Positions 1-64,000 of a stretch of DNA of 64,000 nt are shown in pieces. A model generated the notes under the pieces. The model did not search any database and was not told where the DNA came from. It worked only from the letters and a program-made list of their open reading frames with translations. Both the position numbers and the translations under genes were made by a program. Source of the DNA: Candidatus Zixiibacteriota bacterium (GTDB taxonomy: Bacteria; Zixibacteria; MSB-5A5; GN15; FEB-12); the NCBI GenBank assembly GCA_034003725.1, contig JAVEYB010000008.1, positions 62,001 to 126,000 of the forward strand, given 5' to 3'. Within the stretch, counting starts at the first letter, position 1; every line of letters starts with the position of its first letter.

Positions 1-1
1 G

Positions 2-652
2 GGCGGGGCGGGATCGATTTCGGATATGCTGTACCGATCGCTGGAGGACGCGATAGAGGCGCGGTTCCGCGCCGCCGACACGGCAGCGCGAGGCGGGCCT
101 ATTCCTCTCGAGCGGGAGACGGCGGTGCCGATCAAGCCCGAGCCGGTCCCGATCGCGAAGCCGGTCCGGCAGCCGATCGAGCTTCCATCCAAAAAGGAAC
201 CGATGCCGGTGGAGTCACCGGCGAAGCAATCGTCTACGGATGTCATCAGGAGTCGATTCGGGGATCTGATCGACCGGGCGGCTGAGGAGCACAATCTGGA
301 CTCGGCGCTGATCGCATCGGTGATCCGAGTCGAATCGGAGGGTGATCCGGCGGCGGTGTCGCCTGCCGGCGCCAAGGGGCTCATGCAGTTGATGGACGGC
401 ACGGCGGCGGAGCTGGGGGTAGTGGATAGTCTCGATCCGGCGCAGAATATAGAGGGTGGGAGCCGCTATCTGGCGGCCATGCTCAAGCGGTTCGGCGACG
501 TTCGGCTGGCGCTGGCCGCCTACAATGCCGGCCCCGGGGCGGTGGAGAGATTCGACGGAGTGCCCCCGTTCAGGGAGACTCGCGAGTACGTCGAGAAAGT
601 CACACGGCTGCTGGATCAAACCCGGTCGACAGACCGAAGCACGGCCCGGTAA
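2..652 (+). CDS. FlgJ-like flagellar muramidase (C-terminal part; 5' end outside window)
   Basis: Peptidoglycan lytic transglycosylase that probably opens the wall for the flagellar rod. The frame is open to the window edge, so the N-terminus is missing. The first visible residues (GSISDMLYRSL) resemble the end of a FlgJ rod-binding domain, which is why the internal ATG at 26 is probably not the true start. A Pro/Lys/Glu-rich linker follows. Then comes an SLT (family 1) domain with the catalytic-Glu motif RVESEGDP (Glu 103 counting from the ATG at 26), the AGAKGLMQLM motif and the AAYNAGPGAV motif. It lies 66 bp before flgN at the head of a hook/filament gene run. The SLT domain is certain. 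The FlgJ assignment rests on context and a short N-terminal match, and a free-standing SLT protein is the alternative. Confidence 0.8.
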   Translation, partial: GGAGSISDMLYRSLEDAIEARFRAADTAARGGPIPLERETAVPIKPEPVPIAKPVRQPIELPSKKEPMPVESPAKQSSTDVIRSRFGDLIDRAAEEHNLDSALIASVIRVESEGDPAAVSPAGAKGLMQLMDGTAAELGVVDSLDPAQNIEGGSRYLAAMLKRFGDVRLALAAYNAGPGAVERFDGVPPFRETREYVEKVTRLLDQTRSTDRSTAR

Positions 653-718
653 CCGGTTAAGAGGTTGGGGTGATCTGTCGATACAGATGATGGACAAAAA
701 CATAGAGACACATGGGAT

Positions 719-1204
719 ATGGTTGACCGTCTGATCACAGTCATCAGCAAGGAAGCTGCGGTTTTTGACACGTACCTGACGCTTCTCGAGCAGCAAAAAG
801 ACGCGCTGGTCTCCAATGACCTCGAGCGTTTGAACGCGATAACGGCGCGGCAGCGTGAAGTGATCGTACAAACGCGGCTGCTCGGCGCCGAGCGCGAGAA
901 GCTGATCGAGGATATCCGGTCGTCGCGCGCAATCGACGGCGATTTGACGTTATCGCGTCTGCTGGATCTGGTCGACGCCGCGCAGGCGTCCCAGTTGACG
1001 CGGCTTCAGGAGCTCATCCTTTCTCTCAACGAGCAGATCAACGACGTGCGTAACACTAATGCGTTATTGCTGAACAAGTCGCGGGAGTCGATCGCCAGCC
1101 TGATGAACCTGCTGGCGCGCATCCAGCATCCCGAGAACACATACAGCCGCGCCGGGACCGGGCGGCAGAGCGACGCCGCGATGGCGGTCGACAGGAGGGC
1201 ATGA
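719..1204 (+). CDS. flgN: FlgN-like flagellar export chaperone
   Basis: 161-residue, almost wholly helical protein of the FlgN type. FlgN is the cytoplasmic chaperone that brings the hook-filament junction proteins FlgK and FlgL to the flagellar export gate. The N-terminal half (YLTLLEQQKDALVSNDLERL) matches the FlgN pattern of a long amphipathic helix followed by NDLERL and a 'QREVI' stretch. The tail is short, Arg-rich and unstructured. The stop overlaps the flgK start (ATGA at 1201-1204), so the two are translationally coupled, as expected for a chaperone and its client. Sequence conservation in this family is weak, so the call rests on pattern plus position. Confidence 0.8.
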   Translation: MVDRLITVISKEAAVFDTYLTLLEQQKDALVSNDLERLNAITARQREVIVQTRLLGAEREKLIEDIRSSRAIDGDLTLSRLLDLVDAAQASQLTRLQELILSLNEQINDVRNTNALLLNKSRESIASLMNLLARIQHPENTYSRAGTGRQSDAAMAVDRRA

Positions 1205-2595
1205 TGCCGGGATTGATGCAGGGACTGGAAGTCGGGAAACGCGCGCTGCTGACGCACCAGATATCGCTTCAGACAATCGGTCACAATATCGCCAACGTCA
1301 ACACGCCGGGCTTCACGCGCCAGCGGGTGACGGTGACCTCGACTTATCCGGAAGACGCCACGTTCGGGCAGATCGGATCCGGGGTGACGGCCACCGGCGT
1401 GCGCCAGATTCGGGACCTGTTTCTGGGGACGCAGTACCGCGAGGCCAAGAAATCCGAAGGGCAGTGGGGATATAAAAGCAAGACGCTTTCACAGATCGAG
1501 TCGCTGTTCAACGAGCCCAACGAGAGTTCGTTAAACGATCTTCTCAACGGCTTTTTCGATTCGTGGTCGCAGCTGGCGACCAACTCCGATTCATCAAACA
1601 ACCGCAAGCTCGTCCTCGCGACCGCCAACCAACTGATCAACGGGATCCGGCAGCTGGCGCAGAAGCTGGACGAACTGCGCACCTCGGTCGACCGCGATAT
1701 GGTGACGATGACCAAGGAGATCAATCAGCTGACGCGGGAGATCGCCGGCATCAACCAGCAGATCAAGTCCCAGGAACTGGGCGGGCAGACCGCGAACGAC
1801 CTTCGGGACCAGCGCGACCTGTTGACCGATCAGCTCGCCGAGTTGATTGACGTGCGCGTGATCGAGAAGGACAACGGCGCCACGATCGTGCAAATGGGAG
1901 GGATGGCGCTGGTGGACGGGGGCGACAGTTTTGATATCGGTGCGGACCTGCAGAACCGCAACGGCCAGCCGATCAGTCAGCTGGTCTGGCAGGGGACGGC
2001 GGTCCAGCTTCGCAACAAGAACGGCCAGCTGGCCGGGCTGATACAGTCACGGGACGAGTTGATACCGCAGTACCAGGCCCAGCTGGATGAGCTGGCCCGG
2101 ACGCTGGTGACGGAGGTCAACGCGATCCACGCGCTCGGTTACGGCCTGGACGGCACGACCGGATACAATTTTTTCGATCCGAATTTCACGGACGCGCTGA
2201 CAATCCGGATCAGCCCCGCCATAACCGAGGACATCAACAAGATGGCGGCGGGACTGACGATCGACGGCGACAACGAAGTCGCGCTGCGGCTCTCGGAACT
2301 GCGCAACAGCGCCGTCATGAGCAACAGCACCCAGTCGATGAATGATTTTTACAGCAGCCTGATAGGGACGTTGGGCGTGGAAACCCACGAGGCGAGTTCG
2401 TTCACGAGCAACTACGAGCTGCTGGCCCAGCAGATCGATAACAGCCGGCAGTCGGTGCAGGGCGTATCGCTGGACGAGGAGTTGGCCAACCTGGTCAAGT
2501 ACCAGCATGCGTACGACGCCGCGGCGCGGGTGATAACGACGATGGACCAGGCGCTCGATACGGTGATCGGCTCGATGGGAATCGTGGGACGATAG
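1201..2595 (+). CDS. flgK: flagellar hook-associated protein 1 (FlgK)
   Basis: Junction protein between hook and filament. Residues 6-50 carry the basal-body/hook N-terminal signature (HNIANVNTPGFTRQRV). The C-terminus (LANLVKYQHAYDAAARVITT...LD) is the typical FlgK coiled coil that ends the axial proteins. Between them lies a helical D1-like region (residues about 95-230) and a short variable domain. At 464 residues it is on the compact side for FlgK, unlike the enlarged FlgL, FliC and FliD of the same cluster. The start overlaps the flgN stop. Confidence 0.95.
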   Translation: MMPGLMQGLEVGKRALLTHQISLQTIGHNIANVNTPGFTRQRVTVTSTYPEDATFGQIGSGVTATGVRQIRDLFLGTQYREAKKSEGQWGYKSKTLSQIESLFNEPNESSLNDLLNGFFDSWSQLATNSDSSNNRKLVLATANQLINGIRQLAQKLDELRTSVDRDMVTMTKEINQLTREIAGINQQIKSQELGGQTANDLRDQRDLLTDQLAELIDVRVIEKDNGATIVQMGGMALVDGGDSFDIGADLQNRNGQPISQLVWQGTAVQLRNKNGQLAGLIQSRDELIPQYQAQLDELARTLVTEVNAIHALGYGLDGTTGYNFFDPNFTDALTIRISPAITEDINKMAAGLTIDGDNEVALRLSELRNSAVMSNSTQSMNDFYSSLIGTLGVETHEASSFTSNYELLAQQIDNSRQSVQGVSLDEELANLVKYQHAYDAAARVITTMDQALDTVIGSMGIVGR

Positions 2596-2642
2596 CTTGA
2601 GACCGGCGTGACAAACAGGACGGCACCAAGGAGGGTCTTTCT

Positions 2643-2993
2643 GTGCTGATTCTTACAAGGAAGTTAGGTGAGTGCATTACGATCGGGGACGAGATTCGCG
2701 TCTCGGTCCTGGGGATTCGCGGGCGGCAGGTGCGTCTCGGGATCGAGGCTCCGTCCAACGTCGTCGTCCACCGCGAGGAGATATACGTGAAGATTCAGGA
2801 AGAGAATCGTAAGGCGCTCAAGACGATCAAAGGGGACCTGATCAACATGGTCAACGTCCTGAAGGACAAGATCAAGGGGACCAGCGAACCGGACGACGCC
2901 GGCATGGTGGATTACAAGGACAACAAGGGCAAGGGACCGAACCGGAAGGACGGTTCGCGTCCGGACCCGCTCAACGATAACAAGTCGGCGTAA
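2643..2993 (+). CDS. csrA: carbon storage regulator CsrA with C-terminal extension
   Basis: RNA-binding translational regulator that recognises GGA motifs in mRNA leaders and acts as a dimer. The core (residues 1-60) is canonical: [10 protein letters not shown] at the start, then VVVHREEIY, including the conserved RNA-contacting R44. The start is GTG, placed by the strong SD AAGGAGGG, which is itself a CsrA-type sequence and so could allow autoregulation. Usual CsrA is 60-75 residues. This one is 116, with a Lys/Asp/Gly-rich, probably disordered tail after residue 60. It sits between flgK and flgL, with its antagonist gene fliW just downstream of flgL, which points to control of flagellin synthesis. 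Confidence 0.95.
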
Positions 2994-3005
2994 GAGGCGA
3001 TCAGG

Positions 3006-4946
3006 ATGCGCGTCACCAACAACATGATCTCGAACCGCGTGGTGTTCAACATGCAGCGGTCGCTGGGTCGGTTTTTCGACCTCGAGACGCAGATGTCGTC
3101 CGGTCGCCGGATCAACAAGCCCTCCGATGATCCAAGTGGTACGCTTCGCGACCTGAATTACCGGACGGAACTGGCGAAAATCGAGCAGTACCAGAAGAAC
3201 ATCAGCCAGGCGCTGAACTGGACGGCGACCTACGACCAGGTTCTCGCGGATACGAAGAATTTCGTATCCGAGGCGAAGGAAATCGCGGTTGCGATGTCCA
3301 ACGATACGTACGATGACATCGCGCGTGAAGCCTCGGCCGGACAGATCCGTTCCCTGATCGACCAGATAACATCGCTGGCCAATACGCGGCTGGAAGACCG
3401 TGCGATATTCGCCGGTCATCGAACGCGAATCACGCCGTTCAACGTGAACGCGACCGGGGCGGTCTACGGCGGCAACAACGGACAAATCGAGTTTGAAGTC
3501 GATAACGGGCAGCGCCTGAGTGTCAACCTTCCGGGAGACGACGTATTTCTGAAGCGGCTGGGGCGGCTCGGGGAGGACAGCGACCTGAATATCGGCGTCA
3601 CCGGCGCCACTCTGTTGAACACGCTGCGCCGCGGCGACGGCGTCGATCAGGCGTCGGGATTCACCGTAACCGACCGGAATCTGAATATCACGGCGACCAT
3701 CGATTTGAGCGATCCGGCGATCACGACGATCGACCAGGCGCTCGCCAAGATAAACGCCGATCTTGCGGCGGCGGGCATTACCGATCTCACGGCCGAGATC
3801 GGCCCCGACGGCAACAATATCCTCTGGAATACGACGCCGAGCGGGCTGGTATCCGGAGCCACCGAACTCGACCGGCTGCATGGCGGCGCCGGAGTGGTGA
3901 CCGAGCCGGGCGTGTTTCGTGTGTTCGACGGCGGGATCATAGATATCACGGTGAACGTGTCCGATGCGGAGACGCTCGACGACGTCATCACCATGTTCAA
4001 CGACGCCATGAATGCGGCATCGGGCTCGTACCCGGAGCTGGCCAACGTTTCGATGACCCTCAACGCTGCAGGCACGGGCCTGCAGATAGACGACACAAAC
4101 GTACCGCCGGTCGGACTTCAGATCGAGGACGCCCTCGACGGCAACAGCATCGCGCAGCAGCTAGGCATCGCCGGCACAATCGGCGCGCAGCGAATCGGCG
4201 ACGATCTCAACCCCGGTTCATCGTTCGCCGTCTCGGAAAACGGCGGGACGACGGCGGCGGACCTGGGATTGCGGGCCGAGTTCCTGGTCGATCATCCCGG
4301 CTCGGATCTCGATGCGTTGCTTACGGTGGACAGTCTGATCGACTCAATTTCAGCGGGCAACGGTTTTGATCGGGGGGAAATCGTCATCTGGCAGGGCGAA
4401 CGCAACCTGGTGATCGATCTGGAGGATCCGACAATCGTGACGATTCAGGACGTGCTGGATCGTTTAAACGGATCGGCGCTCGACATCACGGCAACGATCA
4501 ACGAGGCCGGTACGGGGATTCAGATCGAGAACAACGACCCGACGCGCTCGCTGACCGTGGAAGACGGTCGGGAAAGCCGGGCGGCGAAAGATCTCGGGAT
4601 CTACGGGTCGACGGACATGGTCGGCACGATGATAATGCTGGCCAACGCGCTGGACAACAATGACCGCGACGGTGCGGGGCGGCTTCTGGCGCCGCTCGAC
4701 GCCAGTATCGAAGCGATGCTTGACGCGCGCGGCACGGTAGGCACGAGGACAGTCAGGCTCGAGACGACGAACACGCGGCTGGTGGACATGCATTTGAGTT
4801 TCACCCGGCTGCTTTCGGAAGTAGAAGATGCCGATCTGACCGACGTGCTGACGAAGCTCTCGACGTATGAGGCGAATTATCAATCGGCGCTGATAGCGGG
4901 CGCCAAAATCATACAGCCCAGCCTGCTGGACTTTCTGAACGGGTAG
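3006..4946 (+). CDS. flgL: flagellar hook-associated protein 3 (FlgL), enlarged
   Basis: Second hook-filament junction protein. The N-terminus (MRVTNNMISNRVVFNMQRSL, SSGRRINKPSDDP) and C-terminus (TRLLSEVEDADLTDVLTKLS, IIQPSLLDFL) are typical flagellin-like D0/D1 helices. The protein has 646 residues against roughly 300 in enterobacterial FlgL. The excess is a central insert (about residues 190-560). It contains at least three units resembling the flagellin_IN motif (around 218-272, 303-365 and 456-510), each with an ITxxDALxxIN-like helix followed by a GTGxQIxD-like strand. It lies 12 bp after csrA and 20 bp before fliW. Confidence 0.93.
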   Translation: MRVTNNMISNRVVFNMQRSLGRFFDLETQMSSGRRINKPSDDPSGTLRDLNYRTELAKIEQYQKNISQALNWTATYDQVLADTKNFVSEAKEIAVAMSNDTYDDIAREASAGQIRSLIDQITSLANTRLEDRAIFAGHRTRITPFNVNATGAVYGGNNGQIEFEVDNGQRLSVNLPGDDVFLKRLGRLGEDSDLNIGVTGATLLNTLRRGDGVDQASGFTVTDRNLNITATIDLSDPAITTIDQALAKINADLAAAGITDLTAEIGPDGNNILWNTTPSGLVSGATELDRLHGGAGVVTEPGVFRVFDGGIIDITVNVSDAETLDDVITMFNDAMNAASGSYPELANVSMTLNAAGTGLQIDDTNVPPVGLQIEDALDGNSIAQQLGIAGTIGAQRIGDDLNPGSSFAVSENGGTTAADLGLRAEFLVDHPGSDLDALLTVDSLIDSISAGNGFDRGEIVIWQGERNLVIDLEDPTIVTIQDVLDRLNGSALDITATINEAGTGIQIENNDPTRSLTVEDGRESRAAKDLGIYGSTDMVGTMIMLANALDNNDRDGAGRLLAPLDASIEAMLDARGTVGTRTVRLETTNTRLVDMHLSFTRLLSEVEDADLTDVLTKLSTYEANYQSALIAGAKIIQPSLLDFLNG

Positions 4947-4966
4947 GTGGGAGACGAGGACAGAAT

Positions 4967-5449
4967 ATGTTCGTACAGAGTCTTCGCTTTGGACAATTGG
5001 ATGTGCCCGATGACAAGGTCATCACCATGGCGCGACCCATTCTCGGTTTCGAGCACCTGGCGACGTTTTGCCTGGTGGATATCGAGCAGCTGCGGCCCTT
5101 TTTGTGGTTCCAGTCGCTCGAGGACGAGTCGGTAGCGTTTTTGGTTGCCAACCCGTTGCTGTTTCACCGGGGCTACCGAATCGAGGTGAACCCTCAGGAA
5201 ATCGCCGAACTCGAGGTGCGCGAGGTGTCTTCGGTCGAGACGTACTGTATCGTGACCGTGCCGGACAATCCGCGCGAGATATCGGCAAACCTGCAGGGGC
5301 CGATCCTGGTGAACCCGGAGACGAGACTGGCCAAACAGCTGGTTCTGGTCAACTCACCGTACCGGGTGCAGCATTACCTGCTCGATGCGCTGGAGCGAGC
5401 CGATCACGCCGCCGAACTGCATCCGCAGGAAGAGCTGGTCGAGTTATAA
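4967..5449 (+). CDS. fliW: flagellar assembly factor FliW
   Basis: Cytoplasmic protein that binds both flagellin and CsrA. In the known mechanism, free FliW inhibits CsrA and so allows flagellin translation, while unexported flagellin titrates FliW away. The 160-residue product shows the family pattern: PILGFEHLATFCL near residue 24, FLWFQSLEDESVAFLVANP around 45-62, and a C-terminal ISANLQGPILVNPETRLAKQ motif. It follows flgL by 20 bp. Having csrA, fliW and fliC in one block strongly suggests the partner switch works here. Confidence 0.95.
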   Translation: MFVQSLRFGQLDVPDDKVITMARPILGFEHLATFCLVDIEQLRPFLWFQSLEDESVAFLVANPLLFHRGYRIEVNPQEIAELEVREVSSVETYCIVTVPDNPREISANLQGPILVNPETRLAKQLVLVNSPYRVQHYLLDALERADHAAELHPQEELVEL

Positions 5450-5526
5450 CGGCCGCGGACCGGCGCCTGCGACGGCGCCGTGTCGGCAGCGGAGCTTGGA
5501 CTGCCCCATAGGAAAGGATGGTGTCC

Positions 5527-8238
5527 ATGGCCGGATCGTCGCGCAAGAATCACAAGCGATCCCGGAAAACATCGCGAGCGAACGGGCGCACTCGCGCCGA
5601 GCGTGCTCCTCAGCAGGCGTTCGACGAACTGCTTGCCGACGTCCGACGCGATCCCCAGGACTTCGCGGCCCGGCTTGCGGTGGCGACGTTTTACCTGACG
5701 CACAATCTGCACGACAAGATTCCGGAGGTCCTGGAGCCGGTGCAGAGCCAGTACATGTCACGCGACGTACGTCGGCGCATCCAGTTCGACCGCCTACTCG
5801 CGTTCGGGTATGCCACCACCCATCAATTCACCCGGGCGGAAGAGGCCGTTCGCCGCGGGGTAAGCGCCTGTCCTGACGCGGTGGATTTTCGTTTCATCGA
5901 AGCTTACGTGGCCATTTCGCTCGGGGAATATCGCCGTGCGGTTGACGCCGGGGCCGCGTGCCTCGCATCGATGGAGCGTCACGACCGGGGGGAACGGGTC
6001 GAGGGTGATTTCGCGGTGACACCGGCGCACCGTTCCCAGTTGCTGAACATAATCGGCTCGGCGCATATGGATTCGGGCAGTCTGCGCGATTCGATCGCCC
6101 CGTTCGAGCAGTCTATCCGCCTGGACGGCGGCAACTACCTGCCGTATCTGAATCTTGCCCGCGCCTGGTACCGCCTCGGGGAACGTCAGCGAGCACGGGA
6201 TACCGTGCAGCGGGGGATGGAAGCGTGCCGGCAGGTGCAGGAACTTCGCATGCTCGCCGCCGCCCTGCAGGACAGACCGACGGTGTCGGCGTGCATGATC
6301 GTGAAAAACGAGGAAGAGCTGCTGCCCGGATGTCTTGCGTCGATTCGCGACTGGGTGGACGAGATTGTCGTCGTGGATACCGGATCGAGCGACCGGACGG
6401 TCGCGATAGCCGAGTCCTACGGCGCCCGCGTGTACCACCAGCCGTGGGAGGGCGACTTCTCCAAGCACCGCAATTTCTCGATTGAGCACGCGACATGCGA
6501 CTGGGTGCTGATTATCGACGCAGACGAGGAATTCGTTACCGAAGATGTTTCGAAGTTGAAACCGCTGTTGTCCGACGAGCGCTACGATATCGTGTGCCTT
6601 GACGTCTTCAACGTGTACGCCAACAAGCCCGATCAGGTGACGTTTTTACCGTCGATGCGTCTGTTCCGCCGCCGGCTGAACCTTCGGTATGAAGGAATCG
6701 TTCACAACCAGCTGCGGGTACCTTCGGACGCCCGTACGGCCCGGATCGGCGTGCGCATCAAGCACTATGGATATGGCCTGTCGCAGGAGAAAATGCGGCG
6801 AAAGGTGGAGAGGTCCAGGGCGCTGCTGGAGAAGCAACTGGCCGACAATCCCAACGATCCGTTCGCGCTGTTCAACTACGCGCAACTGCTCCGGGGGAAA
6901 GATGATTTCGATCGGGATGACGCCGAGAGGATTCTTCACGCCGCGACGCGAGTGGTGGAACTGACCGACCCGTCGAAGCGGGGGCGCCGCCACCTGCATC
7001 TGATGGCGCTGGACCAGCTGGCCTGGTGCAATTTCAAGTTGCAGCGATATGACGAGGCGCTGACGGCGTGCGACCAGGCGCTGGAAATCCGGCCTGACTA
7101 CCTGGACGCATTGCTTTTGCGCGGACACATTCTCAGTACCCTGCAGCGGTATGAGGAGGCCCGTCAGTCTTACGTGGCGTATTTGCGGGAGCAGGCAATC
7201 TACGAGCCAAGCAAAGAGCATGATCCGTTGATCCTGCAACATGTCGACAGCCGCACGACGGCTCATTACGGGCTGGCGCTGCTCGCACATGACGAGGGGA
7301 GAACGGACGAGGAGAAAAAGCACCTGCAGAAGGTCGGCGCGCTTACTCCCGGTTACATGAAGTCGGCACTTCGGCTGGGCCAGATTTTGCTGGCCGAGGG
7401 AGACCTCGCCGGGGCGGAGACGCAGTTTCGTATCCAGAGGGAGACAAACCGGGAGGGGGTGGAGGCATTGCTCGGTTTGGCGTCGGTGGCGAATCGGCGG
7501 CAGGATGCCGGGGCGGCCGAACGGTATCTCCACGACGTGCTGGCAATAGAACCTGCCAACACGACGGCGCTTACGAGGCTGGTCGAAATCTGTCGCGACA
7601 GCGGCCGCTACGACCAGGCAGTTGAGTTGCTTGGGCGGGCGAGCGGCGGACCGGGCGGCGATACGGCCAGAGAGACCAGTATCGCGCAGTCGTACTTCGA
7701 GTTGGGCAGATTTCGTGAAGCGGCGGATCACTACCGCAGGATAATCGAACGGGGGGATGCCGGCGCGGAGACCTACAACGACCTGGCCAACTGCTATTTC
7801 AAGCTCGAAGAGCTCGATCAGGCGGAATTGTTCTATCGGGAGGCACTTTCGATCCGGCCGGGCGACTATTCGGCTGCCCGGAATCTGGGTCTGGCGCTGG
7901 CTCGTCAGGAGCGCTATGAAGAGGCCATAGAATTCCTGGAAGCCGTTGCGGGCAGTACGGATGAGTCCGCCGATCTGGTTCCGGTGGTGGGAGATTTATA
8001 TCGGCGGCTGGGTCAGGCCGGTCGGGCGCTCTCATTTTATGAGCGGCATTTGGCGACCAATCCGGGGGACACGCTGGCTCTGTTTCATCTTTCCGAGTGC
8101 TATCTTGCTCTGGGACATACGGATTCGGCAAGAATGGGATATCGGCGCATCTTGCAGATCGATCCGGGTTTTCGCCCGGCTCAGGACCGTATAGCGGCTC
8201 TGAGCGGCGCTTTTGCGGGCGTCGACGCGGGCCGGTAA
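5527..8238 (+). CDS. family 2 glycosyltransferase flanked by TPR arrays; probable flagellin/axial-protein modification
   Basis: Large (903-residue) cytoplasmic protein. Residues about 20-245 form TPR-like helices. Residues about 250-420 are a GT-A/family 2 glycosyltransferase: SACMIVKNEEELLPGCLASI, EIVVVDTGSSDRT and the metal-binding DxD-type IIDADEEF. The remaining ~470 residues are at least eight further TPR units (e.g. KGRRHLHLMALDQLAWCNFK, YNDLANCYFKLEELDQAELF). The ATG at 5527 is chosen because AGGAAAGG (5510-5517) lies 9 nt upstream of it; an in-frame ATG at 5518 would directly abut that SD. The position between fliW and fliC suggests it glycosylates flagellin or hook-associated proteins. 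The acceptor and sugar cannot be read from sequence. Confidence 0.85.
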   Translation: MAGSSRKNHKRSRKTSRANGRTRAERAPQQAFDELLADVRRDPQDFAARLAVATFYLTHNLHDKIPEVLEPVQSQYMSRDVRRRIQFDRLLAFGYATTHQFTRAEEAVRRGVSACPDAVDFRFIEAYVAISLGEYRRAVDAGAACLASMERHDRGERVEGDFAVTPAHRSQLLNIIGSAHMDSGSLRDSIAPFEQSIRLDGGNYLPYLNLARAWYRLGERQRARDTVQRGMEACRQVQELRMLAAALQDRPTVSACMIVKNEEELLPGCLASIRDWVDEIVVVDTGSSDRTVAIAESYGARVYHQPWEGDFSKHRNFSIEHATCDWVLIIDADEEFVTEDVSKLKPLLSDERYDIVCLDVFNVYANKPDQVTFLPSMRLFRRRLNLRYEGIVHNQLRVPSDARTARIGVRIKHYGYGLSQEKMRRKVERSRALLEKQLADNPNDPFALFNYAQLLRGKDDFDRDDAERILHAATRVVELTDPSKRGRRHLHLMALDQLAWCNFKLQRYDEALTACDQALEIRPDYLDALLLRGHILSTLQRYEEARQSYVAYLREQAIYEPSKEHDPLILQHVDSRTTAHYGLALLAHDEGRTDEEKKHLQKVGALTPGYMKSALRLGQILLAEGDLAGAETQFRIQRETNREGVEALLGLASVANRRQDAGAAERYLHDVLAIEPANTTALTRLVEICRDSGRYDQAVELLGRASGGPGGDTARETSIAQSYFELGRFREAADHYRRIIERGDAGAETYNDLANCYFKLEELDQAELFYREALSIRPGDYSAARNLGLALARQERYEEAIEFLEAVAGSTDESADLVPVVGDLYRRLGQAGRALSFYERHLATNPGDTLALFHLSECYLALGHTDSARMGYRRILQIDPGFRPAQDRIAALSGAFAGVDAGR

Positions 8239-8278
8239 GTCGCTGGTACCAGAGCGGAAAAAAAGGCCGGGCTGTCTA

Positions 8279-8305
8279 TTAAGTTAAGACCCCGGATGCC
8301 GAAAA
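8279..8305 (+). promoter_or_regulatory. sigma-28 (FliA)-type promoter of fliC
   Basis: TTAAGTTA (8279-8286), 11 nt, then GCCGAAAA (8298-8305). Against the sigma-28 consensus TAAAGTTT-N11-GCCGATAA this is 6/8 and 7/8 with exact spacing. Transcription would start near 8313, giving a leader of about 200 nt. The anti-sigma-28 gene flgM is in the same cluster. Confidence 0.75.
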
Positions 8306-8312
8306 TGATGAT

Positions 8313-8512
8313 ATAAAAATACGAAGGGTGAATTACGGCACGGGACTGAAGCAGAGGAGGGTCTCAAGGAGGTACAGACGAAGAGAAACGGTGTGAATAG
8401 GACCATCACGACCGATGGACTACGCGACATAGGAAGTGACATGACAGTGAAACCGAGTACGAACACGATGGGTAAGGAAACCTTACTGTAATACTCAAGG
8501 AGGAAGGACCAC
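8313..8512 (+). promoter_or_regulatory. long fliC mRNA leader with paired CsrA-type sites
   Basis: The leader contains CTCAAGGAGG twice, at 8363-8372 and 8494-8503. The second is the fliC SD. The first has no start codon at SD distance. Further GGA triplets lie between them. Just before the SD is a perfect 6-bp hairpin, GTAAGG-AAA-CCTTAC (8472-8486). Two spaced GGA sites, one covering the SD, is the arrangement known from CsrA-controlled flagellin leaders such as Bacillus hag. Binding itself is an inference. Confidence 0.6.
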
Positions 8513-10693
8513 ATGTCACTTCGCATCAATCACAACATTGCGGCCATCAATGCGAACCGCAACCTGAAGCTGACGACCACGGCTCTGAACAAGTCGATGG
8601 AGAAGCTGTCGTCAGGTTTTCGCATTAACCAGGCCGCCGATGATCCGGCAGGATTGGTGATTTCCGAGCAGTTCCGCTCGCAGATTGCGGGTCTCAACCG
8701 CGCGATCGAGAACTCGGAAGGATCGATTTCGATGATCCAGACCGCGGAAGGCGCGCTGACTGAGATCAACAGCCTGCTGGTTTCGATGCGCGAACTGGCC
8801 ATCCACGCCGCCAACGAAGGCTTCAACGACGCCGACCAGCTGGCAGCCGACCAGGCCGAAATCGAGAATGCCATCTCGACGATCGACCGTATCGCCGCCA
8901 ACACGCAGTTCGGTACGAAGAAGCTGCTCGATGGCTCCAAGGACAACATCGCGACGATCACGTCGTCCAACTCGTCCGAGCTGCGGATTCGCCGCTCAGA
9001 CCTGACCGACGGTACCCATTCGGTCACGATCACCAAGACGGCCGAATCGTCTGCGTCGCTGAACACGGCGTCGCTGGGTCTGTCGCTGCGGAACACCGAC
9101 GGCGATCCGTACAACCTCGACGAGCGCATCCACAACGTGGACGTCGTGCAGGCTTCCGACGTTGCCAAGAAGCGTTCCGGTTCGATCACGCTGACCGATG
9201 CGTTCGGCAACGGTTTGCAGGTCAATACCGCGTCCGCGATTGCCACGATCAACGCCACCGCGACCTCGGGCGCTGTCCAGGCCTCGACCGCCGGCGTGTA
9301 CAACGTCGTGGTCAACTACCAGGAGAACGGCGAGTCCCCGACGGGCAACCAGACGTTGACCGTGACGCTGGCCGACGGCGACACGCAGGCTGACGTTGTC
9401 AGCAAGTTGAACACAGAGGTCGCGCTGAACGCCGGCCTGTCCGGCAAGGTCGTTTTCGCGGCCGACGGCGACGAGATCTCGCTGCAGACCACCAACCGCG
9501 GCGCGCAGTACTCGATCCAGACCGGCGCCTCGACGAAGGTGTCGGGCGGCACGGCCGGCGTCAACTACCTGACCTTCACGTCCGGTACCGCTCGTGGTGT
9601 CTCCGACGATGGTCTGAACATCACCGTCAACACCGAGCAGAACGGCAACACGAACGCCCAGATTCAGTTGTCCGCGACGACGTTTACGTCGTACTCGCAG
9701 CTGGTCGATGATATCAACGCCGCGCTGGCTTCCAGCACCGCGTTTGCGACGATCTCGGGCGGCGTCAACGACATCGAAGCCTACCTCGTTGACACCAACA
9801 AGATCGAATTCCGGACGAAGGACGAGGGTTCGAGCTACTCGATCCAGATCCTCAGCGACGATGGTGACACCACCACCGGCAACCTGCGCTTCGCGCTGAA
9901 CATGACGAACGACACGCTGGCCGTTCGCGGCACGAACGCGATCATCCGGTTCGACAACTACACGAACGAAATCGACAAGGTCGCCTATGCCACGACGCAG
10001 AACGTGACCCTGTACAATGCGGCGGATGCGGATCCGAGCCGCGGCAGCATCGACATGATCGTTGCCAAGGCGACGACCGGTATCAACGTCGGTAACCTGC
10101 TGCTCGATGTCGATGCGGCGAGGTTCGACGTGCGTCTCGACGGCGGTCCGGCCCAGTCCGTGACGGCCGGCTTCAACGCCACCGTATACAACGCCGACCG
10201 CACCGAGTCGCTGCTGTTGAGCGTCGGTCTGACGTCGACGGGCGGCACCGAGACGATCAACAACACCGACCAGTCGCTGGTCTTCCAGATCGGCGCCAAC
10301 GTCGGCCAGACCGCTTCGATCGGCCTGCGCGACATGTCCGCCTCGTCGCTGGGCAAGAACATCGTCAGCAACCTGTTCCGGTCGCTCTCCGAGATCGACG
10401 TGACCACGGTTGAGGGCGCTCAGGATGCCCAGACGATCATCGATGCGGCCATCAACGAGGTTTCCACCACGCGTGGTACGCTCGGTAGCTTCCAGAAGAA
10501 CACGCTGGAATCCAACCTGCGTAACCTCCGGATCGCGGCTCAGAACCTGACGGCTTCCGAGTCGATGATTCGTGACACCGACATGGCAGAAGAGATGTCA
10601 GAATTCACGAAGAACCAGATTCTGGTCCAGGCCGGCACCGCCATGCTGGCTCAGGCCAACCAGGTTCCGCAGACGGTTCTGTCGCTCTTCTAG
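8513..10693 (+). CDS. fliC: flagellin
   Basis: Major filament subunit, exported and polymerised outside the cell. Residues 1-142 are classic N-terminal D0/D1 (SLRINHNIAAINANRNL, KLSSGFRINQAADDPAGLVI, MRELAIHAANEG, DRIAANTQFGTKKLLDG). Residues about 623-726 are the C-terminal D1/D0 (SFQKNTLESNLRNLRIAAQN, ASESMIRDTDMAEEM, LAQANQVPQTVLSLF). The 480-residue surface domain between them is large (726 residues in total) and Thr/Asn/Asp-rich with few Lys and no Cys seen. It includes segments resembling flagellin_IN (TVTLADGDTQADVVSKLN). Codons are strikingly uniform (AAC, GAC, CTG, ATC), as in a highly expressed gene. Confidence 0.97.
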   Translation: MSLRINHNIAAINANRNLKLTTTALNKSMEKLSSGFRINQAADDPAGLVISEQFRSQIAGLNRAIENSEGSISMIQTAEGALTEINSLLVSMRELAIHAANEGFNDADQLAADQAEIENAISTIDRIAANTQFGTKKLLDGSKDNIATITSSNSSELRIRRSDLTDGTHSVTITKTAESSASLNTASLGLSLRNTDGDPYNLDERIHNVDVVQASDVAKKRSGSITLTDAFGNGLQVNTASAIATINATATSGAVQASTAGVYNVVVNYQENGESPTGNQTLTVTLADGDTQADVVSKLNTEVALNAGLSGKVVFAADGDEISLQTTNRGAQYSIQTGASTKVSGGTAGVNYLTFTSGTARGVSDDGLNITVNTEQNGNTNAQIQLSATTFTSYSQLVDDINAALASSTAFATISGGVNDIEAYLVDTNKIEFRTKDEGSSYSIQILSDDGDTTTGNLRFALNMTNDTLAVRGTNAIIRFDNYTNEIDKVAYATTQNVTLYNAADADPSRGSIDMIVAKATTGINVGNLLLDVDAARFDVRLDGGPAQSVTAGFNATVYNADRTESLLLSVGLTSTGGTETINNTDQSLVFQIGANVGQTASIGLRDMSASSLGKNIVSNLFRSLSEIDVTTVEGAQDAQTIIDAAINEVSTTRGTLGSFQKNTLESNLRNLRIAAQNLTASESMIRDTDMAEEMSEFTKNQILVQAGTAMLAQANQVPQTVLSLF

Positions 10694-10714
10694 TCGACTG
10701 ATAGAACGAGTGCA

Positions 10715-10742
10715 GTCCGGAGGAGGGCGACCTCCTCCGGAC
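10715..10742 (+). terminator. 12-bp perfect hairpin with GCGA tetraloop after fliC
   Basis: GTCCGGAGGAGG (10715-10726), loop GCGA, CCTCCTCCGGAC (10731-10742). The stem is perfect and closed by a GNRA-type loop. No T run follows, so it may act as a 3' mRNA-stabilising end or an attenuator between fliC and fliD rather than as a classical intrinsic terminator. The left arm contains GGAGGAGG, whose exposure is blocked when folded. Confidence 0.6.
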
Positions 10743-10803
10743 CTGCCAAGACGCGATAACGAATGAGACGACAGTGACGTCGTAATTCGAATGGGAAGTC
10801 CTG

Positions 10804-13140
10804 ATGCCGATTACTTCGATAGACGGAATCTCTTCCGGTCTGAACACGACCGAGATCATTGAGTCTATCCTCGCTGTCGAGCGCCAGCCTGCCGTATACA
10901 TGGAGCAGCAGGTGGCGGCCAAGACGAATCTGGTCAGCACCTACAAGGCCTTTCAGGCGAAGCTGCTGGCGCTGGCCACGGAGGCGCGCAAGCTGTCCCG
11001 CGCCGCGACGTTCGAGGCGACCGGCGTTACGGTCTCCGATGATGGGCATCTGTCCGCCACAGCGTCCGGTCGCGTGGGCGCCGGTTCGTATGATTTCCAG
11101 GTGTTGTCTCTGGCGCGCAATCACCAGCTGGCCAGCCAGGGATTCGAAGACGAATCGCTCGCTTTGTTCGGAACCGGGTCGATTACTATCGGCGTCGGCG
11201 ATGGCGTTACCAAAACGATCACCATCGACGCCGGCAATAATTCGCTGACCGGTATTCGCGACGCGATCAACGCGGCTGATACCGGCGTTCGCGCCAGTAT
11301 TATCAACGACGGGTCATCGTCAAATCCCTATCGACTCGTTTTGACTTCAGAGAAGACCGGGGTGAAGAACAAGATCGTGTTCGACGGGAGTTTCGCCGGC
11401 GGCAGTTCGCTGAATTTCACGTCGGCGTCGTTTGACAGCCCGGAACGGATCGACATGGCGGCGACTTCAGACGCCGCCGTCTCGCTGGGTATGACGGCCG
11501 CCTTCACGGGCGCGGCGAACAAGAATTACACGTTCACGGTGGCCGGCACGGGAAACCAGACGATCGGCAGTGACAATATCGTGGTCAACTGGACCGACGG
11601 CAGCAATTCCGGGTCGATTCTGGTAACGCAGGCCGACAGCGAGGTTGCCCTGGTGGGACCGGGAGCCGACGGCCTCACGCTGAGTTTCTCGGCGGGGCAA
11701 TTGCAGGCCGGGGATACGTTCCAGGTGAGCACGTTCGCGCCGTTGCTTCAGGCGGCATCCGACGCGCGTATCGCTATCGGATCATCTTCAGGGACCGGCT
11801 CCCCAATAACCGTTACTTCCGAGACGAACGAGTTCAAGAACATCATATCGGGGCTGTCGCTGACGGTGAAGAAGGAAACCGCCCTCGGCGAGACGGTTTC
11901 GGTCCAGACTGATATCGACGCGGCCGCGATTCAAGCGACCATCAAGGGTTTGCTCGACAAGTTCAACGACGTGATGAAGTTTGTCGACGATCAGAACGAC
12001 TACAACGCCGACACGGGGGAGAGCGGGGTACTGCTCGGCGACTATTCCGTCCAGACGATGCAGGAATCACTCCGGCGGTCCATGACGTCGGTGATTTCGG
12101 GCATGGAGAGCAAGTTCAATCAGCTCGCCACGATCGGCATACGTACGAACGCATCGGGCCAGCTATCCATAAAAGACTCGGCGGCGCTCGAAAACGCGAT
12201 TCGAAGCAATCTCGATGACGTCGTCAATATGTTCATTAACTCGGGCGGCAGTTCGAACCGAGCGATAACGTTCGTGTCATCGACCGCCAAGACGCTGGCC
12301 GGCGTGGAATTCGACGTTGATATCACGCAGGCGGCGACCCGCGGAGAGCTTCGGGCGATAAGCATCGCCGACCCGTATGTCACGCCACTAACGCTTGATG
12401 CTACCAATAACAGGCTGAAGTTTACGGTCGACGGTATACAATCCGATGACATCGTGCTTTCGGAGCGCACCTACAACTCGGTCGACGAACTGATAGCCGA
12501 ACTTCAGCGCCAGATCGACAACGACGCCCGGATCGGCACCCGCGGTTTGACGGTCGAATGGGTAGAGTCGGGCGACGACTCCGGGCATCTTCGGTTTCGC
12601 AGTTCGACTTATGGCTCCTCGTCAAACGTCAACGTCAATACGTCCGTTTCCAACAGCGCGGTTTCGGCGCTGGGATTGGCCGCGGCAGTCGGCGAAGCGG
12701 GAAAGGATGTAGCGGGCACGATCAACGGCGAAGAAGCGATCGGGCAGGGCCAGCTTCTGAAGGGAAAAGCGGGCAATGCAACCACCGACGGGTTGCAGCT
12801 ACGAGTCACGCTGGCCGAAGAGGATCTTGTCGAGGGCGCCGATGGGACGGTCACGATCGCCAGCGGGATTGCCTCGCGCCTGCTGAATACGGTGGACGGG
12901 CTCTCGCAGGCGGGGACGGGCATGCTGGATCGCCGGATCAAAGCGGTGGAGACCCAGATAGAGGATATCAACGATCAGATCACGGCTTTTGATGCGCGGC
13001 TGGCGCAGCGCCGCGAGCGGCTGGTACTGCAATACTACGCCATGGAGCAGGCGCTGGGTCAGATGAACGCGATCAGTACCTACCTGACCACGAATCTCTC
13101 CAATCTCAATACGCAGTGGAAGTTCAATCAAAAAGACTGA
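10804..13140 (+). CDS. fliD: flagellar filament capping protein (FliD)
   Basis: Forms the cap under which flagellin subunits fold at the filament tip. The N-terminus is diagnostic (PITSIDGISSGLNTTEIIES, then IESILAVERQPAVYM). Residues about 120-200 include a flagellin_IN-like unit (IDAGNNSLTGIRDAINAADT). The C-terminal ~80 residues are the long coiled coil (RRIKAVETQIEDINDQITAF...AMEQALGQMN) shared by FliD proteins. At 778 residues it is well above the 450-550 typical of the family, in line with the enlarged FlgL and FliC. Confidence 0.95.
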   Translation: MPITSIDGISSGLNTTEIIESILAVERQPAVYMEQQVAAKTNLVSTYKAFQAKLLALATEARKLSRAATFEATGVTVSDDGHLSATASGRVGAGSYDFQVLSLARNHQLASQGFEDESLALFGTGSITIGVGDGVTKTITIDAGNNSLTGIRDAINAADTGVRASIINDGSSSNPYRLVLTSEKTGVKNKIVFDGSFAGGSSLNFTSASFDSPERIDMAATSDAAVSLGMTAAFTGAANKNYTFTVAGTGNQTIGSDNIVVNWTDGSNSGSILVTQADSEVALVGPGADGLTLSFSAGQLQAGDTFQVSTFAPLLQAASDARIAIGSSSGTGSPITVTSETNEFKNIISGLSLTVKKETALGETVSVQTDIDAAAIQATIKGLLDKFNDVMKFVDDQNDYNADTGESGVLLGDYSVQTMQESLRRSMTSVISGMESKFNQLATIGIRTNASGQLSIKDSAALENAIRSNLDDVVNMFINSGGSSNRAITFVSSTAKTLAGVEFDVDITQAATRGELRAISIADPYVTPLTLDATNNRLKFTVDGIQSDDIVLSERTYNSVDELIAELQRQIDNDARIGTRGLTVEWVESGDDSGHLRFRSSTYGSSSNVNVNTSVSNSAVSALGLAAAVGEAGKDVAGTINGEEAIGQGQLLKGKAGNATTDGLQLRVTLAEEDLVEGADGTVTIASGIASRLLNTVDGLSQAGTGMLDRRIKAVETQIEDINDQITAFDARLAQRRERLVLQYYAMEQALGQMNAISTYLTTNLSNLNTQWKFNQKD

Positions 13141-13170
13141 CATCTGTTTGAAAACCGCACCGGGAGGACC

Positions 13171-13605
13171 ATGGACGGCAGGCTGAACACCTATCGGACG
13201 ATCGACACGCTCGGCAAGTCTCCGCTCGATCTTGTACTACAGGTATACGACGGCGCCATCACCGCCTTTCGCGCCGCGGCCGACTCGTACCGTGAAAACA
13301 GCTATGAGAAGGGGCACGAGGCGATGCAGCGGGCGCGCAAGTTTCTCGTTCATCTGTATACGACGCTGGATAAGGAAAAGGGGCAGGATATCGCGCGGTC
13401 GCTGGAGAAGCTGTACACGTACTTGATTTGCCAGATCGACGTGGCGCAGGCCACGAAAGACCAGGATATCATTGCCAGCAACATCAAGATTCTCGAGAAT
13501 TTGAAAAGCGGCTGGAAGGGTCTGAAGGACCAGAAAGCCGAGGGAAAGCCGGCGCCGAGCGCAGCGGCGGCTCCGGCGGCAGGCGGGTTCACCATTTCGG
13601 GGTAG
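13171..13605 (+). CDS. fliS: flagellin export chaperone FliS
   Basis: Cytoplasmic chaperone that keeps flagellin unpolymerised until export. Residues 5-120 follow the FliS four-helix pattern: NTYRTIDTLGKSPLDLVLQV, an AMQRARKFLVHLYTTLDKEK segment, and LEKLYTYLICQIDVAQATKD. A ~20-residue Ala/Pro tail follows. It lies 30 bp after fliD with the SD GGGAGG, in the usual fliD-fliS order, and 1 bp before the next gene. Confidence 0.93.
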   Translation: MDGRLNTYRTIDTLGKSPLDLVLQVYDGAITAFRAAADSYRENSYEKGHEAMQRARKFLVHLYTTLDKEKGQDIARSLEKLYTYLICQIDVAQATKDQDIIASNIKILENLKSGWKGLKDQKAEGKPAPSAAAAPAAGGFTISG

Positions 13606-13606
13606 T

Positions 13607-14062
13607 ATGACCGAAAACGCACTGACACGCCTCGAACGCGAGTTGATCGCGGTATTGAAGCAGGAGTACTCGTTCTACCAGTCGCTGTACATCCTGTTGG
13701 ACAAGCAGCGGGACCTGTTGAAGTACGACAAGGATGAGAACCTGCTGGATCTCTATGCGGAGATCGAGCGCTGCAAGCAGCGAATCAACGCCTCGGAAGA
13801 GAAGATCGAGTCGATCAAGAACCGCGATCCCCGGATGTTCAAGATCGCGGCCATCAGCCCGGAGGTGAAGCGGCTGGTGACCAGTATTATCACGCTCGTG
13901 CAGAAGAACGTAGCGCTGGTGGAGAGCAACGAGGCGTATTTGAAGGATCGGCACCAGCGGATTCGGCAGGAGCTGGCGGAGCTGAAGAACAGCCGGAAGA
14001 TCCTGCAGTATCTTCGGGACGCGGAGCCGGCGCCGGCGCAGTTCGTGGACGGCCGGAAGTGA
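13607..14062 (+). CDS. FlgN/FliT-like flagellar chaperone (second copy)
   Basis: 151-residue, almost entirely helical protein starting 1 bp after the fliS stop. The segment ERELIAVLKQEYSFYQSLYI followed by LLDKQRDLLKYDKDENL resembles the first long helix of FlgN-family chaperones, and helices continue to about residue 135. Position after fliS is where FliT (the FliD chaperone) sits in many genomes. I infer an export chaperone, possibly for FliD. The family assignment is weaker than for the FlgN at 719-1204. Confidence 0.65.
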   Translation: MTENALTRLERELIAVLKQEYSFYQSLYILLDKQRDLLKYDKDENLLDLYAEIERCKQRINASEEKIESIKNRDPRMFKIAAISPEVKRLVTSIITLVQKNVALVESNEAYLKDRHQRIRQELAELKNSRKILQYLRDAEPAPAQFVDGRK

Positions 14063-14077
14063 GGGTGCAGGAGGGCC

Positions 14078-14105
14078 TAAAGGACCGGCCTGCGGCGGAC
14101 GATAT
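14078..14105 (+). promoter_or_regulatory. possible sigma-28-type promoter of flgM
   Basis: TAAAGGAC (14078-14085), 12 nt, GACGATAT (14098-14105). The -35 half begins with the conserved TAAAG and the -10 half matches GCCGATAA at 6/8. The spacer is 1 nt longer than ideal. flgM is often under its own sigma-28 promoter, which gives some support. Confidence 0.35.
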
Positions 14106-14153
14106 GCTAGATAGGGCACATAGGAAGGAACCCTGCAACAAAACGGTGAGAAG

Positions 14154-14504
14154 ATGAAGATCGGACCTCTGCCACATCACCGGCCGCTGGACCCGGCCGC
14201 CGTGGTGCCGTCGATGACGAAGCAACAGGACGATAGTAGCGCGCCGAAACCGACGACCGACCGGGTCGAGATATCCGAGAACGGGCGCGAACTGCTGGCC
14301 GAACTGGCCGACCGGGCGCGTCGGGAGCAACAAACCATGAACGGCGGGCAAGCCGAGGCGGACGTGACGACCGCGAGCGAAGAATCAGCGCTGGCCAACG
14401 GGAAGTTGGAGCAGATCCGGTTGAAGATCCTGTCGGGCTTTTACAACAGCCCGACCGTGATCGATACGATCGCCGATCGGTTGTCCGACGACATCGACGC
14501 CTGA
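14154..14504 (+). CDS. flgM: anti-sigma-28 factor FlgM
   Basis: Binds and holds sigma-28 until the hook is finished, then is exported. The first ~35 residues are Pro/Ser-rich and disordered, as expected of an exported anti-sigma factor. RVEISENGRELLAELADR (about 42-59) and the C-terminal QIRLKILSGFYNSPTVIDTI followed by ADRLSDDI match the FlgM sigma-binding helices. The product has 116 residues (family 90-110). It sits downstream of the chaperone genes and upstream of an HDOD gene. Confidence 0.88.
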   Translation: MKIGPLPHHRPLDPAAVVPSMTKQQDDSSAPKPTTDRVEISENGRELLAELADRARREQQTMNGGQAEADVTTASEESALANGKLEQIRLKILSGFYNSPTVIDTIADRLSDDIDA

Positions 14505-14524
14505 CGGTATCGAGTGGAACATCC

Positions 14525-15427
14525 ATGGCAGACACACTGACGCCGAGCGAGCCGACAGTCGACAGCAGAGTCAAGCAGGCGGTATCCAACATCCGGAACC
14601 TGCCGACGCCGCCGATTGTCTTTCACCAGATCCAGAAAGTCATCAACGATCCCAAAGTCTCGGCCGGTCAGATCGCGGCGATTCTCTCGGAGGATCCCGC
14701 CATGTCGGTCAAGGTGCTCAAGCTGACGAATTCGGCGTTTTACGGTCTTTCCCGTGAGGTCGAGTCGGTCAAGCAGGCGGTAGTCGTGGTCGGCATGGAG
14801 GCGATAAAGAACCTCGTGCTGTCGGCCTCGGTGATCGACATGTTCAAGGGCAAGGACTACGACCAGGAGTTCCAGGAGCAGTTTTGGCGGCACTCGCTGG
14901 CCACGGCGTTCGGCAGCCGCATTATCGCACGCCGTCTCAAGACGCGCGGGATGATCGATCCCGACGCCGGATTTTCCGGGGGGTTGCTCCACGATATCGG
15001 CAAGATCATTGTCGCCTGTTATCTGCCGGAGCAGTACAAGCTGTACAAAGCGGCCCGCGCCGCCGATCCGCAGACGCCCGACTACGAACTCGAGGAGCGG
15101 ACGATCGGTTTTACGCACAACCAGGTAGGGTCGCTGCTGGCCGTACAGTGGAAGCTCCCGCAGAAGCTCAACGATGCAATCACGTACCATCACGATCCCA
15201 AAGCGGCGCCGTCGGGGGATGCAATCTGCTACCTCGTGCATATCGCCGACTTCGTCGCGAAAAAGGCTTTCTACTTCGGCGACGATGAGGGCCGGGTGGG
15301 CGGATTGGACGCCACGGTGCGCGAGTATATGCAGGTCGATGACGCTCAGATCGACAGTTTCTGCGAACTGCTCAAAGAAGAGTACGTGAAAGCCGAGACG
15401 TTCATGCAGATGGCCGGTATCGGTTAA
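14525..15427 (+). CDS. HDOD domain signalling protein
   Basis: 300-residue cytoplasmic protein covering a complete HDOD domain, an HD-related regulatory fold. Key stretches are LPTPPIVFHQIQKVINDPKV, AAILSEDPAMSVKVLKLTNS and FYGLSREVESVKQAVVVVGM. The FSGGLLHDIGKIIVACYLP segment keeps an HD pair near residues 155-156, but other metal ligands of true HD phosphohydrolases are not obvious. HDOD proteins act in motility, c-di-GMP and stress signalling, and its place 20 bp after flgM suggests a motility link. It ends the flagellar block, followed by a strong terminator. The biochemical role is unknown. Confidence 0.85.
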   Translation: MADTLTPSEPTVDSRVKQAVSNIRNLPTPPIVFHQIQKVINDPKVSAGQIAAILSEDPAMSVKVLKLTNSAFYGLSREVESVKQAVVVVGMEAIKNLVLSASVIDMFKGKDYDQEFQEQFWRHSLATAFGSRIIARRLKTRGMIDPDAGFSGGLLHDIGKIIVACYLPEQYKLYKAARAADPQTPDYELEERTIGFTHNQVGSLLAVQWKLPQKLNDAITYHHDPKAAPSGDAICYLVHIADFVAKKAFYFGDDEGRVGGLDATVREYMQVDDAQIDSFCELLKEEYVKAETFMQMAGIG

Positions 15428-15450
15428 GCGACAGATACGAAAGCTTTCAA

Positions 15451-15474
15451 GCCCCGCCTAGGCGGGGCTTTTTT
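15451..15474 (+). terminator. Rho-independent terminator closing the flagellar block
   Basis: GCCCCGCCTAGGCGGGGC (15451-15468) is a perfect palindrome immediately followed by six T. The flanking AA/TT pair extends the stem. It lies 24 bp after the HDOD stop. Confidence 0.9.
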
Positions 15475-15530
15475 GTTGGGTGCGTGAGCGTTACGGCCCG
15501 CCGCGGCGGGGTTCGTTTTGTCATTTTTTG

Positions 15531-15659
15531 GGTGGGCCACAGGTGGAGGCGGGGTTCGTGGGGACACAGGAGTTGATGTCAGCACCGTTCGCAGGACAGG
15601 GCGGACTTGGATTGTCGAGTCGGTGGAGGTGCAAACGGAGCTGACCTACAGCTCACATG
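15531..15659 (+). repeat. 129-bp direct repeat, copy 1
   Basis: Begins GGTGGGCCACAGG and ends GAGCTGACCTACAGCTCACATG. It shares about 90% identity, without gaps, with 15734-15862. Near its end GAGCTG-ACCTA-CAGCTC can form a small hairpin. The 632-nt gap between the HDOD gene and the next CDS holds the two copies and no convincing gene. Confidence 0.85.
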
Positions 15660-15702
15660 GCGGTTTCGAGGACGGAACCGCCCTGGGGCTCTGATTTTTA
15701 AT

Positions 15703-15739
15703 CCCACCCGACGTTCGCCGCAGGCGAACTCTGGGTGGG
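15703..15739. repeat. inverted repeat between and into the direct repeats
   Basis: CCCACCC-GAC-GTTCGCC (15703-15719), loop GCA, GGCGAAC-TCT-GGGTGGG (15723-15739). The two 7-bp arms are separated by a 3-nt internal mismatch. The right arm runs into repeat copy 2. A second inverted repeat, GGCGGTT/AACCGCC, lies at 15659-15682. The layout resembles a REP/BIME-type dispersed element. Confidence 0.7.
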
Positions 15740-15862
15740 CCACAGGCGGGAGCGGGGTTCGTGGGGACACAGGAGTGGATGTCAGCACCGTTTGCGGGAC
15801 AGGGCGGATTTGGTTTGTCGAGTTGGTGGAGGTGCAAACGGAGCTGACCTACAGCTCACATG
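15734..15862 (+). repeat. 129-bp direct repeat, copy 2
   Basis: Same length as copy 1, offset 203 bp, with scattered substitutions and no gaps. Directly after it, GGATACGCGCTTGCGCGGGA (15866-15885) followed by AAGAC has an inverted-repeat core similar to the widespread GGATTCCCGCNNGCGCGGGA repeat type. In-frame translation across the copies gives an uninterrupted but unconvincing peptide. Confidence 0.85.
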
Positions 15863-15982
15863 AATGGATACGCGCTTGCGCGGGAAAGACAGGTCTTCGA
15901 TCTGTCCACATTCATCGCAAAGGCGGGCGGGTGAAGGGGGGCTCGCGAGATGTATCGTGTTGCGGGTAATCCATATTGGCGC

Positions 15983-16011
15983 TTGACGGTGGGGCGGCAG
16001 ATTCGTTTATT
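15983..16011 (+). promoter_or_regulatory. possible sigma-70-type promoter
   Basis: TTGACG (15983-15988), 17-nt spacer, TTTATT (16006-16011). The -35 is 5/6 and the -10 is 4/6. It is suitably placed about 45 nt before the start at 16060. Confidence 0.45.
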
Positions 16012-16059
16012 AAGAGATCGGATCCCATCGTTTACTCCACACTCAGGGAGGGGCCACAC

Positions 16060-18843
16060 ATGACCCGCATTTGTGTAGTACTATTCGTGCTGAGTTTTAT
16101 CTTTGGCGCAGCGAACGCGTTGCCGCCATCGACGGACCTCGATGCCCTGTCGAATGCGCTTCACGACGTAGCTCTTGTCGACAACAACACGTACATCGAT
16201 GCAAATCGTATCCTGATGTTCATCACCAATCACGGTAGTTTCGGCCGTGATATTGCGGACGTATTTGGAAACGATTACGGTACGTACTATCCGTTCAGTT
16301 CAATCGCCGATATCATGTCCGGAGCAAACATCAAATCGCCGCTGTACGCGGGGGGATTATGGCTGGGCGGCAAAGTGGACGGCGAAATTCGCGTTGCCGT
16401 TTCGGAATACAGTGATGAGTACGTGCCCGGACCGATGTCGGGGGGGACGTACGAACCGGACAATCCGGAATTCCGCGTCTACAAGCTCTCTGCCGACAGC
16501 CTGGCCGGCAACCCGAACGAGGATTACCTGACCTGGCCGGTTGATCAGGGGGCGCCGCTCGACGGTTCGGGCAACCCGCTGATGCGGGGCGACCAACATC
16601 TGTGGGCAGTATACAATGATGCGGATCCGGACGAGCACTGGGTGGACGCCGGCAACACGGATCCTCTGGGAATCGAGGTCAGGCAATCGGTGTGGGCGTC
16701 AAATGAAAGCGATCAACAAAGCACCCTTCACATTCAGTACGACTTGTTCAACGAGGGGGGCGCCACGATCGACAGCTTCTTTATCGCTATCTGGCTCGAT
16801 CCGGATCTCGGGGGAGCAGGCGACGACTATGTCGGCTGCGACAGCGCCAACCAGATCATATACTGCTACAACGCCGACAACGACGACCAGCATTATTCCA
16901 GCGCTCCGCCCGCGCTTGGGGTCAAATTCGAGCGCGGTCCAATGGTGCCTTCACCGGGCGACACGGCGTGGTACAACGGGGCGCCGGTGATCGATCATCG
17001 CAACCTGACTCTTTTTTCGTTCAATAGGTACATCAACGGTACTGACCCCGACAATCACTTCCAGACATATAACTACATGCGCGGTCTCTCGCGAGACGGC
17101 TCGCCGCAGGTTGATCCCACTACGGGTGAGGTGACCCGCTTCGTGTTGCGCGGCGATCCGGTGACCGGTACGGGGTGGATTGACAGCAGTCCGTCGGACC
17201 GGCGCATGATGGCATCGTACGGTCCCTTCACGTTCAACGCGGGCGACAGTCAGCAGGTGCTGTTTACGATGGCGGTAGGCCAGGGGCCGGATCGTATCGC
17301 ATCGCTTATCGAAGTCAGAAACATCCTCGAAAGCGGCTCGGGTGGAGATGAACCCGAGATTGTTGCGGCCGACGAATGCACTATCGCGATCGAGAACTAT
17401 CGGGAGCTGCAGGACGTCTGGTTCTCTCCGTCATCCGAGCGATGGCTGACGGGTCGGTACGGGCTCCCGATGTATGCCGCGGAAAACGTTCAGATGGCAT
17501 ACCAAAGCTCATACGGAAGTATCGTGCAGCCAGACACTGACCCGGACCTTTTCACCAGCGTCGAGCTTCGCTTCTCGACTACCACTACGCAGAAGGCATA
17601 TCGCTACTGTGTGGATTTCGACGTCATTCCCGAGTTGTTCTACGAGTACTGCGGGTATGTTGACGTACCGTTTACCGCCTGGGACACCGAGAATAACCGC
17701 CAGCTGAATGTGTTCCTGTACGAGTATTCCGTAGATCCGGCGTTTTATGATGAAGCGTGGTCGCCCGCGGAGTATCCCAGCCTCGAGGGGCGCGATTATC
17801 TGTTCATTGCCGCATCGGATTACGCAGGCGAGGACCCGACAAATACACCACTCGACTACACGTCTATGAATCTTGTCGAAAATGATTTCGATCTGCTCTA
17901 TGTGGCGAGGCTGTCGATAGAGGCCGGGCACTCGATGTCGGAACTTGCCGAGGGACAGATGCTCACGCTGCAGGCGCAGACGTTCAACCCTGACGGGGAG
18001 CCGGATACGGTGTTTTTCCGTGAGGTCGTGCCCGGCGATGCCACCTGGCAAGCGGTGACGCTTTTCGGGCTTACGCAGGGGCTGTCCACCGTGCTACTTG
18101 ATGTTGCGGGAGACGATGCTTTTGCGGTGGCAGTCCAGGGCCAGACGTTCACGTATGCACTGGAAATGGTGGTTCCAGTCGCATTTCAACCCGACGACGC
18201 CGGTCCTCACACCGCCGTGCTGACGGTGACCGACTCCGTTTCCGGCGCGGTGCTCGATGAGGTTGTTCTGGTGGGAACGGCGGCGAATCCTCCGCTGTCG
18301 GCGTCTGCGACGGTGGAGCCGAGTCCAGTGCCACCCCTTCCACGATTGCCGATCACGATTTCGGTGAGTGATCTCGACGGGGGGTACACGGTTCACGATA
18401 TCGACCAGTCCACGCTCGAGGTGAACGGGGAGGCGTTCGACGGTGATATCGAGATAGTGGCGCCGAAGCCGGATCCTGCATCGGCGGTCCTGCTGCTCTC
18501 TACGCGCGCGCTCGAAGTGCTCGACGACTACCCGTCCCAGGACGGCGAGGTCACACGGATGATCGAGGTCTCGTTCAGGGCGAGCGATTTCCAGGAGTTC
18601 GTCGCGACCGGGACATTCCAGCTGATCGGACTGGTAATCGGCGATATCAACGGCGACCGGTTGGTTGATCTGTCCGATCTCATTCATCTTGTCAATCACC
18701 TGTTCTTGGGCGGGCCGGCTCCCGTGGCGGTCAGTTCGGCGAACGTGAACTGCGACGCCGGTCATACGGTCGATCTGTCCGATCTGATCCGGCTGGCCGA
18801 ATCGCTCTTTTTGGGCGGGGGAGAGCTGACTCCCTGTCCTTGA
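16060..18843 (+). CDS. large secreted protein with C-terminal dockerin-type repeat
   Basis: 927-residue exported protein. The ATG at 16060 gives a clean signal peptide (MTRICVVLFVLSFIFGAANA) and has a GGGAGGGG SD; upstream in-frame starts lack both. The body (about residues 25-850) is rich in aromatic residues and Asp, with no catalytic motif that I recognise. It includes Ig-like beta segments after about residue 700. The last ~70 residues hold two dockerin-type calcium-binding repeats: GDINGDRLVDLSDLIHLVNH (about 861) and NVNCDAGHTVDLSDLIRLAE (about 895). Dockerins bind cohesins in cellulosomes, and in non-cellulosomal bacteria they also terminate other surface proteins. A cohesin-like segment occurs in the protein at 59572-61848. 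Confidence 0.85.
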   Translation: MTRICVVLFVLSFIFGAANALPPSTDLDALSNALHDVALVDNNTYIDANRILMFITNHGSFGRDIADVFGNDYGTYYPFSSIADIMSGANIKSPLYAGGLWLGGKVDGEIRVAVSEYSDEYVPGPMSGGTYEPDNPEFRVYKLSADSLAGNPNEDYLTWPVDQGAPLDGSGNPLMRGDQHLWAVYNDADPDEHWVDAGNTDPLGIEVRQSVWASNESDQQSTLHIQYDLFNEGGATIDSFFIAIWLDPDLGGAGDDYVGCDSANQIIYCYNADNDDQHYSSAPPALGVKFERGPMVPSPGDTAWYNGAPVIDHRNLTLFSFNRYINGTDPDNHFQTYNYMRGLSRDGSPQVDPTTGEVTRFVLRGDPVTGTGWIDSSPSDRRMMASYGPFTFNAGDSQQVLFTMAVGQGPDRIASLIEVRNILESGSGGDEPEIVAADECTIAIENYRELQDVWFSPSSERWLTGRYGLPMYAAENVQMAYQSSYGSIVQPDTDPDLFTSVELRFSTTTTQKAYRYCVDFDVIPELFYEYCGYVDVPFTAWDTENNRQLNVFLYEYSVDPAFYDEAWSPAEYPSLEGRDYLFIAASDYAGEDPTNTPLDYTSMNLVENDFDLLYVARLSIEAGHSMSELAEGQMLTLQAQTFNPDGEPDTVFFREVVPGDATWQAVTLFGLTQGLSTVLLDVAGDDAFAVAVQGQTFTYALEMVVPVAFQPDDAGPHTAVLTVTDSVSGAVLDEVVLVGTAANPPLSASATVEPSPVPPLPRLPITISVSDLDGGYTVHDIDQSTLEVNGEAFDGDIEIVAPKPDPASAVLLLSTRALEVLDDYPSQDGEVTRMIEVSFRASDFQEFVATGTFQLIGLVIGDINGDRLVDLSDLIHLVNHLFLGGPAPVAVSSANVNCDAGHTVDLSDLIRLAESLFLGGGELTPCP

Positions 18844-18872
18844 TCCGCTGCCGAACATAAGACGGTAAACAG

Positions 18873-18905
18873 ACGGGCTGCCCGATATTTCGGGCGGCCC
18901 GTTTT
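18873..18905 (+). terminator. Rho-independent terminator
   Basis: ACGGGCTGCCCGA (18873-18885), loop TATT, TCGGGCGGCCCGT (18890-18902), then TTT. A 13-bp stem with a single T-G wobble, 30 bp after the dockerin-protein stop. Confidence 0.85.
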
Positions 18906-19086
18906 CACTTACCTCCGGGGGTGGGTGCCCGCGGGCAAGGGTGCGTGGTGCACGGGGACGTACACTACGCGCGGGGACGTACTCAGGCCACGATGAATTG
19001 CGCACAAGGATCAGGAGATGCGCACACGGCGATAACGGAGGACAGGCACGGATCGGAGACGCGGTGTGCGGCGGTGCAGATCGTTG
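18906..19086. other. non-coding stretch with palindrome and short direct repeat
   Basis: Part of the 363-nt gap before the YadA-like gene. It holds a 12-bp palindrome TGCCCGCGGGCA (18926-18937) and the 11-mer CGGGGACGTAC twice, at 18953-18963 and 18972-18982 (19-bp period). No gene or known RNA is recognised. Confidence 0.5.
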
Positions 19087-19114
19087 TTGACAATGCGGAT
19101 CGAAATTGTAGATT
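19087..19114 (+). promoter_or_regulatory. sigma-70-type promoter for the YadA/S74 gene
   Basis: TTGACA (19087-19092, consensus), 16-nt spacer, TAGATT (19109-19114, 4/6). It lies about 90 nt before the start at 19207. Confidence 0.5.
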
Positions 19115-19206
19115 TTAGGTACCTTTCAATCTCGGTCATCGATCAAACCAAATCCGTCCAGCTCGAATCGGGTTGGCGAAACTATCGGATCCCCGGAGGA
19201 GGTACC

Positions 19207-21609
19207 ATGTCCAGGTCCATTCGCCGAGTTTTTTCAATGGTCGTGCTGCTGGGTGTTACGGCGGCGTGGTCGCACGCGACATCCGTGCAGTTTCCGTATC
19301 AGGCACGGCTGACCGATGCCGCCGGAGAGGCGCTTTCCGGCAGTTATACCATTCAGTTCTCACTGTACGATGTCAGCAGCGGGGGGACGGCGCTGTGGAC
19401 CGAAACGCACGCCGGGGTGGTGGTGGACGACGGGTTTTTGACGGCGATGCTGGGGTCGATGGTGTCGATTGATCCGTCGCTGTTCGACGGCTCAACGAGG
19501 TATCTGGGGATAAAGATCGGCAGCGATCCGGAGTTGTCGCCACGTACGCCGCTGGCAGCATCGCCCTACGCGGCGAGGGCCGCGACGGTGGACGGATTCG
19601 CGCCGGGCAGCAATAATGTCATCGCGGGGCTCAACGGATTTGCGGCCGGCGACAGTAACACTGTTTTGACGGACTACAGCTCGATTGCAGGTGGCTACGG
19701 CAATTTCGCGGAGCTGACCAATATTGCGGACAGTACGTTCGATACGGTCGGTATTTTCGATTCTAAGGAGCTCGGGCATTTCGACGTCCACGGTTTTGCG
19801 AGCGACGTGATGGTCTTTCCGTGCGTTTACCCTCCGTGGTGGACGCCGCTGTTTGTCGGGGGCGGATTCGGCAATACGGCGATCGGCAACGGGTCGGGAG
19901 TAGGCTGGGGAGGCAACAACACCGCCGCGGGCGGGTTTTCGGCCATTGCCGGCGGCGGGGCGAACTATGCGGAGATGCCGTTTTCATTTATCGGCGGGGG
20001 CTATTGCAATCAGACGCTGTTGCCGGGGAGGTACCAGGTGGTCGGCGGCGGCATTCACAATTATGCGGCGGGCCAGATGACCACGATCGGCGGCGGCGCC
20101 TATAACGGCGCAATGCTAGGGTATACGGGACGTACGATCGGCGGTGGGTTCGCCAACCGGGCGAACAATCATGTTTCGACGATCGGCGGTGGTCGTGGCA
20201 ACGGGGCGGACGGATTTGCGGCGACGATCGGCGGCGGTGAGGTCAATCTTGCGCTGGCCAACTATGCGACGATCGGCGGCGGGCGGTCCGATTCGGCGAC
20301 CGCGCAGTACGCCACGGTCGCGGGGGGATTCGGTAATCACGCGCTGGGGCTACAGTCTGCGATCGGAGGGGGAAGCCGCAACCGCGCCGAGGGGCAGTCA
20401 TCGACAATCGGTGGCGGCGAGGGGAATCAGGCGCTGCTGCACCCGTATCAGTTTATTGGCGGTGGTCTGAACAACCAGGCGACCGATCCGCTGGCGACGA
20501 TCGGTGGCGGGCAGGAAAACGTGGCGTCGACGTGGGCGACGGTTGGCGGAGGGGTTAACAACCAGTCGGTGAACGAGTACACGTTTATCGGCGGCGGGTT
20601 GAGCAATGTGGCAAACGCGTATGCCGCGGTGGTGGGCGGTGGCAGCCAGAATTTCAGCACCAATTATGCGACTTTCGTGGGCGGCGGGCAGAACAACAAC
20701 GCTCTCGGCAGGGTGGCGACGGTCGGCGGCGGACTGGGCAACGTGGCGCAGGCCGACACGACATTTATCGGGGGCGGGACGGAGAACTCGGCCGGTTCGG
20801 TGGGTGCGACGATCGGCGGCGGGCGATTGAACGTGGTTTCCGCGCGGATGGCATCGATACTGGGCGGAGAGTTTAACGGCGCGTTCAGTCCGGGCGGCGT
20901 CGTAGGCGGAGGCCGGTACAACCGTGTCGGTCCCGGTGACCACGCCACGGTCCCCGGCGGATTCATGAATGCCGCGATGGAGCCATATACGTTCGCGGCA
21001 GGAACAGGGGCGACGGCCGACGACAGTTGTTCATTCGTGTGGTCGGACTGCTGTTTTGACCCGGCCACCGGCGTGTCGCTGCCGTTTCATTCGATGCTTC
21101 CCCGGAGTTTTAATGTCCGTGCGACCAACGGGTTTTATTTCCTGACCGGGTGTGACTCGGTAGCGGCGCCGGGCACGGGACTTCCGGGTGTATTTATTTC
21201 GCCGGGCGGGTCGATGTGGTCGTCGCTGTCATCGCGGACTATGAAAAAGAACATCGAAGAGGTTGACTCGCGACAGGTGCTCGACAAAGTGGCCTCGCTG
21301 CCGATCTACTTCTGGTCGTACAACAGCCAGGAAGACGGGATTCGACACATCGGCCCGATGGCCGAGGATTTCCATGCGGCCTTTGGCCTCGGTGACAACA
21401 ACAAGACGATCTCGACGCTCGATCCTTCGGGAGTCGCGCTGGCGGCCGTGAAGGAGCTGAACAAGAAGGTGGAAGAGGTCCAGTTGCTGAAGTCCGAGCT
21501 GAAGACGGTCTCAGCCGAGCTTGCGGAACTCAAAGCGCAGGTGGCGCAGTTGCTGGCGGCTCAGCAGAAGTCTGGTGACGGAGACGGTTCGCTGGCATCG
21601 GTAAAGTGA
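19207..21609 (+). CDS. secreted YadA-head-like repeat protein with C-terminal peptidase S74 chaperone domain
   Basis: 800-residue exported fibre-like protein. The ATG at 19207 follows the SD GGAGGAGG and opens a signal peptide (MSRSIRRVFSMVVLLGVTAA...SHA). Residues about 28-135 form a beta domain (FPYQARLTDAAGEALSGSYT). Residues about 215-595 hold about 24 copies of a 14-17-residue unit of the form (T/F)IGGGxxNxA, like the left-handed beta-roll of trimeric autotransporter heads. Residues 675-800 match the S74 intramolecular chaperone: SSRTMKKNIEEVDSRQVLDK, RHIGPMAEDFHAAFGLGDNN, STLDPSGVALAAV and a final coiled coil. The expected Ser-Lys dyad (S675, K680) is present, so self-cleavage after trimer folding is plausible. 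Confidence 0.88.
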   Translation: MSRSIRRVFSMVVLLGVTAAWSHATSVQFPYQARLTDAAGEALSGSYTIQFSLYDVSSGGTALWTETHAGVVVDDGFLTAMLGSMVSIDPSLFDGSTRYLGIKIGSDPELSPRTPLAASPYAARAATVDGFAPGSNNVIAGLNGFAAGDSNTVLTDYSSIAGGYGNFAELTNIADSTFDTVGIFDSKELGHFDVHGFASDVMVFPCVYPPWWTPLFVGGGFGNTAIGNGSGVGWGGNNTAAGGFSAIAGGGANYAEMPFSFIGGGYCNQTLLPGRYQVVGGGIHNYAAGQMTTIGGGAYNGAMLGYTGRTIGGGFANRANNHVSTIGGGRGNGADGFAATIGGGEVNLALANYATIGGGRSDSATAQYATVAGGFGNHALGLQSAIGGGSRNRAEGQSSTIGGGEGNQALLHPYQFIGGGLNNQATDPLATIGGGQENVASTWATVGGGVNNQSVNEYTFIGGGLSNVANAYAAVVGGGSQNFSTNYATFVGGGQNNNALGRVATVGGGLGNVAQADTTFIGGGTENSAGSVGATIGGGRLNVVSARMASILGGEFNGAFSPGGVVGGGRYNRVGPGDHATVPGGFMNAAMEPYTFAAGTGATADDSCSFVWSDCCFDPATGVSLPFHSMLPRSFNVRATNGFYFLTGCDSVAAPGTGLPGVFISPGGSMWSSLSSRTMKKNIEEVDSRQVLDKVASLPIYFWSYNSQEDGIRHIGPMAEDFHAAFGLGDNNKTISTLDPSGVALAAVKELNKKVEEVQLLKSELKTVSAELAELKAQVAQLLAAQQKSGDGDGSLASVK

Positions 21610-21770
21610 CGGGGCCCGCGCTCACGTTTTGTCGGCCGGTCGCGGGGCGTTCGTTTCCCGACCGGGGCGTGAGCCGGAGGGTTGTGGGGCCGATGAGATC
21701 GGTCGAACGAAGGGGGGACTAACCCTTTGGCCGACAGGAGGTTTTTGTGGTCGAGGGGTTAAATTAGGTA
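21610..21770. other. intergenic, no gene seen
   Basis: Contains CCGGTCG (21636-21642) and CGACCGG (21659-21665), which could pair around a 16-nt loop but without a T run. Nothing else is recognised before the tRNA promoter. Confidence 0.4.
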
Positions 21771-21800
21771 TTGACAAGTTCGATTTATTGCCTATATATT
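21771..21800 (+). promoter_or_regulatory. strong sigma-70-type promoter of tRNA-Val
   Basis: Consensus TTGACA at 21771-21776. The -10 is TATATA (21793-21798, spacer 16) or TATATT (21795-21800, spacer 18). A start near 21806 would give a 40-nt tRNA leader. Confidence 0.75.
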
Positions 21801-21845
21801 CGATTCCTTGCCCGGCGGCGATTTCCGCCGGTCAGTCCCTGTGAT

Positions 21846-21922
21846 GGGCGATTAGCTCAGATGGTTAGAGTACTTGCTTGACATGCAAGGGGTCACTGGT
21901 TCGATTCCAGTATCGCCCACCA
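21846..21922 (+). tRNA. tRNA-Val (GAC anticodon)
   Basis: A full cloverleaf can be drawn. Acceptor arms are GGGCGAT/ATCGCCC. The anticodon arm is CTTGC-TTGACAT-GCAAG with anticodon GAC. The T arm is CTGG-TTCGATT-CCAG. Discriminator A is followed by an encoded CCA end. The product is 77 nt. Aminoacyl identity follows from the anticodon. Confidence 0.96.
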
Positions 21923-21932
21923 TTGTAAATAT

Positions 21933-21969
21933 GCGGGATGTCGGGCGGAACCGAAAACCGGCACCCCGC
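21933..21969 (+). promoter_or_regulatory. stem-loop between tRNA-Val and thrS
   Basis: GCGGGATGTCGG (21933-21944) pairs with CCGGCACCCCGC (21958-21969) with one A-C mismatch and one wobble, around a 13-nt loop. Only three T follow, so it is at best a weak terminator. It could instead be a thrS leader structure. Confidence 0.45.
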
Positions 21970-21994
21970 CTTTGTATATTACGAGCGAACGAAC

Positions 21995-23929
21995 ATGGCC
22001 GAGTTACAGATCACATTACCGGACGGGTCAATTCGCAGTTATCATGCCGGTACGACCGGATACGAGGTGGCCCAGTCGATCTCGCCGCGCCTCGCCAAAG
22101 AGGCGATCGCGGTGAAGGTCAACGGTGAGGTACGCGATCTTCGCGCCCCAATACCGGCCGACGCGCCGGTGGCGATTCTGACGTTTGATGATCCGGACGG
22201 CCGGAAGGTGTTCTGGCATTCCAGTTCCCATATCATGGCGCAGGCCGTGCAGGAATTGTTCCCCGGCGTGAAGCTGGCGATCGGTCCGCCGATCGACGAG
22301 GGGTGGTATTACGATTTCGAAGTGGACAGGCCGTTTTTGCCCGAGGATCTCGATCGGATCGAGAAGCGCATGGCGGAGATTATCGCGCAGGACGCGCCGT
22401 TTCGGTGTGAGGTCGTGACGCGGGCGGATTTGATTGCGCACTACCGCACGATGGGCGAGCAGTACAAAGTCGAGATTCTCGAGGAAGATATTCAGGACGA
22501 CACGGTCACCGTCTACAAGCACTCGACTTTCGAGGACTTGTGTCGGGGGCCGCACATCCCGAGCACCGGGATCGTCAAGGCCTTCAAGTTGACGGCCAGT
22601 TCGGGCGCCTACTGGCGCGGCGACGAGCGTCGGACCATGCTTCAGCGGATATACGGTGTGTCGTATCCGAAGAAGGCGATGCTCGATGAATACCTGACGC
22701 GGATCGAAGAGGCCAAAAAGCGCGATCACCGTCTGATCGGAAAGCAGCAGGAGCTGTTTACGATTTCGGACGAGGTTGGTCCCGGTCTGGTGTTGTGGCT
22801 GCCGCGCGGAGCGCGCGTGCGCAACGAGATCGAGAATTTCTGGCGTGAAGAACATTTAGAGAACGGGTACGAGCTGATTTATTCGCCCCATGTCGCGGAC
22901 CTGAAGTTGTGGGAGCTCTCGGGGCACACGGGTTTTTATGCCGAGAACATGTTCCGGCCGATGGAGCTGGACCAGAAGTCGTACCAGCTCAAGCCGATGA
23001 ACTGCCCGTTCCATATCATGATGTACAAGTCGCGTCGGTGGTCGTATCGCGACCTGCCGCTTCGCTGGGCGGAGCTCGGGACGGTGTACCGGTATGAGAA
23101 GCCGGGTGTGCTGCACGGGCTGATGCGGGTGCGCGGGTTTACGCAAGACGACGCGCATCATTTCGTCACGCAGGAGCGGATGGAAGAGGAGCTGGTGTGG
23201 CTGCTCGATTTCTGCATCCACATGCTCCGGTCGTTCGGGTTTTCGAACTACGCGATCATGTTGTCGACCCGTCCCGAGAAGGCGATCGGCGACGTGAGCG
23301 ACTGGGAGAAGGCGGAGAACGGTCTTCGCCGCGCGCTGGAGAAGGCCGGTTTGGCGTGGGGGGTCGATGAAGGCGGCGGGGCATTTTACGGTCCGAAGAT
23401 CGATATCCAGATCAAGGACGCAATCGGTCGTGCCTGGCAGTGTTCGACGATCCAGTTCGACTTTTCGCTGCCGGAGCGATTTGACCTGACATATATCGAC
23501 AGCGACGGCCAGCAGAAGCGGCCGTATATGATTCATCGCGCCCTGCTGGGGTCGGTGGAGCGCTTTTTCGGCGTTTTAATCGAGCATCACGCGGGCAATT
23601 TCCCGGTCTGGCTCGCTCCGGAGCAGGTGAAGGTGCTGCCGATTACGGACAGCCAGAATCCGTACGCCGAGTCGGTTCGTAAGGAGCTGATTGCCGGGGG
23701 GCTTCGGGCCTCGCTGGACGATCGGTCGGAGAAAATCGGGGCGAAGATTCGCGATGCAGAGTTGCTAAAAGTGCCATATATGTTTATTGTTGGCGGCAAG
23801 GAAGCGGACCAGGGCACCGTGTCGGTGCGTCGGCACGGAGTCGGCGACCGGGGGGCGATGTCGCTCGAAGATGCGATGGCTTTGGTACATCGTGAGATCG
23901 ACAGCAAGGCATTGGAACGCGAGCAATAG
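21995..23929 (+). CDS. thrS: threonyl-tRNA synthetase
   Basis: 644-residue class II synthetase that charges tRNA-Thr. Domain order is complete. A TGS-like N-terminus (AELQITLPDGSIRSYHAGTT) comes first. The editing domain follows, with HSSSHIMAQAV near residue 75 and TFEDLCRGPHIPSTG near 183. The catalytic core has the zinc ligands in MNCPFH, DDAHHF and IEHHAGNFPVWLAPEQVK. The C-terminal anticodon domain ends the protein. The ATG at 21995 gives the standard N-terminus. It heads the conserved thrS-infC-rpmI-rplT-pheST order. Confidence 0.97.
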   Translation: MAELQITLPDGSIRSYHAGTTGYEVAQSISPRLAKEAIAVKVNGEVRDLRAPIPADAPVAILTFDDPDGRKVFWHSSSHIMAQAVQELFPGVKLAIGPPIDEGWYYDFEVDRPFLPEDLDRIEKRMAEIIAQDAPFRCEVVTRADLIAHYRTMGEQYKVEILEEDIQDDTVTVYKHSTFEDLCRGPHIPSTGIVKAFKLTASSGAYWRGDERRTMLQRIYGVSYPKKAMLDEYLTRIEEAKKRDHRLIGKQQELFTISDEVGPGLVLWLPRGARVRNEIENFWREEHLENGYELIYSPHVADLKLWELSGHTGFYAENMFRPMELDQKSYQLKPMNCPFHIMMYKSRRWSYRDLPLRWAELGTVYRYEKPGVLHGLMRVRGFTQDDAHHFVTQERMEEELVWLLDFCIHMLRSFGFSNYAIMLSTRPEKAIGDVSDWEKAENGLRRALEKAGLAWGVDEGGGAFYGPKIDIQIKDAIGRAWQCSTIQFDFSLPERFDLTYIDSDGQQKRPYMIHRALLGSVERFFGVLIEHHAGNFPVWLAPEQVKVLPITDSQNPYAESVRKELIAGGLRASLDDRSEKIGAKIRDAELLKVPYMFIVGGKEADQGTVSVRRHGVGDRGAMSLEDAMALVHREIDSKALEREQ

Positions 23930-23943
23930 GATTTCAAGGACTC

Positions 23944-23957
23944 AGGAGGGTTCAATA
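23944..23957 (+). promoter_or_regulatory. infC ribosome-binding site with AUA start codon
   Basis: AGGAGGG (23944-23950) is followed after 4 nt by ATA (23955-23957), then GCT AAA CAA GAC. No ATG, GTG or TTG lies in frame at SD distance. The first in-frame canonical start is GTG at 23976, 25 nt past the SD. Non-AUG starts (AUU in E. coli) are characteristic of infC because IF3 discriminates against them and so represses its own synthesis. Confidence 0.7.
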
Positions 23958-24599
23958 GCTAAACAAGACGTCCGCGTGAACGATCGCATTCGGATTTCAC
24001 CGGTTCGGTTGATCGGGGTCGACGGTGAGCAGGTCGGGATAGTGCCGACCAGCGAGGCGTTGCAGCGCGCCCGCGAGTTGGAACTGGACCTGGTGGAGGT
24101 ATCTCCCAACAGTCGTCCGCCGGTGTGCCGGATAATGGATTTCGGAAAGTATAAGTACGAGCTTTCCAAGAAAGATCGGGCCGCGAAAAAGAAGCAGCAG
24201 TCGACGCAGCTGAAGGAGATGCGGTACCGGCCGAAAATCGACGAGCACGACTATTCGTTCAAGACGAAGCATGTCCGCTCGTTTCTCGAGGCCGGCAACA
24301 AGGTGAAGGCCTTTGTCATGTTTCGCGGCCGGGAAATGGCCCACGTGGAGTTTGGCCGGCAGATACTGAGTCGTCTGTCGGAAGACATTGCGGATGTCGC
24401 GACCGTCGATGTGGCGCCGAGCCTGGAAGGCAACCGGATGAGCATGATTTTGTCTCCTCGGCCGGAGGTTTTGAAGAAGGCGCAGGCGAAAGGACCGTCG
24501 AAAGACCAGTCGAAAGCGTCGGCCGGGGAAGAGGAAGAGGTGGTTGTCGAGGCCGGCGGTGACGGCGACGAAGCCGACGCCGACAGCGTGCAGGAGTAA
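23955..24599 (+). CDS. infC: translation initiation factor IF-3
   Basis: Binds the 30S subunit and proofreads start codons. The IF3-N domain has IRISPVRLIGVDGEQVGIVP and LVEVSPNSRPPVCRIMDFGK. The linker is Lys-rich (KKDRAAKKKQQST). The IF3-C domain has KEMRYRPKIDEHDYSFKTKH and KAFVMFRGREMAHVEFG. It has 214 residues counting from the ATA codon. After about residue 170 there is an unusual Lys-then-Glu/Asp-rich tail of about 40 residues (GEEEEVVVEAGGDGDEADAD). The start is set by the SD described at 23944; a GTG start at 23976 would trim seven residues. Confidence 0.93.
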   Translation: MAKQDVRVNDRIRISPVRLIGVDGEQVGIVPTSEALQRARELELDLVEVSPNSRPPVCRIMDFGKYKYELSKKDRAAKKKQQSTQLKEMRYRPKIDEHDYSFKTKHVRSFLEAGNKVKAFVMFRGREMAHVEFGRQILSRLSEDIADVATVDVAPSLEGNRMSMILSPRPEVLKKAQAKGPSKDQSKASAGEEEEVVVEAGGDGDEADADSVQE

Positions 24600-24664
24600 C
24601 GGCGCATTCAGGGCGGCCGCGAATAGAAGAAAAGAGCGAGTATCCATAGATTGACGAGGAAACG

Positions 24665-24859
24665 ATGCCGAAGATGAAGACCAACAAGTCGGCGGCCAAA
24701 CGGTTCAAGCGGACCGGAACGGGCAAGCTGAAAAGGCACAAAGCGTACAAGACGCACATCTTGACGAAGATGAGCCCGAAACGTCGCCGTCAGCTGCGGA
24801 AGTCCGGGCTGATCAGCGAGTCCGACGCCAAGCGCATAAACAAGCTGCTGCCGTACTAG
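24665..24859 (+). CDS. rpmI: 50S ribosomal protein bL35
   Basis: 64-residue basic protein with the bL35 pattern: [20 protein letters not shown], then [20 protein letters not shown]. It lies between infC and rplT as in most bacteria. In E. coli this unit is repressed by L20; no specific operator can be read here. Confidence 0.96.
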
Positions 24860-24887
24860 CTGCAGGGTGAATTGACAGGAGAGAAGA

Positions 24888-25238
24888 ATGCCACGCGCAA
24901 AAAATAGTGTTGCCGCCCATCAGCGCCACCGCAAGGTGCTGGAGAAGGCCAAGGGCAATTTTCAGGGTCGGCGGAAGCTTTACCGGTCCGCGCTGGAGAC
25001 GGTCAACAAGGGTCTGAAATACGCTTACCGGGACCGTCGCAACCGCAAGCGCGAGTTCCGCGCCCTCTGGATCGCACGGATATCGGCGGCGGCCAAGCTG
25101 TGCGGGACGAACTACTCGACCCTGATGAGCGGTTTGAAGAAAGCGGGGGTTGAGATGGATCGCAAGATGCTTGCCGATATCGCCGCCCGCGACATGGCCA
25201 CGTTCAGCACGCTCGCCGGCATGGCGACCGGGAAGTAA
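24888..25238 (+). CDS. rplT: 50S ribosomal protein bL20
   Basis: 116 residues, the standard length. Hallmarks are [60 protein letters not shown] and [20 protein letters not shown]. It binds 23S rRNA early in 50S assembly. The SD is AGGAGAG, and it lies 28 bp after rpmI. Confidence 0.97.
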
Positions 25239-25255
25239 CGCGGTAGACGTCGATC

Positions 25256-26269
25256 ATGTCTCTTACCGAAGAGATAGCTCAATTAGAACGCGAAGCACTC
25301 GAGCGAATCGGCCAGGCCGATTCGCTCGATTCGCTTACGGAACTTCGTGTCCGTTATCTCGGGCGAAAAGGGCCGGTGCTGGCGATTCTCAAGTCGCTGG
25401 GCTCGCTGGATGCCGAGCAGCGCAAGGTGATCGGGGCGAAAGCGAACGCGTTGAAGCAGCGGCTGGAGGAGCGGCTCGAGCGGGCGGCGGCGGCGTTTGA
25501 ATCGACGGCCGGCGCGGCCGCGCTGGATCCGACCCTTCCGGGGACCGGGCAGCGGATCGGCGCGGTCCATATCGTCAACCGGGTGATGAGCGAGATCTGT
25601 CGGACGTTTTACGGCATGGGTTTCGAGATCGCTCACGGCCCGCACGTGGAGACCGACCATTACAATTTCGAGGCGTTGAATTTTCCGCCGGATCATCCCG
25701 CGCGCGACATGCAGGACACGTTTTTTGTCGAGGGTGATCGCCTGCTGCGGACGCACACGACGCCGGTGCAGGCGCGCGAGCTGGAGAAACGGACGCCGCC
25801 GATCAAGATAATCACTCCCGGCAAGACGTTCCGCAACGAGGTGATTACGACGCGGTCGCACGTATCGTTTCACCAGGTCGACGGATTTTTGGTCGACGAG
25901 GGCGTGTCGATGGCGGATCTCAAGGGGGCGCTGGTCGCTTTCTGCAGGGCGTTTTTCGGCGAAGAATTGAAACTCAAGTTCCGTCCATCGTTTTTCCCCT
26001 TCACGGAGCCGTCGGCGGAAGTCGACGTGCAGTGTTTTTTGTGTCGCGGTGCGGGCTGCCAGTTGTGCAAGTATACAGGCTGGCTGGAGATACTGGGCTG
26101 CGGCATGATTCACCCGAACGTACTCGAGACGGCAGGCTACGATTCGGAGAAGTACACGGGCTATGCGTTCGGGATGGGGGTGGAACGTATCGCGATGCTG
26201 AAGTATCGCATCAACGACATTCGACTCGTGTTCAACAACAACGTTCGTTTTCTCAGGCAGTTTTTATAA
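25256..26269 (+). CDS. pheS: phenylalanyl-tRNA synthetase alpha subunit
   Basis: 337-residue catalytic subunit of the alpha2-beta2 enzyme. The N-terminal coiled coil (residues 1-90) includes LTELRVRYLGRKGPVLAILK. The class II core shows VETDHYNFEALNFPPDHPAR, a 'LLRTHTTPVQ' segment, FRPSFFPFTEPSAEVDVQC and the motif 3 end GMGVERIAMLKYRINDIR. The Cys-rich stretch CFLCRGAGCQLCKYTGW is normal for this family. It sits 3 bp before pheT. Confidence 0.97.
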   Translation: MSLTEEIAQLEREALERIGQADSLDSLTELRVRYLGRKGPVLAILKSLGSLDAEQRKVIGAKANALKQRLEERLERAAAAFESTAGAAALDPTLPGTGQRIGAVHIVNRVMSEICRTFYGMGFEIAHGPHVETDHYNFEALNFPPDHPARDMQDTFFVEGDRLLRTHTTPVQARELEKRTPPIKIITPGKTFRNEVITTRSHVSFHQVDGFLVDEGVSMADLKGALVAFCRAFFGEELKLKFRPSFFPFTEPSAEVDVQCFLCRGAGCQLCKYTGWLEILGCGMIHPNVLETAGYDSEKYTGYAFGMGVERIAMLKYRINDIRLVFNNNVRFLRQFL

Positions 26270-26272
26270 ATC

Positions 26273-28657
26273 ATGAAGATATCGTATCGATGGTTGCTGG
26301 AGCTCACCGGTCTGGACTGGCCGGTGGAACAGGTTGCCGACCGGCTCACGCTGTGCGGAACGGCCTGCGAGGACATCACCCCGACCGCGCGCTTCATGAA
26401 AGGGGTGGTGGTGGGCGAGGTGCTCGACGTGCAGGCGGTGCCGGGGGCGGACAAGATTCGCCGGGCTACGGTCACTACCGGGAAAGAGACGTTAAGTCTC
26501 GTCTGCGGGGCGCCCAACGTGGCGGTCGGGCAGAAGGTACCGGTGGCGACGCTGGGGGCGGAGTTATCCGGCGGCCTGGTAATCAAGAAAGCGACCATTC
26601 GCGGAATCGAATCATCGGCCATGATCTGTTCGCAGGCCGAACTGGGAATATCCGACGATCATTCCGGTATCTGGGTGCTGGAGCCCGATCTGGCGGTTGG
26701 TCGGCCGCTGGCCGAGGCGCTGGATTTCGACGACTACACTCTGGATTTCGAACTGACCCCCAATCGCGCCGATTCGATGTCGGCAATCGGTATTGCGCGT
26801 GATCTTGCCGCGCTGGCCGGGGTGAAGATCAAATATCCGACCTTTGAAATCCGTGAGGGCGGCGGGAAATCGTCGGATTATATCGGCGTTCAAATTGACG
26901 CGCCGGATGCGTGCGGTCGGTTCACCGCTCGAATTATTCAAGGGGTGACGGTGGGACCCTCGCCGTGGTGGATGCAGAAGCGACTGATTGCGGCCGGGAT
27001 GCGTCCGATCTCCAACATCGTCGATATCACCAATTTCGTCATGCTCGAGACCGGCAATCCGATGCATGCGTTTGACTACGACCGGTTCGGATCAAAGACG
27101 GTGGTGGTGCGCCGGGCCCGCGACGGCGAGTCGTTCGTGACGCTTGACGGAAAGAAGCACGAGCTGATATCGGACAACCTGATGATCACGAACGGCTCGG
27201 AGAGCACGGGCGTGGGCGGCGTGATGGGCGGACTGAATTCCGAGGTCAGCGACGACACGTCGACGATTATGCTGGAAGTGGCCTATTTCGAACCCTCGAT
27301 CATCCGCCGCAGCCGCCGCCATCTCGGTCTGGTGACGGAAGCCTCGCAGCGGTTCGAGAAGGGTGTTGATCCCAACAACGTGATCTATGCGGGCAATCGT
27401 GCCGCTTACCTGTTTCAGGAGTTGTGCGGCGGGAAGGTCCTGGGCGGTGTGGTGGACAGTTACCCGCGGCCGGTGGCTCCGGTCGAGGTGACGCTGCGTC
27501 CGTCGAGGTGTCGTCAGATCACCGGGGCGGACTTCTCGACCAAGCGTATGAAGGAGATACTGACCCATCTCGAGATAGAAGTGACCGGGGATGAGCCCAT
27601 TACGGCAACCGTTCCGACGTTTCGTCATGACATCACTCGGGAGATTGACCTTATAGAGGAGATCGCCCGGATCGAGGGGTATAACGCGATACCGGATGCC
27701 GTGACGAATATCGGTCCGTTGTTTACGCCGACGCATGCGGGTGACCGGTTCGTGGAGGAAATTCGGGGGCTGATGACGGGGGCGGGGTTCGACGAGATGA
27801 TCGGTCACGGTTTGGCGGACAGCAAGGCCGCGGCGCGGCTGCATCCGGACATTCCGCAGCTTCGCATTATCAATCCGGTGTCAGAAGATCTGGACATCAT
27901 GCGAAACTCGCTGATGTTGTCGGCGTTGCCGGTGGCGGCGCATAATATCGCGCACCGGAATGTCGATTTGCAGATGTTTGAGATCGGTAAGGCCTATTTC
28001 CCTCCCGACGGCAGCGGTCGGTGGGTAGAGGCGGAGCGTTTGTGTTTGATGGTGACAGGGCAGACGCCCGGCAACTGGCGGGCGAAGGCGCGGCCGTACG
28101 ATTTTTATGATCTGACCGGCGCCCTGGAAACGTTGGGGCGTCATTTCCGTTGGCCGGCAATCAGTTACCGTCCCGTGGAGAAGTCTTACTTTGAGACCGG
28201 GCATGGTTTTGCGGTGACAGTCGGGAAGGTCGAGGCGGGGGAAGTGGGCGCTTTGAGCGACGCGGTTACCCGGTATTTTGACGTCAAGCAGCGAGTCTTT
28301 CTTGCCGAGCTGGACCTTGCGGCATTACTTTCGGTTAGTGGCGGACAGGCCACATTTGAGCCGCTGCCGACATTTCCGGCGGCACCTCGCGATATCGCAA
28401 TGATTGTGGACGAGGGGGTGCAGGTCGGGCGGATCGTGGGAGAAATCAAGGCGGTGGCCGGGGATTTGGCGGAGTCGGTCGAGTTGTTCGATCTGTATAC
28501 CGGCAAGCAGATTCCGGCGGGGAAGAAGTCGATCGCGATTGCGCTGGTGTATCGATTGCGTGACCGGAGCCTCTCGAGTGAGGAAGTCGAATCCCGGCAA
28601 CAAGCTGTGATAGCGGCCCTGAAGCAGAAGTTTAATGCCGAGATCAGGGATAAGTAA
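26273..28657 (+). CDS. pheT: phenylalanyl-tRNA synthetase beta subunit
   Basis: 794 residues. The tRNA-binding domain is at about 43-150 (VGEVLDVQAVPGADKIRRAT, LVCGAPNV). B3/B4 and B5 domains follow, including the editing region around NIVDITNFVMLETGNPMHAF. A degenerate synthetase-like core comes next. The FDX-ACB domain closes the protein (FPAAPRDIAMIVDEGVQVGR, VYRLRDRSLSSEEV). The start is 3 bp after pheS, and a ZapB-like gene begins 2 bp after the stop. Confidence 0.97.
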   Translation: MKISYRWLLELTGLDWPVEQVADRLTLCGTACEDITPTARFMKGVVVGEVLDVQAVPGADKIRRATVTTGKETLSLVCGAPNVAVGQKVPVATLGAELSGGLVIKKATIRGIESSAMICSQAELGISDDHSGIWVLEPDLAVGRPLAEALDFDDYTLDFELTPNRADSMSAIGIARDLAALAGVKIKYPTFEIREGGGKSSDYIGVQIDAPDACGRFTARIIQGVTVGPSPWWMQKRLIAAGMRPISNIVDITNFVMLETGNPMHAFDYDRFGSKTVVVRRARDGESFVTLDGKKHELISDNLMITNGSESTGVGGVMGGLNSEVSDDTSTIMLEVAYFEPSIIRRSRRHLGLVTEASQRFEKGVDPNNVIYAGNRAAYLFQELCGGKVLGGVVDSYPRPVAPVEVTLRPSRCRQITGADFSTKRMKEILTHLEIEVTGDEPITATVPTFRHDITREIDLIEEIARIEGYNAIPDAVTNIGPLFTPTHAGDRFVEEIRGLMTGAGFDEMIGHGLADSKAAARLHPDIPQLRIINPVSEDLDIMRNSLMLSALPVAAHNIAHRNVDLQMFEIGKAYFPPDGSGRWVEAERLCLMVTGQTPGNWRAKARPYDFYDLTGALETLGRHFRWPAISYRPVEKSYFETGHGFAVTVGKVEAGEVGALSDAVTRYFDVKQRVFLAELDLAALLSVSGGQATFEPLPTFPAAPRDIAMIVDEGVQVGRIVGEIKAVAGDLAESVELFDLYTGKQIPAGKKSIAIALVYRLRDRSLSSEEVESRQQAVIAALKQKFNAEIRDK

Positions 28658-28659
28658 TC

Positions 28660-28902
28660 ATGAGTGACAAACTTGCTCAGATCGAGGACCGGGTCGAGAG
28701 AGTCCTGCAGCTGGTTGAACGGCTTCGGGGGGAAAACCGCGCTTTGCGCGACCAGAACCGGTCGCTGAAGTCGGAGATGGCGGAGCTCCGTCGCGAGTTC
28801 GACGCTCTCGAGCTGACGTACAATGATCAGGCGGGGGCGGTGAAGACCAGGCTGACGTCGGTTCTTAATCGATTAGAAGAGCTGGAAGCCATAGGGCTTT
28901 AA
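28660..28902 (+). CDS. ZapB-like coiled-coil cell-division protein
   Basis: 80 residues predicted to be one uninterrupted coiled coil (LVERLRGENRALRDQNRSLK, EMAELRREFDALE), the size and shape of ZapB. Two bp after pheT and followed by zapA, a neighbourhood seen in other bacteria with this small gene. ZapB-type proteins associate with FtsZ through ZapA. The call rests on coiled-coil character and context, since sequence identity in such proteins says little. Confidence 0.65.
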   Translation: MSDKLAQIEDRVERVLQLVERLRGENRALRDQNRSLKSEMAELRREFDALELTYNDQAGAVKTRLTSVLNRLEELEAIGL

Positions 28903-28910
28903 GTTTTTTC

Positions 28911-28939
28911 TTGACAAGATTCTTATAATCCGGTATAAG
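28911..28939 (+). promoter_or_regulatory. near-consensus sigma-70 promoter of zapA
   Basis: TTGACA (28911-28916, 6/6), 17-nt spacer, TATAAG (28934-28939, 5/6). The AT-rich surroundings stand out from the GC-rich genome. The predicted start is near 28946, about 55 nt before zapA, which separates zapA-rny from the pheT operon. Confidence 0.8.
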
Positions 28940-29000
28940 ATTTTGTTAGATAGTGGGATAGGACGAAGAATATACGGAATTGGTATATAATCGGGACAGT

Positions 29001-29315
29001 ATGTCTGATCTGACGGTTGAGAATCGAGTAGTCGTCAGGATATTTGGCGAAGATTATCCAATAACCGGGGAAAATGATCCCAAATATATTTCCCGGATCG
29101 CTGATCTGGTTGATTCCAGGATGAAAGAGGTATCAAAACTCTCCCGTTCACACGCACGGGACAAGGTAGCGATTCTCGCGGCCATGTCGATCGCGTCGGA
29201 ACTTCACGAGAAAGGCAGCGCCCTCCAGGTGATGGAGGCGGGCTTTCAGACTCGTCTTGATACCCTACTCGGCAGACTGGATGAGGCCCTGCAGCAGGAC
29301 TCAGCGGTCGGCTGA
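29001..29315 (+). CDS. zapA: cell division protein ZapA
   Basis: 104 residues; bundles FtsZ filaments at the division site. The N-terminal beta hairpin (NRVVVRIFGEDYPITGENDP) and YISRIADLVDSRMKEV followed by VAILAAMSIASELH match ZapA. The C-terminal helix would pair in the tetramer. ATG at 29001 is preferred to an in-frame TTG at 28980, which adds a non-homologous heptapeptide. Confidence 0.88.
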   Translation: MSDLTVENRVVVRIFGEDYPITGENDPKYISRIADLVDSRMKEVSKLSRSHARDKVAILAAMSIASELHEKGSALQVMEAGFQTRLDTLLGRLDEALQQDSAVG

Positions 29316-29412
29316 GGACACTGTCACCGTCCATTCCAAAGCCTCTTCTTCCTACGCACCCTTTTCCATATAGACCATGTTCGTTCGGTCGTTGACCGGA
29401 CGGGAGGACACG

Positions 29413-30975
29413 ATGAACGTGCTGACCGCCTTGCTCATCGCGCTAGGCGTCGGGATACTCGGATTCGTGCTGGCGACAGTGCTGGCGCGTCGGGCCGACA
29501 AGAAGAAACTTGATTCGGCCGGCAACGAGTCGCGGCGCATCCTCAATGAGGCGCACAAGGAAGCGGAGATAGTCAAAAAAGAGGCGATCCTGGAGGCCCG
29601 CGAAACCTGGCTGAAGGAGAAGTCGGGGTTCGACAAGGAGATGGAGCAGCGGCGCCGGGAGGTTGAGAAAGCCGAGCGCGCGCAGGAGGATCGCCAGAAT
29701 GCTCTCGATAAAAGAATCGAGAGTTTTGAAAACCGAGACAGGGAACTCGCCTCCCGGGAGAAAAATCTGGCCCAGCGTCAGAAGGGCATAGAGATCCGGG
29801 AAGTCGAGATTGAAACGATAATCGCCTCGCAGAACGAGCGGCTCCAGAAAATCGCGCAGATGACGCCGGAAGAGGCCAAACGCCAGTTGATGGACAACAT
29901 GATCAACGAGGCCAAGATGGAAGCCGCGGCCCATATCAAGGAGATTCGCGAGAAGGCGGAACGAGACGCCGAGAAGGAGTCGCGGGAGATCATTTTGTCC
30001 GCCATCTACCGCTGCGCCGCCGACCACACGGTGGAGACGACGGTTTCGGTCGTCAACCTGCCGTCGGATGAAATGAAGGGTCGCATTATCGGGCGCGAGG
30101 GGCGCAATATTCGGGCGTTTGAGACCTGCACGGGGATCGACGTGATTGTCGACGACACGCCCGAGGCGGTGATCTTGTCCGGCTATGACCCGGTGCGGCG
30201 GGAGATTGCCCGCATGGCGTTAGAGCGGCTGATCTCCGACGGTCGGATTCATCCGACGCGGATCGAAGAGGTAGTGGCGAAGTGCCAGACCGAGATGGAG
30301 GTGATTGTCCGGGAGGCCGGCGAGCAGGCCTGTTTTGAGCTGGGCATTCACGGGCTGCATCCGGAAATCATCAGGCTGTTGGGCAAGCTCAATTATAGGA
30401 CGTCCTATGGCCAGAACGTGCTGGCTCACTCCAAAGAAGTGGCGATGCTGTGCGGTTTGATGGCCGCCGAGCTGGAACTCGACGCGGCGCTGGCGAAGCG
30501 CTGCGGCCTGCTGCACGATATCGGCAAGGCGATCGATCGGGAGACGGAAGGGACGCATACACAGATCGGCGCAGACTTCATGCGGCGGTTCCGCGAGCAC
30601 GATGCGGTCGTCAACGCGATAGAGTCGCACCATGGCGATGTGCCGATGCTCTCGCCGTATCCGGTGCTGGTGCAGACGGCCGACGCGGTATCGGGCGCTC
30701 GTCCGGGCGCCCGGCGCGAGCCGCTGGAGGCGTACGTCAAGCGTTTGCAGCAGCTCGAGGAGCTGGCCGACAGTTTTAAAGGCGTATCGAAGGCGTACGC
30801 GATCCAGGCCGGTCGCGAGGTGCGGGTGATCGTGGAAAACGAGTCTATCGACGATTTGGCGACCTCGGTGCTCGCGGGCGATATCGCGTCGCGGATCGAA
30901 GCGGAGATGCAGTACCCGGGGCAGGTGAAGGTGACGGTGATCCGGGAGAGCCGGTACACCGAGTTCGCGAAGTAA
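29413..30975 (+). CDS. rny: ribonuclease Y
   Basis: 520-residue membrane-anchored endoribonuclease that starts mRNA decay. One N-terminal membrane helix (residues 2-24) is followed by a long Glu/Lys/Arg coiled coil (to about 195). The KH domain is next (SDEMKGRIIGREGRNIRAFE). The HD domain (about 325-420) has VLAHSKEVAMLCGLMAAELE, CGLLHDIGKAID and the ESHHGDV stretch. ATG at 29413 is set by the SD GGGAGG and gives the standard N-terminus. RNase Y followed by ymdB is a conserved pair in Firmicutes and several other phyla. Confidence 0.96.
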   Translation: MNVLTALLIALGVGILGFVLATVLARRADKKKLDSAGNESRRILNEAHKEAEIVKKEAILEARETWLKEKSGFDKEMEQRRREVEKAERAQEDRQNALDKRIESFENRDRELASREKNLAQRQKGIEIREVEIETIIASQNERLQKIAQMTPEEAKRQLMDNMINEAKMEAAAHIKEIREKAERDAEKESREIILSAIYRCAADHTVETTVSVVNLPSDEMKGRIIGREGRNIRAFETCTGIDVIVDDTPEAVILSGYDPVRREIARMALERLISDGRIHPTRIEEVVAKCQTEMEVIVREAGEQACFELGIHGLHPEIIRLLGKLNYRTSYGQNVLAHSKEVAMLCGLMAAELELDAALAKRCGLLHDIGKAIDRETEGTHTQIGADFMRRFREHDAVVNAIESHHGDVPMLSPYPVLVQTADAVSGARPGARREPLEAYVKRLQQLEELADSFKGVSKAYAIQAGREVRVIVENESIDDLATSVLAGDIASRIEAEMQYPGQVKVTVIRESRYTEFAK

Positions 30976-31023
30976 GTGGTAGTTCCCGGCGCGCGGGAAC
31001 CTGGCCGACAGATATCGGTTGCT

Positions 31024-31064
31024 ATGTGACGGGAGATGTGGTAGTCTCCCGTCACATCTGTTTT
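31024..31064 (+). terminator. Rho-independent terminator after rny
   Basis: ATGTGACGGGAGA (31024-31036), 8-nt loop, TCTCCCGTCACAT (31045-31057), then CTG and four T. A perfect 13-bp stem. A smaller hairpin GTTCCCG/CGGGAAC lies just upstream at 30982-31000. Confidence 0.75.
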
Positions 31065-31138
31065 CGGACGGGAAGCCGGGGTGACGACGGACCAGCTCCG
31101 GCCTTTTGCTTTTTGATCCGTCGTAGAAAGTAGTCATC

Positions 31139-31969
31139 ATGTCCACGTTCAACTTGTTATTTGTCGCCGATATCTGCGGCAAGCCGGGTCGTCAGGCGGC
31201 GGCGCACATGATCAAGCCGTTGCGGGAGAAATACCAAATCGATTATGTCGTGGCGAATGTCGAAAACGCCGCGGGCGGGTTTGGCGTGACGCCGGAGATG
31301 TCGCGGAAGATGTTCAGCTACGGCATCAACCTGCAGACATCCGGCAACCACATCTGGGACCGGGTCGACATCCTCGATTATTTCAACGACAGCCCCCGGT
31401 TGATTCGGCCGGCCAACTATCCGTCGAGCGCGCCCGGCGCCGGGTCCTATATCGACACCGTCGGATCGGTCAAGGTGGGGGTGATCAACCTCATGGGCAG
31501 GGTGTACATGCCGAATCTGGACTGCCCGTTCCAGGTTGCCATGAGGGAGGTCAAGCGGATCCAGGCCCAGACGGAGATCATTTTTGTCGATTTCCATGCC
31601 GAGGCGACCAGCGAAAAGCAGGCGATGGCGTTTTATCTGGACGGCCGCGTGTCGGCGGTGGTCGGTACGCATACGCACGTGCAGACCGCCGACGAGCAGG
31701 TCAGCGCACGCGGGACGGCATATATCACGGACGCCGGCATGACCGGGCCCTACGACTCGATCATCGGCATGGAAAAAGGACCGTCGCTCGGCAGGTTTCT
31801 GACCGGGATGCCGAAGCGTTTCACGACCGCGACGGACGACGTGCGGCTGGCGGGGGTCGTGGTGCGGATCGAGGCGGCCACGGGCCGGGCGGTGGAGATG
31901 GAGCGGTTTGTCCTGCCGTTCAATATCGACGAGTATCAGCACAGCAAGCAGATTGAAGTCGGGGACTGA
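31139..31969 (+). CDS. ymdB: YmdB-family metallophosphoesterase
   Basis: 276-residue cytoplasmic phosphoesterase of the TIGR00282/YmdB type, with 2',3'-cyclic nucleotide phosphodiesterase activity in studied members. Metal ligands are visible in [45 protein letters not shown] and [12 protein letters not shown]; the family [16 protein letters not shown] stretch is intact. It sits downstream of rny, as in Bacillus, where the two are functionally linked. folD follows after 14 bp. Confidence 0.93.
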
Positions 31970-31983
31970 GGGAGACCGGAGCA

Positions 31984-32880
31984 GTGGAGACGGTGATAAT
32001 CGACGGCAAAGAAGTCGCCAAGGCGGTGCGGGGAGAACTGAAGGGGAAGATCGAAGCGTTGAAGACGGCGGGTGTGACGCCGGGTCTCGCGGCCGTCCTG
32101 GTCGGAGACGATCCCGCTTCCCAGACGTACGTTTCCTCGAAGGCGAAGGCATGCGAGAAGCTCGGGTTGTACTCCGAGGTGATCCGTCGACCGGCCACTA
32201 TCGCGCAGGAGGAACTTCTGGAGATCGTGCGGGGGCTGAACGGGAATTCGAGAATCCACGGCATCCTGGTCCAATCGCCGTTGCCGAAGCACATGGATGA
32301 ACTGGGCGTGACTCTGACGATCGACCCGGCGAAGGACGTAGACGGGTTTCATCCGCACAATGTCGGGATGATGTTGCTTGGCCGCCCTGGTCTGCTGCCG
32401 TGCACGCCGCACGGTATTATCAAGCTGCTCGAGTACTACAAGATTGACCCGGCGGGACGTGAGGTCGTGGTGGTCGGGCGCTCGAACATCGTGGGCAAGC
32501 CGGTGGCAGCGATCCTGATGCAAAAAGCGCCGATGGCAAACGCGACCGTGACGGTGGCTCATTCACGGACACCGAACCTGGCGGAGATCACCCGGCGAGC
32601 GGATATCCTGATTGCCGCTATCGGTCGCCCCAGGACGATTCTGGCCGACATGGTGAAGCCGGGGGCGGTGGTGATCGATGTCGGCGTAAACCGGGTTGAC
32701 GATCCGTCAGAAGAAAAAGGTTACCGTCTGGTCGGAGATGTTGATTACGACGCCGTCGCGCCGAAAACATCGGCCATCACTCCGGTACCGGGAGGGGTCG
32801 GGCCGATGACGATCGCGATGCTGATGTCCAACACGGTCGAAGCTGCCAGGATGATTGCCGGTCGGCAGGCGTTAAGTTGA
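31984..32880 (+). CDS. folD: bifunctional methylenetetrahydrofolate dehydrogenase/cyclohydrolase
   Basis: 298 residues; interconverts 5,10-methylene-, methenyl- and 10-formyl-tetrahydrofolate using NADP. Signatures are [20 protein letters not shown] (with the catalytic Lys in the YxxxK pattern), [37 protein letters not shown] and the terminal [20 protein letters not shown]. The start is GTG. It closes the rny-side transcription unit. Confidence 0.97.
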
Positions 32881-33177
32881 CTGAGGGCAATCGATCGGGC
32901 CGGTAGCAAGGTTCCTGCCGCATATCTGCAAGGCCTTACACATTTTCAGACGAAATCTGTCGCACCGATACCGGTGAAAGGGGGAGGTCGGCAGACATTG
33001 ATCTTTTTTTTACTTTCACTTTTGTCAATAAGGCTTTTTGTTTAAACTACTTAGACAGCCGGCCGGCAGAACGGCCGGAGCGGAAATTTTTTCCGTATTT
33101 GTTTGGGGCTCATTAGGATACAGGGCATAGGGTTTGCTTGATCTAGAGGTATTGCGGCAATTTGGGATTGGCTATCG
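32881..33177. other. intergenic, two hairpins, no gene seen
   Basis: Holds CCGGCCG (33059-33065)/CGGCCGG (33072-33078) and directly after it CGGAAA (33081-33086)/TTTCCG (33090-33095). Upstream there is an AT-rich tract (33001-33050) with a partial -35 (TTGTCA, 33022-33027) but no good -10. The hairpins may be part of the leader of the next gene. No known riboswitch consensus was recognised. Confidence 0.45.
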
Positions 33178-36159
33178 TTGAGATTGAGATACCTCGTGCG
33201 ATTTAAACGTAACGTTACGTTCTGTATACTGCTGATAATCTTCGGATATGGGAGCGTGTTGGCGCAGGCTGACTCGACGCTTCCGCTGGGCGCCGAAGAT
33301 CTGACCACCGTGGATTTGATTATCAATTCCAACCAGGTGGTCGGTCATCCATTGCGGGGGGACGCCCGTATCCGTCTTTTCGACGAAAACAACAATCCGG
33401 TCACATCGTACAGTCTCGTTGATTCGCCGTTGGTGCTGGTGCCCGAATCGGGTACGCTGACGCCGGACACGGTGAACGACCAGTCGCTGTTCAACAACGG
33501 ACTGATCAGCCTGCTCCCGCTCGGCATTCGTTACGAGGGACCGTCGGCGGTTATCGATATCACCGCGTTTGCGGGGCTGATTGCGTCGAACACGGTCGTC
33601 GTATCGTTCAACGGGTACGATATCCTCGGGGCGTCGTTTACCGACGGCAGTCCGATCACGCAGATTTTTGAGGGGGTACCGACGTCGATTTCGGTCCCGG
33701 TGCGCAATAACGGTTCGCTGCTTCCAGCGGAGGATCCGTGGGTGCGGACGTATTTCATGTCGGGCGGAGGATCGGTGAAGGTGTTTTTCGACGGAGCCAA
33801 TAACGGGACGATCGACACGGTATCCGTGCTGCTGCCTGATGTGGTCGGTTCGCCGCGCAACGATACGCTGCTGGTCGAGCTGATGGCAGGCTACGGACTG
33901 GACACCACCGTTTACTATACGGCCGACACGCTCTTGATCCCGGTGCAGATCCTGCCGACGCCGTCGCTGACGATCGTGTCGGGCAGCGTCACGCCGGACA
34001 GCATTTACACCGGCCAGGATTTCCTTCTGGGGTTTGATGTGCGGGCCGAGTCGGTCGTGACCGATATCGACAGCACGCCCGTGACGATACGGCTGGTCCG
34101 CGATCCTGCCGGGACGGTGGTGACGACGCTTTTCACGGGGTCGCCGAGTTACACGCAGCCGCAGCCGGACCTGCTGCAGTATCGCAACATCAGCATTCCG
34201 GGCGCGGCGGTGGCGGTCGATTCGGGCATTTATCGCGTGGAATTCGACTATGCCGTGTATTCCGGCGCGCCACCCACGATCATCCGGAACGTGGTGGCGG
34301 ATTCGATGCTGTTGAAGCGGCCGCCGGTGATGCGCGCTCTGGATTCTACGATCGCTCCGATAGAGATTATCGGCGGGGCCACGGTCTCGTTCGGTTTTGA
34401 CGTGTTTCTGGAGGGCACGCAGCCGGTCGATTTGGTGGGATCGCGGACGACATTCAGCGTGTCGGGCGGCGAGTTTTCGACCACGGTCAGTCTTCGATCA
34501 ACCAACGGTCCGTTGCAGCCCGGAGTCAATCATCTGACGGCCGACCCGATCACGGTTCCGCTCAGCCTTGCGCCGGGCACGTTGACGGCCGACGCCGCAG
34601 TAGCCTATCGGGAGACGGGGATCGGGAATTCGGTTCGCGTGGAGACATCGTTCGGCGGGCGCGAGATCGCGGTTCTGACACCGATCACGATTCTGTTAGT
34701 GTCGACGGACATTGCGGGTGCGCCAAACGCACCGTATGTGAACACGGGGCAGTCATTCGAGATAGTGGGGCAGGTAGTCAACCCGTCGGAGCGCGATGCG
34801 ACCAACGTGACGGTTCGAATCGCGACGAACGGCCAGTCCGCGCTGCTGGATACGACCGAGATATTGGCGACGGTTCCGGCGTTTGATACGGCTGAGGTCC
34901 GATTCGACGTGACGGCTGCCGCGGAGTCCAACTTCGCCGAGACGTTCACGTTGACGGTATCGGCGACGGGGGCGGAGGTTCTTCCGCCGCTCGATAACGA
35001 GGTGGTGGTGACCGTGCAGCGTCCTGCGCAGCTCGAATTGACGTGCGAATTCGTTGGCGTGACGGACGGGTATGTGGGGGTCGGGGAGCGGTTCGCGCTG
35101 GTAGTGGCACTGGCCAACAGCGGGCAGGCGCTGGTCGAGCCGACCAGCTATTCCATGACAAGTTACGGATTGAATCTCGGAATCCCCGACCCGGCTACCG
35201 GCACGATCAGGGCGGACAGCACGGTGAGTTTCGTGCTGACCGCGCCCGATTTCGATACGGTCGCCACGATGGTTTTTTCGCTGGACGAGGTCCCGATCGA
35301 GCGTAATACCGGTGTGCCGGCGGCGATCAACGTTTCGACGTGCACGCTGCAGGTGGTGGTGTCGTCGATGCAGCCTGATCTGGTGGTCGAGGCCGTTTTT
35401 GAGCCGGGGCATATCGTTCCCAGGGGGATTGATGCCGCCGTATTTACGTTGTATCTGACCAATCGCGGCCTGTCGGCGCGATCGCCGATCAGGATTGAAC
35501 AGATCGGTATGTCGTTTCTGGATCGGCTGGGCGCACCGCTGAATGTTCGCGCGATCGTCGAGACGCCGACTACCGGCTTTTACGACGGTGGTTTGCTGGT
35601 GACGGGTGCGACGGCCGGCGGCGAACGCCTGCTGCTCAATTTCGCCGATTACGTGATCGAGCCGGGAGTGCAGCGGTATCTGGTTTTCCGCGCGTTCGTG
35701 CGGACCGATGCGCCCGAGGATTTCCGTATCAGGCTCGCCCAGTCCGATATCACGTCGATTTACACGTCGGGGCCGTTCGCCGGCGAGCCGACCGGGGTAT
35801 CGACGCCGGGCGGCGATTCGTTGATTGTCTCCGATGGGGTGACGGCGGTTACCGCCGGGGCGCAGTCTTTGACGATTCGCGACAATCCGTTCAATCCCAT
35901 GCTCGGGCCGGCGGAGTTCTCATATGAGTTGGCGGAGCCGGGTGGAATTGAATTTCGAATTTTGACGTTGACCGGGGAATCGGTGTACAGTCGCATATTG
36001 TCGCCGGGTGATCCCGGGACCGAGACCGGTACGCACGTGCTGGAGTGGGACGGCCGCAACGGCAGCGGAGAGATGGTATTGAACGGCGTCTATGTGGCGA
36101 TACTCGAAACCCGGTCGGACGGCGGGCGGAAGCTGTTGAAAGTGGCGGTGGTCAAATGA
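33178..36159 (+). CDS. large secreted Ig-repeat protein with FlgD-Ig/T9SS-type C-terminal sorting domain
   Basis: About 993-residue exported protein. Signal peptide core FCILLIIFGYGSVLAQA. The start is uncertain (TTG 33178, TTG 33184 or GTG 33196; no clear SD). The body is an array of beta-sandwich units of about 100-120 residues resembling CARDB/Ig-like domains (e.g. PYVNTGQSFEIVGQVVNPSE, DGYVGVGERFALVVALANSG). The last ~85 residues are a FlgD-Ig-like domain: NPFNPMLGPAEFSYEL, FRILTLTGESVYSR, LEWDGRNGSGE, LNGVYVAILETRS and a final Lys. Such tails target cargo to the surface through type IX-like routes in FCB bacteria. The stop overlaps the PorV-like gene, which may serve its export. Confidence 0.85.
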   Translation: MRLRYLVRFKRNVTFCILLIIFGYGSVLAQADSTLPLGAEDLTTVDLIINSNQVVGHPLRGDARIRLFDENNNPVTSYSLVDSPLVLVPESGTLTPDTVNDQSLFNNGLISLLPLGIRYEGPSAVIDITAFAGLIASNTVVVSFNGYDILGASFTDGSPITQIFEGVPTSISVPVRNNGSLLPAEDPWVRTYFMSGGGSVKVFFDGANNGTIDTVSVLLPDVVGSPRNDTLLVELMAGYGLDTTVYYTADTLLIPVQILPTPSLTIVSGSVTPDSIYTGQDFLLGFDVRAESVVTDIDSTPVTIRLVRDPAGTVVTTLFTGSPSYTQPQPDLLQYRNISIPGAAVAVDSGIYRVEFDYAVYSGAPPTIIRNVVADSMLLKRPPVMRALDSTIAPIEIIGGATVSFGFDVFLEGTQPVDLVGSRTTFSVSGGEFSTTVSLRSTNGPLQPGVNHLTADPITVPLSLAPGTLTADAAVAYRETGIGNSVRVETSFGGREIAVLTPITILLVSTDIAGAPNAPYVNTGQSFEIVGQVVNPSERDATNVTVRIATNGQSALLDTTEILATVPAFDTAEVRFDVTAAAESNFAETFTLTVSATGAEVLPPLDNEVVVTVQRPAQLELTCEFVGVTDGYVGVGERFALVVALANSGQALVEPTSYSMTSYGLNLGIPDPATGTIRADSTVSFVLTAPDFDTVATMVFSLDEVPIERNTGVPAAINVSTCTLQVVVSSMQPDLVVEAVFEPGHIVPRGIDAAVFTLYLTNRGLSARSPIRIEQIGMSFLDRLGAPLNVRAIVETPTTGFYDGGLLVTGATAGGERLLLNFADYVIEPGVQRYLVFRAFVRTDAPEDFRIRLAQSDITSIYTSGPFAGEPTGVSTPGGDSLIVSDGVTAVTAGAQSLTIRDNPFNPMLGPAEFSYELAEPGGIEFRILTLTGESVYSRILSPGDPGTETGTHVLEWDGRNGSGEMVLNGVYVAILETRSDGGRKLLKVAVVK

Positions 36160-37970
36160 CGGCACGCCTGTTGACATGGATGCTGGTGGCGCTGCTGGCG
36201 GGAGCGGTCGCGGCGGAGGACGACGCGGGGCGGGAGGAGTTGTTCTCACTCGGGACGGGCGCCCGGGGGCTCGGCATGGGAGGAACGTTCACGGGATTTG
36301 CCGATGATGCGTCGACCGTCTACTACAATCCGGCAGGGCTGGCCCGGCTGGATTTTCACGAGATCAGCCTGTTGCACACGACGTTGTTCGAGGGTACGCT
36401 GTATAACTCCGCCGTGTGGGCGTATCCGATTTCCCGGAATGACGGGATCGGTTTCGCCTTTATGCGGGTGGGGACCGACGATATCGTCAAACGGGTGGAC
36501 GGGGCGACGGTCGGTGAATTCGGTTATTCGACGTCCCAGGCGATGTTTTCATATGGTCGACGGCTGACGAACGGGATTGCGGTCGGCTTGAGTTTCAAGG
36601 CGGTCAATCAGTCGCTCGACAATTTGTCGGACTGGGCGATCGGCGCCGACGTGGGTGTGGCGTTCGACATGCATCGCCATCTGTCGATCGGGTTCATCAC
36701 GCGCAACTTCATTCGGCCCGGGCCGAAGCTCGAGGCGGCCGCCGAGGAGATCCCGCGGGCGTATGTCGGGGGCATGGCGCTCCATGACGTGACGGTGGTG
36801 GGCGACGTTGCGGTGAGCGCCGGTATCGATCTGGAGAAGTACGCCGATCGCGACATGAAGATTCACGGCGGGGGCGAAGTGGTGGTATCCGATCGCTACG
36901 CGCTTCGGGCGGGGTATGACCGGGACAATCTGTCGTTCGGGGCTGGACTGCGCGCCGGACCGATCAAAATCGATTACGCGTACAAGCTGATGGATTACGT
37001 TGACGACTCGCACCGGTTTTCACTGACGTTTCTGCTCGGAGCGCCCAGTGCGGAGCGGTTCGCCGAAAAGCCGTTGCCCCTGCCGCCACCTCCTCCGACC
37101 GAAAAGGAATTGAAGCTCATGGCGTTGCGCGAGAAGGCCAGCGAGTTCTTCCACGTGCTCGAGCTTGATTCCGCGCTGCACTATTATCGTGAGATGCTCG
37201 TGGTCGATCCGGAGAACCGGGAGATCGCTCGGACCATTGCCTCGATCGAACAGGAGTTGAAGAACAAGGAACAGCAGGCGCGGCAGCTGCAGATGGCGGA
37301 GAAGGAAATCGAGCAGTTCGCGCAGCGGTACCTGGCGCAGGCGCGTTCGTTCAAGGAGAAGAAGTACTACGCCGCCGCCGAGGACATGGTACAGCTGGTG
37401 CTCGATATCGATCCGGAGAATGCCGAGGCGCTGGCGATGCGGCGCGAGATACGGGATATCGTGCGGAACGAGGTCGCGGCGAAGATGAGCGAGGCGCGCG
37501 CGGCCGAGCGCGACGGCCGTACGGTGGACGCGATCAACGCGTACAACCGCGTGCTGGAGCTTCAGCCGGGCAACGCGGAGGCGGTCGCGGCGCGGCAGCA
37601 GGCGCAGAGCGGACTGGATGCGGCCGCGCAGCTTCAGCTCGGGGTCGACCTCTTCCAGCGGGGCCGTTATCAGCAGGCACGGCAGCGGTTCCGCAGCGTG
37701 CTTCGCAGCGACAGCACCAACACGGTCGCGCAGGATTACCTCAATCGAATTGCCACGGCCCTTTCGAAACCGTCGACGCTGGAAGACCTTCAGGCCAATC
37801 CGGACATCTGGCCGTTGTACCTCGAAGGTATCCGGCACATGCGCAACCAGGAGTACCAGAAGGCGATCGATGCGTGGGAGAAAGTGCTCGAGGTGTTCCC
37901 GAACAACGAGGATACGAAGAACAACATCGAGCAGGCCCGCCTGCGATTGAAGTCCCAGCGAACCGAGTAG
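36156..37970 (+). CDS. PorV/UPF0164-like outer-membrane barrel fused to TPR domain
   Basis: 604 residues. A signal peptide (TWMLVALLAGAVAA) is followed by a PorV/UPF0164-type barrel (about 25-310): GTGARGLGMGGTFTGFADDA, STVYYNPAGLARL, YGRRLTNGIAVGLSFKAVNQ, ending DDSHRFSLTFLLGAP. A Pro-rich hinge (PLPLPPPPPTEKE, about 310-325) leads to TPR units (DSALHYYREMLVVDPENREI, DAINAYNRVLELQPGNAEAV, YQKAIDAWEKVLEVFPNNED). The start ATG overlaps the upstream stop (ATGA), coupling it to the cargo-like gene. PorV in type IX systems shuttles cargo to the surface attachment complex. The fused TPR part, presumably periplasmic, is unusual. Confidence 0.85.
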   Translation: MTARLLTWMLVALLAGAVAAEDDAGREELFSLGTGARGLGMGGTFTGFADDASTVYYNPAGLARLDFHEISLLHTTLFEGTLYNSAVWAYPISRNDGIGFAFMRVGTDDIVKRVDGATVGEFGYSTSQAMFSYGRRLTNGIAVGLSFKAVNQSLDNLSDWAIGADVGVAFDMHRHLSIGFITRNFIRPGPKLEAAAEEIPRAYVGGMALHDVTVVGDVAVSAGIDLEKYADRDMKIHGGGEVVVSDRYALRAGYDRDNLSFGAGLRAGPIKIDYAYKLMDYVDDSHRFSLTFLLGAPSAERFAEKPLPLPPPPPTEKELKLMALREKASEFFHVLELDSALHYYREMLVVDPENREIARTIASIEQELKNKEQQARQLQMAEKEIEQFAQRYLAQARSFKEKKYYAAAEDMVQLVLDIDPENAEALAMRREIRDIVRNEVAAKMSEARAAERDGRTVDAINAYNRVLELQPGNAEAVAARQQAQSGLDAAAQLQLGVDLFQRGRYQQARQRFRSVLRSDSTNTVAQDYLNRIATALSKPSTLEDLQANPDIWPLYLEGIRHMRNQEYQKAIDAWEKVLEVFPNNEDTKNNIEQARLRLKSQRTE

Positions 37971-38028
37971 TCCACCACCAGAGCGGCGCCCGGCCGGCGG
38001 CGCCCCGAGCAGAAGTACGGCCCGCGTT

Positions 38029-40104
38029 ATGTTTCGTCGTCCCATCAAAGAGATCAATGCCGAATTCGTGGCCGAGGAGCGCTATCTCGATTCGATCCAG
38101 CGAATCGTGAAGGAAGCGTGCGCGGCCGCCGGCCTGTCACGGCGCGACGTAACCGCGGTGCTGCTGGCGATCGAAGAGGGGGCCACCAACATCATCAGGC
38201 ACGCCTACCTGTACGAAAAGGGCACGCTCCGTCTGCGGATCGTCATCTACAAAAAGCTCGTCGCGTTTTCCCTGATAGACAGCGGGCGTTCATTCCATCC
38301 GGAAGAGTCCGGCAAGATCGATCTCGAGAAGCTGGTGGAATCCGGTCGGAAGGGCGGGCTGGGCTTTTACATGATCAGCAAGATCATGGATTCGGTGGAG
38401 TACATCTCGGCGGCCGGGTTCAACGAATTGCGCATGATCAAGCGCATTCGCGGAGTCGATATCGCGGATACGCCGCCGCTGCTGCGGCGGCTGTTTACGC
38501 TTCGCGCGAAGTTCTCCTTCTTCACGTTTCTGATTGTCAGCGTGATCATTGCCGCGGCGTTTTACTTTGTCGATCGTCGGACCAAGGTCGAAGTACGGGG
38601 GCATCTCGAAGACATGGTCCTGGCGCTGGGTTCGACGATTGCCGACCAGGCTGCGGGGTACTACATCAATTCCCGTTCCGACGTAGAGTTCGACGAGCTG
38701 ATCGTGAGCTATACGCGGGCGAACCCGACTCTTCGCCTGGTGGTGCTCACCGACAGCACGGGTCTTATCCGGGCGCACTCGGGCGATATCAGCAACATCC
38801 GCAAGCCGTATGTTCCGCCCTCAGGAGTCAATCCGGATCGAATCGGCGTGCACCAGGCATTCAAGACGGGCGATACGCGGCTGTACTACCTGCCGCTGGA
38901 GATTCGTGCCGGTCCCCGGTACTTCGGGCGCGTGTACGCGGTATATACGGCCGGGCCGGTAGAGGCGAAACTGGCGGCCATTCGTCTGCGCATCCTGCTT
39001 TTCACGGGCTTGTTGCTGCTGGTTGGTATCCTGGGGATCTACCTGCTTTCCAATTATTTCGTAAAGCCGATCGCCCGGATCACGCAGCGTGTGAGGCGGT
39101 TCACCTCCGGTGATCTGGAGACGGAGCTTCCGCTCGAGGGCGCGGATGAGTTTTTCGAGATATCGCGCGCCCTGAACGACATGATGACGCGACTCAGCAA
39201 GGACCGCCGCAATATCATCGAACGCGAGAAGATGGCCAAGGAGATCGAGGTTGCGTCGCAGATTCAGAAGACGCTGCTGCCGGCGGAGTTGCCGTCAATC
39301 GCGGGCCTGCAGCTCGACGCGTACTACCGGGCGGCCTCGGTTGTCGGCGGCGATCTGTACGACGTCTTTGAGATCGGTCCGGGCCGGTTCTGCCTGGTGG
39401 TGGCGGACGTATCGGGCAAGGGCGTACCGGCGTCGCTGGTGATGTCCATGCTGCGTACCGTGATCCAGATTCACGCGGTGGGATCGTGCTCGTCCAAGGA
39501 GACGCTGATGGCGGTGAATGAGTACCTTCGGGCCAACATCCCACCCGGCATGTTCATTACCGTTCTGCTGGCGATATACGACTCGGCGTCGCATCGGATC
39601 AATTTCGTATCGGCCGGACACAACCCGATGATATACTACCGCGCCAAAAGCTCGCAGCTTCAGACACTGAATCCGATGGGCATGCCGCTGGGAGTCCCGG
39701 TGACGCTCGAGCGCGGGTTTGGCGACGGACTCGAAGAGGTGACGCTGGATCTCGACGAGAACGACCTGTTTTTCGTATACACCGACGGGATAACCGAGGC
39801 GACCGACCGCGAGGGCAAACAATACGGGTTAGCCCGTCTGGTGGAGTACCTTCAGAAACGCCTGGAAGCCGACGATCGTGCCGATTTGCCGAAGCTGGTG
39901 GGTGGCATTGTCGAAGAGATTGACGCGTTTGCCGGTTTTGCCAAGCAAAACGACGACATCACCTTCATTATGGCTCGTGTGGTTACCGCCAGCGCCCGAA
40001 ACGGCAGGGCCGGTTCGGGGGCCGTGCCGGAACGTGTCGATACTCGGACGTGGACGGCAGGGGATGGCGACCAGTCGGCCCCCCGGCAGGGAACCGAGAA
40101 ATAA
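38029..40104 (+). CDS. membrane protein with RsbW-like kinase and RsbU/SpoIIE-type PP2C phosphatase domains
   Basis: 691 residues. Residues 1-140 form an HATPase_c_2 (anti-sigma/serine kinase type) domain: N-box AIEEGATNIIRHAY, DSGRSF where DxGxG is usual, and GGLGFYMI. Membrane helices flank an extracytoplasmic sensor-like region (about 164-186 FFTFLIVSVIIAAAFYF; about 326-347). A HAMP segment (FVKPIARITQRVRRFTSGDL) follows. The PP2C/SpoIIE domain (about 425-655) has VVGGDLYDVFEI, VVADVSGKGVPASLVMSML and FVYTDGITEATD. The phosphatase should dephosphorylate a STAS antagonist, and such a gene follows after 72 bp. Having the opposing kinase fold in the same chain is uncommon. Confidence 0.92.
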   Translation: MFRRPIKEINAEFVAEERYLDSIQRIVKEACAAAGLSRRDVTAVLLAIEEGATNIIRHAYLYEKGTLRLRIVIYKKLVAFSLIDSGRSFHPEESGKIDLEKLVESGRKGGLGFYMISKIMDSVEYISAAGFNELRMIKRIRGVDIADTPPLLRRLFTLRAKFSFFTFLIVSVIIAAAFYFVDRRTKVEVRGHLEDMVLALGSTIADQAAGYYINSRSDVEFDELIVSYTRANPTLRLVVLTDSTGLIRAHSGDISNIRKPYVPPSGVNPDRIGVHQAFKTGDTRLYYLPLEIRAGPRYFGRVYAVYTAGPVEAKLAAIRLRILLFTGLLLLVGILGIYLLSNYFVKPIARITQRVRRFTSGDLETELPLEGADEFFEISRALNDMMTRLSKDRRNIIEREKMAKEIEVASQIQKTLLPAELPSIAGLQLDAYYRAASVVGGDLYDVFEIGPGRFCLVVADVSGKGVPASLVMSMLRTVIQIHAVGSCSSKETLMAVNEYLRANIPPGMFITVLLAIYDSASHRINFVSAGHNPMIYYRAKSSQLQTLNPMGMPLGVPVTLERGFGDGLEEVTLDLDENDLFFVYTDGITEATDREGKQYGLARLVEYLQKRLEADDRADLPKLVGGIVEEIDAFAGFAKQNDDITFIMARVVTASARNGRAGSGAVPERVDTRTWTAGDGDQSAPRQGTEK

Positions 40105-40176
40105 AGTTCTTGCCAGATTCCGACCGATACTGTTAAATGGAACCGTACTTCGAAGCCGGTAACTCGTAGACGCGTC

Positions 40177-40581
40177 ATGGATAATATCAGCATATCGTTG
40201 TCGGAAGCGGGGCAGGACAAGTCCGTATCCGAGGTTCGGATCGACGGCGTGATCGATACGCTGACCGCCTCGGAACTGGAAGAGGTCATCGACTCGCTTA
40301 TCAAGCGTCAGCGCTACAAAATCGTCATCGACCTCGCCGGAGTCGACTATATCTCGTCCGCGGGCTGGGGGATATTTATCTCGCATATCCGCGACGTTCG
40401 CGCCAACCACGGCGATATCAAACTGGCCGGCATGATTCCGAATGTCTACGAGATATATGAGCTGCTCGAGTTCGACAACGTCTTGAAGGCATATCGTACG
40501 GTTGACGACGCGCGCGATACCTTTCGAGTCTCCGCATCCGCGGACGGTGGAAAAAAAAAGGCCGGGTCGCGGAAACGGTAA
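40177..40581 (+). CDS. STAS-domain anti-sigma factor antagonist
   Basis: 134 residues. The STAS domain occupies 5-115 (VRIDGVIDTLTASELEEVID, IVIDLAGVDYISSAGWGIFI). By alignment with SpoIIAA, the phospho-acceptor is Ser61 in ISSAG. When dephosphorylated such proteins bind an anti-sigma kinase or another target. The upstream gene encodes both the likely kinase and the phosphatase. The C-terminus is a basic tail (KKKAGSRKR) encoded across nine A residues, which hold an in-frame A-AAA-AAG slippery heptamer. Confidence 0.9.
   Translation: MDNISISLSEAGQDKSVSEVRIDGVIDTLTASELEEVIDSLIKRQRYKIVIDLAGVDYISSAGWGIFISHIRDVRANHGDIKLAGMIPNVYEIYELLEFDNVLKAYRTVDDARDTFRVSASADGGKKKAGSRKR
40554..40560 (+). promoter_or_regulatory. 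in-frame A-AAA-AAG slippery heptamer (possible -1 frameshift site)
   Basis: The A9 run 40551-40559 followed by G gives A (40554) AAA (40555-40557) AAG (40558-40560) in the STAS frame, the same heptamer used by dnaX in E. coli. A -1 shift would bypass the stop at 40579-40581 and continue to the stop at 40857-40859. A strong downstream stem-loop was not evident; ACGGT (40581-40585) and ACCGT (40601-40605) could pair weakly. Confidence 0.4.
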
Positions 40582-40679
40582 CGGTCATCAATAGAGTCTC
40601 ACCGTCCTCCGCCGGTACGTCCGGGCACCACATCAGCACTCCCGCACGCGACGACGATTTCTCCAGTGATGATCCCGAA

Positions 40680-40859
40680 GTGCTCGTGCTCCAGATGGTG
40701 CGCTACGATCCGTTTGCGTCGATCGGCGAAATGAAGCGGGAGATCAACAGTCGTTCGTCGCGTGTGACGGTCGGGTGGTGGCAGGTGTATCGTATTCTTC
40801 GGCGGAACTCGCTGGTATCGCGGCGCGCGCGCTTTCGGTTTGCCCGTCACCGACCGTAA
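40680..40859 (+). CDS. small basic, HTH-like reading frame downstream of the STAS gene
   Basis: The convincing part is about 58 residues: RYDPFASIGEMKREINSRSS, then WWQVYRILRRNSLVSRRARF and FRFARHRP. It looks like a compact winged-helix/HTH with a basic end. No good SD precedes GTG 40680, GTG 40686 or ATG 40695. The frame is open back through 40561 into the A9 run of the STAS gene, so the segment may be the C-terminal domain of a frameshifted STAS protein of about 226 residues. The intervening Ser/Asp-rich stretch would be a linker. I do not recognise a family. Confidence 0.5.
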   Translation: MLVLQMVRYDPFASIGEMKREINSRSSRVTVGWWQVYRILRRNSLVSRRARFRFARHRP

Positions 40860-40872
40860 GTCATTGTTTTTA

Positions 40873-40900
40873 TTGACACTGTGCGACGGTTTCGTACCTT
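40873..40900 (+). promoter_or_regulatory. possible promoter of the GGDEF gene
   Basis: TTGACA (40873-40878, 6/6), 16-nt spacer, TACCTT (40895-40900, 3/6). The weak -10 suggests a need for an activator or a different true -10. Confidence 0.4.
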
Positions 40901-40926
40901 ATGTGTGAAACCTTCTCCGCGGGAGA

Positions 40927-42585
40927 ATGCGTCGCATGGAGATAACTACCGCCGTCATCATCCTGTTGTCGGCGCTCGTCATCGTCCTCACAGTCATAGT
41001 AGTTCGAATGTCGCTGAGGCATGCAGCGTCGGCGGCTGATGCTCAAAAAACAGACCGGGCCGGGTTCCAGGCGTTACTGGCCGAGAATGCGGCTGACGGC
41101 AGCATACAGACGGTCGCAGGACGGGTGTCAAACCTGCTGAAGGGCCCGTGCGGCTGCGAGAAGATCCTTTTTCTGCGCAAGCAGCGCGGATTTCTCGAGT
41201 TGAACTACTATCACGGAATCCGACGGTTTCAGCGCACGGAATTCCGTCTGCGATATTCCGACGAGTTGAGCGATGTATTGCGCCAGCGGTTTGAACCGCG
41301 TCCGGCGGCCGATTTGCGGACGCTTTTGCCGGAGCGGATGTATCAGCGGCTGGTCGAGGAAGGAATCGATCTTTGTTTCCCCGTGTACTGGCGGGCCAAT
41401 CTGTACGGCGTGTATTTTGTGGCGGGGAAGGCGGCGCTGATCGAGCCGGTCATGGCCGACTTCTGTGCCGCGATTGCCCACAGTCTCTCGGCCGCGTATC
41501 ACATCAAGTGGCATGAGACGCGGTACGAGCGGATCGCCAAGAAGCTTGATTCGCTGCGCGAGGAGCCGACGGCGGGACGGCGGGAGTCAACGGGCCGGGT
41601 CGACCTCGGGATTCTCCGCCTGGTGCGGCACCGCAACACCGCCACGCTCGTTCCCCGGATAATCGACGGTCTGCGTTCCGAGCTGGGACTGAGCAGAGTG
41701 ACTTACCTCTACGAGCCGCGCGAGAAGGGTGAGCCGATCCGTCATTACGATCCCGATGGGGCCGCATTGTCCGGACCGCCGTCGCGCGACGTGTTTGCAT
41801 CGGCGGTATCCCGGCTGGCCGACGCGGGCGTTCGTTCGGTCGCCGATCTTGTCGGCGGAGGCGAACCGCTTTCGGGCTGGGCCGGCGATCTGCGTTCGGC
41901 GGGAGTCAACTATGTGGCGTCGTTTCCGGTCGCGGCCGGAAGGAACGGGCTGCTGTTGCTGCAGGGGAATCTCACTCAGGAAACACTGGCGCGCCGGATC
42001 GAGGAGCTGGCGCCGACGGCGATGGAGCTGGTCAGCAATGCCGAGTCGTACGAGCGGATGCAGGCGATGTCGTACACGGATAACCTGACGGGCGTCGCCA
42101 ATCAGCGGTATTTGATGAAGCGGATGCAGGAGGAAATCAACCGGGCGCAGCGATACCGGCGGTCGCTGGCGCTGATCATGTTTGACATGGACGATTTGAA
42201 GGGGATAAACGATCAGCACGGACATCTGGCGGGCGACCAGGTGCTTCGCCGGCTGGGTCAGATTCTGCGAAATTCGATCCGCGCGATCGATGTCGTGGCC
42301 CGCTACGGCGGCGACGAATTTTGTGTTGTGATGCCGGAGGCGGATCAGGCGACCGCGGTCCGGTTCATGTCGCGTCTGCGGGAGAAGATTGCCGAGTCGA
42401 CATTCCGGTTACCTGATGGGGAGGAAGAAATCGTGTGTACGATCTCCCAGGGCGCCGCGGTGTTTCCGGATCACGCCGACGACCAGAACTCCCTCCTTTT
42501 TGCCGCTGACATGGCCCTGTTGCGGGCCAAGGATGCGGGCCGAAACGGCTTTTTGGTGTACAACTCCGAAATGGCCGCCAAATAG
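40927..42585 (+). CDS. membrane-anchored diguanylate cyclase (GGDEF)
   Basis: 552 residues. One N-terminal membrane helix (about 5-27, TTAVIILLSALVIVLTVIVV) is followed by two GAF-like regions (about 45-190 and 220-370). The GGDEF domain is about residues 375-545: YTDNLTGVANQRYLMKRM, MFDMDDLKGINDQHGHLAGD and the active site RYGGDEFCVV. RAID lies five residues before GGDEF, the position of the product-inhibition I-site (RxxD). It should make c-di-GMP from two GTP. Immediately downstream is an exopolysaccharide operon, a usual c-di-GMP-controlled output. ATG 40936 is an alternative start. Confidence 0.93.
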   Translation: MRRMEITTAVIILLSALVIVLTVIVVRMSLRHAASAADAQKTDRAGFQALLAENAADGSIQTVAGRVSNLLKGPCGCEKILFLRKQRGFLELNYYHGIRRFQRTEFRLRYSDELSDVLRQRFEPRPAADLRTLLPERMYQRLVEEGIDLCFPVYWRANLYGVYFVAGKAALIEPVMADFCAAIAHSLSAAYHIKWHETRYERIAKKLDSLREEPTAGRRESTGRVDLGILRLVRHRNTATLVPRIIDGLRSELGLSRVTYLYEPREKGEPIRHYDPDGAALSGPPSRDVFASAVSRLADAGVRSVADLVGGGEPLSGWAGDLRSAGVNYVASFPVAAGRNGLLLLQGNLTQETLARRIEELAPTAMELVSNAESYERMQAMSYTDNLTGVANQRYLMKRMQEEINRAQRYRRSLALIMFDMDDLKGINDQHGHLAGDQVLRRLGQILRNSIRAIDVVARYGGDEFCVVMPEADQATAVRFMSRLREKIAESTFRLPDGEEEIVCTISQGAAVFPDHADDQNSLLFAADMALLRAKDAGRNGFLVYNSEMAAK

Positions 42586-42618
42586 GCAGAACTCCCCGTA
42601 CTGCAACGGTGTTTTTTG

Positions 42619-42647
42619 TTTACACTGACTAGGGGTGCGTCTATATT
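42619..42647 (+). promoter_or_regulatory. near-consensus promoter of the exopolysaccharide operon
   Basis: TTTACA (42619-42624, 5/6), 17-nt spacer, TATATT (42642-42647, 5/6). Predicted start near 42654, only about 13 nt before ATG 42667 and about 52 nt before ATG 42706. Confidence 0.7.
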
Positions 42648-42666
42648 GATCAGTTTAAGGAAGCCC

Positions 42667-43704
42667 ATGAAATTGCCGATTCTCTTATTACAGATGGTCT
42701 TAGCCATGAAAAGCAGTACGAAAAGCTCTTACCGGGCACTGGTCCGGACGGTGATGTTGTCGGTGGTCTGGCTGGTGTTGGCCGGAGTCTGCCAGGCTCA
42801 GGACCAGTACCGAATTGGTCCGACCGACGTTCTTGAAATCCGGTTCTGGCAGGATCCCAACCTGAATGCGGAGGTTCGGGTGGCGCTGGACGGGACGATC
42901 ACGCTCGATATTATCGGGCAGGTTCATGTAGGCGGCAAGACGACCGAGGAAGCGCAGTCGGATATCGTGCGTCGGATGTCCAGTCTCAACCGCAATATCT
43001 CGCAGGTTGTGGTGCGGGTGACGGCATACAACTACCAGTTCGTGTATGTCACGGGGCAGGTTGGGACTCCGGGCAAGTATTCGTTTGAGACGATACCGGA
43101 CCTGTGGTCGGTCATCAACGAGGCCGGGGGGCCGGGTCCGAGCGCCGACCTGACACAGGTAACGATCATTCGCGGCGGCGGTTCGGACGCGGGCAAGGTC
43201 GAAGTGGTGAATGTGGCTCAGGCGATCGCATCAGGCGATTTGAGCAGGCTGCCGGAATTGCAGCGCCAGGACCGGATCGAGGTTCCGCAGACGATACTGG
43301 GGCTGCCCACGCGGGAACTCGGGCGCACGACGGAGCAGCGCAATATCATCTACGTGATGGGGTCGGTGAACACGCCGGGTCCGATCCAGTTCGAAGAGGA
43401 CCTGGACATTCTCGAGGCCATCGCGCTGGCCGGAGGGCCGACGGCAACCGCCGACATCAAAAAGACGAAAGTGATCACGAAGGACAGCTACTACGGGCAG
43501 TCGCTTCATTTCAATCTCGAAAAATATACAACTTCCGGGTTTCCGAACCGGTATATCATGCGTAAGGAAGATGCGATATACATCCCGGAACGGGGCTCGA
43601 GTTTCCTGACCACGACGCTGCCGATCGTGGGTGGTGTGGCGGGTCTTGTGACGACCTTTATCCTCGTGTATAACCAGATCAACGGCGACGAGGGGACACG
43701 GTGA
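42667..43704 (+). CDS. Wza-type polysaccharide export protein with SLBB domains
   Basis: 345 residues. The poly-export domain starts right after the signal peptide (YRIGPTDVLEIRFWQDPNLN, VALDGTITLDIIGQVHVGGK). Two SLBB-type beta-grasp segments follow (VYVTGQVGTPGKYSFETIPD, IYVMGSVNTPGPIQFEEDLD). The C-terminus has a hydrophobic helix (TLPIVGGVAGLVTTFILVYN). ATG 42667 has SD AAGGA; ATG 42706 would give a more normal signal peptide (AMLSVVWLVLAGVCQAQ-type) and a longer leader. No lipobox Cys is evident at the AQA cleavage site. First gene of the operon, followed by TPR, BY-kinase and deacetylase genes. Confidence 0.9.
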   Translation: MKLPILLLQMVLAMKSSTKSSYRALVRTVMLSVVWLVLAGVCQAQDQYRIGPTDVLEIRFWQDPNLNAEVRVALDGTITLDIIGQVHVGGKTTEEAQSDIVRRMSSLNRNISQVVVRVTAYNYQFVYVTGQVGTPGKYSFETIPDLWSVINEAGGPGPSADLTQVTIIRGGGSDAGKVEVVNVAQAIASGDLSRLPELQRQDRIEVPQTILGLPTRELGRTTEQRNIIYVMGSVNTPGPIQFEEDLDILEAIALAGGPTATADIKKTKVITKDSYYGQSLHFNLEKYTTSGFPNRYIMRKEDAIYIPERGSSFLTTTLPIVGGVAGLVTTFILVYNQINGDEGTR

Positions 43705-43753
43705 TGACGTTCCGGGTGATTCGGGGCGTTGGCGATAACAGGGCATAGACGTC

Positions 43754-44875
43754 ATGGAAACGTACCGACTGAGCAGCAAGCTTCGCGAAAAAGACAGCGA
43801 GTACCTGATCCAGACTTCCAACGACTCCACTGTCGGGGCCGTGTCGACGTCGATTTTTATCAACGGCATACTGGCGGAGCGGACGACCCAGGCGCATCCG
43901 GAGCAAGTTGATCCGCAGGACGTGCTGGCGCTGGTGAAGTCGAGTCACGGGGAGAAGAAGAAGGAAATCGAGTCGCTGCTGAGCGCGTACCGCCAGGCGA
44001 TCTCCCAGGCGGAGCCGGACACGATGTACCATCTGGGGACCGCGTTTTATTTCAAGGGTTTTTATGCGGAGGCGCGCGAGCTGTTTTACCAGACGGCGGC
44101 TTCGGGGACCGAGTATCACCAGGCCTACAATTTCCTCGCCGTAACCGAGCTGGCGCTCAACAACGCGCAGGAGGCGGTGCAGAACGGCGCGCGGGCGGTG
44201 GCCATGCGGCCGCGATTCGCCGACTACCGGAACAACTACGGCGAGGCGCTGCTGGCGGTGGACGACTACAAGGGGGCGATCGAGCAGTTCGAGCAGGCGA
44301 CCGAGATAAACATGTATTACGGCGACGCCTACTTCAATCTGGCGATTGCGCATATCGTGGAAGCCGTTCGCCAGCCCGACCGGGAGCGATGGGGAGCGCG
44401 GCTGGGGAGGATCGGCGACTGCCTCAAGAAGGCGGGGCTGATTTATGAGATTTATCGAAACCCCCGGACGGAGCAGGCGGTCGCGCTGCTTCAGCGCGGC
44501 GAGCTGCGCGAGGCGCTGACCGCATTGAAGGCGGTTCGTGAGGCCAAGCGCGAAGCGGGACGCCGGGAGTATGCCGCGTTTCACACCCGGTTTCTGCTGG
44601 TGCCGGGGTGGATGTCGGAGAAGGTGGTGGCCGACCGGATTGCGTTTCTCAAGGCGGAGCTGCAGAAGAACCCCACCTACGTCGATTTGTACGCCGAGCT
44701 GTCGCAGTGTTACCTGGAGCAGTCCAAGATGGCGTGGCAGAAGGCGATCGACAACTATCGCAAGACCACCGAAATAAACCCGTCGCTGCGGCGGGCGCAG
44801 ATCGCGCTGGACGAGACCGAAGCCGTGTACGAGAAGATGTGTACGGCGCTGGGTCGGATCACGGAGAAAGGCTGA
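43754..44875 (+). CDS. TPR protein of the exopolysaccharide operon
   Basis: 373 residues, no signal peptide or membrane helix. The N-terminal ~60 residues are distinct (SSKLREKDSEYLIQTSNDST, FINGILAERTTQAHP). TPR units follow (TMYHLGTAFYFKGFYAEARE, QAYNFLAVTELALNNAQEAV, FADYRNNYGEALLAVDDYKG, YVDLYAELSQCYLEQSKMAW). It sits between the export gene and the BY-kinase gene (8 bp before the kinase start). It occupies the place where a Wzz-type co-polymerase might be expected, so it may scaffold the complex. Function not recognised beyond TPR. Confidence 0.8.
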   Translation: METYRLSSKLREKDSEYLIQTSNDSTVGAVSTSIFINGILAERTTQAHPEQVDPQDVLALVKSSHGEKKKEIESLLSAYRQAISQAEPDTMYHLGTAFYFKGFYAEARELFYQTAASGTEYHQAYNFLAVTELALNNAQEAVQNGARAVAMRPRFADYRNNYGEALLAVDDYKGAIEQFEQATEINMYYGDAYFNLAIAHIVEAVRQPDRERWGARLGRIGDCLKKAGLIYEIYRNPRTEQAVALLQRGELREALTALKAVREAKREAGRREYAAFHTRFLLVPGWMSEKVVADRIAFLKAELQKNPTYVDLYAELSQCYLEQSKMAWQKAIDNYRKTTEINPSLRRAQIALDETEAVYEKMCTALGRITEKG

Positions 44876-44883
44876 GACGCCGG

Positions 44884-45711
44884 ATGAAACAGGGCTCCCT
44901 GTCGATAATCGACTACTACAGTCTTGAAAGTCCATTTGCCACGGAGTTCCGTCGCCTGCTCCAGCGATTGAAACGGCACGAGGCGGGGCGCGAGTTGAAA
45001 GTGCTGATGATCACGTCGGCGAACCTTTCTGAGGGCAAGTCGACCGTCTGTTCGCTGCTGGCGATCACGGCCGCCAAGAAGGGCGTGAAGACGCTTCTGG
45101 TGGATACGGACGTTCGTCGGCCGGCGATTCACAAGTTGTTCAATCTAGATCGCGAACCGGGATTGACGGGCGTGCTCGAGCAGGGGCTGCCCGGAAAGAA
45201 CGTGATCCGCAAAACGCCGCTGGAGAATCTCGACCTGATTACGGCCGGTCGCGTGACGGCGGAACCCGCGGAGGTGTTTGATGCGCCTGCGATCGGACGG
45301 CTGCTCACGGAGATGAAGTTTTACTACGATCTGATCCTTGTCGACTGTCCGCCCATCATTCCGGTGTCGGACCCGATGCTATTGGCGCCGGAAGTGGACG
45401 CCGTGCTGATGGTGGTTCGCGCCGGGCAGACGGCTCGTGACGTGGCGGTGCGGGCGGTCGAAATCATGCGGGCGAACAAGACGGAGATACTGGGCGTCAT
45501 TCTCAACAACGCCGACAATTCGCTTCCTTATTACTACGATTACAAGTACTACGGGTACGACTACACGCCATCACGCCCGGATCAGCGCGCCGCGCATCGA
45601 GCCCGCCGCGACAAGGGCGAAAACGGCGAGGCGCCGCCCGACAAAGAGTCGGACCGCCTGTCGAAGGTGGCACGCAATCCCAAGGTCGAGGGCAACTCGA
45701 TCAGCGGTTAA
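44884..45711 (+). CDS. CpsD/CapB-type tyrosine kinase (BY-kinase)
   Basis: 275 residues, soluble. The Walker A region is TSANLSEGKSTVCSLLAITA, Walker A' is LLVDTDVRRPAIHKLF and Walker B is LILVDCPPI, the order diagnostic for BY-kinases. A Tyr cluster with eight Tyr in twelve residues (PYYYDYKYYGYDY, about residue 220) is the autophosphorylation tail. Beyond it is an unusual ~50-residue polar Arg/Lys/Glu extension. BY-kinases cycle with a Wzz-like membrane activator to control chain length; none is encoded next to it. ATG 44884 matches the family N-terminus. Confidence 0.92.
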   Translation: MKQGSLSIIDYYSLESPFATEFRRLLQRLKRHEAGRELKVLMITSANLSEGKSTVCSLLAITAAKKGVKTLLVDTDVRRPAIHKLFNLDREPGLTGVLEQGLPGKNVIRKTPLENLDLITAGRVTAEPAEVFDAPAIGRLLTEMKFYYDLILVDCPPIIPVSDPMLLAPEVDAVLMVVRAGQTARDVAVRAVEIMRANKTEILGVILNNADNSLPYYYDYKYYGYDYTPSRPDQRAAHRARRDKGENGEAPPDKESDRLSKVARNPKVEGNSISG

Positions 45712-45729
45712 CCCGCGGTCAGGGTGAAC

Positions 45730-46602
45730 ATGCAGGCTTCGGTCAATCTCCTCACGGTCGATCTCGAGGAATGGTTTGTCGTCGAGGTATTGCGCGACCG
45801 ATACCCCCAGCCGACCTGGGCGTCGCTGCCGTCGACTCTGACGGCGAACGTTCGGCGGCTTCTGGCGCTGTTTCACGAGAAGAACGTAAAAGCCACCTGG
45901 TTCATCCTCGGGTGGTGCGCGGAGCATCATCCGGGAATAATCGAAGAGATCGCCGCGCTGGGTCATGAGATTGCCTGTCACTCGTACTGGCATCGCCGGG
46001 TCGATTCCATGACGCCGGAGGAGTTCCGCGAGGACACGCGGCGGGCAATAGACGCGATCATCAACGCCACCGGCGTGATGCCGCGTGGATACCGCGCGCC
46101 GAGCTGGTCGATCCATAACAAGGTGGCGTGGGCATTCGATGTTCTGGCCGATATGGGCTTTGATTACGACAGCTCGATATTTCCCATCAAACACGATTTG
46201 TATGGCATGCCGACCGGCCCTCGGGAGCTGTTCCGGATGGAGACGTCATCGGGAAAGCTTCTGTATGAGTTCCCGAACTCCACGTACCGTCTTCTGGGGC
46301 GCAACGTGCCGGTGTCAGGCGGCGGGTACCTTCGCCACTCGCCCTACTGGTACAGCCGCCAGATGATTCGGAAGCTGAACGCGGAGGGGCGCCCGGCGAT
46401 GATGTACGTGCATCCCTGGGAGCTTGATCCGAAGCCGCCGCAGATCGACGGGTTGTCGGCCGTGCAGTGGTTCAGGACGTACGGATCGACAGAGATTTTT
46501 TCGTACAAGATAAACCGCCTGCTGACCGATTTCCGTTTCACCACAATCAGCGACTACATCGACGAGCGGGCGGGCCGCGCCGTGGGCACAGCGGGCGCCT
46601 GA
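45730..46602 (+). CDS. polysaccharide deacetylase (XrtA/PEP-CTERM-locus type)
   Basis: 290 residues. The NodB-homology domain starts NLLTVDLEEWF, with the metal site in VDLEEW and IACHSYWHRR, followed by PRGYRAPSWSIH. The C-terminal part (YEFPNSTYRLLGRNVPVSGG, MMYVHPWELDPKPPQ) is the DUF3473 region found in deacetylases of exosortase/PEP-CTERM-associated exopolysaccharide loci. It probably removes N-acetyl groups from the exported polymer. ATG 45730 preferred over GTG 45724 because AGGG lies at SD distance. No exosortase is in the window. Confidence 0.9.
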   Translation: MQASVNLLTVDLEEWFVVEVLRDRYPQPTWASLPSTLTANVRRLLALFHEKNVKATWFILGWCAEHHPGIIEEIAALGHEIACHSYWHRRVDSMTPEEFREDTRRAIDAIINATGVMPRGYRAPSWSIHNKVAWAFDVLADMGFDYDSSIFPIKHDLYGMPTGPRELFRMETSSGKLLYEFPNSTYRLLGRNVPVSGGGYLRHSPYWYSRQMIRKLNAEGRPAMMYVHPWELDPKPPQIDGLSAVQWFRTYGSTEIFSYKINRLLTDFRFTTISDYIDERAGRAVGTAGA

Positions 46603-46750
46603 TTCTCCATCGCCACCGTTAACTAACTGACCGATAGTCGGATACTGCGGCGATCGGGGTGTGATTTCTTCGAAAATGGTTGACTTTTGGGTGTATAAGA
46701 ATGAAAATACATGTTATGCTATTGCCACCAGCTGGAGGAGAAACGTCACA

Positions 46751-47467
46751 ATGAAGAAGGTTTTGATTTTTGCATGTGTCGCGCTGCTCGCTGCGGCGAC
46801 AGCCGAGGCCCGTCGCAAGTCGCCCGGCGCCGGGTACGTCAAAGACGGCGTGTTTTACGACGTGAAGTACGATTACTCGTTTACGGTCAACAGCAACTGG
46901 TCCGACCGGATTCGCAAGAATAAAGAGAACTACCGTATCGTTCTGGTGCAGAAGAACTACGGCATACCGCCGCATTATCAAAACGCCGAAGTGTATACGC
47001 TGGTGCCGCGTGTGGTGGTGTACATGGCGGAGACGAATATGCGCCCCGGCGAATTTGTCGACTCCATGTTCAGCCGGACGTGGGATTCGGACCTGCGCAG
47101 CGAGATCCGCAAGGAGTTTGATTTCCTGAACGAACAGGATATCGTCCCCAAGGGTCGCAACCGGCTGGAGATCGGCAAGAATCTGGCGGACATCTGGGAA
47201 GGCGAGGCCAAGTACGCCAAAAACGTGCAGACCTCGGCATCGGCCCTCGGCGGCAAACGAGTCAACAGCTCGTACGGCGGCACGATCGTGGCTGTCAAGA
47301 ACGGCGATAAGATGCTCGTGTTCCAGGTGATGGCGGAGAAGGAATATTATGACAGCGTGCTGGCCGAGGCGATGGGGATGATCAAGTCGCTGAAGTGGGG
47401 TGAGGCCGGTGCGACTGACGAGGCGCCGGAGCCGGAAGCGGGCGGCGATGACGAAGCCGAGAGCTGA
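46751..47467 (+). CDS. secreted protein of unknown function
   Basis: 238 residues with a clear signal peptide (MKKVLIFACVALLAAATAEA) and SD GGAGGAG before ATG 46751. The mature part is a mixed fold (YDVKYDYSFTVNSNWSDRIR, YRIVLVQKNYGIPPHYQNAE, LADIWEGEAKYAKNVQTSAS) with a Glu/Asp-rich tail (EAGATDEAPEPEAGGDDEAE). The layout recalls small lipocalin- or DUF-type periplasmic proteins, but I recognise no family. It stands alone between the exopolysaccharide operon and lapA. Confidence 0.75.
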   Translation: MKKVLIFACVALLAAATAEARRKSPGAGYVKDGVFYDVKYDYSFTVNSNWSDRIRKNKENYRIVLVQKNYGIPPHYQNAEVYTLVPRVVVYMAETNMRPGEFVDSMFSRTWDSDLRSEIRKEFDFLNEQDIVPKGRNRLEIGKNLADIWEGEAKYAKNVQTSASALGGKRVNSSYGGTIVAVKNGDKMLVFQVMAEKEYYDSVLAEAMGMIKSLKWGEAGATDEAPEPEAGGDDEAES

Positions 47468-47561
47468 GTTCGCATGCTCTCGGATGAGGGTGGGTCGCGA
47501 CAGACGCGATAGAACGGACCGGGCCCCGGGGGCACGGTTCATATCCTGAAGGGAATGGTAT

Positions 47562-47924
47562 ATGTGGGCATTGCGGGCGCTTCTGATCGCGCTGGTGTTC
47601 GTGGCCGCGGTCGCCTTCGCATACAGCAACGTCGGCATCGTCGTTGACGTCAACCTGCAGCCGGTGTACAGCGATCTTACCGCTGTCCCGTTGATAACGG
47701 TGGTTGGCTGGTCGCTCGGAATCGGCCTGTTTTTGTCCCTGTTGTTGTTCATCAGTACGTACATCAAGCTGTCCATGCAGGTCCGGGCTGCGCGCAAGCG
47801 CATCAAGGCGCTGGAGACGGAGGTGGCCATCCTTCGCAATCGGCCGATCGAAGAGTCGGCCGACCTGCTCAAGGGGGCCGACGGCGAATCCGCGGACCAG
47901 CGTTCGGCCTTTAGCGAAAGTTAG
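47562..47924 (+). CDS. LapA-domain inner-membrane protein
   Basis: 120 residues with two membrane helices (LRALLIALVFVAAVAFAYSN; VVGWSLGIGLFLSLLLFIST) and a cytoplasmic coiled coil (QVRAARKRIKALETEVAILR). This is the LapA/DUF1049 plan. In E. coli LapA partners LapB in setting lipopolysaccharide levels through FtsH/LpxC. The next gene, 5 bp away, is LapB-like. Confidence 0.85.
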   Translation: MWALRALLIALVFVAAVAFAYSNVGIVVDVNLQPVYSDLTAVPLITVVGWSLGIGLFLSLLLFISTYIKLSMQVRAARKRIKALETEVAILRNRPIEESADLLKGADGESADQRSAFSES

Positions 47925-47929
47925 TACGC

Positions 47930-49033
47930 ATGTTTCAAAACGTCCTGATCGTTCTTGTCATTCTTCTCGGGGCCACGTCGCTGTACCTCGGCTACGAGCG
48001 GTTCTTCCGGCGCACGCGGGAAACGGAGCCCGAGTTGTACGTCCGGGCGCTTGGCGATTTGCTGGACGGCCGTACCGAGTCCGCGTTTACCAAGCTCCGC
48101 CAGGTCGTCGCGGAAAATACCAACAATATCGACGCCTACCTTCGGCTGGGCCGGATACTCCGCGAGCATAACAAGCCCGAACGCGCGCTGCAGGTGCACA
48201 AGGATCTCACCCTCCGCTCCGGACTCGAACGGGACCAAAAAGCCGCAATCCTGACGCAACTGGTGGAGGATTACCTTGCGCTGAACGATTTCGAGACGGC
48301 GGAAAAGGCGCTGAATGAACTGATATCGCTCGATCCGCGCAGCCGCTGGGCACATCGCACGCAGCTGTCGGTCCGGGAGAAGCGCCAGCAGTGGGAAGCG
48401 GCCTACGACACGGCGGTCGAGCTGCTCAAGCTCGAGGGGAACAAATCGAAAAAACCGCTGGCCCGGTTCAAGGTTCACATGGCGTCGCAGTTGTACCGCA
48501 AGCGCGAGTACCACAAGGCCCGTATCGTGTACAAGGAAGCGATCGGGCTCGACCCGACGCTGGTGGACGCGTACCTCGCGATCGGCGACTCGTACCAGCT
48601 CGAGAATCGGCTCGAGGACGCCGTGAATTTCTGGCGCAAGCTCATTTCGGCGGTTCCGCAGAAGGGGCACCTGGTCATCGACCGGCTCAAGAAGACCCTG
48701 TTTGATCTGGGCCGCTACGGCGACATGGTGGAAATCTGCGAAAACATTCTCGAACACGACCCGAAAAACCTCCAGGCCCGCCTGACGCTCGCGGAGTTTC
48801 ACGAGAAGAAAGGCGACGGTGATTTGGCGTGCGAAGTGCTGGAGGGGCTGGTCGAGGACTACCCGGAAGATTTGACGGTGCTGATCGAGATAATCCGGCT
48901 GTATCTCGATCGCGGGGAGCGACGCAAACTGCAGGACCTGCTGCAGACACTGGAGCGGAACCGCGAGAAGCGCAACGCCGCGTCGACCGGTATGTCGCCG
49001 GCCGCTCCGGATACAACTCCCGTGCGCACCTGA
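47930..49033 (+). CDS. LapB (YciM)-like TPR protein lacking the rubredoxin domain
   Basis: 367 residues. The N-terminal membrane anchor (VLIVLVILLGATSLYLGYER) and ARALGDLLDGRTE-like start are LapB features (here YVRALGDLLDGRTESAFTKL). TPR units follow to about 340 (AYLRLGRILREHNKPERALQ, VDAYLAIGDSYQLENRLEDA). E. coli LapB ends with a rubredoxin-type metal-binding domain carrying two Cys pairs. Here the C-terminus is a short polar tail with no such Cys pairs, so metal-dependent function is not expected. Context next to lapA supports the assignment. Confidence 0.8.
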   Translation: MFQNVLIVLVILLGATSLYLGYERFFRRTRETEPELYVRALGDLLDGRTESAFTKLRQVVAENTNNIDAYLRLGRILREHNKPERALQVHKDLTLRSGLERDQKAAILTQLVEDYLALNDFETAEKALNELISLDPRSRWAHRTQLSVREKRQQWEAAYDTAVELLKLEGNKSKKPLARFKVHMASQLYRKREYHKARIVYKEAIGLDPTLVDAYLAIGDSYQLENRLEDAVNFWRKLISAVPQKGHLVIDRLKKTLFDLGRYGDMVEICENILEHDPKNLQARLTLAEFHEKKGDGDLACEVLEGLVEDYPEDLTVLIEIIRLYLDRGERRKLQDLLQTLERNREKRNAASTGMSPAAPDTTPVRT

Positions 49034-49079
49034 TTATTCCCGCGAACGAATCTGATTGGCGATGGAGCGCTGTTGGAAC

Positions 49080-50072
49080 ATGACTCGCGTCATGACATTT
49101 CTGGTGATCGGCTTGCTGCTGGCGCAGCCTGCGTCGGCCGGAATCTACGAGTTGATTGCATCGGGCCGGCTTGCCGAGGCTGCTGATTCATTGTCTCATT
49201 ATGCCACGGCGGCCACCCGCGACGGCAACATCCTCTTTTACCGGGCGCTGATCGAGTCGAACGCCGCGGAGTCGGCCCGCCTGATGGAGGCAGCGCTGCA
49301 GGCGTCGGTCTCTCACCGTCACCGGCAGGAGCTGTTCTATCGTCTCGCGCAGTACTACCTCGTGACGAACCAGTTTCAGGACCTTGCCCGAATCGTCAAT
49401 GAGTACCGGACGTATTTCGAGGAAGGGGAGTTTGACCGCGAGATGCTTCGGCTGTCGATACTGCTCGATGAGAAAGCGGGCCGATACGAAAGCGCGCTTC
49501 GTCAGGCGGACCGCTATCTCGTCCGCTACAAGGGCAGCGAGGTCGCGCAGTGGGGGAGTATCGACAAGGCGCGCCTGATGCTGGCGCAGCAGAAGCGTAT
49601 CGGCGCGGTCGAAATGCTTCGCGCTCTCTCACGGGAGCCGCGCGGCCCGGGTGTGCCGCAGGCGCTGTATCTGCTGGCTTTTGACGCTTACAATCGCAGG
49701 CAGTATGACGACGCGGTCTTCTACTACAACATCCTGCGCGAGGCGTATCCCGGCTCGGTGGGGCTCGACGCTCTCATCGAGCGACTCGGCGCGATTCCGG
49801 ACAAGGTCAAGTCCGACAACACCGCCGAGAAAATCACCGGGACGTACTACTCGGTTCAGGTCGGGGTTTTCTCCGAGAAGGCCAACGCCGACCGTCAGCG
49901 CGATCAATTCCGGAGCTACGGCAAAAAGGTGGACATCGCGAGCAAGACGGTTTCGGGTCGTTCCTACCACGTTGTCTACGTAGGGCGGTTCACGGACTAC
50001 AACGACGCCCTTCAGTTCAAAACGACACTGGAGCAGAATCACGGCGAAGTGTACCAGGTTGTCGCTCGATGA
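49080..50072 (+). CDS. periplasmic TPR protein with C-terminal SPOR domain
   Basis: 330 residues. ATG 49080 opens a signal peptide (MTRVMTFLVIGLLLAQPASA); the upstream in-frame starts 49056 and 49062 only add polar residues. TPR-like helices fill about 25-245 (ELFYRLAQYYLVTNQFQDLA, ALYLLAFDAYNRRQYDDAVF). The last ~75 residues are a SPOR domain (YYSVQVGVFSEKANADRQRD, YHVVYVGRFTDYNDALQFKT), which binds denuded septal peptidoglycan. Probably acts in division or wall remodelling. The stop overlaps the mutS start (ATGA). Confidence 0.85.
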   Translation: MTRVMTFLVIGLLLAQPASAGIYELIASGRLAEAADSLSHYATAATRDGNILFYRALIESNAAESARLMEAALQASVSHRHRQELFYRLAQYYLVTNQFQDLARIVNEYRTYFEEGEFDREMLRLSILLDEKAGRYESALRQADRYLVRYKGSEVAQWGSIDKARLMLAQQKRIGAVEMLRALSREPRGPGVPQALYLLAFDAYNRRQYDDAVFYYNILREAYPGSVGLDALIERLGAIPDKVKSDNTAEKITGTYYSVQVGVFSEKANADRQRDQFRSYGKKVDIASKTVSGRSYHVVYVGRFTDYNDALQFKTTLEQNHGEVYQVVAR

Positions 50073-52675
50073 GCAGTAAGTCCGACGGTTCGGCGATGAC
50101 GCCGCTGATGCGTCAGTATCACGCCATCAAAACACAGCATCCCGACAAGATCCTTTTCTTTCGCATGGGGGACTTCTACGAGATGTTCGGCGACGATGCG
50201 GTTCGCGCCGCCCCGGTGCTGGGTATCGCGCTGACTTCGCGTTCGCACGGAGCCACCGAAAAGATCCCGCTCGCGGGCGTTCCGTATCATTCCGCCGACC
50301 GCTACCTCGCCCGGCTGTTGTCCCGGGGATTCAAGGTGGTGGTGGTCGAGCAGGTCGAAGATCCCAAAACGGCCAAGGGCCTGGTCAAGCGTGATATCGT
50401 GGAGATCCTCACCCCGGGGACGGCGACGGTCGACGGTGTGGAGGAACAGACGCGGGCCACGTATCTCACGGCTCTGGTAGCCGGGAACGGCCGAACGGCG
50501 GGGATGGCTGCGCTTGATTTGTCGTCGGGGCTGTTCCTGGTCGACGAAGGACTGTCCGAGCGAGTAGTGGAACGCATGCGCCTTTTGGAACCGTCGGAGA
50601 TTCTGTGTCCCGTGACGCTGGTTGATTCCGCCGAGTTCGAACAGCAGTACGGCCTGGCGCCGTCGGACCGTCGCATCACCAAATACGAAGATTTCAATTT
50701 CGATTACCGCGCGGCCGTGCGCGATCTCACGAAGCATTTCGAGGTGAGCACGCTGGACGGGTTCGGTGTGGGGCAGTCGCGGCACGCGATAATCGCCGCG
50801 GGCGCTATTTTCCGTTACCTGCAGGAGAACTACCGGGAGCGGCTGTCGCATATCACGCGGATCAGCAGATTCGACGACGCCGAAGTGATGACGCTGGACT
50901 ACTCGAGCGTACGCAATCTCGAGCTGATTCGCAACATCGCGGACAACACCGAAGAGAATTCGCTGTTTTCGGTCGTGAACAGGTGTCACACGCCGTTTGG
51001 TGCGCGCCGTCTTCAGCGCGCCTTGCTGCATCCGTTCAAAACGCGCATTCCAATCGAGCGGCGATTGACCGGGGTCAGCGAACTGGTCAAGGAGCGCGAC
51101 CTGTGCTACCGGATTCGGGAGGAGACGCGGCAGTTGCCGGATATCGAGCGGTTTGCGGGCAGGCTGGGGATCGGCAAGCTGTCGCCCCGACAGATGGCGG
51201 GCATCAAGGACGGTCTGGCCGGCGCGCTCCGGCTGAAACGGATTCTTGCCGACTGCCGGTCCGAGCATTTGTCCCAGCTGTTCCGTGCGCTGCCGGAGTG
51301 TGGTGATCTGGTGGAGGTGATAGAGAAGGCGCTGGTGGATGAGCCGCCGATCGTGGCGGCAAAAGGCGGAATGCTGCGGCGCGGCTTTTCGGACAAGCTG
51401 GATACGCTCAACGACTCCATTCGGGACGCGCGCACGTATATCGCGTCGCTGCAGAAGGTGGAGCGCGAGCGTACGGGGATTGCGACGCTGAAAGTCGGCT
51501 TCAACAAAGTGTTCGGGTACTATATCGAAGTCACCCGCGCCAACAGCGGGGCGGTCCCGGCGGAGTATATCCGCAAGCAGACCCTGGTCAACGCCGAGCG
51601 CTACATAACGCCGGAACTGAAAGAGAAAGAGGAACTGATTCTCGCCGCCGAGGAGAAGATCGTTCGACTCGAACTTCAGCTGTACCAGGAACTGGTTGAG
51701 ACGCTCAACCGGCGGATTGCCGACATCGTATCGACGGCCGACCTGCTCGGCGAAATCGATCTGGTCTCGGGGCTCGCGGAGCTGGCGGTCGCGCGCGGAT
51801 ATTGCCGTCCCGGGATTTTCGAGGATCGGCGGCTGATCATCAAGAACGGGCGGCACCCGGTAATCGAGTCCGTGCTGCCGCCGGGCTCGTTCGTGGCCAA
51901 CGATGTCGAACTGGATGAGGCCGGTCGGATCGTGATTCTGACCGGGCCGAATATGTCCGGCAAGTCGACGTACCTTCGCCAGATCGGATTGATCGTTATA
52001 CTCGCCCAGATCGGTTCGTGGGTACCGGCGGATGCTGCCGAAATCGGGTTGGTCGATCGTGTCTTCACCCGCGTGGGTGCGCTGGACAATCTGGCGCGGG
52101 GACAATCGACGTTTCTCGTGGAGATGATCGAAACGGCGAACATTCTGCACAACGCCACGGACCGGTCGCTGGTGCTGCTGGACGAAGTCGGCCGGGGGAC
52201 ATCGACGTTTGACGGTTTGTCGGTGGCGTGGTCGGTGGTCGAGTTCATCAACGAAGAGAAAAGCGCGCGGACGGTTTTCGCCACACACTACCATGAACTG
52301 ACGGGAATGGCGGCGATCTACGACCACATTGCCAACTTTCAGGTGGCCGTCAAGAAGTGGGAGAACAAGGTCATTTTCATGCACAAGATCATCCCGGGCG
52401 GCTGCGACGACTCGTACGGTATCGAGGTGGCGAGGCTGGCCGGCGTTCCGCGGCCGACCATCACGCGCGCCCGGCAGATTCTGAAATTGCTCGAGTCGGG
52501 GAAGTTCAACCAGAGCGAGTTGGGCCAGGGGGTGTACAAGCAGCGGATGCAGCCGAGCCTGTTTGATCCGCCCGTATCGGAAACCGAGTCGCGCCTGAAG
52601 GAGGCCGATCTCGAGAACATGACGCCGATGGATGCCCTGCGGTTTCTCCACGATCTCAAGAAGGATTTGACCTGA
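50069..52675 (+). CDS. mutS: DNA mismatch repair protein MutS
   Basis: 868 residues. The N-terminal mismatch-reading motif is ILFFRMGDFYEMFGDDA, where Phe-Tyr-Glu inserts at the mismatch. Connector, lever and clamp domains follow (YYIEVTRANSGAVPAEYIRK). The ABC-type ATPase has Walker A TGPNMSGKSTYLRQIGLIV, the signature GQSTFLVEMIETANIL, Walker B LVLLDEVGRGTSTFDGL and FATHYHELT. The C-terminal PMDALRFLHDLKK is standard for MutS1. Coupled to the upstream SPOR gene by ATGA overlap; mutL follows 1 bp later. Confidence 0.98.
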   Translation: MSSKSDGSAMTPLMRQYHAIKTQHPDKILFFRMGDFYEMFGDDAVRAAPVLGIALTSRSHGATEKIPLAGVPYHSADRYLARLLSRGFKVVVVEQVEDPKTAKGLVKRDIVEILTPGTATVDGVEEQTRATYLTALVAGNGRTAGMAALDLSSGLFLVDEGLSERVVERMRLLEPSEILCPVTLVDSAEFEQQYGLAPSDRRITKYEDFNFDYRAAVRDLTKHFEVSTLDGFGVGQSRHAIIAAGAIFRYLQENYRERLSHITRISRFDDAEVMTLDYSSVRNLELIRNIADNTEENSLFSVVNRCHTPFGARRLQRALLHPFKTRIPIERRLTGVSELVKERDLCYRIREETRQLPDIERFAGRLGIGKLSPRQMAGIKDGLAGALRLKRILADCRSEHLSQLFRALPECGDLVEVIEKALVDEPPIVAAKGGMLRRGFSDKLDTLNDSIRDARTYIASLQKVERERTGIATLKVGFNKVFGYYIEVTRANSGAVPAEYIRKQTLVNAERYITPELKEKEELILAAEEKIVRLELQLYQELVETLNRRIADIVSTADLLGEIDLVSGLAELAVARGYCRPGIFEDRRLIIKNGRHPVIESVLPPGSFVANDVELDEAGRIVILTGPNMSGKSTYLRQIGLIVILAQIGSWVPADAAEIGLVDRVFTRVGALDNLARGQSTFLVEMIETANILHNATDRSLVLLDEVGRGTSTFDGLSVAWSVVEFINEEKSARTVFATHYHELTGMAAIYDHIANFQVAVKKWENKVIFMHKIIPGGCDDSYGIEVARLAGVPRPTITRARQILKLLESGKFNQSELGQGVYKQRMQPSLFDPPVSETESRLKEADLENMTPMDALRFLHDLKKDLT

Positions 52676-52676
52676 G

Positions 52677-54515
52677 ATGGCCTCCTCGACGCCGCGACCG
52701 TTCATTCGTCCGCTTCCGGAGCGACTGATCAACAAGATCGCCGCCGGTGAAGTGGTCGAGCGCCCGGCCGCCGTCGTGAAGGAACTGGTGGAGAATGCGC
52801 TCGATGCCGGCGCGGACCGGATCGACATCGTCATCGAGCATTCCGGTCTGAAGCTGATCAGGATTATCGACAACGGCTGCGGTATCGCGGCCGACCAGAT
52901 GGAGATTGCGTTCTCCCGTCACGCGACGTCCAAGATATCCGAATTTCACGATCTGGACCGGGTGACGACTTACGGATTTCGCGGGGAGGCGCTGCCGTCG
53001 ATAGCGTCGGTGTCGCGCATGCGCATGGTCTCGCGGCCGTCCGAACAGGATGTCGGGATGGAGATCATTTTTGAAGGCGGCGTGCTGCACTCTCTGGAAG
53101 CCGTGGCGGCCCCGGCGGGAACAACGGTCGAAGTGGAGAACCTGTTTTTCAACGTACCGGCGCGACGGAAGTTTCTCAAGGCCGAGTCAACCGAGGCGCG
53201 GCACATATCGCGCACGGCAACCGCGCTGGCGCTGGGACGCGGGCATCCAGGGTTCAGCTATACGCTCAACGGTCGACGCGTGTTTTCGATCGTGCCGGGG
53301 ACGTCTCTGACGGAGCGCGCGTCCGCGCTGCTTCGCCCCGGCGAACGGTTCGTGCCGGTGAGCGGCACGGTGGGGCCGGTCTCGATCGAGGGCAGCATCG
53401 GCCGCCCCGAGCTGGCGGTCGCCAACCGCTTCAGCCAGTACTTGTTCATCAACGGCCGTTACGTGCAGGCGCCGTCGCTGACGCACGCGTTCGGAGCCGG
53501 TTACGGCGAGATGTTGCCGCGCGGGATGTTTCCGATAGGAGCGCTGCTGCTGACCGTGGATCCCTCGGACGTCGACGTCAACGTCCATCCGGCCAAAACC
53601 GAGGTCCGGCTGTCGCGGGAGCGCGAGGTCTACGATGCCATCTACCGCACGGTCAAGGAATCGCTTCGGCAGGACGGCATCATCCCGGCTTTCCGTCCCG
53701 TTATCGTCGACAGAGAGCGAACCTCCCCGCGCGACGGGTCGCGGATTCCGGGCGCGTATATCCCGGGTGTTGCGGCCAATCCCAACGTGAATCGTTCGTT
53801 TCTCGGCGAGTTGTATCGACACGGTGCGCCGCAGCCGGACGAATCCGCGCCGCCGATCGTACAGGTTGACACCCGTACGGGAGAGATTGTCGACCGGCCG
53901 CAGCAGCTATCCGAGCCTGTCGGCGAAGCGGGATCCGGTTTATCCACGGGACTCCGCCTCGTTGGCCGCTTCTCTGATTTATATCTGATCCTGCAGGCGG
54001 GCGACGATTTGTATATCGTGGATCAGCACACTGCCCACGAGCGCGTCCTGTACGAACAGACGCTTCGCCAATTGGAGAACCATGCCGTTGTCGGCCAGCA
54101 CCTGCTGATGCCGGAGCAAGTCGAGTTGTCGCCCGAGCAATACGCCGTATTCGAGGAATCGTCGGAACTGTTGAACGAGTCGGGATTCGGTGTTGCGCCC
54201 TTCGGCGGACGGACGGTGAATATCGAGGCGGTTCCTGCGATTCTTTCGCGCCGGTCGCCGTCGAAGATGATCCTGAAGGTGATTGACGATCTGTCATCGC
54301 TGAAAAAAGCCGGTCATGATACGCGCAAGGCAATGGCGCAGTCGATTGCGTGCCGCGCGGCGGTGATGTCGGGCGACCGATTGACGGACCGGGAGGCCGA
54401 AGGTCTTCTTGAACAACTTCTGACGTGCGAGAATCGTTACACCTGCCCTCACGGCCGACCGACGTTTATTCGTATCGGCCGGGACGATCTCGACAGGCAG
54501 TTCGGTCGTGGCTGA
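52677..54515 (+). CDS. mutL: DNA mismatch repair protein MutL (endonuclease type)
   Basis: 612 residues. The GHKL ATPase N-terminus has LINKIAAGEVVERPAAVVKE, ENALDAGAD, IDNGCGI and TTYGFRGEALPSIASV. A Pro/Arg-rich linker spans about 345-420. The C-terminal dimerisation domain carries the endonuclease motif as DQHTAHERVLYE (usual DQHAAHERxxYE), ACRAAV and the CPHGRP end. Metal-dependent nicking is therefore likely, consistent with strand discrimination without MutH. The Thr in place of the first Ala of the motif is a small oddity. Overlaps miaA by 8 bp. Confidence 0.97.
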   Translation: MASSTPRPFIRPLPERLINKIAAGEVVERPAAVVKELVENALDAGADRIDIVIEHSGLKLIRIIDNGCGIAADQMEIAFSRHATSKISEFHDLDRVTTYGFRGEALPSIASVSRMRMVSRPSEQDVGMEIIFEGGVLHSLEAVAAPAGTTVEVENLFFNVPARRKFLKAESTEARHISRTATALALGRGHPGFSYTLNGRRVFSIVPGTSLTERASALLRPGERFVPVSGTVGPVSIEGSIGRPELAVANRFSQYLFINGRYVQAPSLTHAFGAGYGEMLPRGMFPIGALLLTVDPSDVDVNVHPAKTEVRLSREREVYDAIYRTVKESLRQDGIIPAFRPVIVDRERTSPRDGSRIPGAYIPGVAANPNVNRSFLGELYRHGAPQPDESAPPIVQVDTRTGEIVDRPQQLSEPVGEAGSGLSTGLRLVGRFSDLYLILQAGDDLYIVDQHTAHERVLYEQTLRQLENHAVVGQHLLMPEQVELSPEQYAVFEESSELLNESGFGVAPFGGRTVNIEAVPAILSRRSPSKMILKVIDDLSSLKKAGHDTRKAMAQSIACRAAVMSGDRLTDREAEGLLEQLLTCENRYTCPHGRPTFIRIGRDDLDRQFGRG

Positions 54516-55449
54516 GGTGAACCGACTGCCGATTATCTGCGGACCGACCGCGTCCGGCAAAACGGCTGCGGCTCTCGATCTGGCCCGGCGATTTCGGATC
54601 GACGTCGTGTCGGCGGATTCACGCCAGATGATCCGTCGCCTCGATATCGGGACCGCCAAACCAACCGCTGAGGAGCAGCAACAAGTTCGCTTCCATCTCG
54701 TAGATATCATCGAGCCCGGCGAGCGCTATTCGGCTTTTCGGTTTATCGATGACGCGTCGGCGGCGATCGATGAGTGCCTGCGCAAGGATCACCTGCCGCT
54801 CGTGGTCGGCGGTACCGGCCTGTACCTTCGCGCTCTCTCCGACGGAGTAGTTGAGATGGACCGCGAGGACATGGAAATACGCGAACGTCTTGAAAAGGAA
54901 TGCGCGGAAGGCGGCGCCGAGCGTCTTTATGAGCAGTTGGAGCAGATCGATCCGCTGGAGGCGGCGAAGATTCACCCGAACAACCACGTGCGGTTGGTGC
55001 GGGCCCTCGAGATTTTCTACGTCACCGGTGTCTCCAAGTCCGAGCTGGCGGCAACCGGGTCTTATCGGCGGTCGAAATACACGTTTGTGTATTATTGCCT
55101 GACGCCGGATCGCGAAGAATTGTATAACCGGATAAATCGCCGCGTAGATGCAATGGTGGACCAGGGGCTTCTCGAAGAGGTACGGCAACTGGCGGCGGAG
55201 GGATTGGCCGAACCCGTGCGGAAAGCGAATGTTATCGGGTATAACGAGTTGCTGGATCATTTCGAGGGGGATTGCAGTTTGGAAGAAGCGGTCCAGATGA
55301 TAAAGCAGAATACCCGGCGGTATGCCAAGCGGCAGCTCACGTGGTTTCGGGGGCAGGCCGGGGCGCGTTTTTTCCCGAATTCGGGAGCCCTGCTGGAGTC
55401 GCTCTGTGCAGAATTTGCGCAGGAACTTTCGCGGTTTGAAAAAACTTGA
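54508..55449 (+). CDS. miaA: tRNA dimethylallyltransferase
   Basis: 313 residues; adds the dimethylallyl group to A37 of UNN-reading tRNAs. Motifs are PIICGPTASGKTAAALDLAR (P-loop), VSADSRQMIRRLDIGTAKPT, HHLVD-like FHLVDIIEPGERYSAFRF, LPLVVGGTGLYLRAL and RRYAKRQLTWFRGQ. The start is GTG 54508 inside the mutL end. The mutS-mutL-miaA order is widespread. Confidence 0.97.
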   Translation: MAEVNRLPIICGPTASGKTAAALDLARRFRIDVVSADSRQMIRRLDIGTAKPTAEEQQQVRFHLVDIIEPGERYSAFRFIDDASAAIDECLRKDHLPLVVGGTGLYLRALSDGVVEMDREDMEIRERLEKECAEGGAERLYEQLEQIDPLEAAKIHPNNHVRLVRALEIFYVTGVSKSELAATGSYRRSKYTFVYYCLTPDREELYNRINRRVDAMVDQGLLEEVRQLAAEGLAEPVRKANVIGYNELLDHFEGDCSLEEAVQMIKQNTRRYAKRQLTWFRGQAGARFFPNSGALLESLCAEFAQELSRFEKT

Positions 55450-55569
55450 CACCTATAGTGCTATTCGTTACTTAACAACGGTTTAGGGCGATTCCTGCTC
55501 AAGGACGAGGAGCGCCGAGCCGATTACTAGTCTGATGACAAGAACCCGCAAGGCCTACAGGACTATGGT

Positions 55570-57831
55570 ATGAAGGATTCAACAACGATTGCCCGCCCGA
55601 CTCTCGCGCTTCTCACTGTCCTGCTGTTCGGAACGCTCGCCTTTACGAGCGGTTGCGGCGGTGGACAATCGCTGGCCTCGCCCGGCGTTTACGCAACTCA
55701 ACCGGCAACCGACACGGCGTCGACCACCACCCCGCAGGCGCCCACCCGCGATGAAACAACCGGACCGCTGACGTACCGATACGGAAGCTCCAGCGAAGAT
55801 CACGATCCGGGGGAAATTCCTGCCGACGATACAACCGCGGCAGTAACTGCCAGGAAGCCTATCGGCCATTCCTCGGGCCCACGCCTGAATCGTGCGGCCG
55901 GGCTGTACGGTATTGAGATTTACAACGAAGACTCCGCTGCGGCGGTCGACGACGACATCTGGCGGCTGTTCGATCTCGCAGAAGAGTACTATCAGATGGG
56001 CGTGATCGCCAACCGTGAAGCCAGTTGGGAAGAAGCCCAGTACTATTTCGAGAAGTCGCTTCGCATCATGGCCAATCTCGACGTCGAGGCCGACTCGTCG
56101 CTGACGCCGGAGGCGGTGAAGTACAACACCATTCTCGACAACATCGTCGCCGACTATCGCACGACGATGCGCTCGCTCGGCCGGCTCGAACAGGACGTCG
56201 CGCCATCGGTGCTGGTTGAACGATTCGGAGACCTGGAGCGCAATCTCAGCGACGACTCGATCATCGTTTATGAAGAGGAAATTCACCAGCCGGTAACCTA
56301 CGACCTTCCCGTCGTCATGAACGAACGGGTCAAAAAGTCGATCGTCTACTTCCAGACCGTGGCACAGGATGCGTTCCGCAAGTACCTCAGCCGGTCCAAG
56401 AAGTACCGGTGGCTGTTTGAAGATGTGCTGCGTGAATACGGCCTGCCGCAGGATTTGGTTTATCTGTCGCTGGTGGAGTCCGGCTACAACCCCCATGCGT
56501 ATTCATGGGCGCGCGCCATGGGACTCTGGCAGTTCATTTCATCCACCGGCCGCCTGTACGGACTCGATCGTGACTGGTGGATAGACGAACGCAAGGACCC
56601 GGTGAAGTCGACTCGCGCGGCCGCGCGGTTTCTGCGCGACCTGTACGAGAAATTCGGCGACTGGGAACTGGCGATGGCGGCCTACAACGGCGGACCGGGC
56701 CGGGTGGAACGGACTATGAAGAGCCAGAAGACGAGTGATTTCTGGAAACTTCGGTTGAAACGACAGACCATGGACTACGTTCCGCTGATCTATGCGGCCA
56801 CGATTATCGCGAAAGACCCGGAGAAATACGGGTTCACCGATATCGAATTCGAAAATGAAATTCGGTGGGACGTGATCCACATCGACCGCTGCCTCGACCT
56901 CAAGGTCGTTGCGCGAGAGTTGGGCTGCACCTACCAGGAGTTGAAGGATTTGAATCCGGAACTCCTTCGCCAGTTCACGCCCCCCAACGAGAAGAACTAC
57001 GCGCTGAAGATTCCGGTGGGTCACAAGGAGAAGTTTCTTGCCGCATACGACGGGATGCCGTCGCCCAAAGAGACCAGCTGGGTGCGGCACGAGATTCGCC
57101 GGGGAGAGACAATCAGTACGATTGCGGCTCGGTATGGCGTGTCGCAGTACGCGATTCTTGCGGCCAACAATCTCAACAACCGCTCGCGGATCTATGCCGG
57201 CAAGCACCTGATCGTTCCGGTGCCGCTCGATTCTCAGGAAGGCTCGGAATCGGTGAAGAATCGCACGTATGAGGCGGACGGTGCGGTCTACACGGTTCGA
57301 TCCGGCGACACGATGTGGGACATTGCGAAGGCGTTTGGAACGACGGTCGCGGCGCTCCGCCGCGTGAACTATATCGAACAGGGCTCGCGCATCTATGTCG
57401 GCCAGAAACTGAAACTGCCGACCGACGCCAACAACGTGAACCGCAGCAATACGTCGCGCTATGCGACCCGTCAGCAGGATGAGCCCGCGACGATTTCTTC
57501 CAGCGACGGCGACCGGACGACATACGTGGTGCGCCGGGGCGACACCATCTGGGACATCGCCAAGAACCACGGCACATCGACAAGCGCCATCCGCGCGTTG
57601 AACGGACTCGGTCGGTCCAGCCGCATCTATCCCGGGCAGAAGCTGATTGTCAGCGGTTCGGGCAGCGCGGCCGGCGGCGGGTTTGTCGTCTACAAAGTCA
57701 AGCGCGGTGACACGCTTGCCCGTATCGCAAAGCAGTATAGGACTACCATATCGAGGATTGCTGCCTGGAACGGCATGACCGACCCGGACAACCTTCGGGT
57801 GGGTGACGAAATCAAAATCCTCGTACAATAA
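55570..57831 (+). CDS. MltD-like lytic transglycosylase with four LysM motifs
   Basis: 753 residues, probably a lipoprotein (LLFGTLAFTSGCGGG; Cys about residue 29, with an imperfect lipobox). A low-complexity Thr/Pro region and a helical region precede the SLT domain (about 290-400): PQDLVYLSLVESGYNPHAYS with catalytic Glu303, ARAMGLWQFISSTGRLYGL, AAYNGGPGRVERTM. Four LysM motifs follow: HEIRRGETISTIAARYGVSQ, YTVRSGDTMWDIAKAFGTTV, YVVRRGDTIWDIAKNHGTST and YKVKRGDTLARIAKQYRTTI. MltD-type enzymes cleave peptidoglycan to 1,6-anhydro products. A weak TTGACA lies at 55446 without a good -10. Confidence 0.95.
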   Translation: MKDSTTIARPTLALLTVLLFGTLAFTSGCGGGQSLASPGVYATQPATDTASTTTPQAPTRDETTGPLTYRYGSSSEDHDPGEIPADDTTAAVTARKPIGHSSGPRLNRAAGLYGIEIYNEDSAAAVDDDIWRLFDLAEEYYQMGVIANREASWEEAQYYFEKSLRIMANLDVEADSSLTPEAVKYNTILDNIVADYRTTMRSLGRLEQDVAPSVLVERFGDLERNLSDDSIIVYEEEIHQPVTYDLPVVMNERVKKSIVYFQTVAQDAFRKYLSRSKKYRWLFEDVLREYGLPQDLVYLSLVESGYNPHAYSWARAMGLWQFISSTGRLYGLDRDWWIDERKDPVKSTRAAARFLRDLYEKFGDWELAMAAYNGGPGRVERTMKSQKTSDFWKLRLKRQTMDYVPLIYAATIIAKDPEKYGFTDIEFENEIRWDVIHIDRCLDLKVVARELGCTYQELKDLNPELLRQFTPPNEKNYALKIPVGHKEKFLAAYDGMPSPKETSWVRHEIRRGETISTIAARYGVSQYAILAANNLNNRSRIYAGKHLIVPVPLDSQEGSESVKNRTYEADGAVYTVRSGDTMWDIAKAFGTTVAALRRVNYIEQGSRIYVGQKLKLPTDANNVNRSNTSRYATRQQDEPATISSSDGDRTTYVVRRGDTIWDIAKNHGTSTSAIRALNGLGRSSRIYPGQKLIVSGSGSAAGGGFVVYKVKRGDTLARIAKQYRTTISRIAAWNGMTDPDNLRVGDEIKILVQ

Positions 57832-57849
57832 CCCAAGCGAAAGCAGGAT

Positions 57850-58764
57850 ATGGCCAGGAAACGGGATGTCGTAATCGGGGTGATTATCGCGGGCGCCTTC
57901 ATAGTGGCGTTCGGGATGTTCGCCCTGATATTTATCAGTCTGTTCTCCGAAACCGGGGGCGTCGGATTCGCCGGTATCGGCGGAGATGTCGGGGTGATCG
58001 AAGTGTTCGGAGTTCTGGACGAATCGATGGGGCGGGAGGTCATCCGGCAGTTGGACAAATGGGGCGAAGGCGGTTCTGTTAAAGCGCTGGTGCTCCATGT
58101 CAATTCGCCGGGAGGCGGCGTGGCCATCTCGCAGGAGATTTATGACGCCATCAATCGCGTGCGGGACAACGGAAAACCGGTCGTGGTGTCGATGGCGTCC
58201 GTGGCGGCATCGGGCGGCTATTACATTTCCTGTGCGGCCGATGCGATTGTCGCGAACCCGGGGACGCTGACCGGATCTATCGGGGTGATTATGCAGTTTC
58301 CGACGGCTGAGGGCCTGATGGAGAAGATCGGCCTGAAGTTGGAGACTGTCAAATCCGGTGAACTGAAAGACGTTGGTTCGTTCGACCGGGACATGACCGA
58401 GGAGGAAGAGCTGATGCTTCGGTCGGTCGTGATGGATACCTACGAGCAGTTTGTCGAGGTGGTGGCGGAGGGTCGGGGGAAGGATCGCGAAGAGGTGTAT
58501 GTAGTTGCGGACGGTTCGATATACACGGGGCATCAGGCGTACAATCTCGGTCTGGTGGATAGTCTTGGAGGTTTGAACGAGGCCATTCATCTAGCGGCCG
58601 AGATGGCCGGTCTGACCGGCGAACCGTCGGTGGTGCGGCCGTATCGTCGCGAGCAGGTTGGTCTGCTTGATCTTCTCGGGTCGTTTTCCGATGTGGCCCA
58701 GCGGGTTACGGCGACGGTGGACCGGGGGATGTTGGGTCCGCAGGTGCTGTATTTGTATCAGTAG
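57850..58764 (+). CDS. sppA: signal peptide peptidase SppA
   Basis: 304-residue membrane serine protease of the short (Bacillus-like) type. One N-terminal membrane helix (VVIGVIIAGAFIVAFGMFAL). S49 fold motifs are ALVLHVNSPGGGVAISQEIY, nucleophile region MASVAASGGYYISCAADAIV (Ser121) and KSGELKDVGSFDRDMTEEE (general-base Lys173). The 52-residue Ser-Lys spacing equals that of B. subtilis SppA (147/199). It cleaves signal peptide remnants in the membrane. 18 bp after the transglycosylase gene. Confidence 0.95.
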   Translation: MARKRDVVIGVIIAGAFIVAFGMFALIFISLFSETGGVGFAGIGGDVGVIEVFGVLDESMGREVIRQLDKWGEGGSVKALVLHVNSPGGGVAISQEIYDAINRVRDNGKPVVVSMASVAASGGYYISCAADAIVANPGTLTGSIGVIMQFPTAEGLMEKIGLKLETVKSGELKDVGSFDRDMTEEEELMLRSVVMDTYEQFVEVVAEGRGKDREEVYVVADGSIYTGHQAYNLGLVDSLGGLNEAIHLAAEMAGLTGEPSVVRPYRREQVGLLDLLGSFSDVAQRVTATVDRGMLGPQVLYLYQ

Positions 58765-58969
58765 TCGGGCGGCCAAAAATCAATGACGGGGCCGAAAAAA
58801 ACTGTAGACAAGGCTCTGATTTTTCTTTTTCTTTTGTGGTGCTCGGATTATCTTCCGTAACCACAATAGCTTATCGGATCGGTGAAAGCTGAGAGGATGG
58901 GGAAGCGCGCTGCATGGAAGTAAGCAAAGGAATTGGTAAACATAGACGACTCTGTCGAGGGAGGAAGCT

Positions 58970-59254
58970 GTGACAAAAGCGGACCTGGTCGAGAAGGTAG
59001 CGGAGAAGACCGGATTAACTCGCACCGATGTCGCCGTGGTTGTCGATTCATTTCTTGACACCGTGAAGAGATCGGTAGAGGCCGGACACAACATTGAAAT
59101 CCGCGGATTCGGGACGTTCAAGATTAAGCTTCGCAAAGCACGCAAAGCGCGCAATCCTCGCACTGGTGAGGTCGTGCCCGTGCCGGACCGGAAGGTGCCT
59201 GTGTTCAAGCCGTCCAATGAGTTCAAGAACATGATCACCAAACTCGGGATTTAA
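58970..59254 (+). CDS. HU/IHF-family DNA-binding protein
   Basis: 94 residues, full-length HU fold: MTKADLVEKVAEKTGLTRTD, SFLDTVKRSVEAGHNIEIRG, FGTFKIKLRKARKARNPRTG and PVFKPSNEFKNMI. The GTG start at 58970 is placed by the strong SD GAGGGAGGAAG. IHF-like and HU-like members cannot be separated safely. The 205-nt gap upstream is AT-rich (58795-58840) and presumably holds its promoter, though no clear hexamers were found. A 31-codon gene follows after 26 bp. Confidence 0.95.
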   Translation: MTKADLVEKVAEKTGLTRTDVAVVVDSFLDTVKRSVEAGHNIEIRGFGTFKIKLRKARKARNPRTGEVVPVPDRKVPVFKPSNEFKNMITKLGI

Positions 59255-59280
59255 CTGTGTGAAACAAACGTGGAGGATCA

Positions 59281-59376
59281 ATGCCCAGCGGGAAGAAGCG
59301 GAAACGCCAGAAGATCAAGACGCATAAACGGAAAAAAAGAAGACGCGCCAACCGTCATAAAAAGAAAAACCGCTAA
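59281..59376 (+). CDS. 31-residue AURKAIP1/COX24-type basic protein
   Basis: Very small gene, MPSGKKRKRQKIKTHKRKKR followed by RRANRHKKKNR. The pattern MPSGKKRKRxKxxTHKRKKRxRxNRHKK is that of the AURKAIP1/COX24-domain proteins annotated in Bacteroidetes, related to mitochondrial mS38 and actinobacterial bS22, that is, a small-subunit ribosomal protein. The SD GTGGAGG lies 6 nt before ATG. Placement behind HU gives a likely shared transcript ending at the terminator at 59527. Too short for most gene finders, but family match and SD make it convincing. Confidence 0.88.
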   Translation: MPSGKKRKRQKIKTHKRKKRRRANRHKKKNR

Positions 59377-59526
59377 TCGGTAGACGGAAACGATTGACCG
59401 GTCCTACGGGTATCCGGTTCCCTCCACGCACAGATAGAACGGCCGGCTCACCACCGGCCGGGTTGCTGGTCACAATAGCAAGTTGCACCCAGTCAACGGC
59501 TTGCGTGAACCCGGTCAAGATTACAC

Positions 59527-59555
59527 GCCCACGCCCCTGCGTGGGCATTTTTTTT
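59527..59555 (+). terminator. Rho-independent terminator
   Basis: GCCCACGC (59527-59534), loop CCCT, GCGTGGGC (59539-59546), A, then eight T (59548-59555). Perfect 8-bp stem. It ends just 16 nt before the next start codon, so the next gene needs either read-through or a promoter inside the gap 59377-59526. Confidence 0.92.
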
Positions 59556-59571
59556 GCCCTCTTTCGGCAGG

Positions 59572-61848
59572 ATGAATACCAGGCGGCTTGTTCACACCCT
59601 GCTGGCCGCGGCCACCTGTGTGGTCGCTGCGGCGGTCGCACGCGCTGATGTCGACGACTTCCGGGTTAACGACGACGGCGGGACGGCGATTCAAACCAAT
59701 CCGCGCATAGCGGTTGCCGCCGACGGCAGTTTCGTCATTGCATGGGCGGATCGCCGTGCAGGGGAAAACGATATCTACGTGCAGCGCTATGATGGGTCCG
59801 CGAATGCAATCGGATTCAATCGTCGCGCCAACGATGATACCAATATGGCATGGCAGGCGGAACCGTCGCTGGCGTGCGATTTTTCCGGCCGGTACTGGCT
59901 CACGTGGAAAGATTACCGCAACGGTGTATATCCTTTTGACGCCGACATTTACTTCCAGCGATACGACACCGGCGGGGCGCTGCTCGGCGGTAATCGCGAC
60001 CTGACGCTGGAGCCGCCGGACTCGCTGAAGGAAACGCCCGATATCGCCGTCTCGCCGACCGGGGCGGTGGTGGTGGTCTGGGCCGATTATCGAAATTTGC
60101 ATTGGGATATCTACGGGCAACTGATCGGCTCCGACGGCAGTCTGGTCGGCAGCAACTTCCGCGTCAATACCGATGCCGGCACGGGGCAGCAGCACGCGCC
60201 GCGTGTCGCGTACGCCGAGGACGGCTGGTTTGTCGTCGCCTGGTACGACAACCGTCTCGGCAACGACGATATTTTCGTGCAGCGTTTTGATTCGCTCGCT
60301 CAGCCGCTTGGGGGCAACGTCAAGGTCAACTCCGATCCGGGCGATGCCCGGCAGGCGTTTCCCGACGTTGCGACCGACGCCGCCGGACGGTTCACGGTCG
60401 TCTGGGTGGACTGGCGCAACGGCCGTTATCCCGCAAATCCCGATATATATTCCCGCACGTTCAACACCGCACTGACGCCGATAAACTCCGACGTGCGGTT
60501 GAACACCGACGGCACGGTCCGGGCTCAGCGGGAAGCGACGATTGCGGCGGATCGCCTCGGAAACGTCGCGATCATCTGGTCAGACTCGATCGGTTCATCG
60601 TTTGACATCGTGGGGCAGATGATTGACGCCGACGGCGTCGTGCGCGAAGCCAATTTTCAGGCAAACAGCTATGTGGATTCGGCTCAGATTCAGGCCGATG
60701 TCGCGCTGGACGGTCGCTTCCGTTACCTCACGTGGGTTGACAAGCGCAACGGCAACTTCGATATCTACGCAGCGATTCAGGAGTACAACGACCCGACCCT
60801 GTCGGCCGCGCCCCTGTTCATTACGTTCGAAATGAACGAGTCAGGAACGCCGCCTGAGTCGGCCGGTCTGATCATCAGCCACGCCGGATACAACCCCATC
60901 CCGTTTGAGATTATCGCAAGCGAGTCGTGGGTGCAGGTGTCGCCGTCGGACGGTACGTCGGTCGATACGGTAGCTGTCTCCGTGGTCGACAATACACTCG
61001 CGCCGGGGTCTTACCTGGCGACGCTGACGATCATCGATACGGCACACGACGACTCAAGTCTGACCGTCCCGGTGACGTTGACGGTGAACGACGTGATAGA
61101 GCCGTCGCTGGGGGACACACTGATTATCGGTTCGGCGGTCGTCGCGCGGCAAAGCGTTGGTTCCGTGCCGATTGACGTTCGGCTGAACCGTACTGTCTCA
61201 GAGGTCGTTTTGCCGCTCCGGTACGACACGTCGGTTGTGAGGATCGATTCGGCCGTGGCGGACCCGGGTCTTCCGACGGGATACGAGTTCTCGTTCGAGA
61301 TCGATGACATCGCAGGAGAGACGAGGCTCTCGATCCGGTATGACACGTTGTCCGGTTCGCTGGGAGCCGGGGCTACGCCTCTCGCCGAAATATTCTTCAC
61401 GGCAGGCGATGTAGATGCACGCATGCCGCTTGATACGGCGCATAACGATACGCTGATCGCATTACTGGCTGACACGGCCGGTGATTCGGTCGCCCCGGTC
61501 GTACTGCCCGGCGAGATTGTTGTGGGGACGCCTACCGATGTCGGCACGCACACCGGGCCGGCGATTCCGGGAGAAGTGACGCTTTATCAGAACTGGCCGA
61601 ACCCGTTCAATCTCGAGACCACGATTCGGTTCCACGTGCCCGCCGAGAGCAAGCTTCGGCTTGCGATTTACAATGTTCTCGGTCAGCTGGTTTCCGCCTC
61701 AACCGAGCTGGTATTGCCGGCCGGCGAGCACGAACTGCGCTGGGACGGTTCCGACCGGCAGGGACGAGCCGTGTCTTCCGGTGTGTATTTCTATCGACTG
61801 GAGTACGCCGGCGGACATTCCACGCGCAAGATGCTCCTGCTGAAGTAA
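59572..61848 (+). CDS. secreted beta-propeller/BACON/cohesin-like protein with C-terminal sorting domain
   Basis: 758 residues. ATG 59572 opens a signal peptide (MNTRRLVHTLLAAATCVVAA...ARA). Residues about 25-410 are six or so blade-like repeats (IAVAADGSFVIAWADRRAGE, DIYVQRYD, PDVATDAAGRFTVVWVDWRN). About 415-510 resembles a BACON domain (PFEIIASESWVQVSPSDGTS, LTVPVTLTV). About 515-655 resembles a cohesin beta-sandwich (VPIDVRLNRTVSEVVLPLRY, PLAEIFFTAGD). The last ~80 residues are the sorting domain: NWPNPFNLETTIRFHVP, LRLAIYNVLGQLV, LRWDGSDRQGRAVSSGVYFY and RKMLLLK. Probably displayed on or released from the cell surface. Confidence 0.85.
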   Translation: MNTRRLVHTLLAAATCVVAAAVARADVDDFRVNDDGGTAIQTNPRIAVAADGSFVIAWADRRAGENDIYVQRYDGSANAIGFNRRANDDTNMAWQAEPSLACDFSGRYWLTWKDYRNGVYPFDADIYFQRYDTGGALLGGNRDLTLEPPDSLKETPDIAVSPTGAVVVVWADYRNLHWDIYGQLIGSDGSLVGSNFRVNTDAGTGQQHAPRVAYAEDGWFVVAWYDNRLGNDDIFVQRFDSLAQPLGGNVKVNSDPGDARQAFPDVATDAAGRFTVVWVDWRNGRYPANPDIYSRTFNTALTPINSDVRLNTDGTVRAQREATIAADRLGNVAIIWSDSIGSSFDIVGQMIDADGVVREANFQANSYVDSAQIQADVALDGRFRYLTWVDKRNGNFDIYAAIQEYNDPTLSAAPLFITFEMNESGTPPESAGLIISHAGYNPIPFEIIASESWVQVSPSDGTSVDTVAVSVVDNTLAPGSYLATLTIIDTAHDDSSLTVPVTLTVNDVIEPSLGDTLIIGSAVVARQSVGSVPIDVRLNRTVSEVVLPLRYDTSVVRIDSAVADPGLPTGYEFSFEIDDIAGETRLSIRYDTLSGSLGAGATPLAEIFFTAGDVDARMPLDTAHNDTLIALLADTAGDSVAPVVLPGEIVVGTPTDVGTHTGPAIPGEVTLYQNWPNPFNLETTIRFHVPAESKLRLAIYNVLGQLVSASTELVLPAGEHELRWDGSDRQGRAVSSGVYFYRLEYAGGHSTRKMLLLK

Positions 61849-61935
61849 TCTCCGCCTCAGAGCCCATTTTTCCGAACCTTGCGGCCTCATTTTCGTACAC
61901 CAGAGCAGGTGTGGAAACGGTTGTACGGAGGACAC

Positions 61936-63168
61936 ATGCGGCTGAAAATGACAATCCTGCTGGGTGCGCTGATCGCGAGCGCCGCCGGAGTAGCGCTCGC
62001 CGACAACAGCGGGCGCATATACGGTCGGGTACTGCTTGCCGACGGCGACGAACTGGAGGGGCTGATCCGCTGGGACAAAAACGAGGCGAACTGGGTTGAC
62101 ATGCTCAACGGGACCAAGGAGCTCTCTGAGCGCGACCAGCGCCGCGCCAGAGATGAGGAGCGCACAGAGCGAAGGGGGGAAATCCGCTTTTTCGGTATTC
62201 GAATCGGCGAGTCCAGCGACTGGTCGTCGAGCGCATCGAGCGGCATCCGGTTCGGCCACATCAGATCGGTAGAGGCGATGGGGGACGACCGTGCGCTGGT
62301 GACGCTCAAGTCGGGCCGGGAGGTCGAGCTGACAGGCAGTTCCACCGATCTCGGATCCGGCATGCGCGATTTCGTCATCGAGGATAACGATGGCGGCGAG
62401 GTCGAGTTGGTCTGGGACGATATCGAAAAGATCGAATTCATGGCAGCCCGCACCGATCAGCGCTCCCGTTTTGGCGACCGCCTGTACGGCACCCTTCAGA
62501 CGCGCCGGGGGGAGACGTTCACCGGCTTTATATGCTGGGACATCGACGAGTTGTTCACCAGTGACATTCTCGACGGCGAGGAGAACAACCGCTCCCGAAA
62601 GATTCCCTTCGACAAGATACAGGCGATCGAACGGTACAGTTCATCGGCCGCGAGAGTCTACCTCACCGGCGGCGACGAAGTCATTCTGCGCGGCACCAAT
62701 GACGTGGACGACGACAACCGGGGAATCGTCGTGTCCGATCCGGGGTTCGGCGACGTGATCGTCTCCTGGGGAGAATTCGACCGCGTGGATTTCTCGACGC
62801 CGACCAAGCAGATCGGATACGATGACTTCGACGGCGGGCGTCCGCTGCAGGGTACGGTTTATACGGACGCCGGCGACCGCCACACCGGGACGATACGCTG
62901 GGACAACGACGAGGAGTACACGTGGGAGATAATCGATGGTGAGTACCGCGATGTCGAGTACGACATCGAGCTGGGCGCCATCAAGGAGATTCGTCGCCGG
63001 GGTCGCAGCGGCGCGATCGTAACGGTGCTTGACGGCCGGGAGTTTCAGCTTCGGGATTCCAACGACATCGACGACAGCAACAAAGGGATCTTCATTACCA
63101 CCTCCGACGGCGACGAGGTCGTGGTGGATTGGGAAGAGTTCGACCGCGTGGTCTTCGATCACAAGTGA
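61936..63168 (+). CDS. secreted protein with three copies of an unrecognised domain
   Basis: 410 residues. ATG 61936 (SD CGGAGG) gives a signal peptide (LKMTILLGALIASAAGVALA). Three related units of about 105-140 residues follow at about 27-167, 183-291 and 305-410. Each begins GxxxxxxGxxxxGxIxWDxxE, continues through an IxxIExxxxxxxxVxLxxGxE block and a (T/S)NDxDDxNxGIxI block, and ends VxWxEFDxVxF. The third 'SNDIDDSNKGIFI' and second 'TNDVDDDNRGIVV' blocks are nearly identical; the first is diverged. Very acidic, no Cys in the repeats except one. I do not recognise the family. Confidence 0.8.
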   Translation: MRLKMTILLGALIASAAGVALADNSGRIYGRVLLADGDELEGLIRWDKNEANWVDMLNGTKELSERDQRRARDEERTERRGEIRFFGIRIGESSDWSSSASSGIRFGHIRSVEAMGDDRALVTLKSGREVELTGSSTDLGSGMRDFVIEDNDGGEVELVWDDIEKIEFMAARTDQRSRFGDRLYGTLQTRRGETFTGFICWDIDELFTSDILDGEENNRSRKIPFDKIQAIERYSSSAARVYLTGGDEVILRGTNDVDDDNRGIVVSDPGFGDVIVSWGEFDRVDFSTPTKQIGYDDFDGGRPLQGTVYTDAGDRHTGTIRWDNDEEYTWEIIDGEYRDVEYDIELGAIKEIRRRGRSGAIVTVLDGREFQLRDSNDIDDSNKGIFITTSDGDEVVVDWEEFDRVVFDHK

Positions 63169-63203
63169 CGATGTTCATCAGCCGTTAACAACGGTATCGC
63201 GAT

Positions 63204-63240
63204 AAAAGGGCCACCCGGTCTGGCGGGCGGCCTTTTTTTT
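63204..63240. terminator. bidirectional terminator between convergent genes
   Basis: GGCC-A-CCCG (63209-63217), 6-nt loop, CGGG-C-GGCC (63224-63232), eight T on the + side and AAAA (63204-63207) on the left, so it can serve both strands. It lies 40 bp after the + gene. Confidence 0.8.
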
Positions 63241-63261
63241 GTGTGCCGGCGCGACAGGCAC

Positions 63262-63293
63262 AAAAAACCCGCCGGTGGATAGCCGACGGGTTT
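63262..63293 (-). terminator. Rho-independent terminator for the minus-strand TPR gene
   Basis: Read on the - strand: AAACCCGTCGG, loop CTATCCA, CCGGCGGGTTT followed by TTT. An 11-bp stem with one wobble, 28 bp past the stop of the - strand gene. Confidence 0.85.
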
Positions 63294-63320
63294 ACGAAAT
63301 CGATTATCGACTGGATACGG

Positions 63321-64000
63321 TTAGTTCAACTTGGCATGTTCCAGAGCATCGCGCAGTTCTTTGACGTGAGCCTCGGCCTGCGCGACTTCCGACTTCGCCT
63401 TCGGGTTGTTCTTGGCAAGACGGATGAAGGACTCCCAGTTGGTGATATTCCGGTCGTAATTCTCCGGATCGGCGAATTCCATCGCTGAAGCGTAGTTGTA
63501 GGCCGCCAGGTACTTCTTGCCGTCAGCCGCGAGGGCTTTCTTGAACGCGGCGCCCGCCTGCGTGTACTTTTCCTGTCCCATGTAAATCTGGCCGAGGGCG
63601 AAGTGCGCCGAGTAGTTGTCTTCGAGCTGGATAGACTTGTTCAGCGCTTCGACCGCCTTGGCGTCCTGGCCGAGCTTGTCGTACGAGCGCCCGACCATGA
63701 GATACGTCAGATAGTCGCCCGCGTTGAGCGAATGGCACTTCTCGAGGGCCGTGACGGCGTTCGCCTCGTCTTTGTTCTGGTAGTACGCCTTACCAAGATC
63801 GCGATACAGGGAGCCGTCCTGACCGTTATTGGCGATAGCCTTCTGGAAGGCGTCAATCGCTTCCGGATAGCGCCGGAGGGTATAGTCAACACGGCCCATA
63901 TTGGCAAACGCATCGGCGCTCTTCGGATTCTTCTCCGCAGCTTTGCGGAACTGCTCGAGCGCTTCCTCGTACTGCTTCTGTTCGAAGTATATCGCGCCGA
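63321..64000 (-). CDS. TPR protein (5' end outside window)
   Basis: Minus-strand frame open to the window edge, so the N-terminus is missing; the ATG at 63899 is internal to a TPR (AEKNPKSADAFANMGRVDYT). About six TPR units are visible (QYEEALEQFRKAAEKNPKSA, YPEAIDAFQKAIANNGQDGS, AKAVEALNKSIQLEDNYSAH, YTQAGAAFKKALAADGKKYL), then a C-terminal helical region (ITNWESFIRLAKNNPKAKSE, HVKELRDALEHAKLN). It is the only gene on this strand. Likely a periplasmic or cytoplasmic scaffold; no other domain is visible. Confidence 0.88.
   Translation of the reverse strand, partial: GAIYFEQKQYEEALEQFRKAAEKNPKSADAFANMGRVDYTLRRYPEAIDAFQKAIANNGQDGSLYRDLGKAYYQNKDEANAVTALEKCHSLNAGDYLTYLMVGRSYDKLGQDAKAVEALNKSIQLEDNYSAHFALGQIYMGQEKYTQAGAAFKKALAADGKKYLAAYNYASAMEFADPENYDRNITNWESFIRLAKNNPKAKSEVAQAEAHVKELRDALEHAKLN

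Follow-up and report, generated by a model that had tools for sequence, protein, structure and literature searches.

Organization of the flagellin locus

The window, by which we mean the whole stretch of 64,000 nucleotides analyzed here, comes from a 3.7 Mb genome with relatives in Candidatus Zixiibacteriota. It carries the gene for the main flagellin, fliC, and between flgK and fliC lie csrA, flgL, fliW and a gene for a TPR-glycosyltransferase (Table 1). CsrA, for which a single match was found in the genome, resembles over residues 2–79 the CsrA chain of the FliW complex 5dmb. Its sequence continues to residue 116, and since the matches of relatives extend to residues 95–113 the long tail is conserved. 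The relatives also have csrA and fliW near fliC, and every one of the 37 good genomes from relatives has FliW. An earlier note, made from the letters of the window, had placed csrA and fliW upstream of fliC in the same block, and this is where both are found.

The gene at 5518–8238, between fliW and fliC, specifies a TPR protein of 906 aa that contains an internal glycosyltransferase domain of family 2 and is possibly a flagellin glycosyltransferase. Elsewhere in the genome there is a second, divergent flagellin (L002, G000:C1:35116-35502; 42% identical), the leader of which has none of the elements A, B and C described below. A palindromic stretch at 15449–15519, which gave weak sub-threshold matches to Rfam on both strands, is probably a terminator or an intergenic repeat.

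The sigma28-type promoter upstream of fliC predicts a transcription start at approximately 8312. A sigma28-like motif, located with a regular expression, precedes most of the orthologues and results in leaders of 149–227 nt. For comparison we used 69 distinct leaders belonging to orthologues of the main flagellin in the order and in neighbouring groups, together with the leaders of 17 paralogous flagellins and some 36 leaders from other phyla.

Table 1. Genes and leader elements at the fliC locus, with positions in the window
Feature	Position	Strand	Basis or remark
csrA, 116 aa	2643–2993	+	Pfam; long C-terminal tail
fliW, 160 aa	4967–5449	+	Pfam; solved FliW 5dmb matched, E 2.5e-17
sigma28-type promoter, TTAAGTTA-N11-GCCGAAAA	8279–8305	+	Sequence; similar motif precedes most orthologues
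Element A, orphan SD-like GAGGAGGG (AGGAGG 8355–8360)	8354–8361	+	No start codon behind
Upstream 10-mer, CTCAAGGAGG	8363–8372	+	Directly after element A; specific to the window genome
Element E, hairpin CGGTGTGA-ATAGGACCA-TCAC.ACCG	8389–8414	+	AUNGGA in loop; candidate CsrA site
Element B, CATAGGAAGTGACATG	8428–8443	+	CAUNGGA motif; its GAAGTGACATG is the anti-start
Element C, hairpin GGGT-AAGGAA-ACCT	8470–8483	+	Candidate CsrA site, counterpart of BS1
Element D, fliC SD within CTCAAGGAGG	8494–8503	+	Candidate CsrA site, counterpart of BS2
fliC start region, CATGTCACTTC	8512–8522	+	Partner of element B; constrained codons TCA CTT
fliC, main flagellin, 726 aa	8513–10693	+	Pfam Flagellin_N and Flagellin_C

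The duplicated 10-mer

The earlier note had drawn attention to twin copies of CTCAAGGAGG, and the window does contain exactly two, with no other on either strand of the 64 kb; the position of the promoter places both inside the leader of about 200 nt. The expected number of copies in the window is 0.08, and none of 100 shuffles gave two. Seven of the ten letters are SD core, and AAGGAGG by itself occurs five times in the window against 5.6 expected. The downstream copy was correctly taken as the SD of fliC, with the ATG at 8513 and the product a flagellin by Pfam. Behind the upstream copy no ATG, GTG or TTG was seen at SD distance, again as the note had it.

The further proposal that the upstream copy is a CsrA anchor (BS1), the partner of the SD copy, did not survive the comparison of related leaders. 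In its favour the copies are identical, which is unlikely by chance, and in the window the upstream one can occupy the loop of a weak GTCT/AGAC hairpin. Against this, the exact upstream 10-mer is kept in a single leader out of 69, namely the window's own, and it is replaced by other sequence in the nearest relative with the same flagellin (L004; N-terminus 94% identical). The copies lie 131 nt apart, beyond the 10–63 nt published as the reach of a CsrA dimer that binds two sites (review PMC7652899), and across the relatives the region has no hairpin tendency (mean z −0.03). The feature that relatives do share at this place is element A, a looser SD-like motif described below. The note had named absence from close relatives as a ground for refutation, and for the exact 10-mer such a loss is observed. 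We consider the anchor role highly improbable and have rejected the idea of a conserved CsrA site in the upstream copy. A likelier anchor is the hairpin at 8470–8483, which the earlier note had not noticed, nor had it noticed the leader element complementary to the start codon.

Hairpin C and the Shine-Dalgarno sequence

An A.GGA motif stands directly upstream of the SD in 64 of the 69 orthologous leaders, usually in the loop of a hairpin (for example GGGGT-AAGGAC-ACCCC and GCGGG-CAGGGATGT-CTCGC). In the alignment 83% of the stem cells are paired, far better than slid controls, and there is covariation, both bases having changed in 40 cells where shuffles give 16 (0/500 shuffles). A search for stand-alone copies of element C gave one match in the genome, that inside the fliC leader. 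AAGGAGG, element D, is found in 66/69 leaders, and the distance from the GGA of C to that of the SD is 23 nt in the window and 21 nt as the median of the order. The arrangement of hairpin and SD is also present in some flagellin leaders from other phyla (L145, L146 and L152).

Compared with a leader of the hag/flaA type, the locus possesses csrA together with a fliW at the flagellin locus, a GGA site overlapping the SD, and a second GGA in a hairpin loop within 10–63 nt, with which an alternative fold competes in the window genome. This alternative hairpin pairs 8471–8477 with 8481–8487 and engages two of the GGA bases of element C (−6.8 vs −2.7 kcal/mol locally).

In Bacillus subtilis hag the CsrA sites are BS1 (A51–A55) and BS2 (C75–G82) (PMC8523840). 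As here, FliW and CsrA are present in the genome and the upstream and SD GGA motifs lie some 21–24 nt apart; the Zixibacteria leader, unlike that of hag, is about 200 nt long and contains additional GGA elements, the orphan element A and a helix with the start codon, none of which is mentioned for hag in the parts of that source drawn on here. The flaA leader of Campylobacter jejuni (SL1/SL2; CsrA titration) has an ANGGA hairpin loop and a site at the RBS, with 21-nt spacing and compensatory changes in the stem (PMC4894983), and in these respects is similar. It is, however, only 45 nt long with two sites, whereas the Zixibacteria leaders have up to five GGA-type elements (all five were found by motif in 34/69) and a long-range lock. 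For Clostridioides difficile fliC two CsrA sites are likewise predicted, BS1 TGACAAGGATGT and BS2 CTAAGGAGGG (PMC8523840), but its leader is of 91 nt and, again in the parts of that source drawn on, a start-codon lock is not mentioned.

Based upon synteny, the covarying AAGGA hairpin, the AAGGA-bearing SD and the spacing, control by CsrA and FliW is the best reading for this flagellin and, as a deduction from sequence, is well supported. This portion of the earlier proposal stands; its choice of the upstream 10-mer as anchor does not.

Element B and the start codon

Element B is the most distinctive element of the leader. Its motif, CAT.?GGA, occurs in 61 of the 69 leaders against 1.9 expected, and in none of the 17 paralogue leaders; stand-alone copies were sought, and the one match in the genome is inside the fliC leader. 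Within it GAAGTGACATG is the exact reverse complement of CATGTCACTTC at the start of fliC. The predicted pairing probability of the two in the window is 0.996. Throughout the order the start region is paired to B with a mean of 0.57, compared with 0.10 when B is shuffled, and among leaders with the B motif the values are 0.76 and 0.11, respectively. RNAalifold, supplied with an alignment of 38 leaders and no structure, returned both the B-start helix and hairpin C. The fold of the whole window leader by itself is no stronger than shuffles (z −0.29), and it is therefore the comparison that carries the case.

The codons at the start of the gene are constrained as well. Codon 2 is TCA in 51 of 56 cases of Ser and codon 3 is CTT in the genes of 48/69 leaders, each against 13% in the rest of the gene; downstream in fliC of the window TCA accounts for 2 of 62 Ser codons and CTT for none of 52 Leu codons. 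Codon 2, which is TCA or GCA, has undergone four changes on the tree, and three of these are matched in B by GUGA to GUGC or GUGU; the codon-2 change in L041 has no compensation in B. The base of B which pairs with codon 2 never changes unless codon 2 does. Since these events are few a sign test is powerless on its own. An apparent covariation at alignment columns 76–196 (the third base of Arg4 against the N of CATNGG) was dropped, 20 of 38 leaders being unpaired there.

From these comparisons we regard the predicted long-range helix between B and the start as conserved across the order. According to the model, 10.9 kcal/mol are needed to open the start region, as against 12.2 in the paralogues, and our claim is therefore for a specific, conserved partner and not for an unusually strong overall structure. 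Of the three bases of the GGA in B the helix takes two, which would make CsrA binding and start pairing at this element mutually exclusive. It encloses C and the SD, and could thus coexist with CsrA on that pair.

One might suppose that the complementarity is a by-product of constraints on protein and leader, absent in cells, as the start region encodes the conserved MSLRIN and the paralogues have other structures of similar cost. The synonymous choice of TCA-CTT far above background, the compensated changes at codon 2 and the loss of pairing when B is shuffled all speak against this, and we think it quite improbable. Somewhat less improbable, though still unlikely, is that the B-start helix acts without CsrA, as a thermosensor or RNA switch, with temperature, a second RNA or another protein to open it. 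A strong conserved helix is predicted to close the AUG, and it would exclude CsrA at B; however, B retains the CAUNGGA core in families with weak complementarity to the start, which suggests a CsrA-type role for it, and no Rfam covariance model matched the leader.

Elements A and E

Element E has AT.GGA in 46/69 leaders (6.4 expected), and in leaders of the window's type its arms exceed shuffles in complementarity (mean z −1.6). Element A, [AG]GGAGG, is present in 46/69 orthologous leaders against 5.1 expected and in 0/17 of the paralogues. In the window it follows the predicted transcription start by about 40 nt, and in the orthologous leaders it is mostly found at +35 to +50. No start codon was found within 4–14 nt of the AGGAGG in the window; a small upstream ORF behind A was considered and dropped, there being almost no start codon at SD distance in the leaders.

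Element A might be a ribosome element and no CsrA site, either a standby for the 30S subunit while the start is still locked or a stabilizer of the 5' end, of the STAB-SD type. We give this close to an even chance; it covers element A alone and is compatible with control of the leader by CsrA and FliW. The element is SD-like, has no start codon and varies very little in its distance from the predicted transcription start, and its GGA, unlike those of C and E, has no complementary flanking arms (mean z −0.03). Variants which have lost the GGA still pair with the anti-SD, for example AAGGGGGG in L009. Yet just 42% of leaders have an anti-SD energy that ranks among the best 5% of shuffles. STAB-SD sequences are linked to RNase J. 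An SD-like sequence near the 5' end with no start codon is what we find at element A, but a search of the genome with a single NCBIfam model (TIGR00649) for RNase J gave two weak, partial matches below the cut-off, which weakens the STAB-SD reading, although a divergent enzyme is possible.

A model for the control of fliC translation

We propose, with a probability of about 0.7, that the fliC leader (approximately 8312–8512) is a CsrA-repressed, FliW-relieved translational control RNA that has been extended by elements A, E and B and by the B-start helix. The elements, their conservation, the stem of C and the helix come from sequence comparison; CsrA binding, relief by FliW and a limitation of initiation by the helix are what we infer. 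A CsrA dimer would span the distance from the AAGGA of hairpin C to the SD (element D) and so block binding of the 30S subunit, until export of flagellin freed FliW to strip CsrA from the leader. The extension in the Zixibacteriota would consist of the upstream GGA elements E and B, the orphan SD-like element A, and the B-start helix, which would keep the AUG closed. Either CsrA at B would open the start, or the helix would be a second lock, opened by the ribosome.

A more elaborate version makes the leader both a two-state switch and a sponge. Element B would be engaged either with the start, which it would lock by long-range pairing, or with CsrA. The mRNA, being abundant and having up to five GGA sites, would titrate CsrA in bacteria in which FliW is the antagonist, and for translation the 30S subunit would have to load at element A before the lock could open. 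We offer this as a speculation which is rather doubtful.

The kind of regulation proposed for fliC, CsrA-FliW control of flagellin, is an ordinary one; the conserved start-codon lock is an unusual extension of it. Our search of the literature did not find the conserved leader extension described, nor did it find a paper naming both Zixibacteria and CsrA. The proposal would carry flagellin control of the Bacillus and Campylobacter type into the Zixibacteriota and add to it a conserved, testable part, namely a leader element which would pair with the start codon and thereby fix synonymous codons at the beginning of a major structural gene. The locus may thus be a clean system in which to study how a start codon locked in this way and an SD covered by CsrA are opened together.
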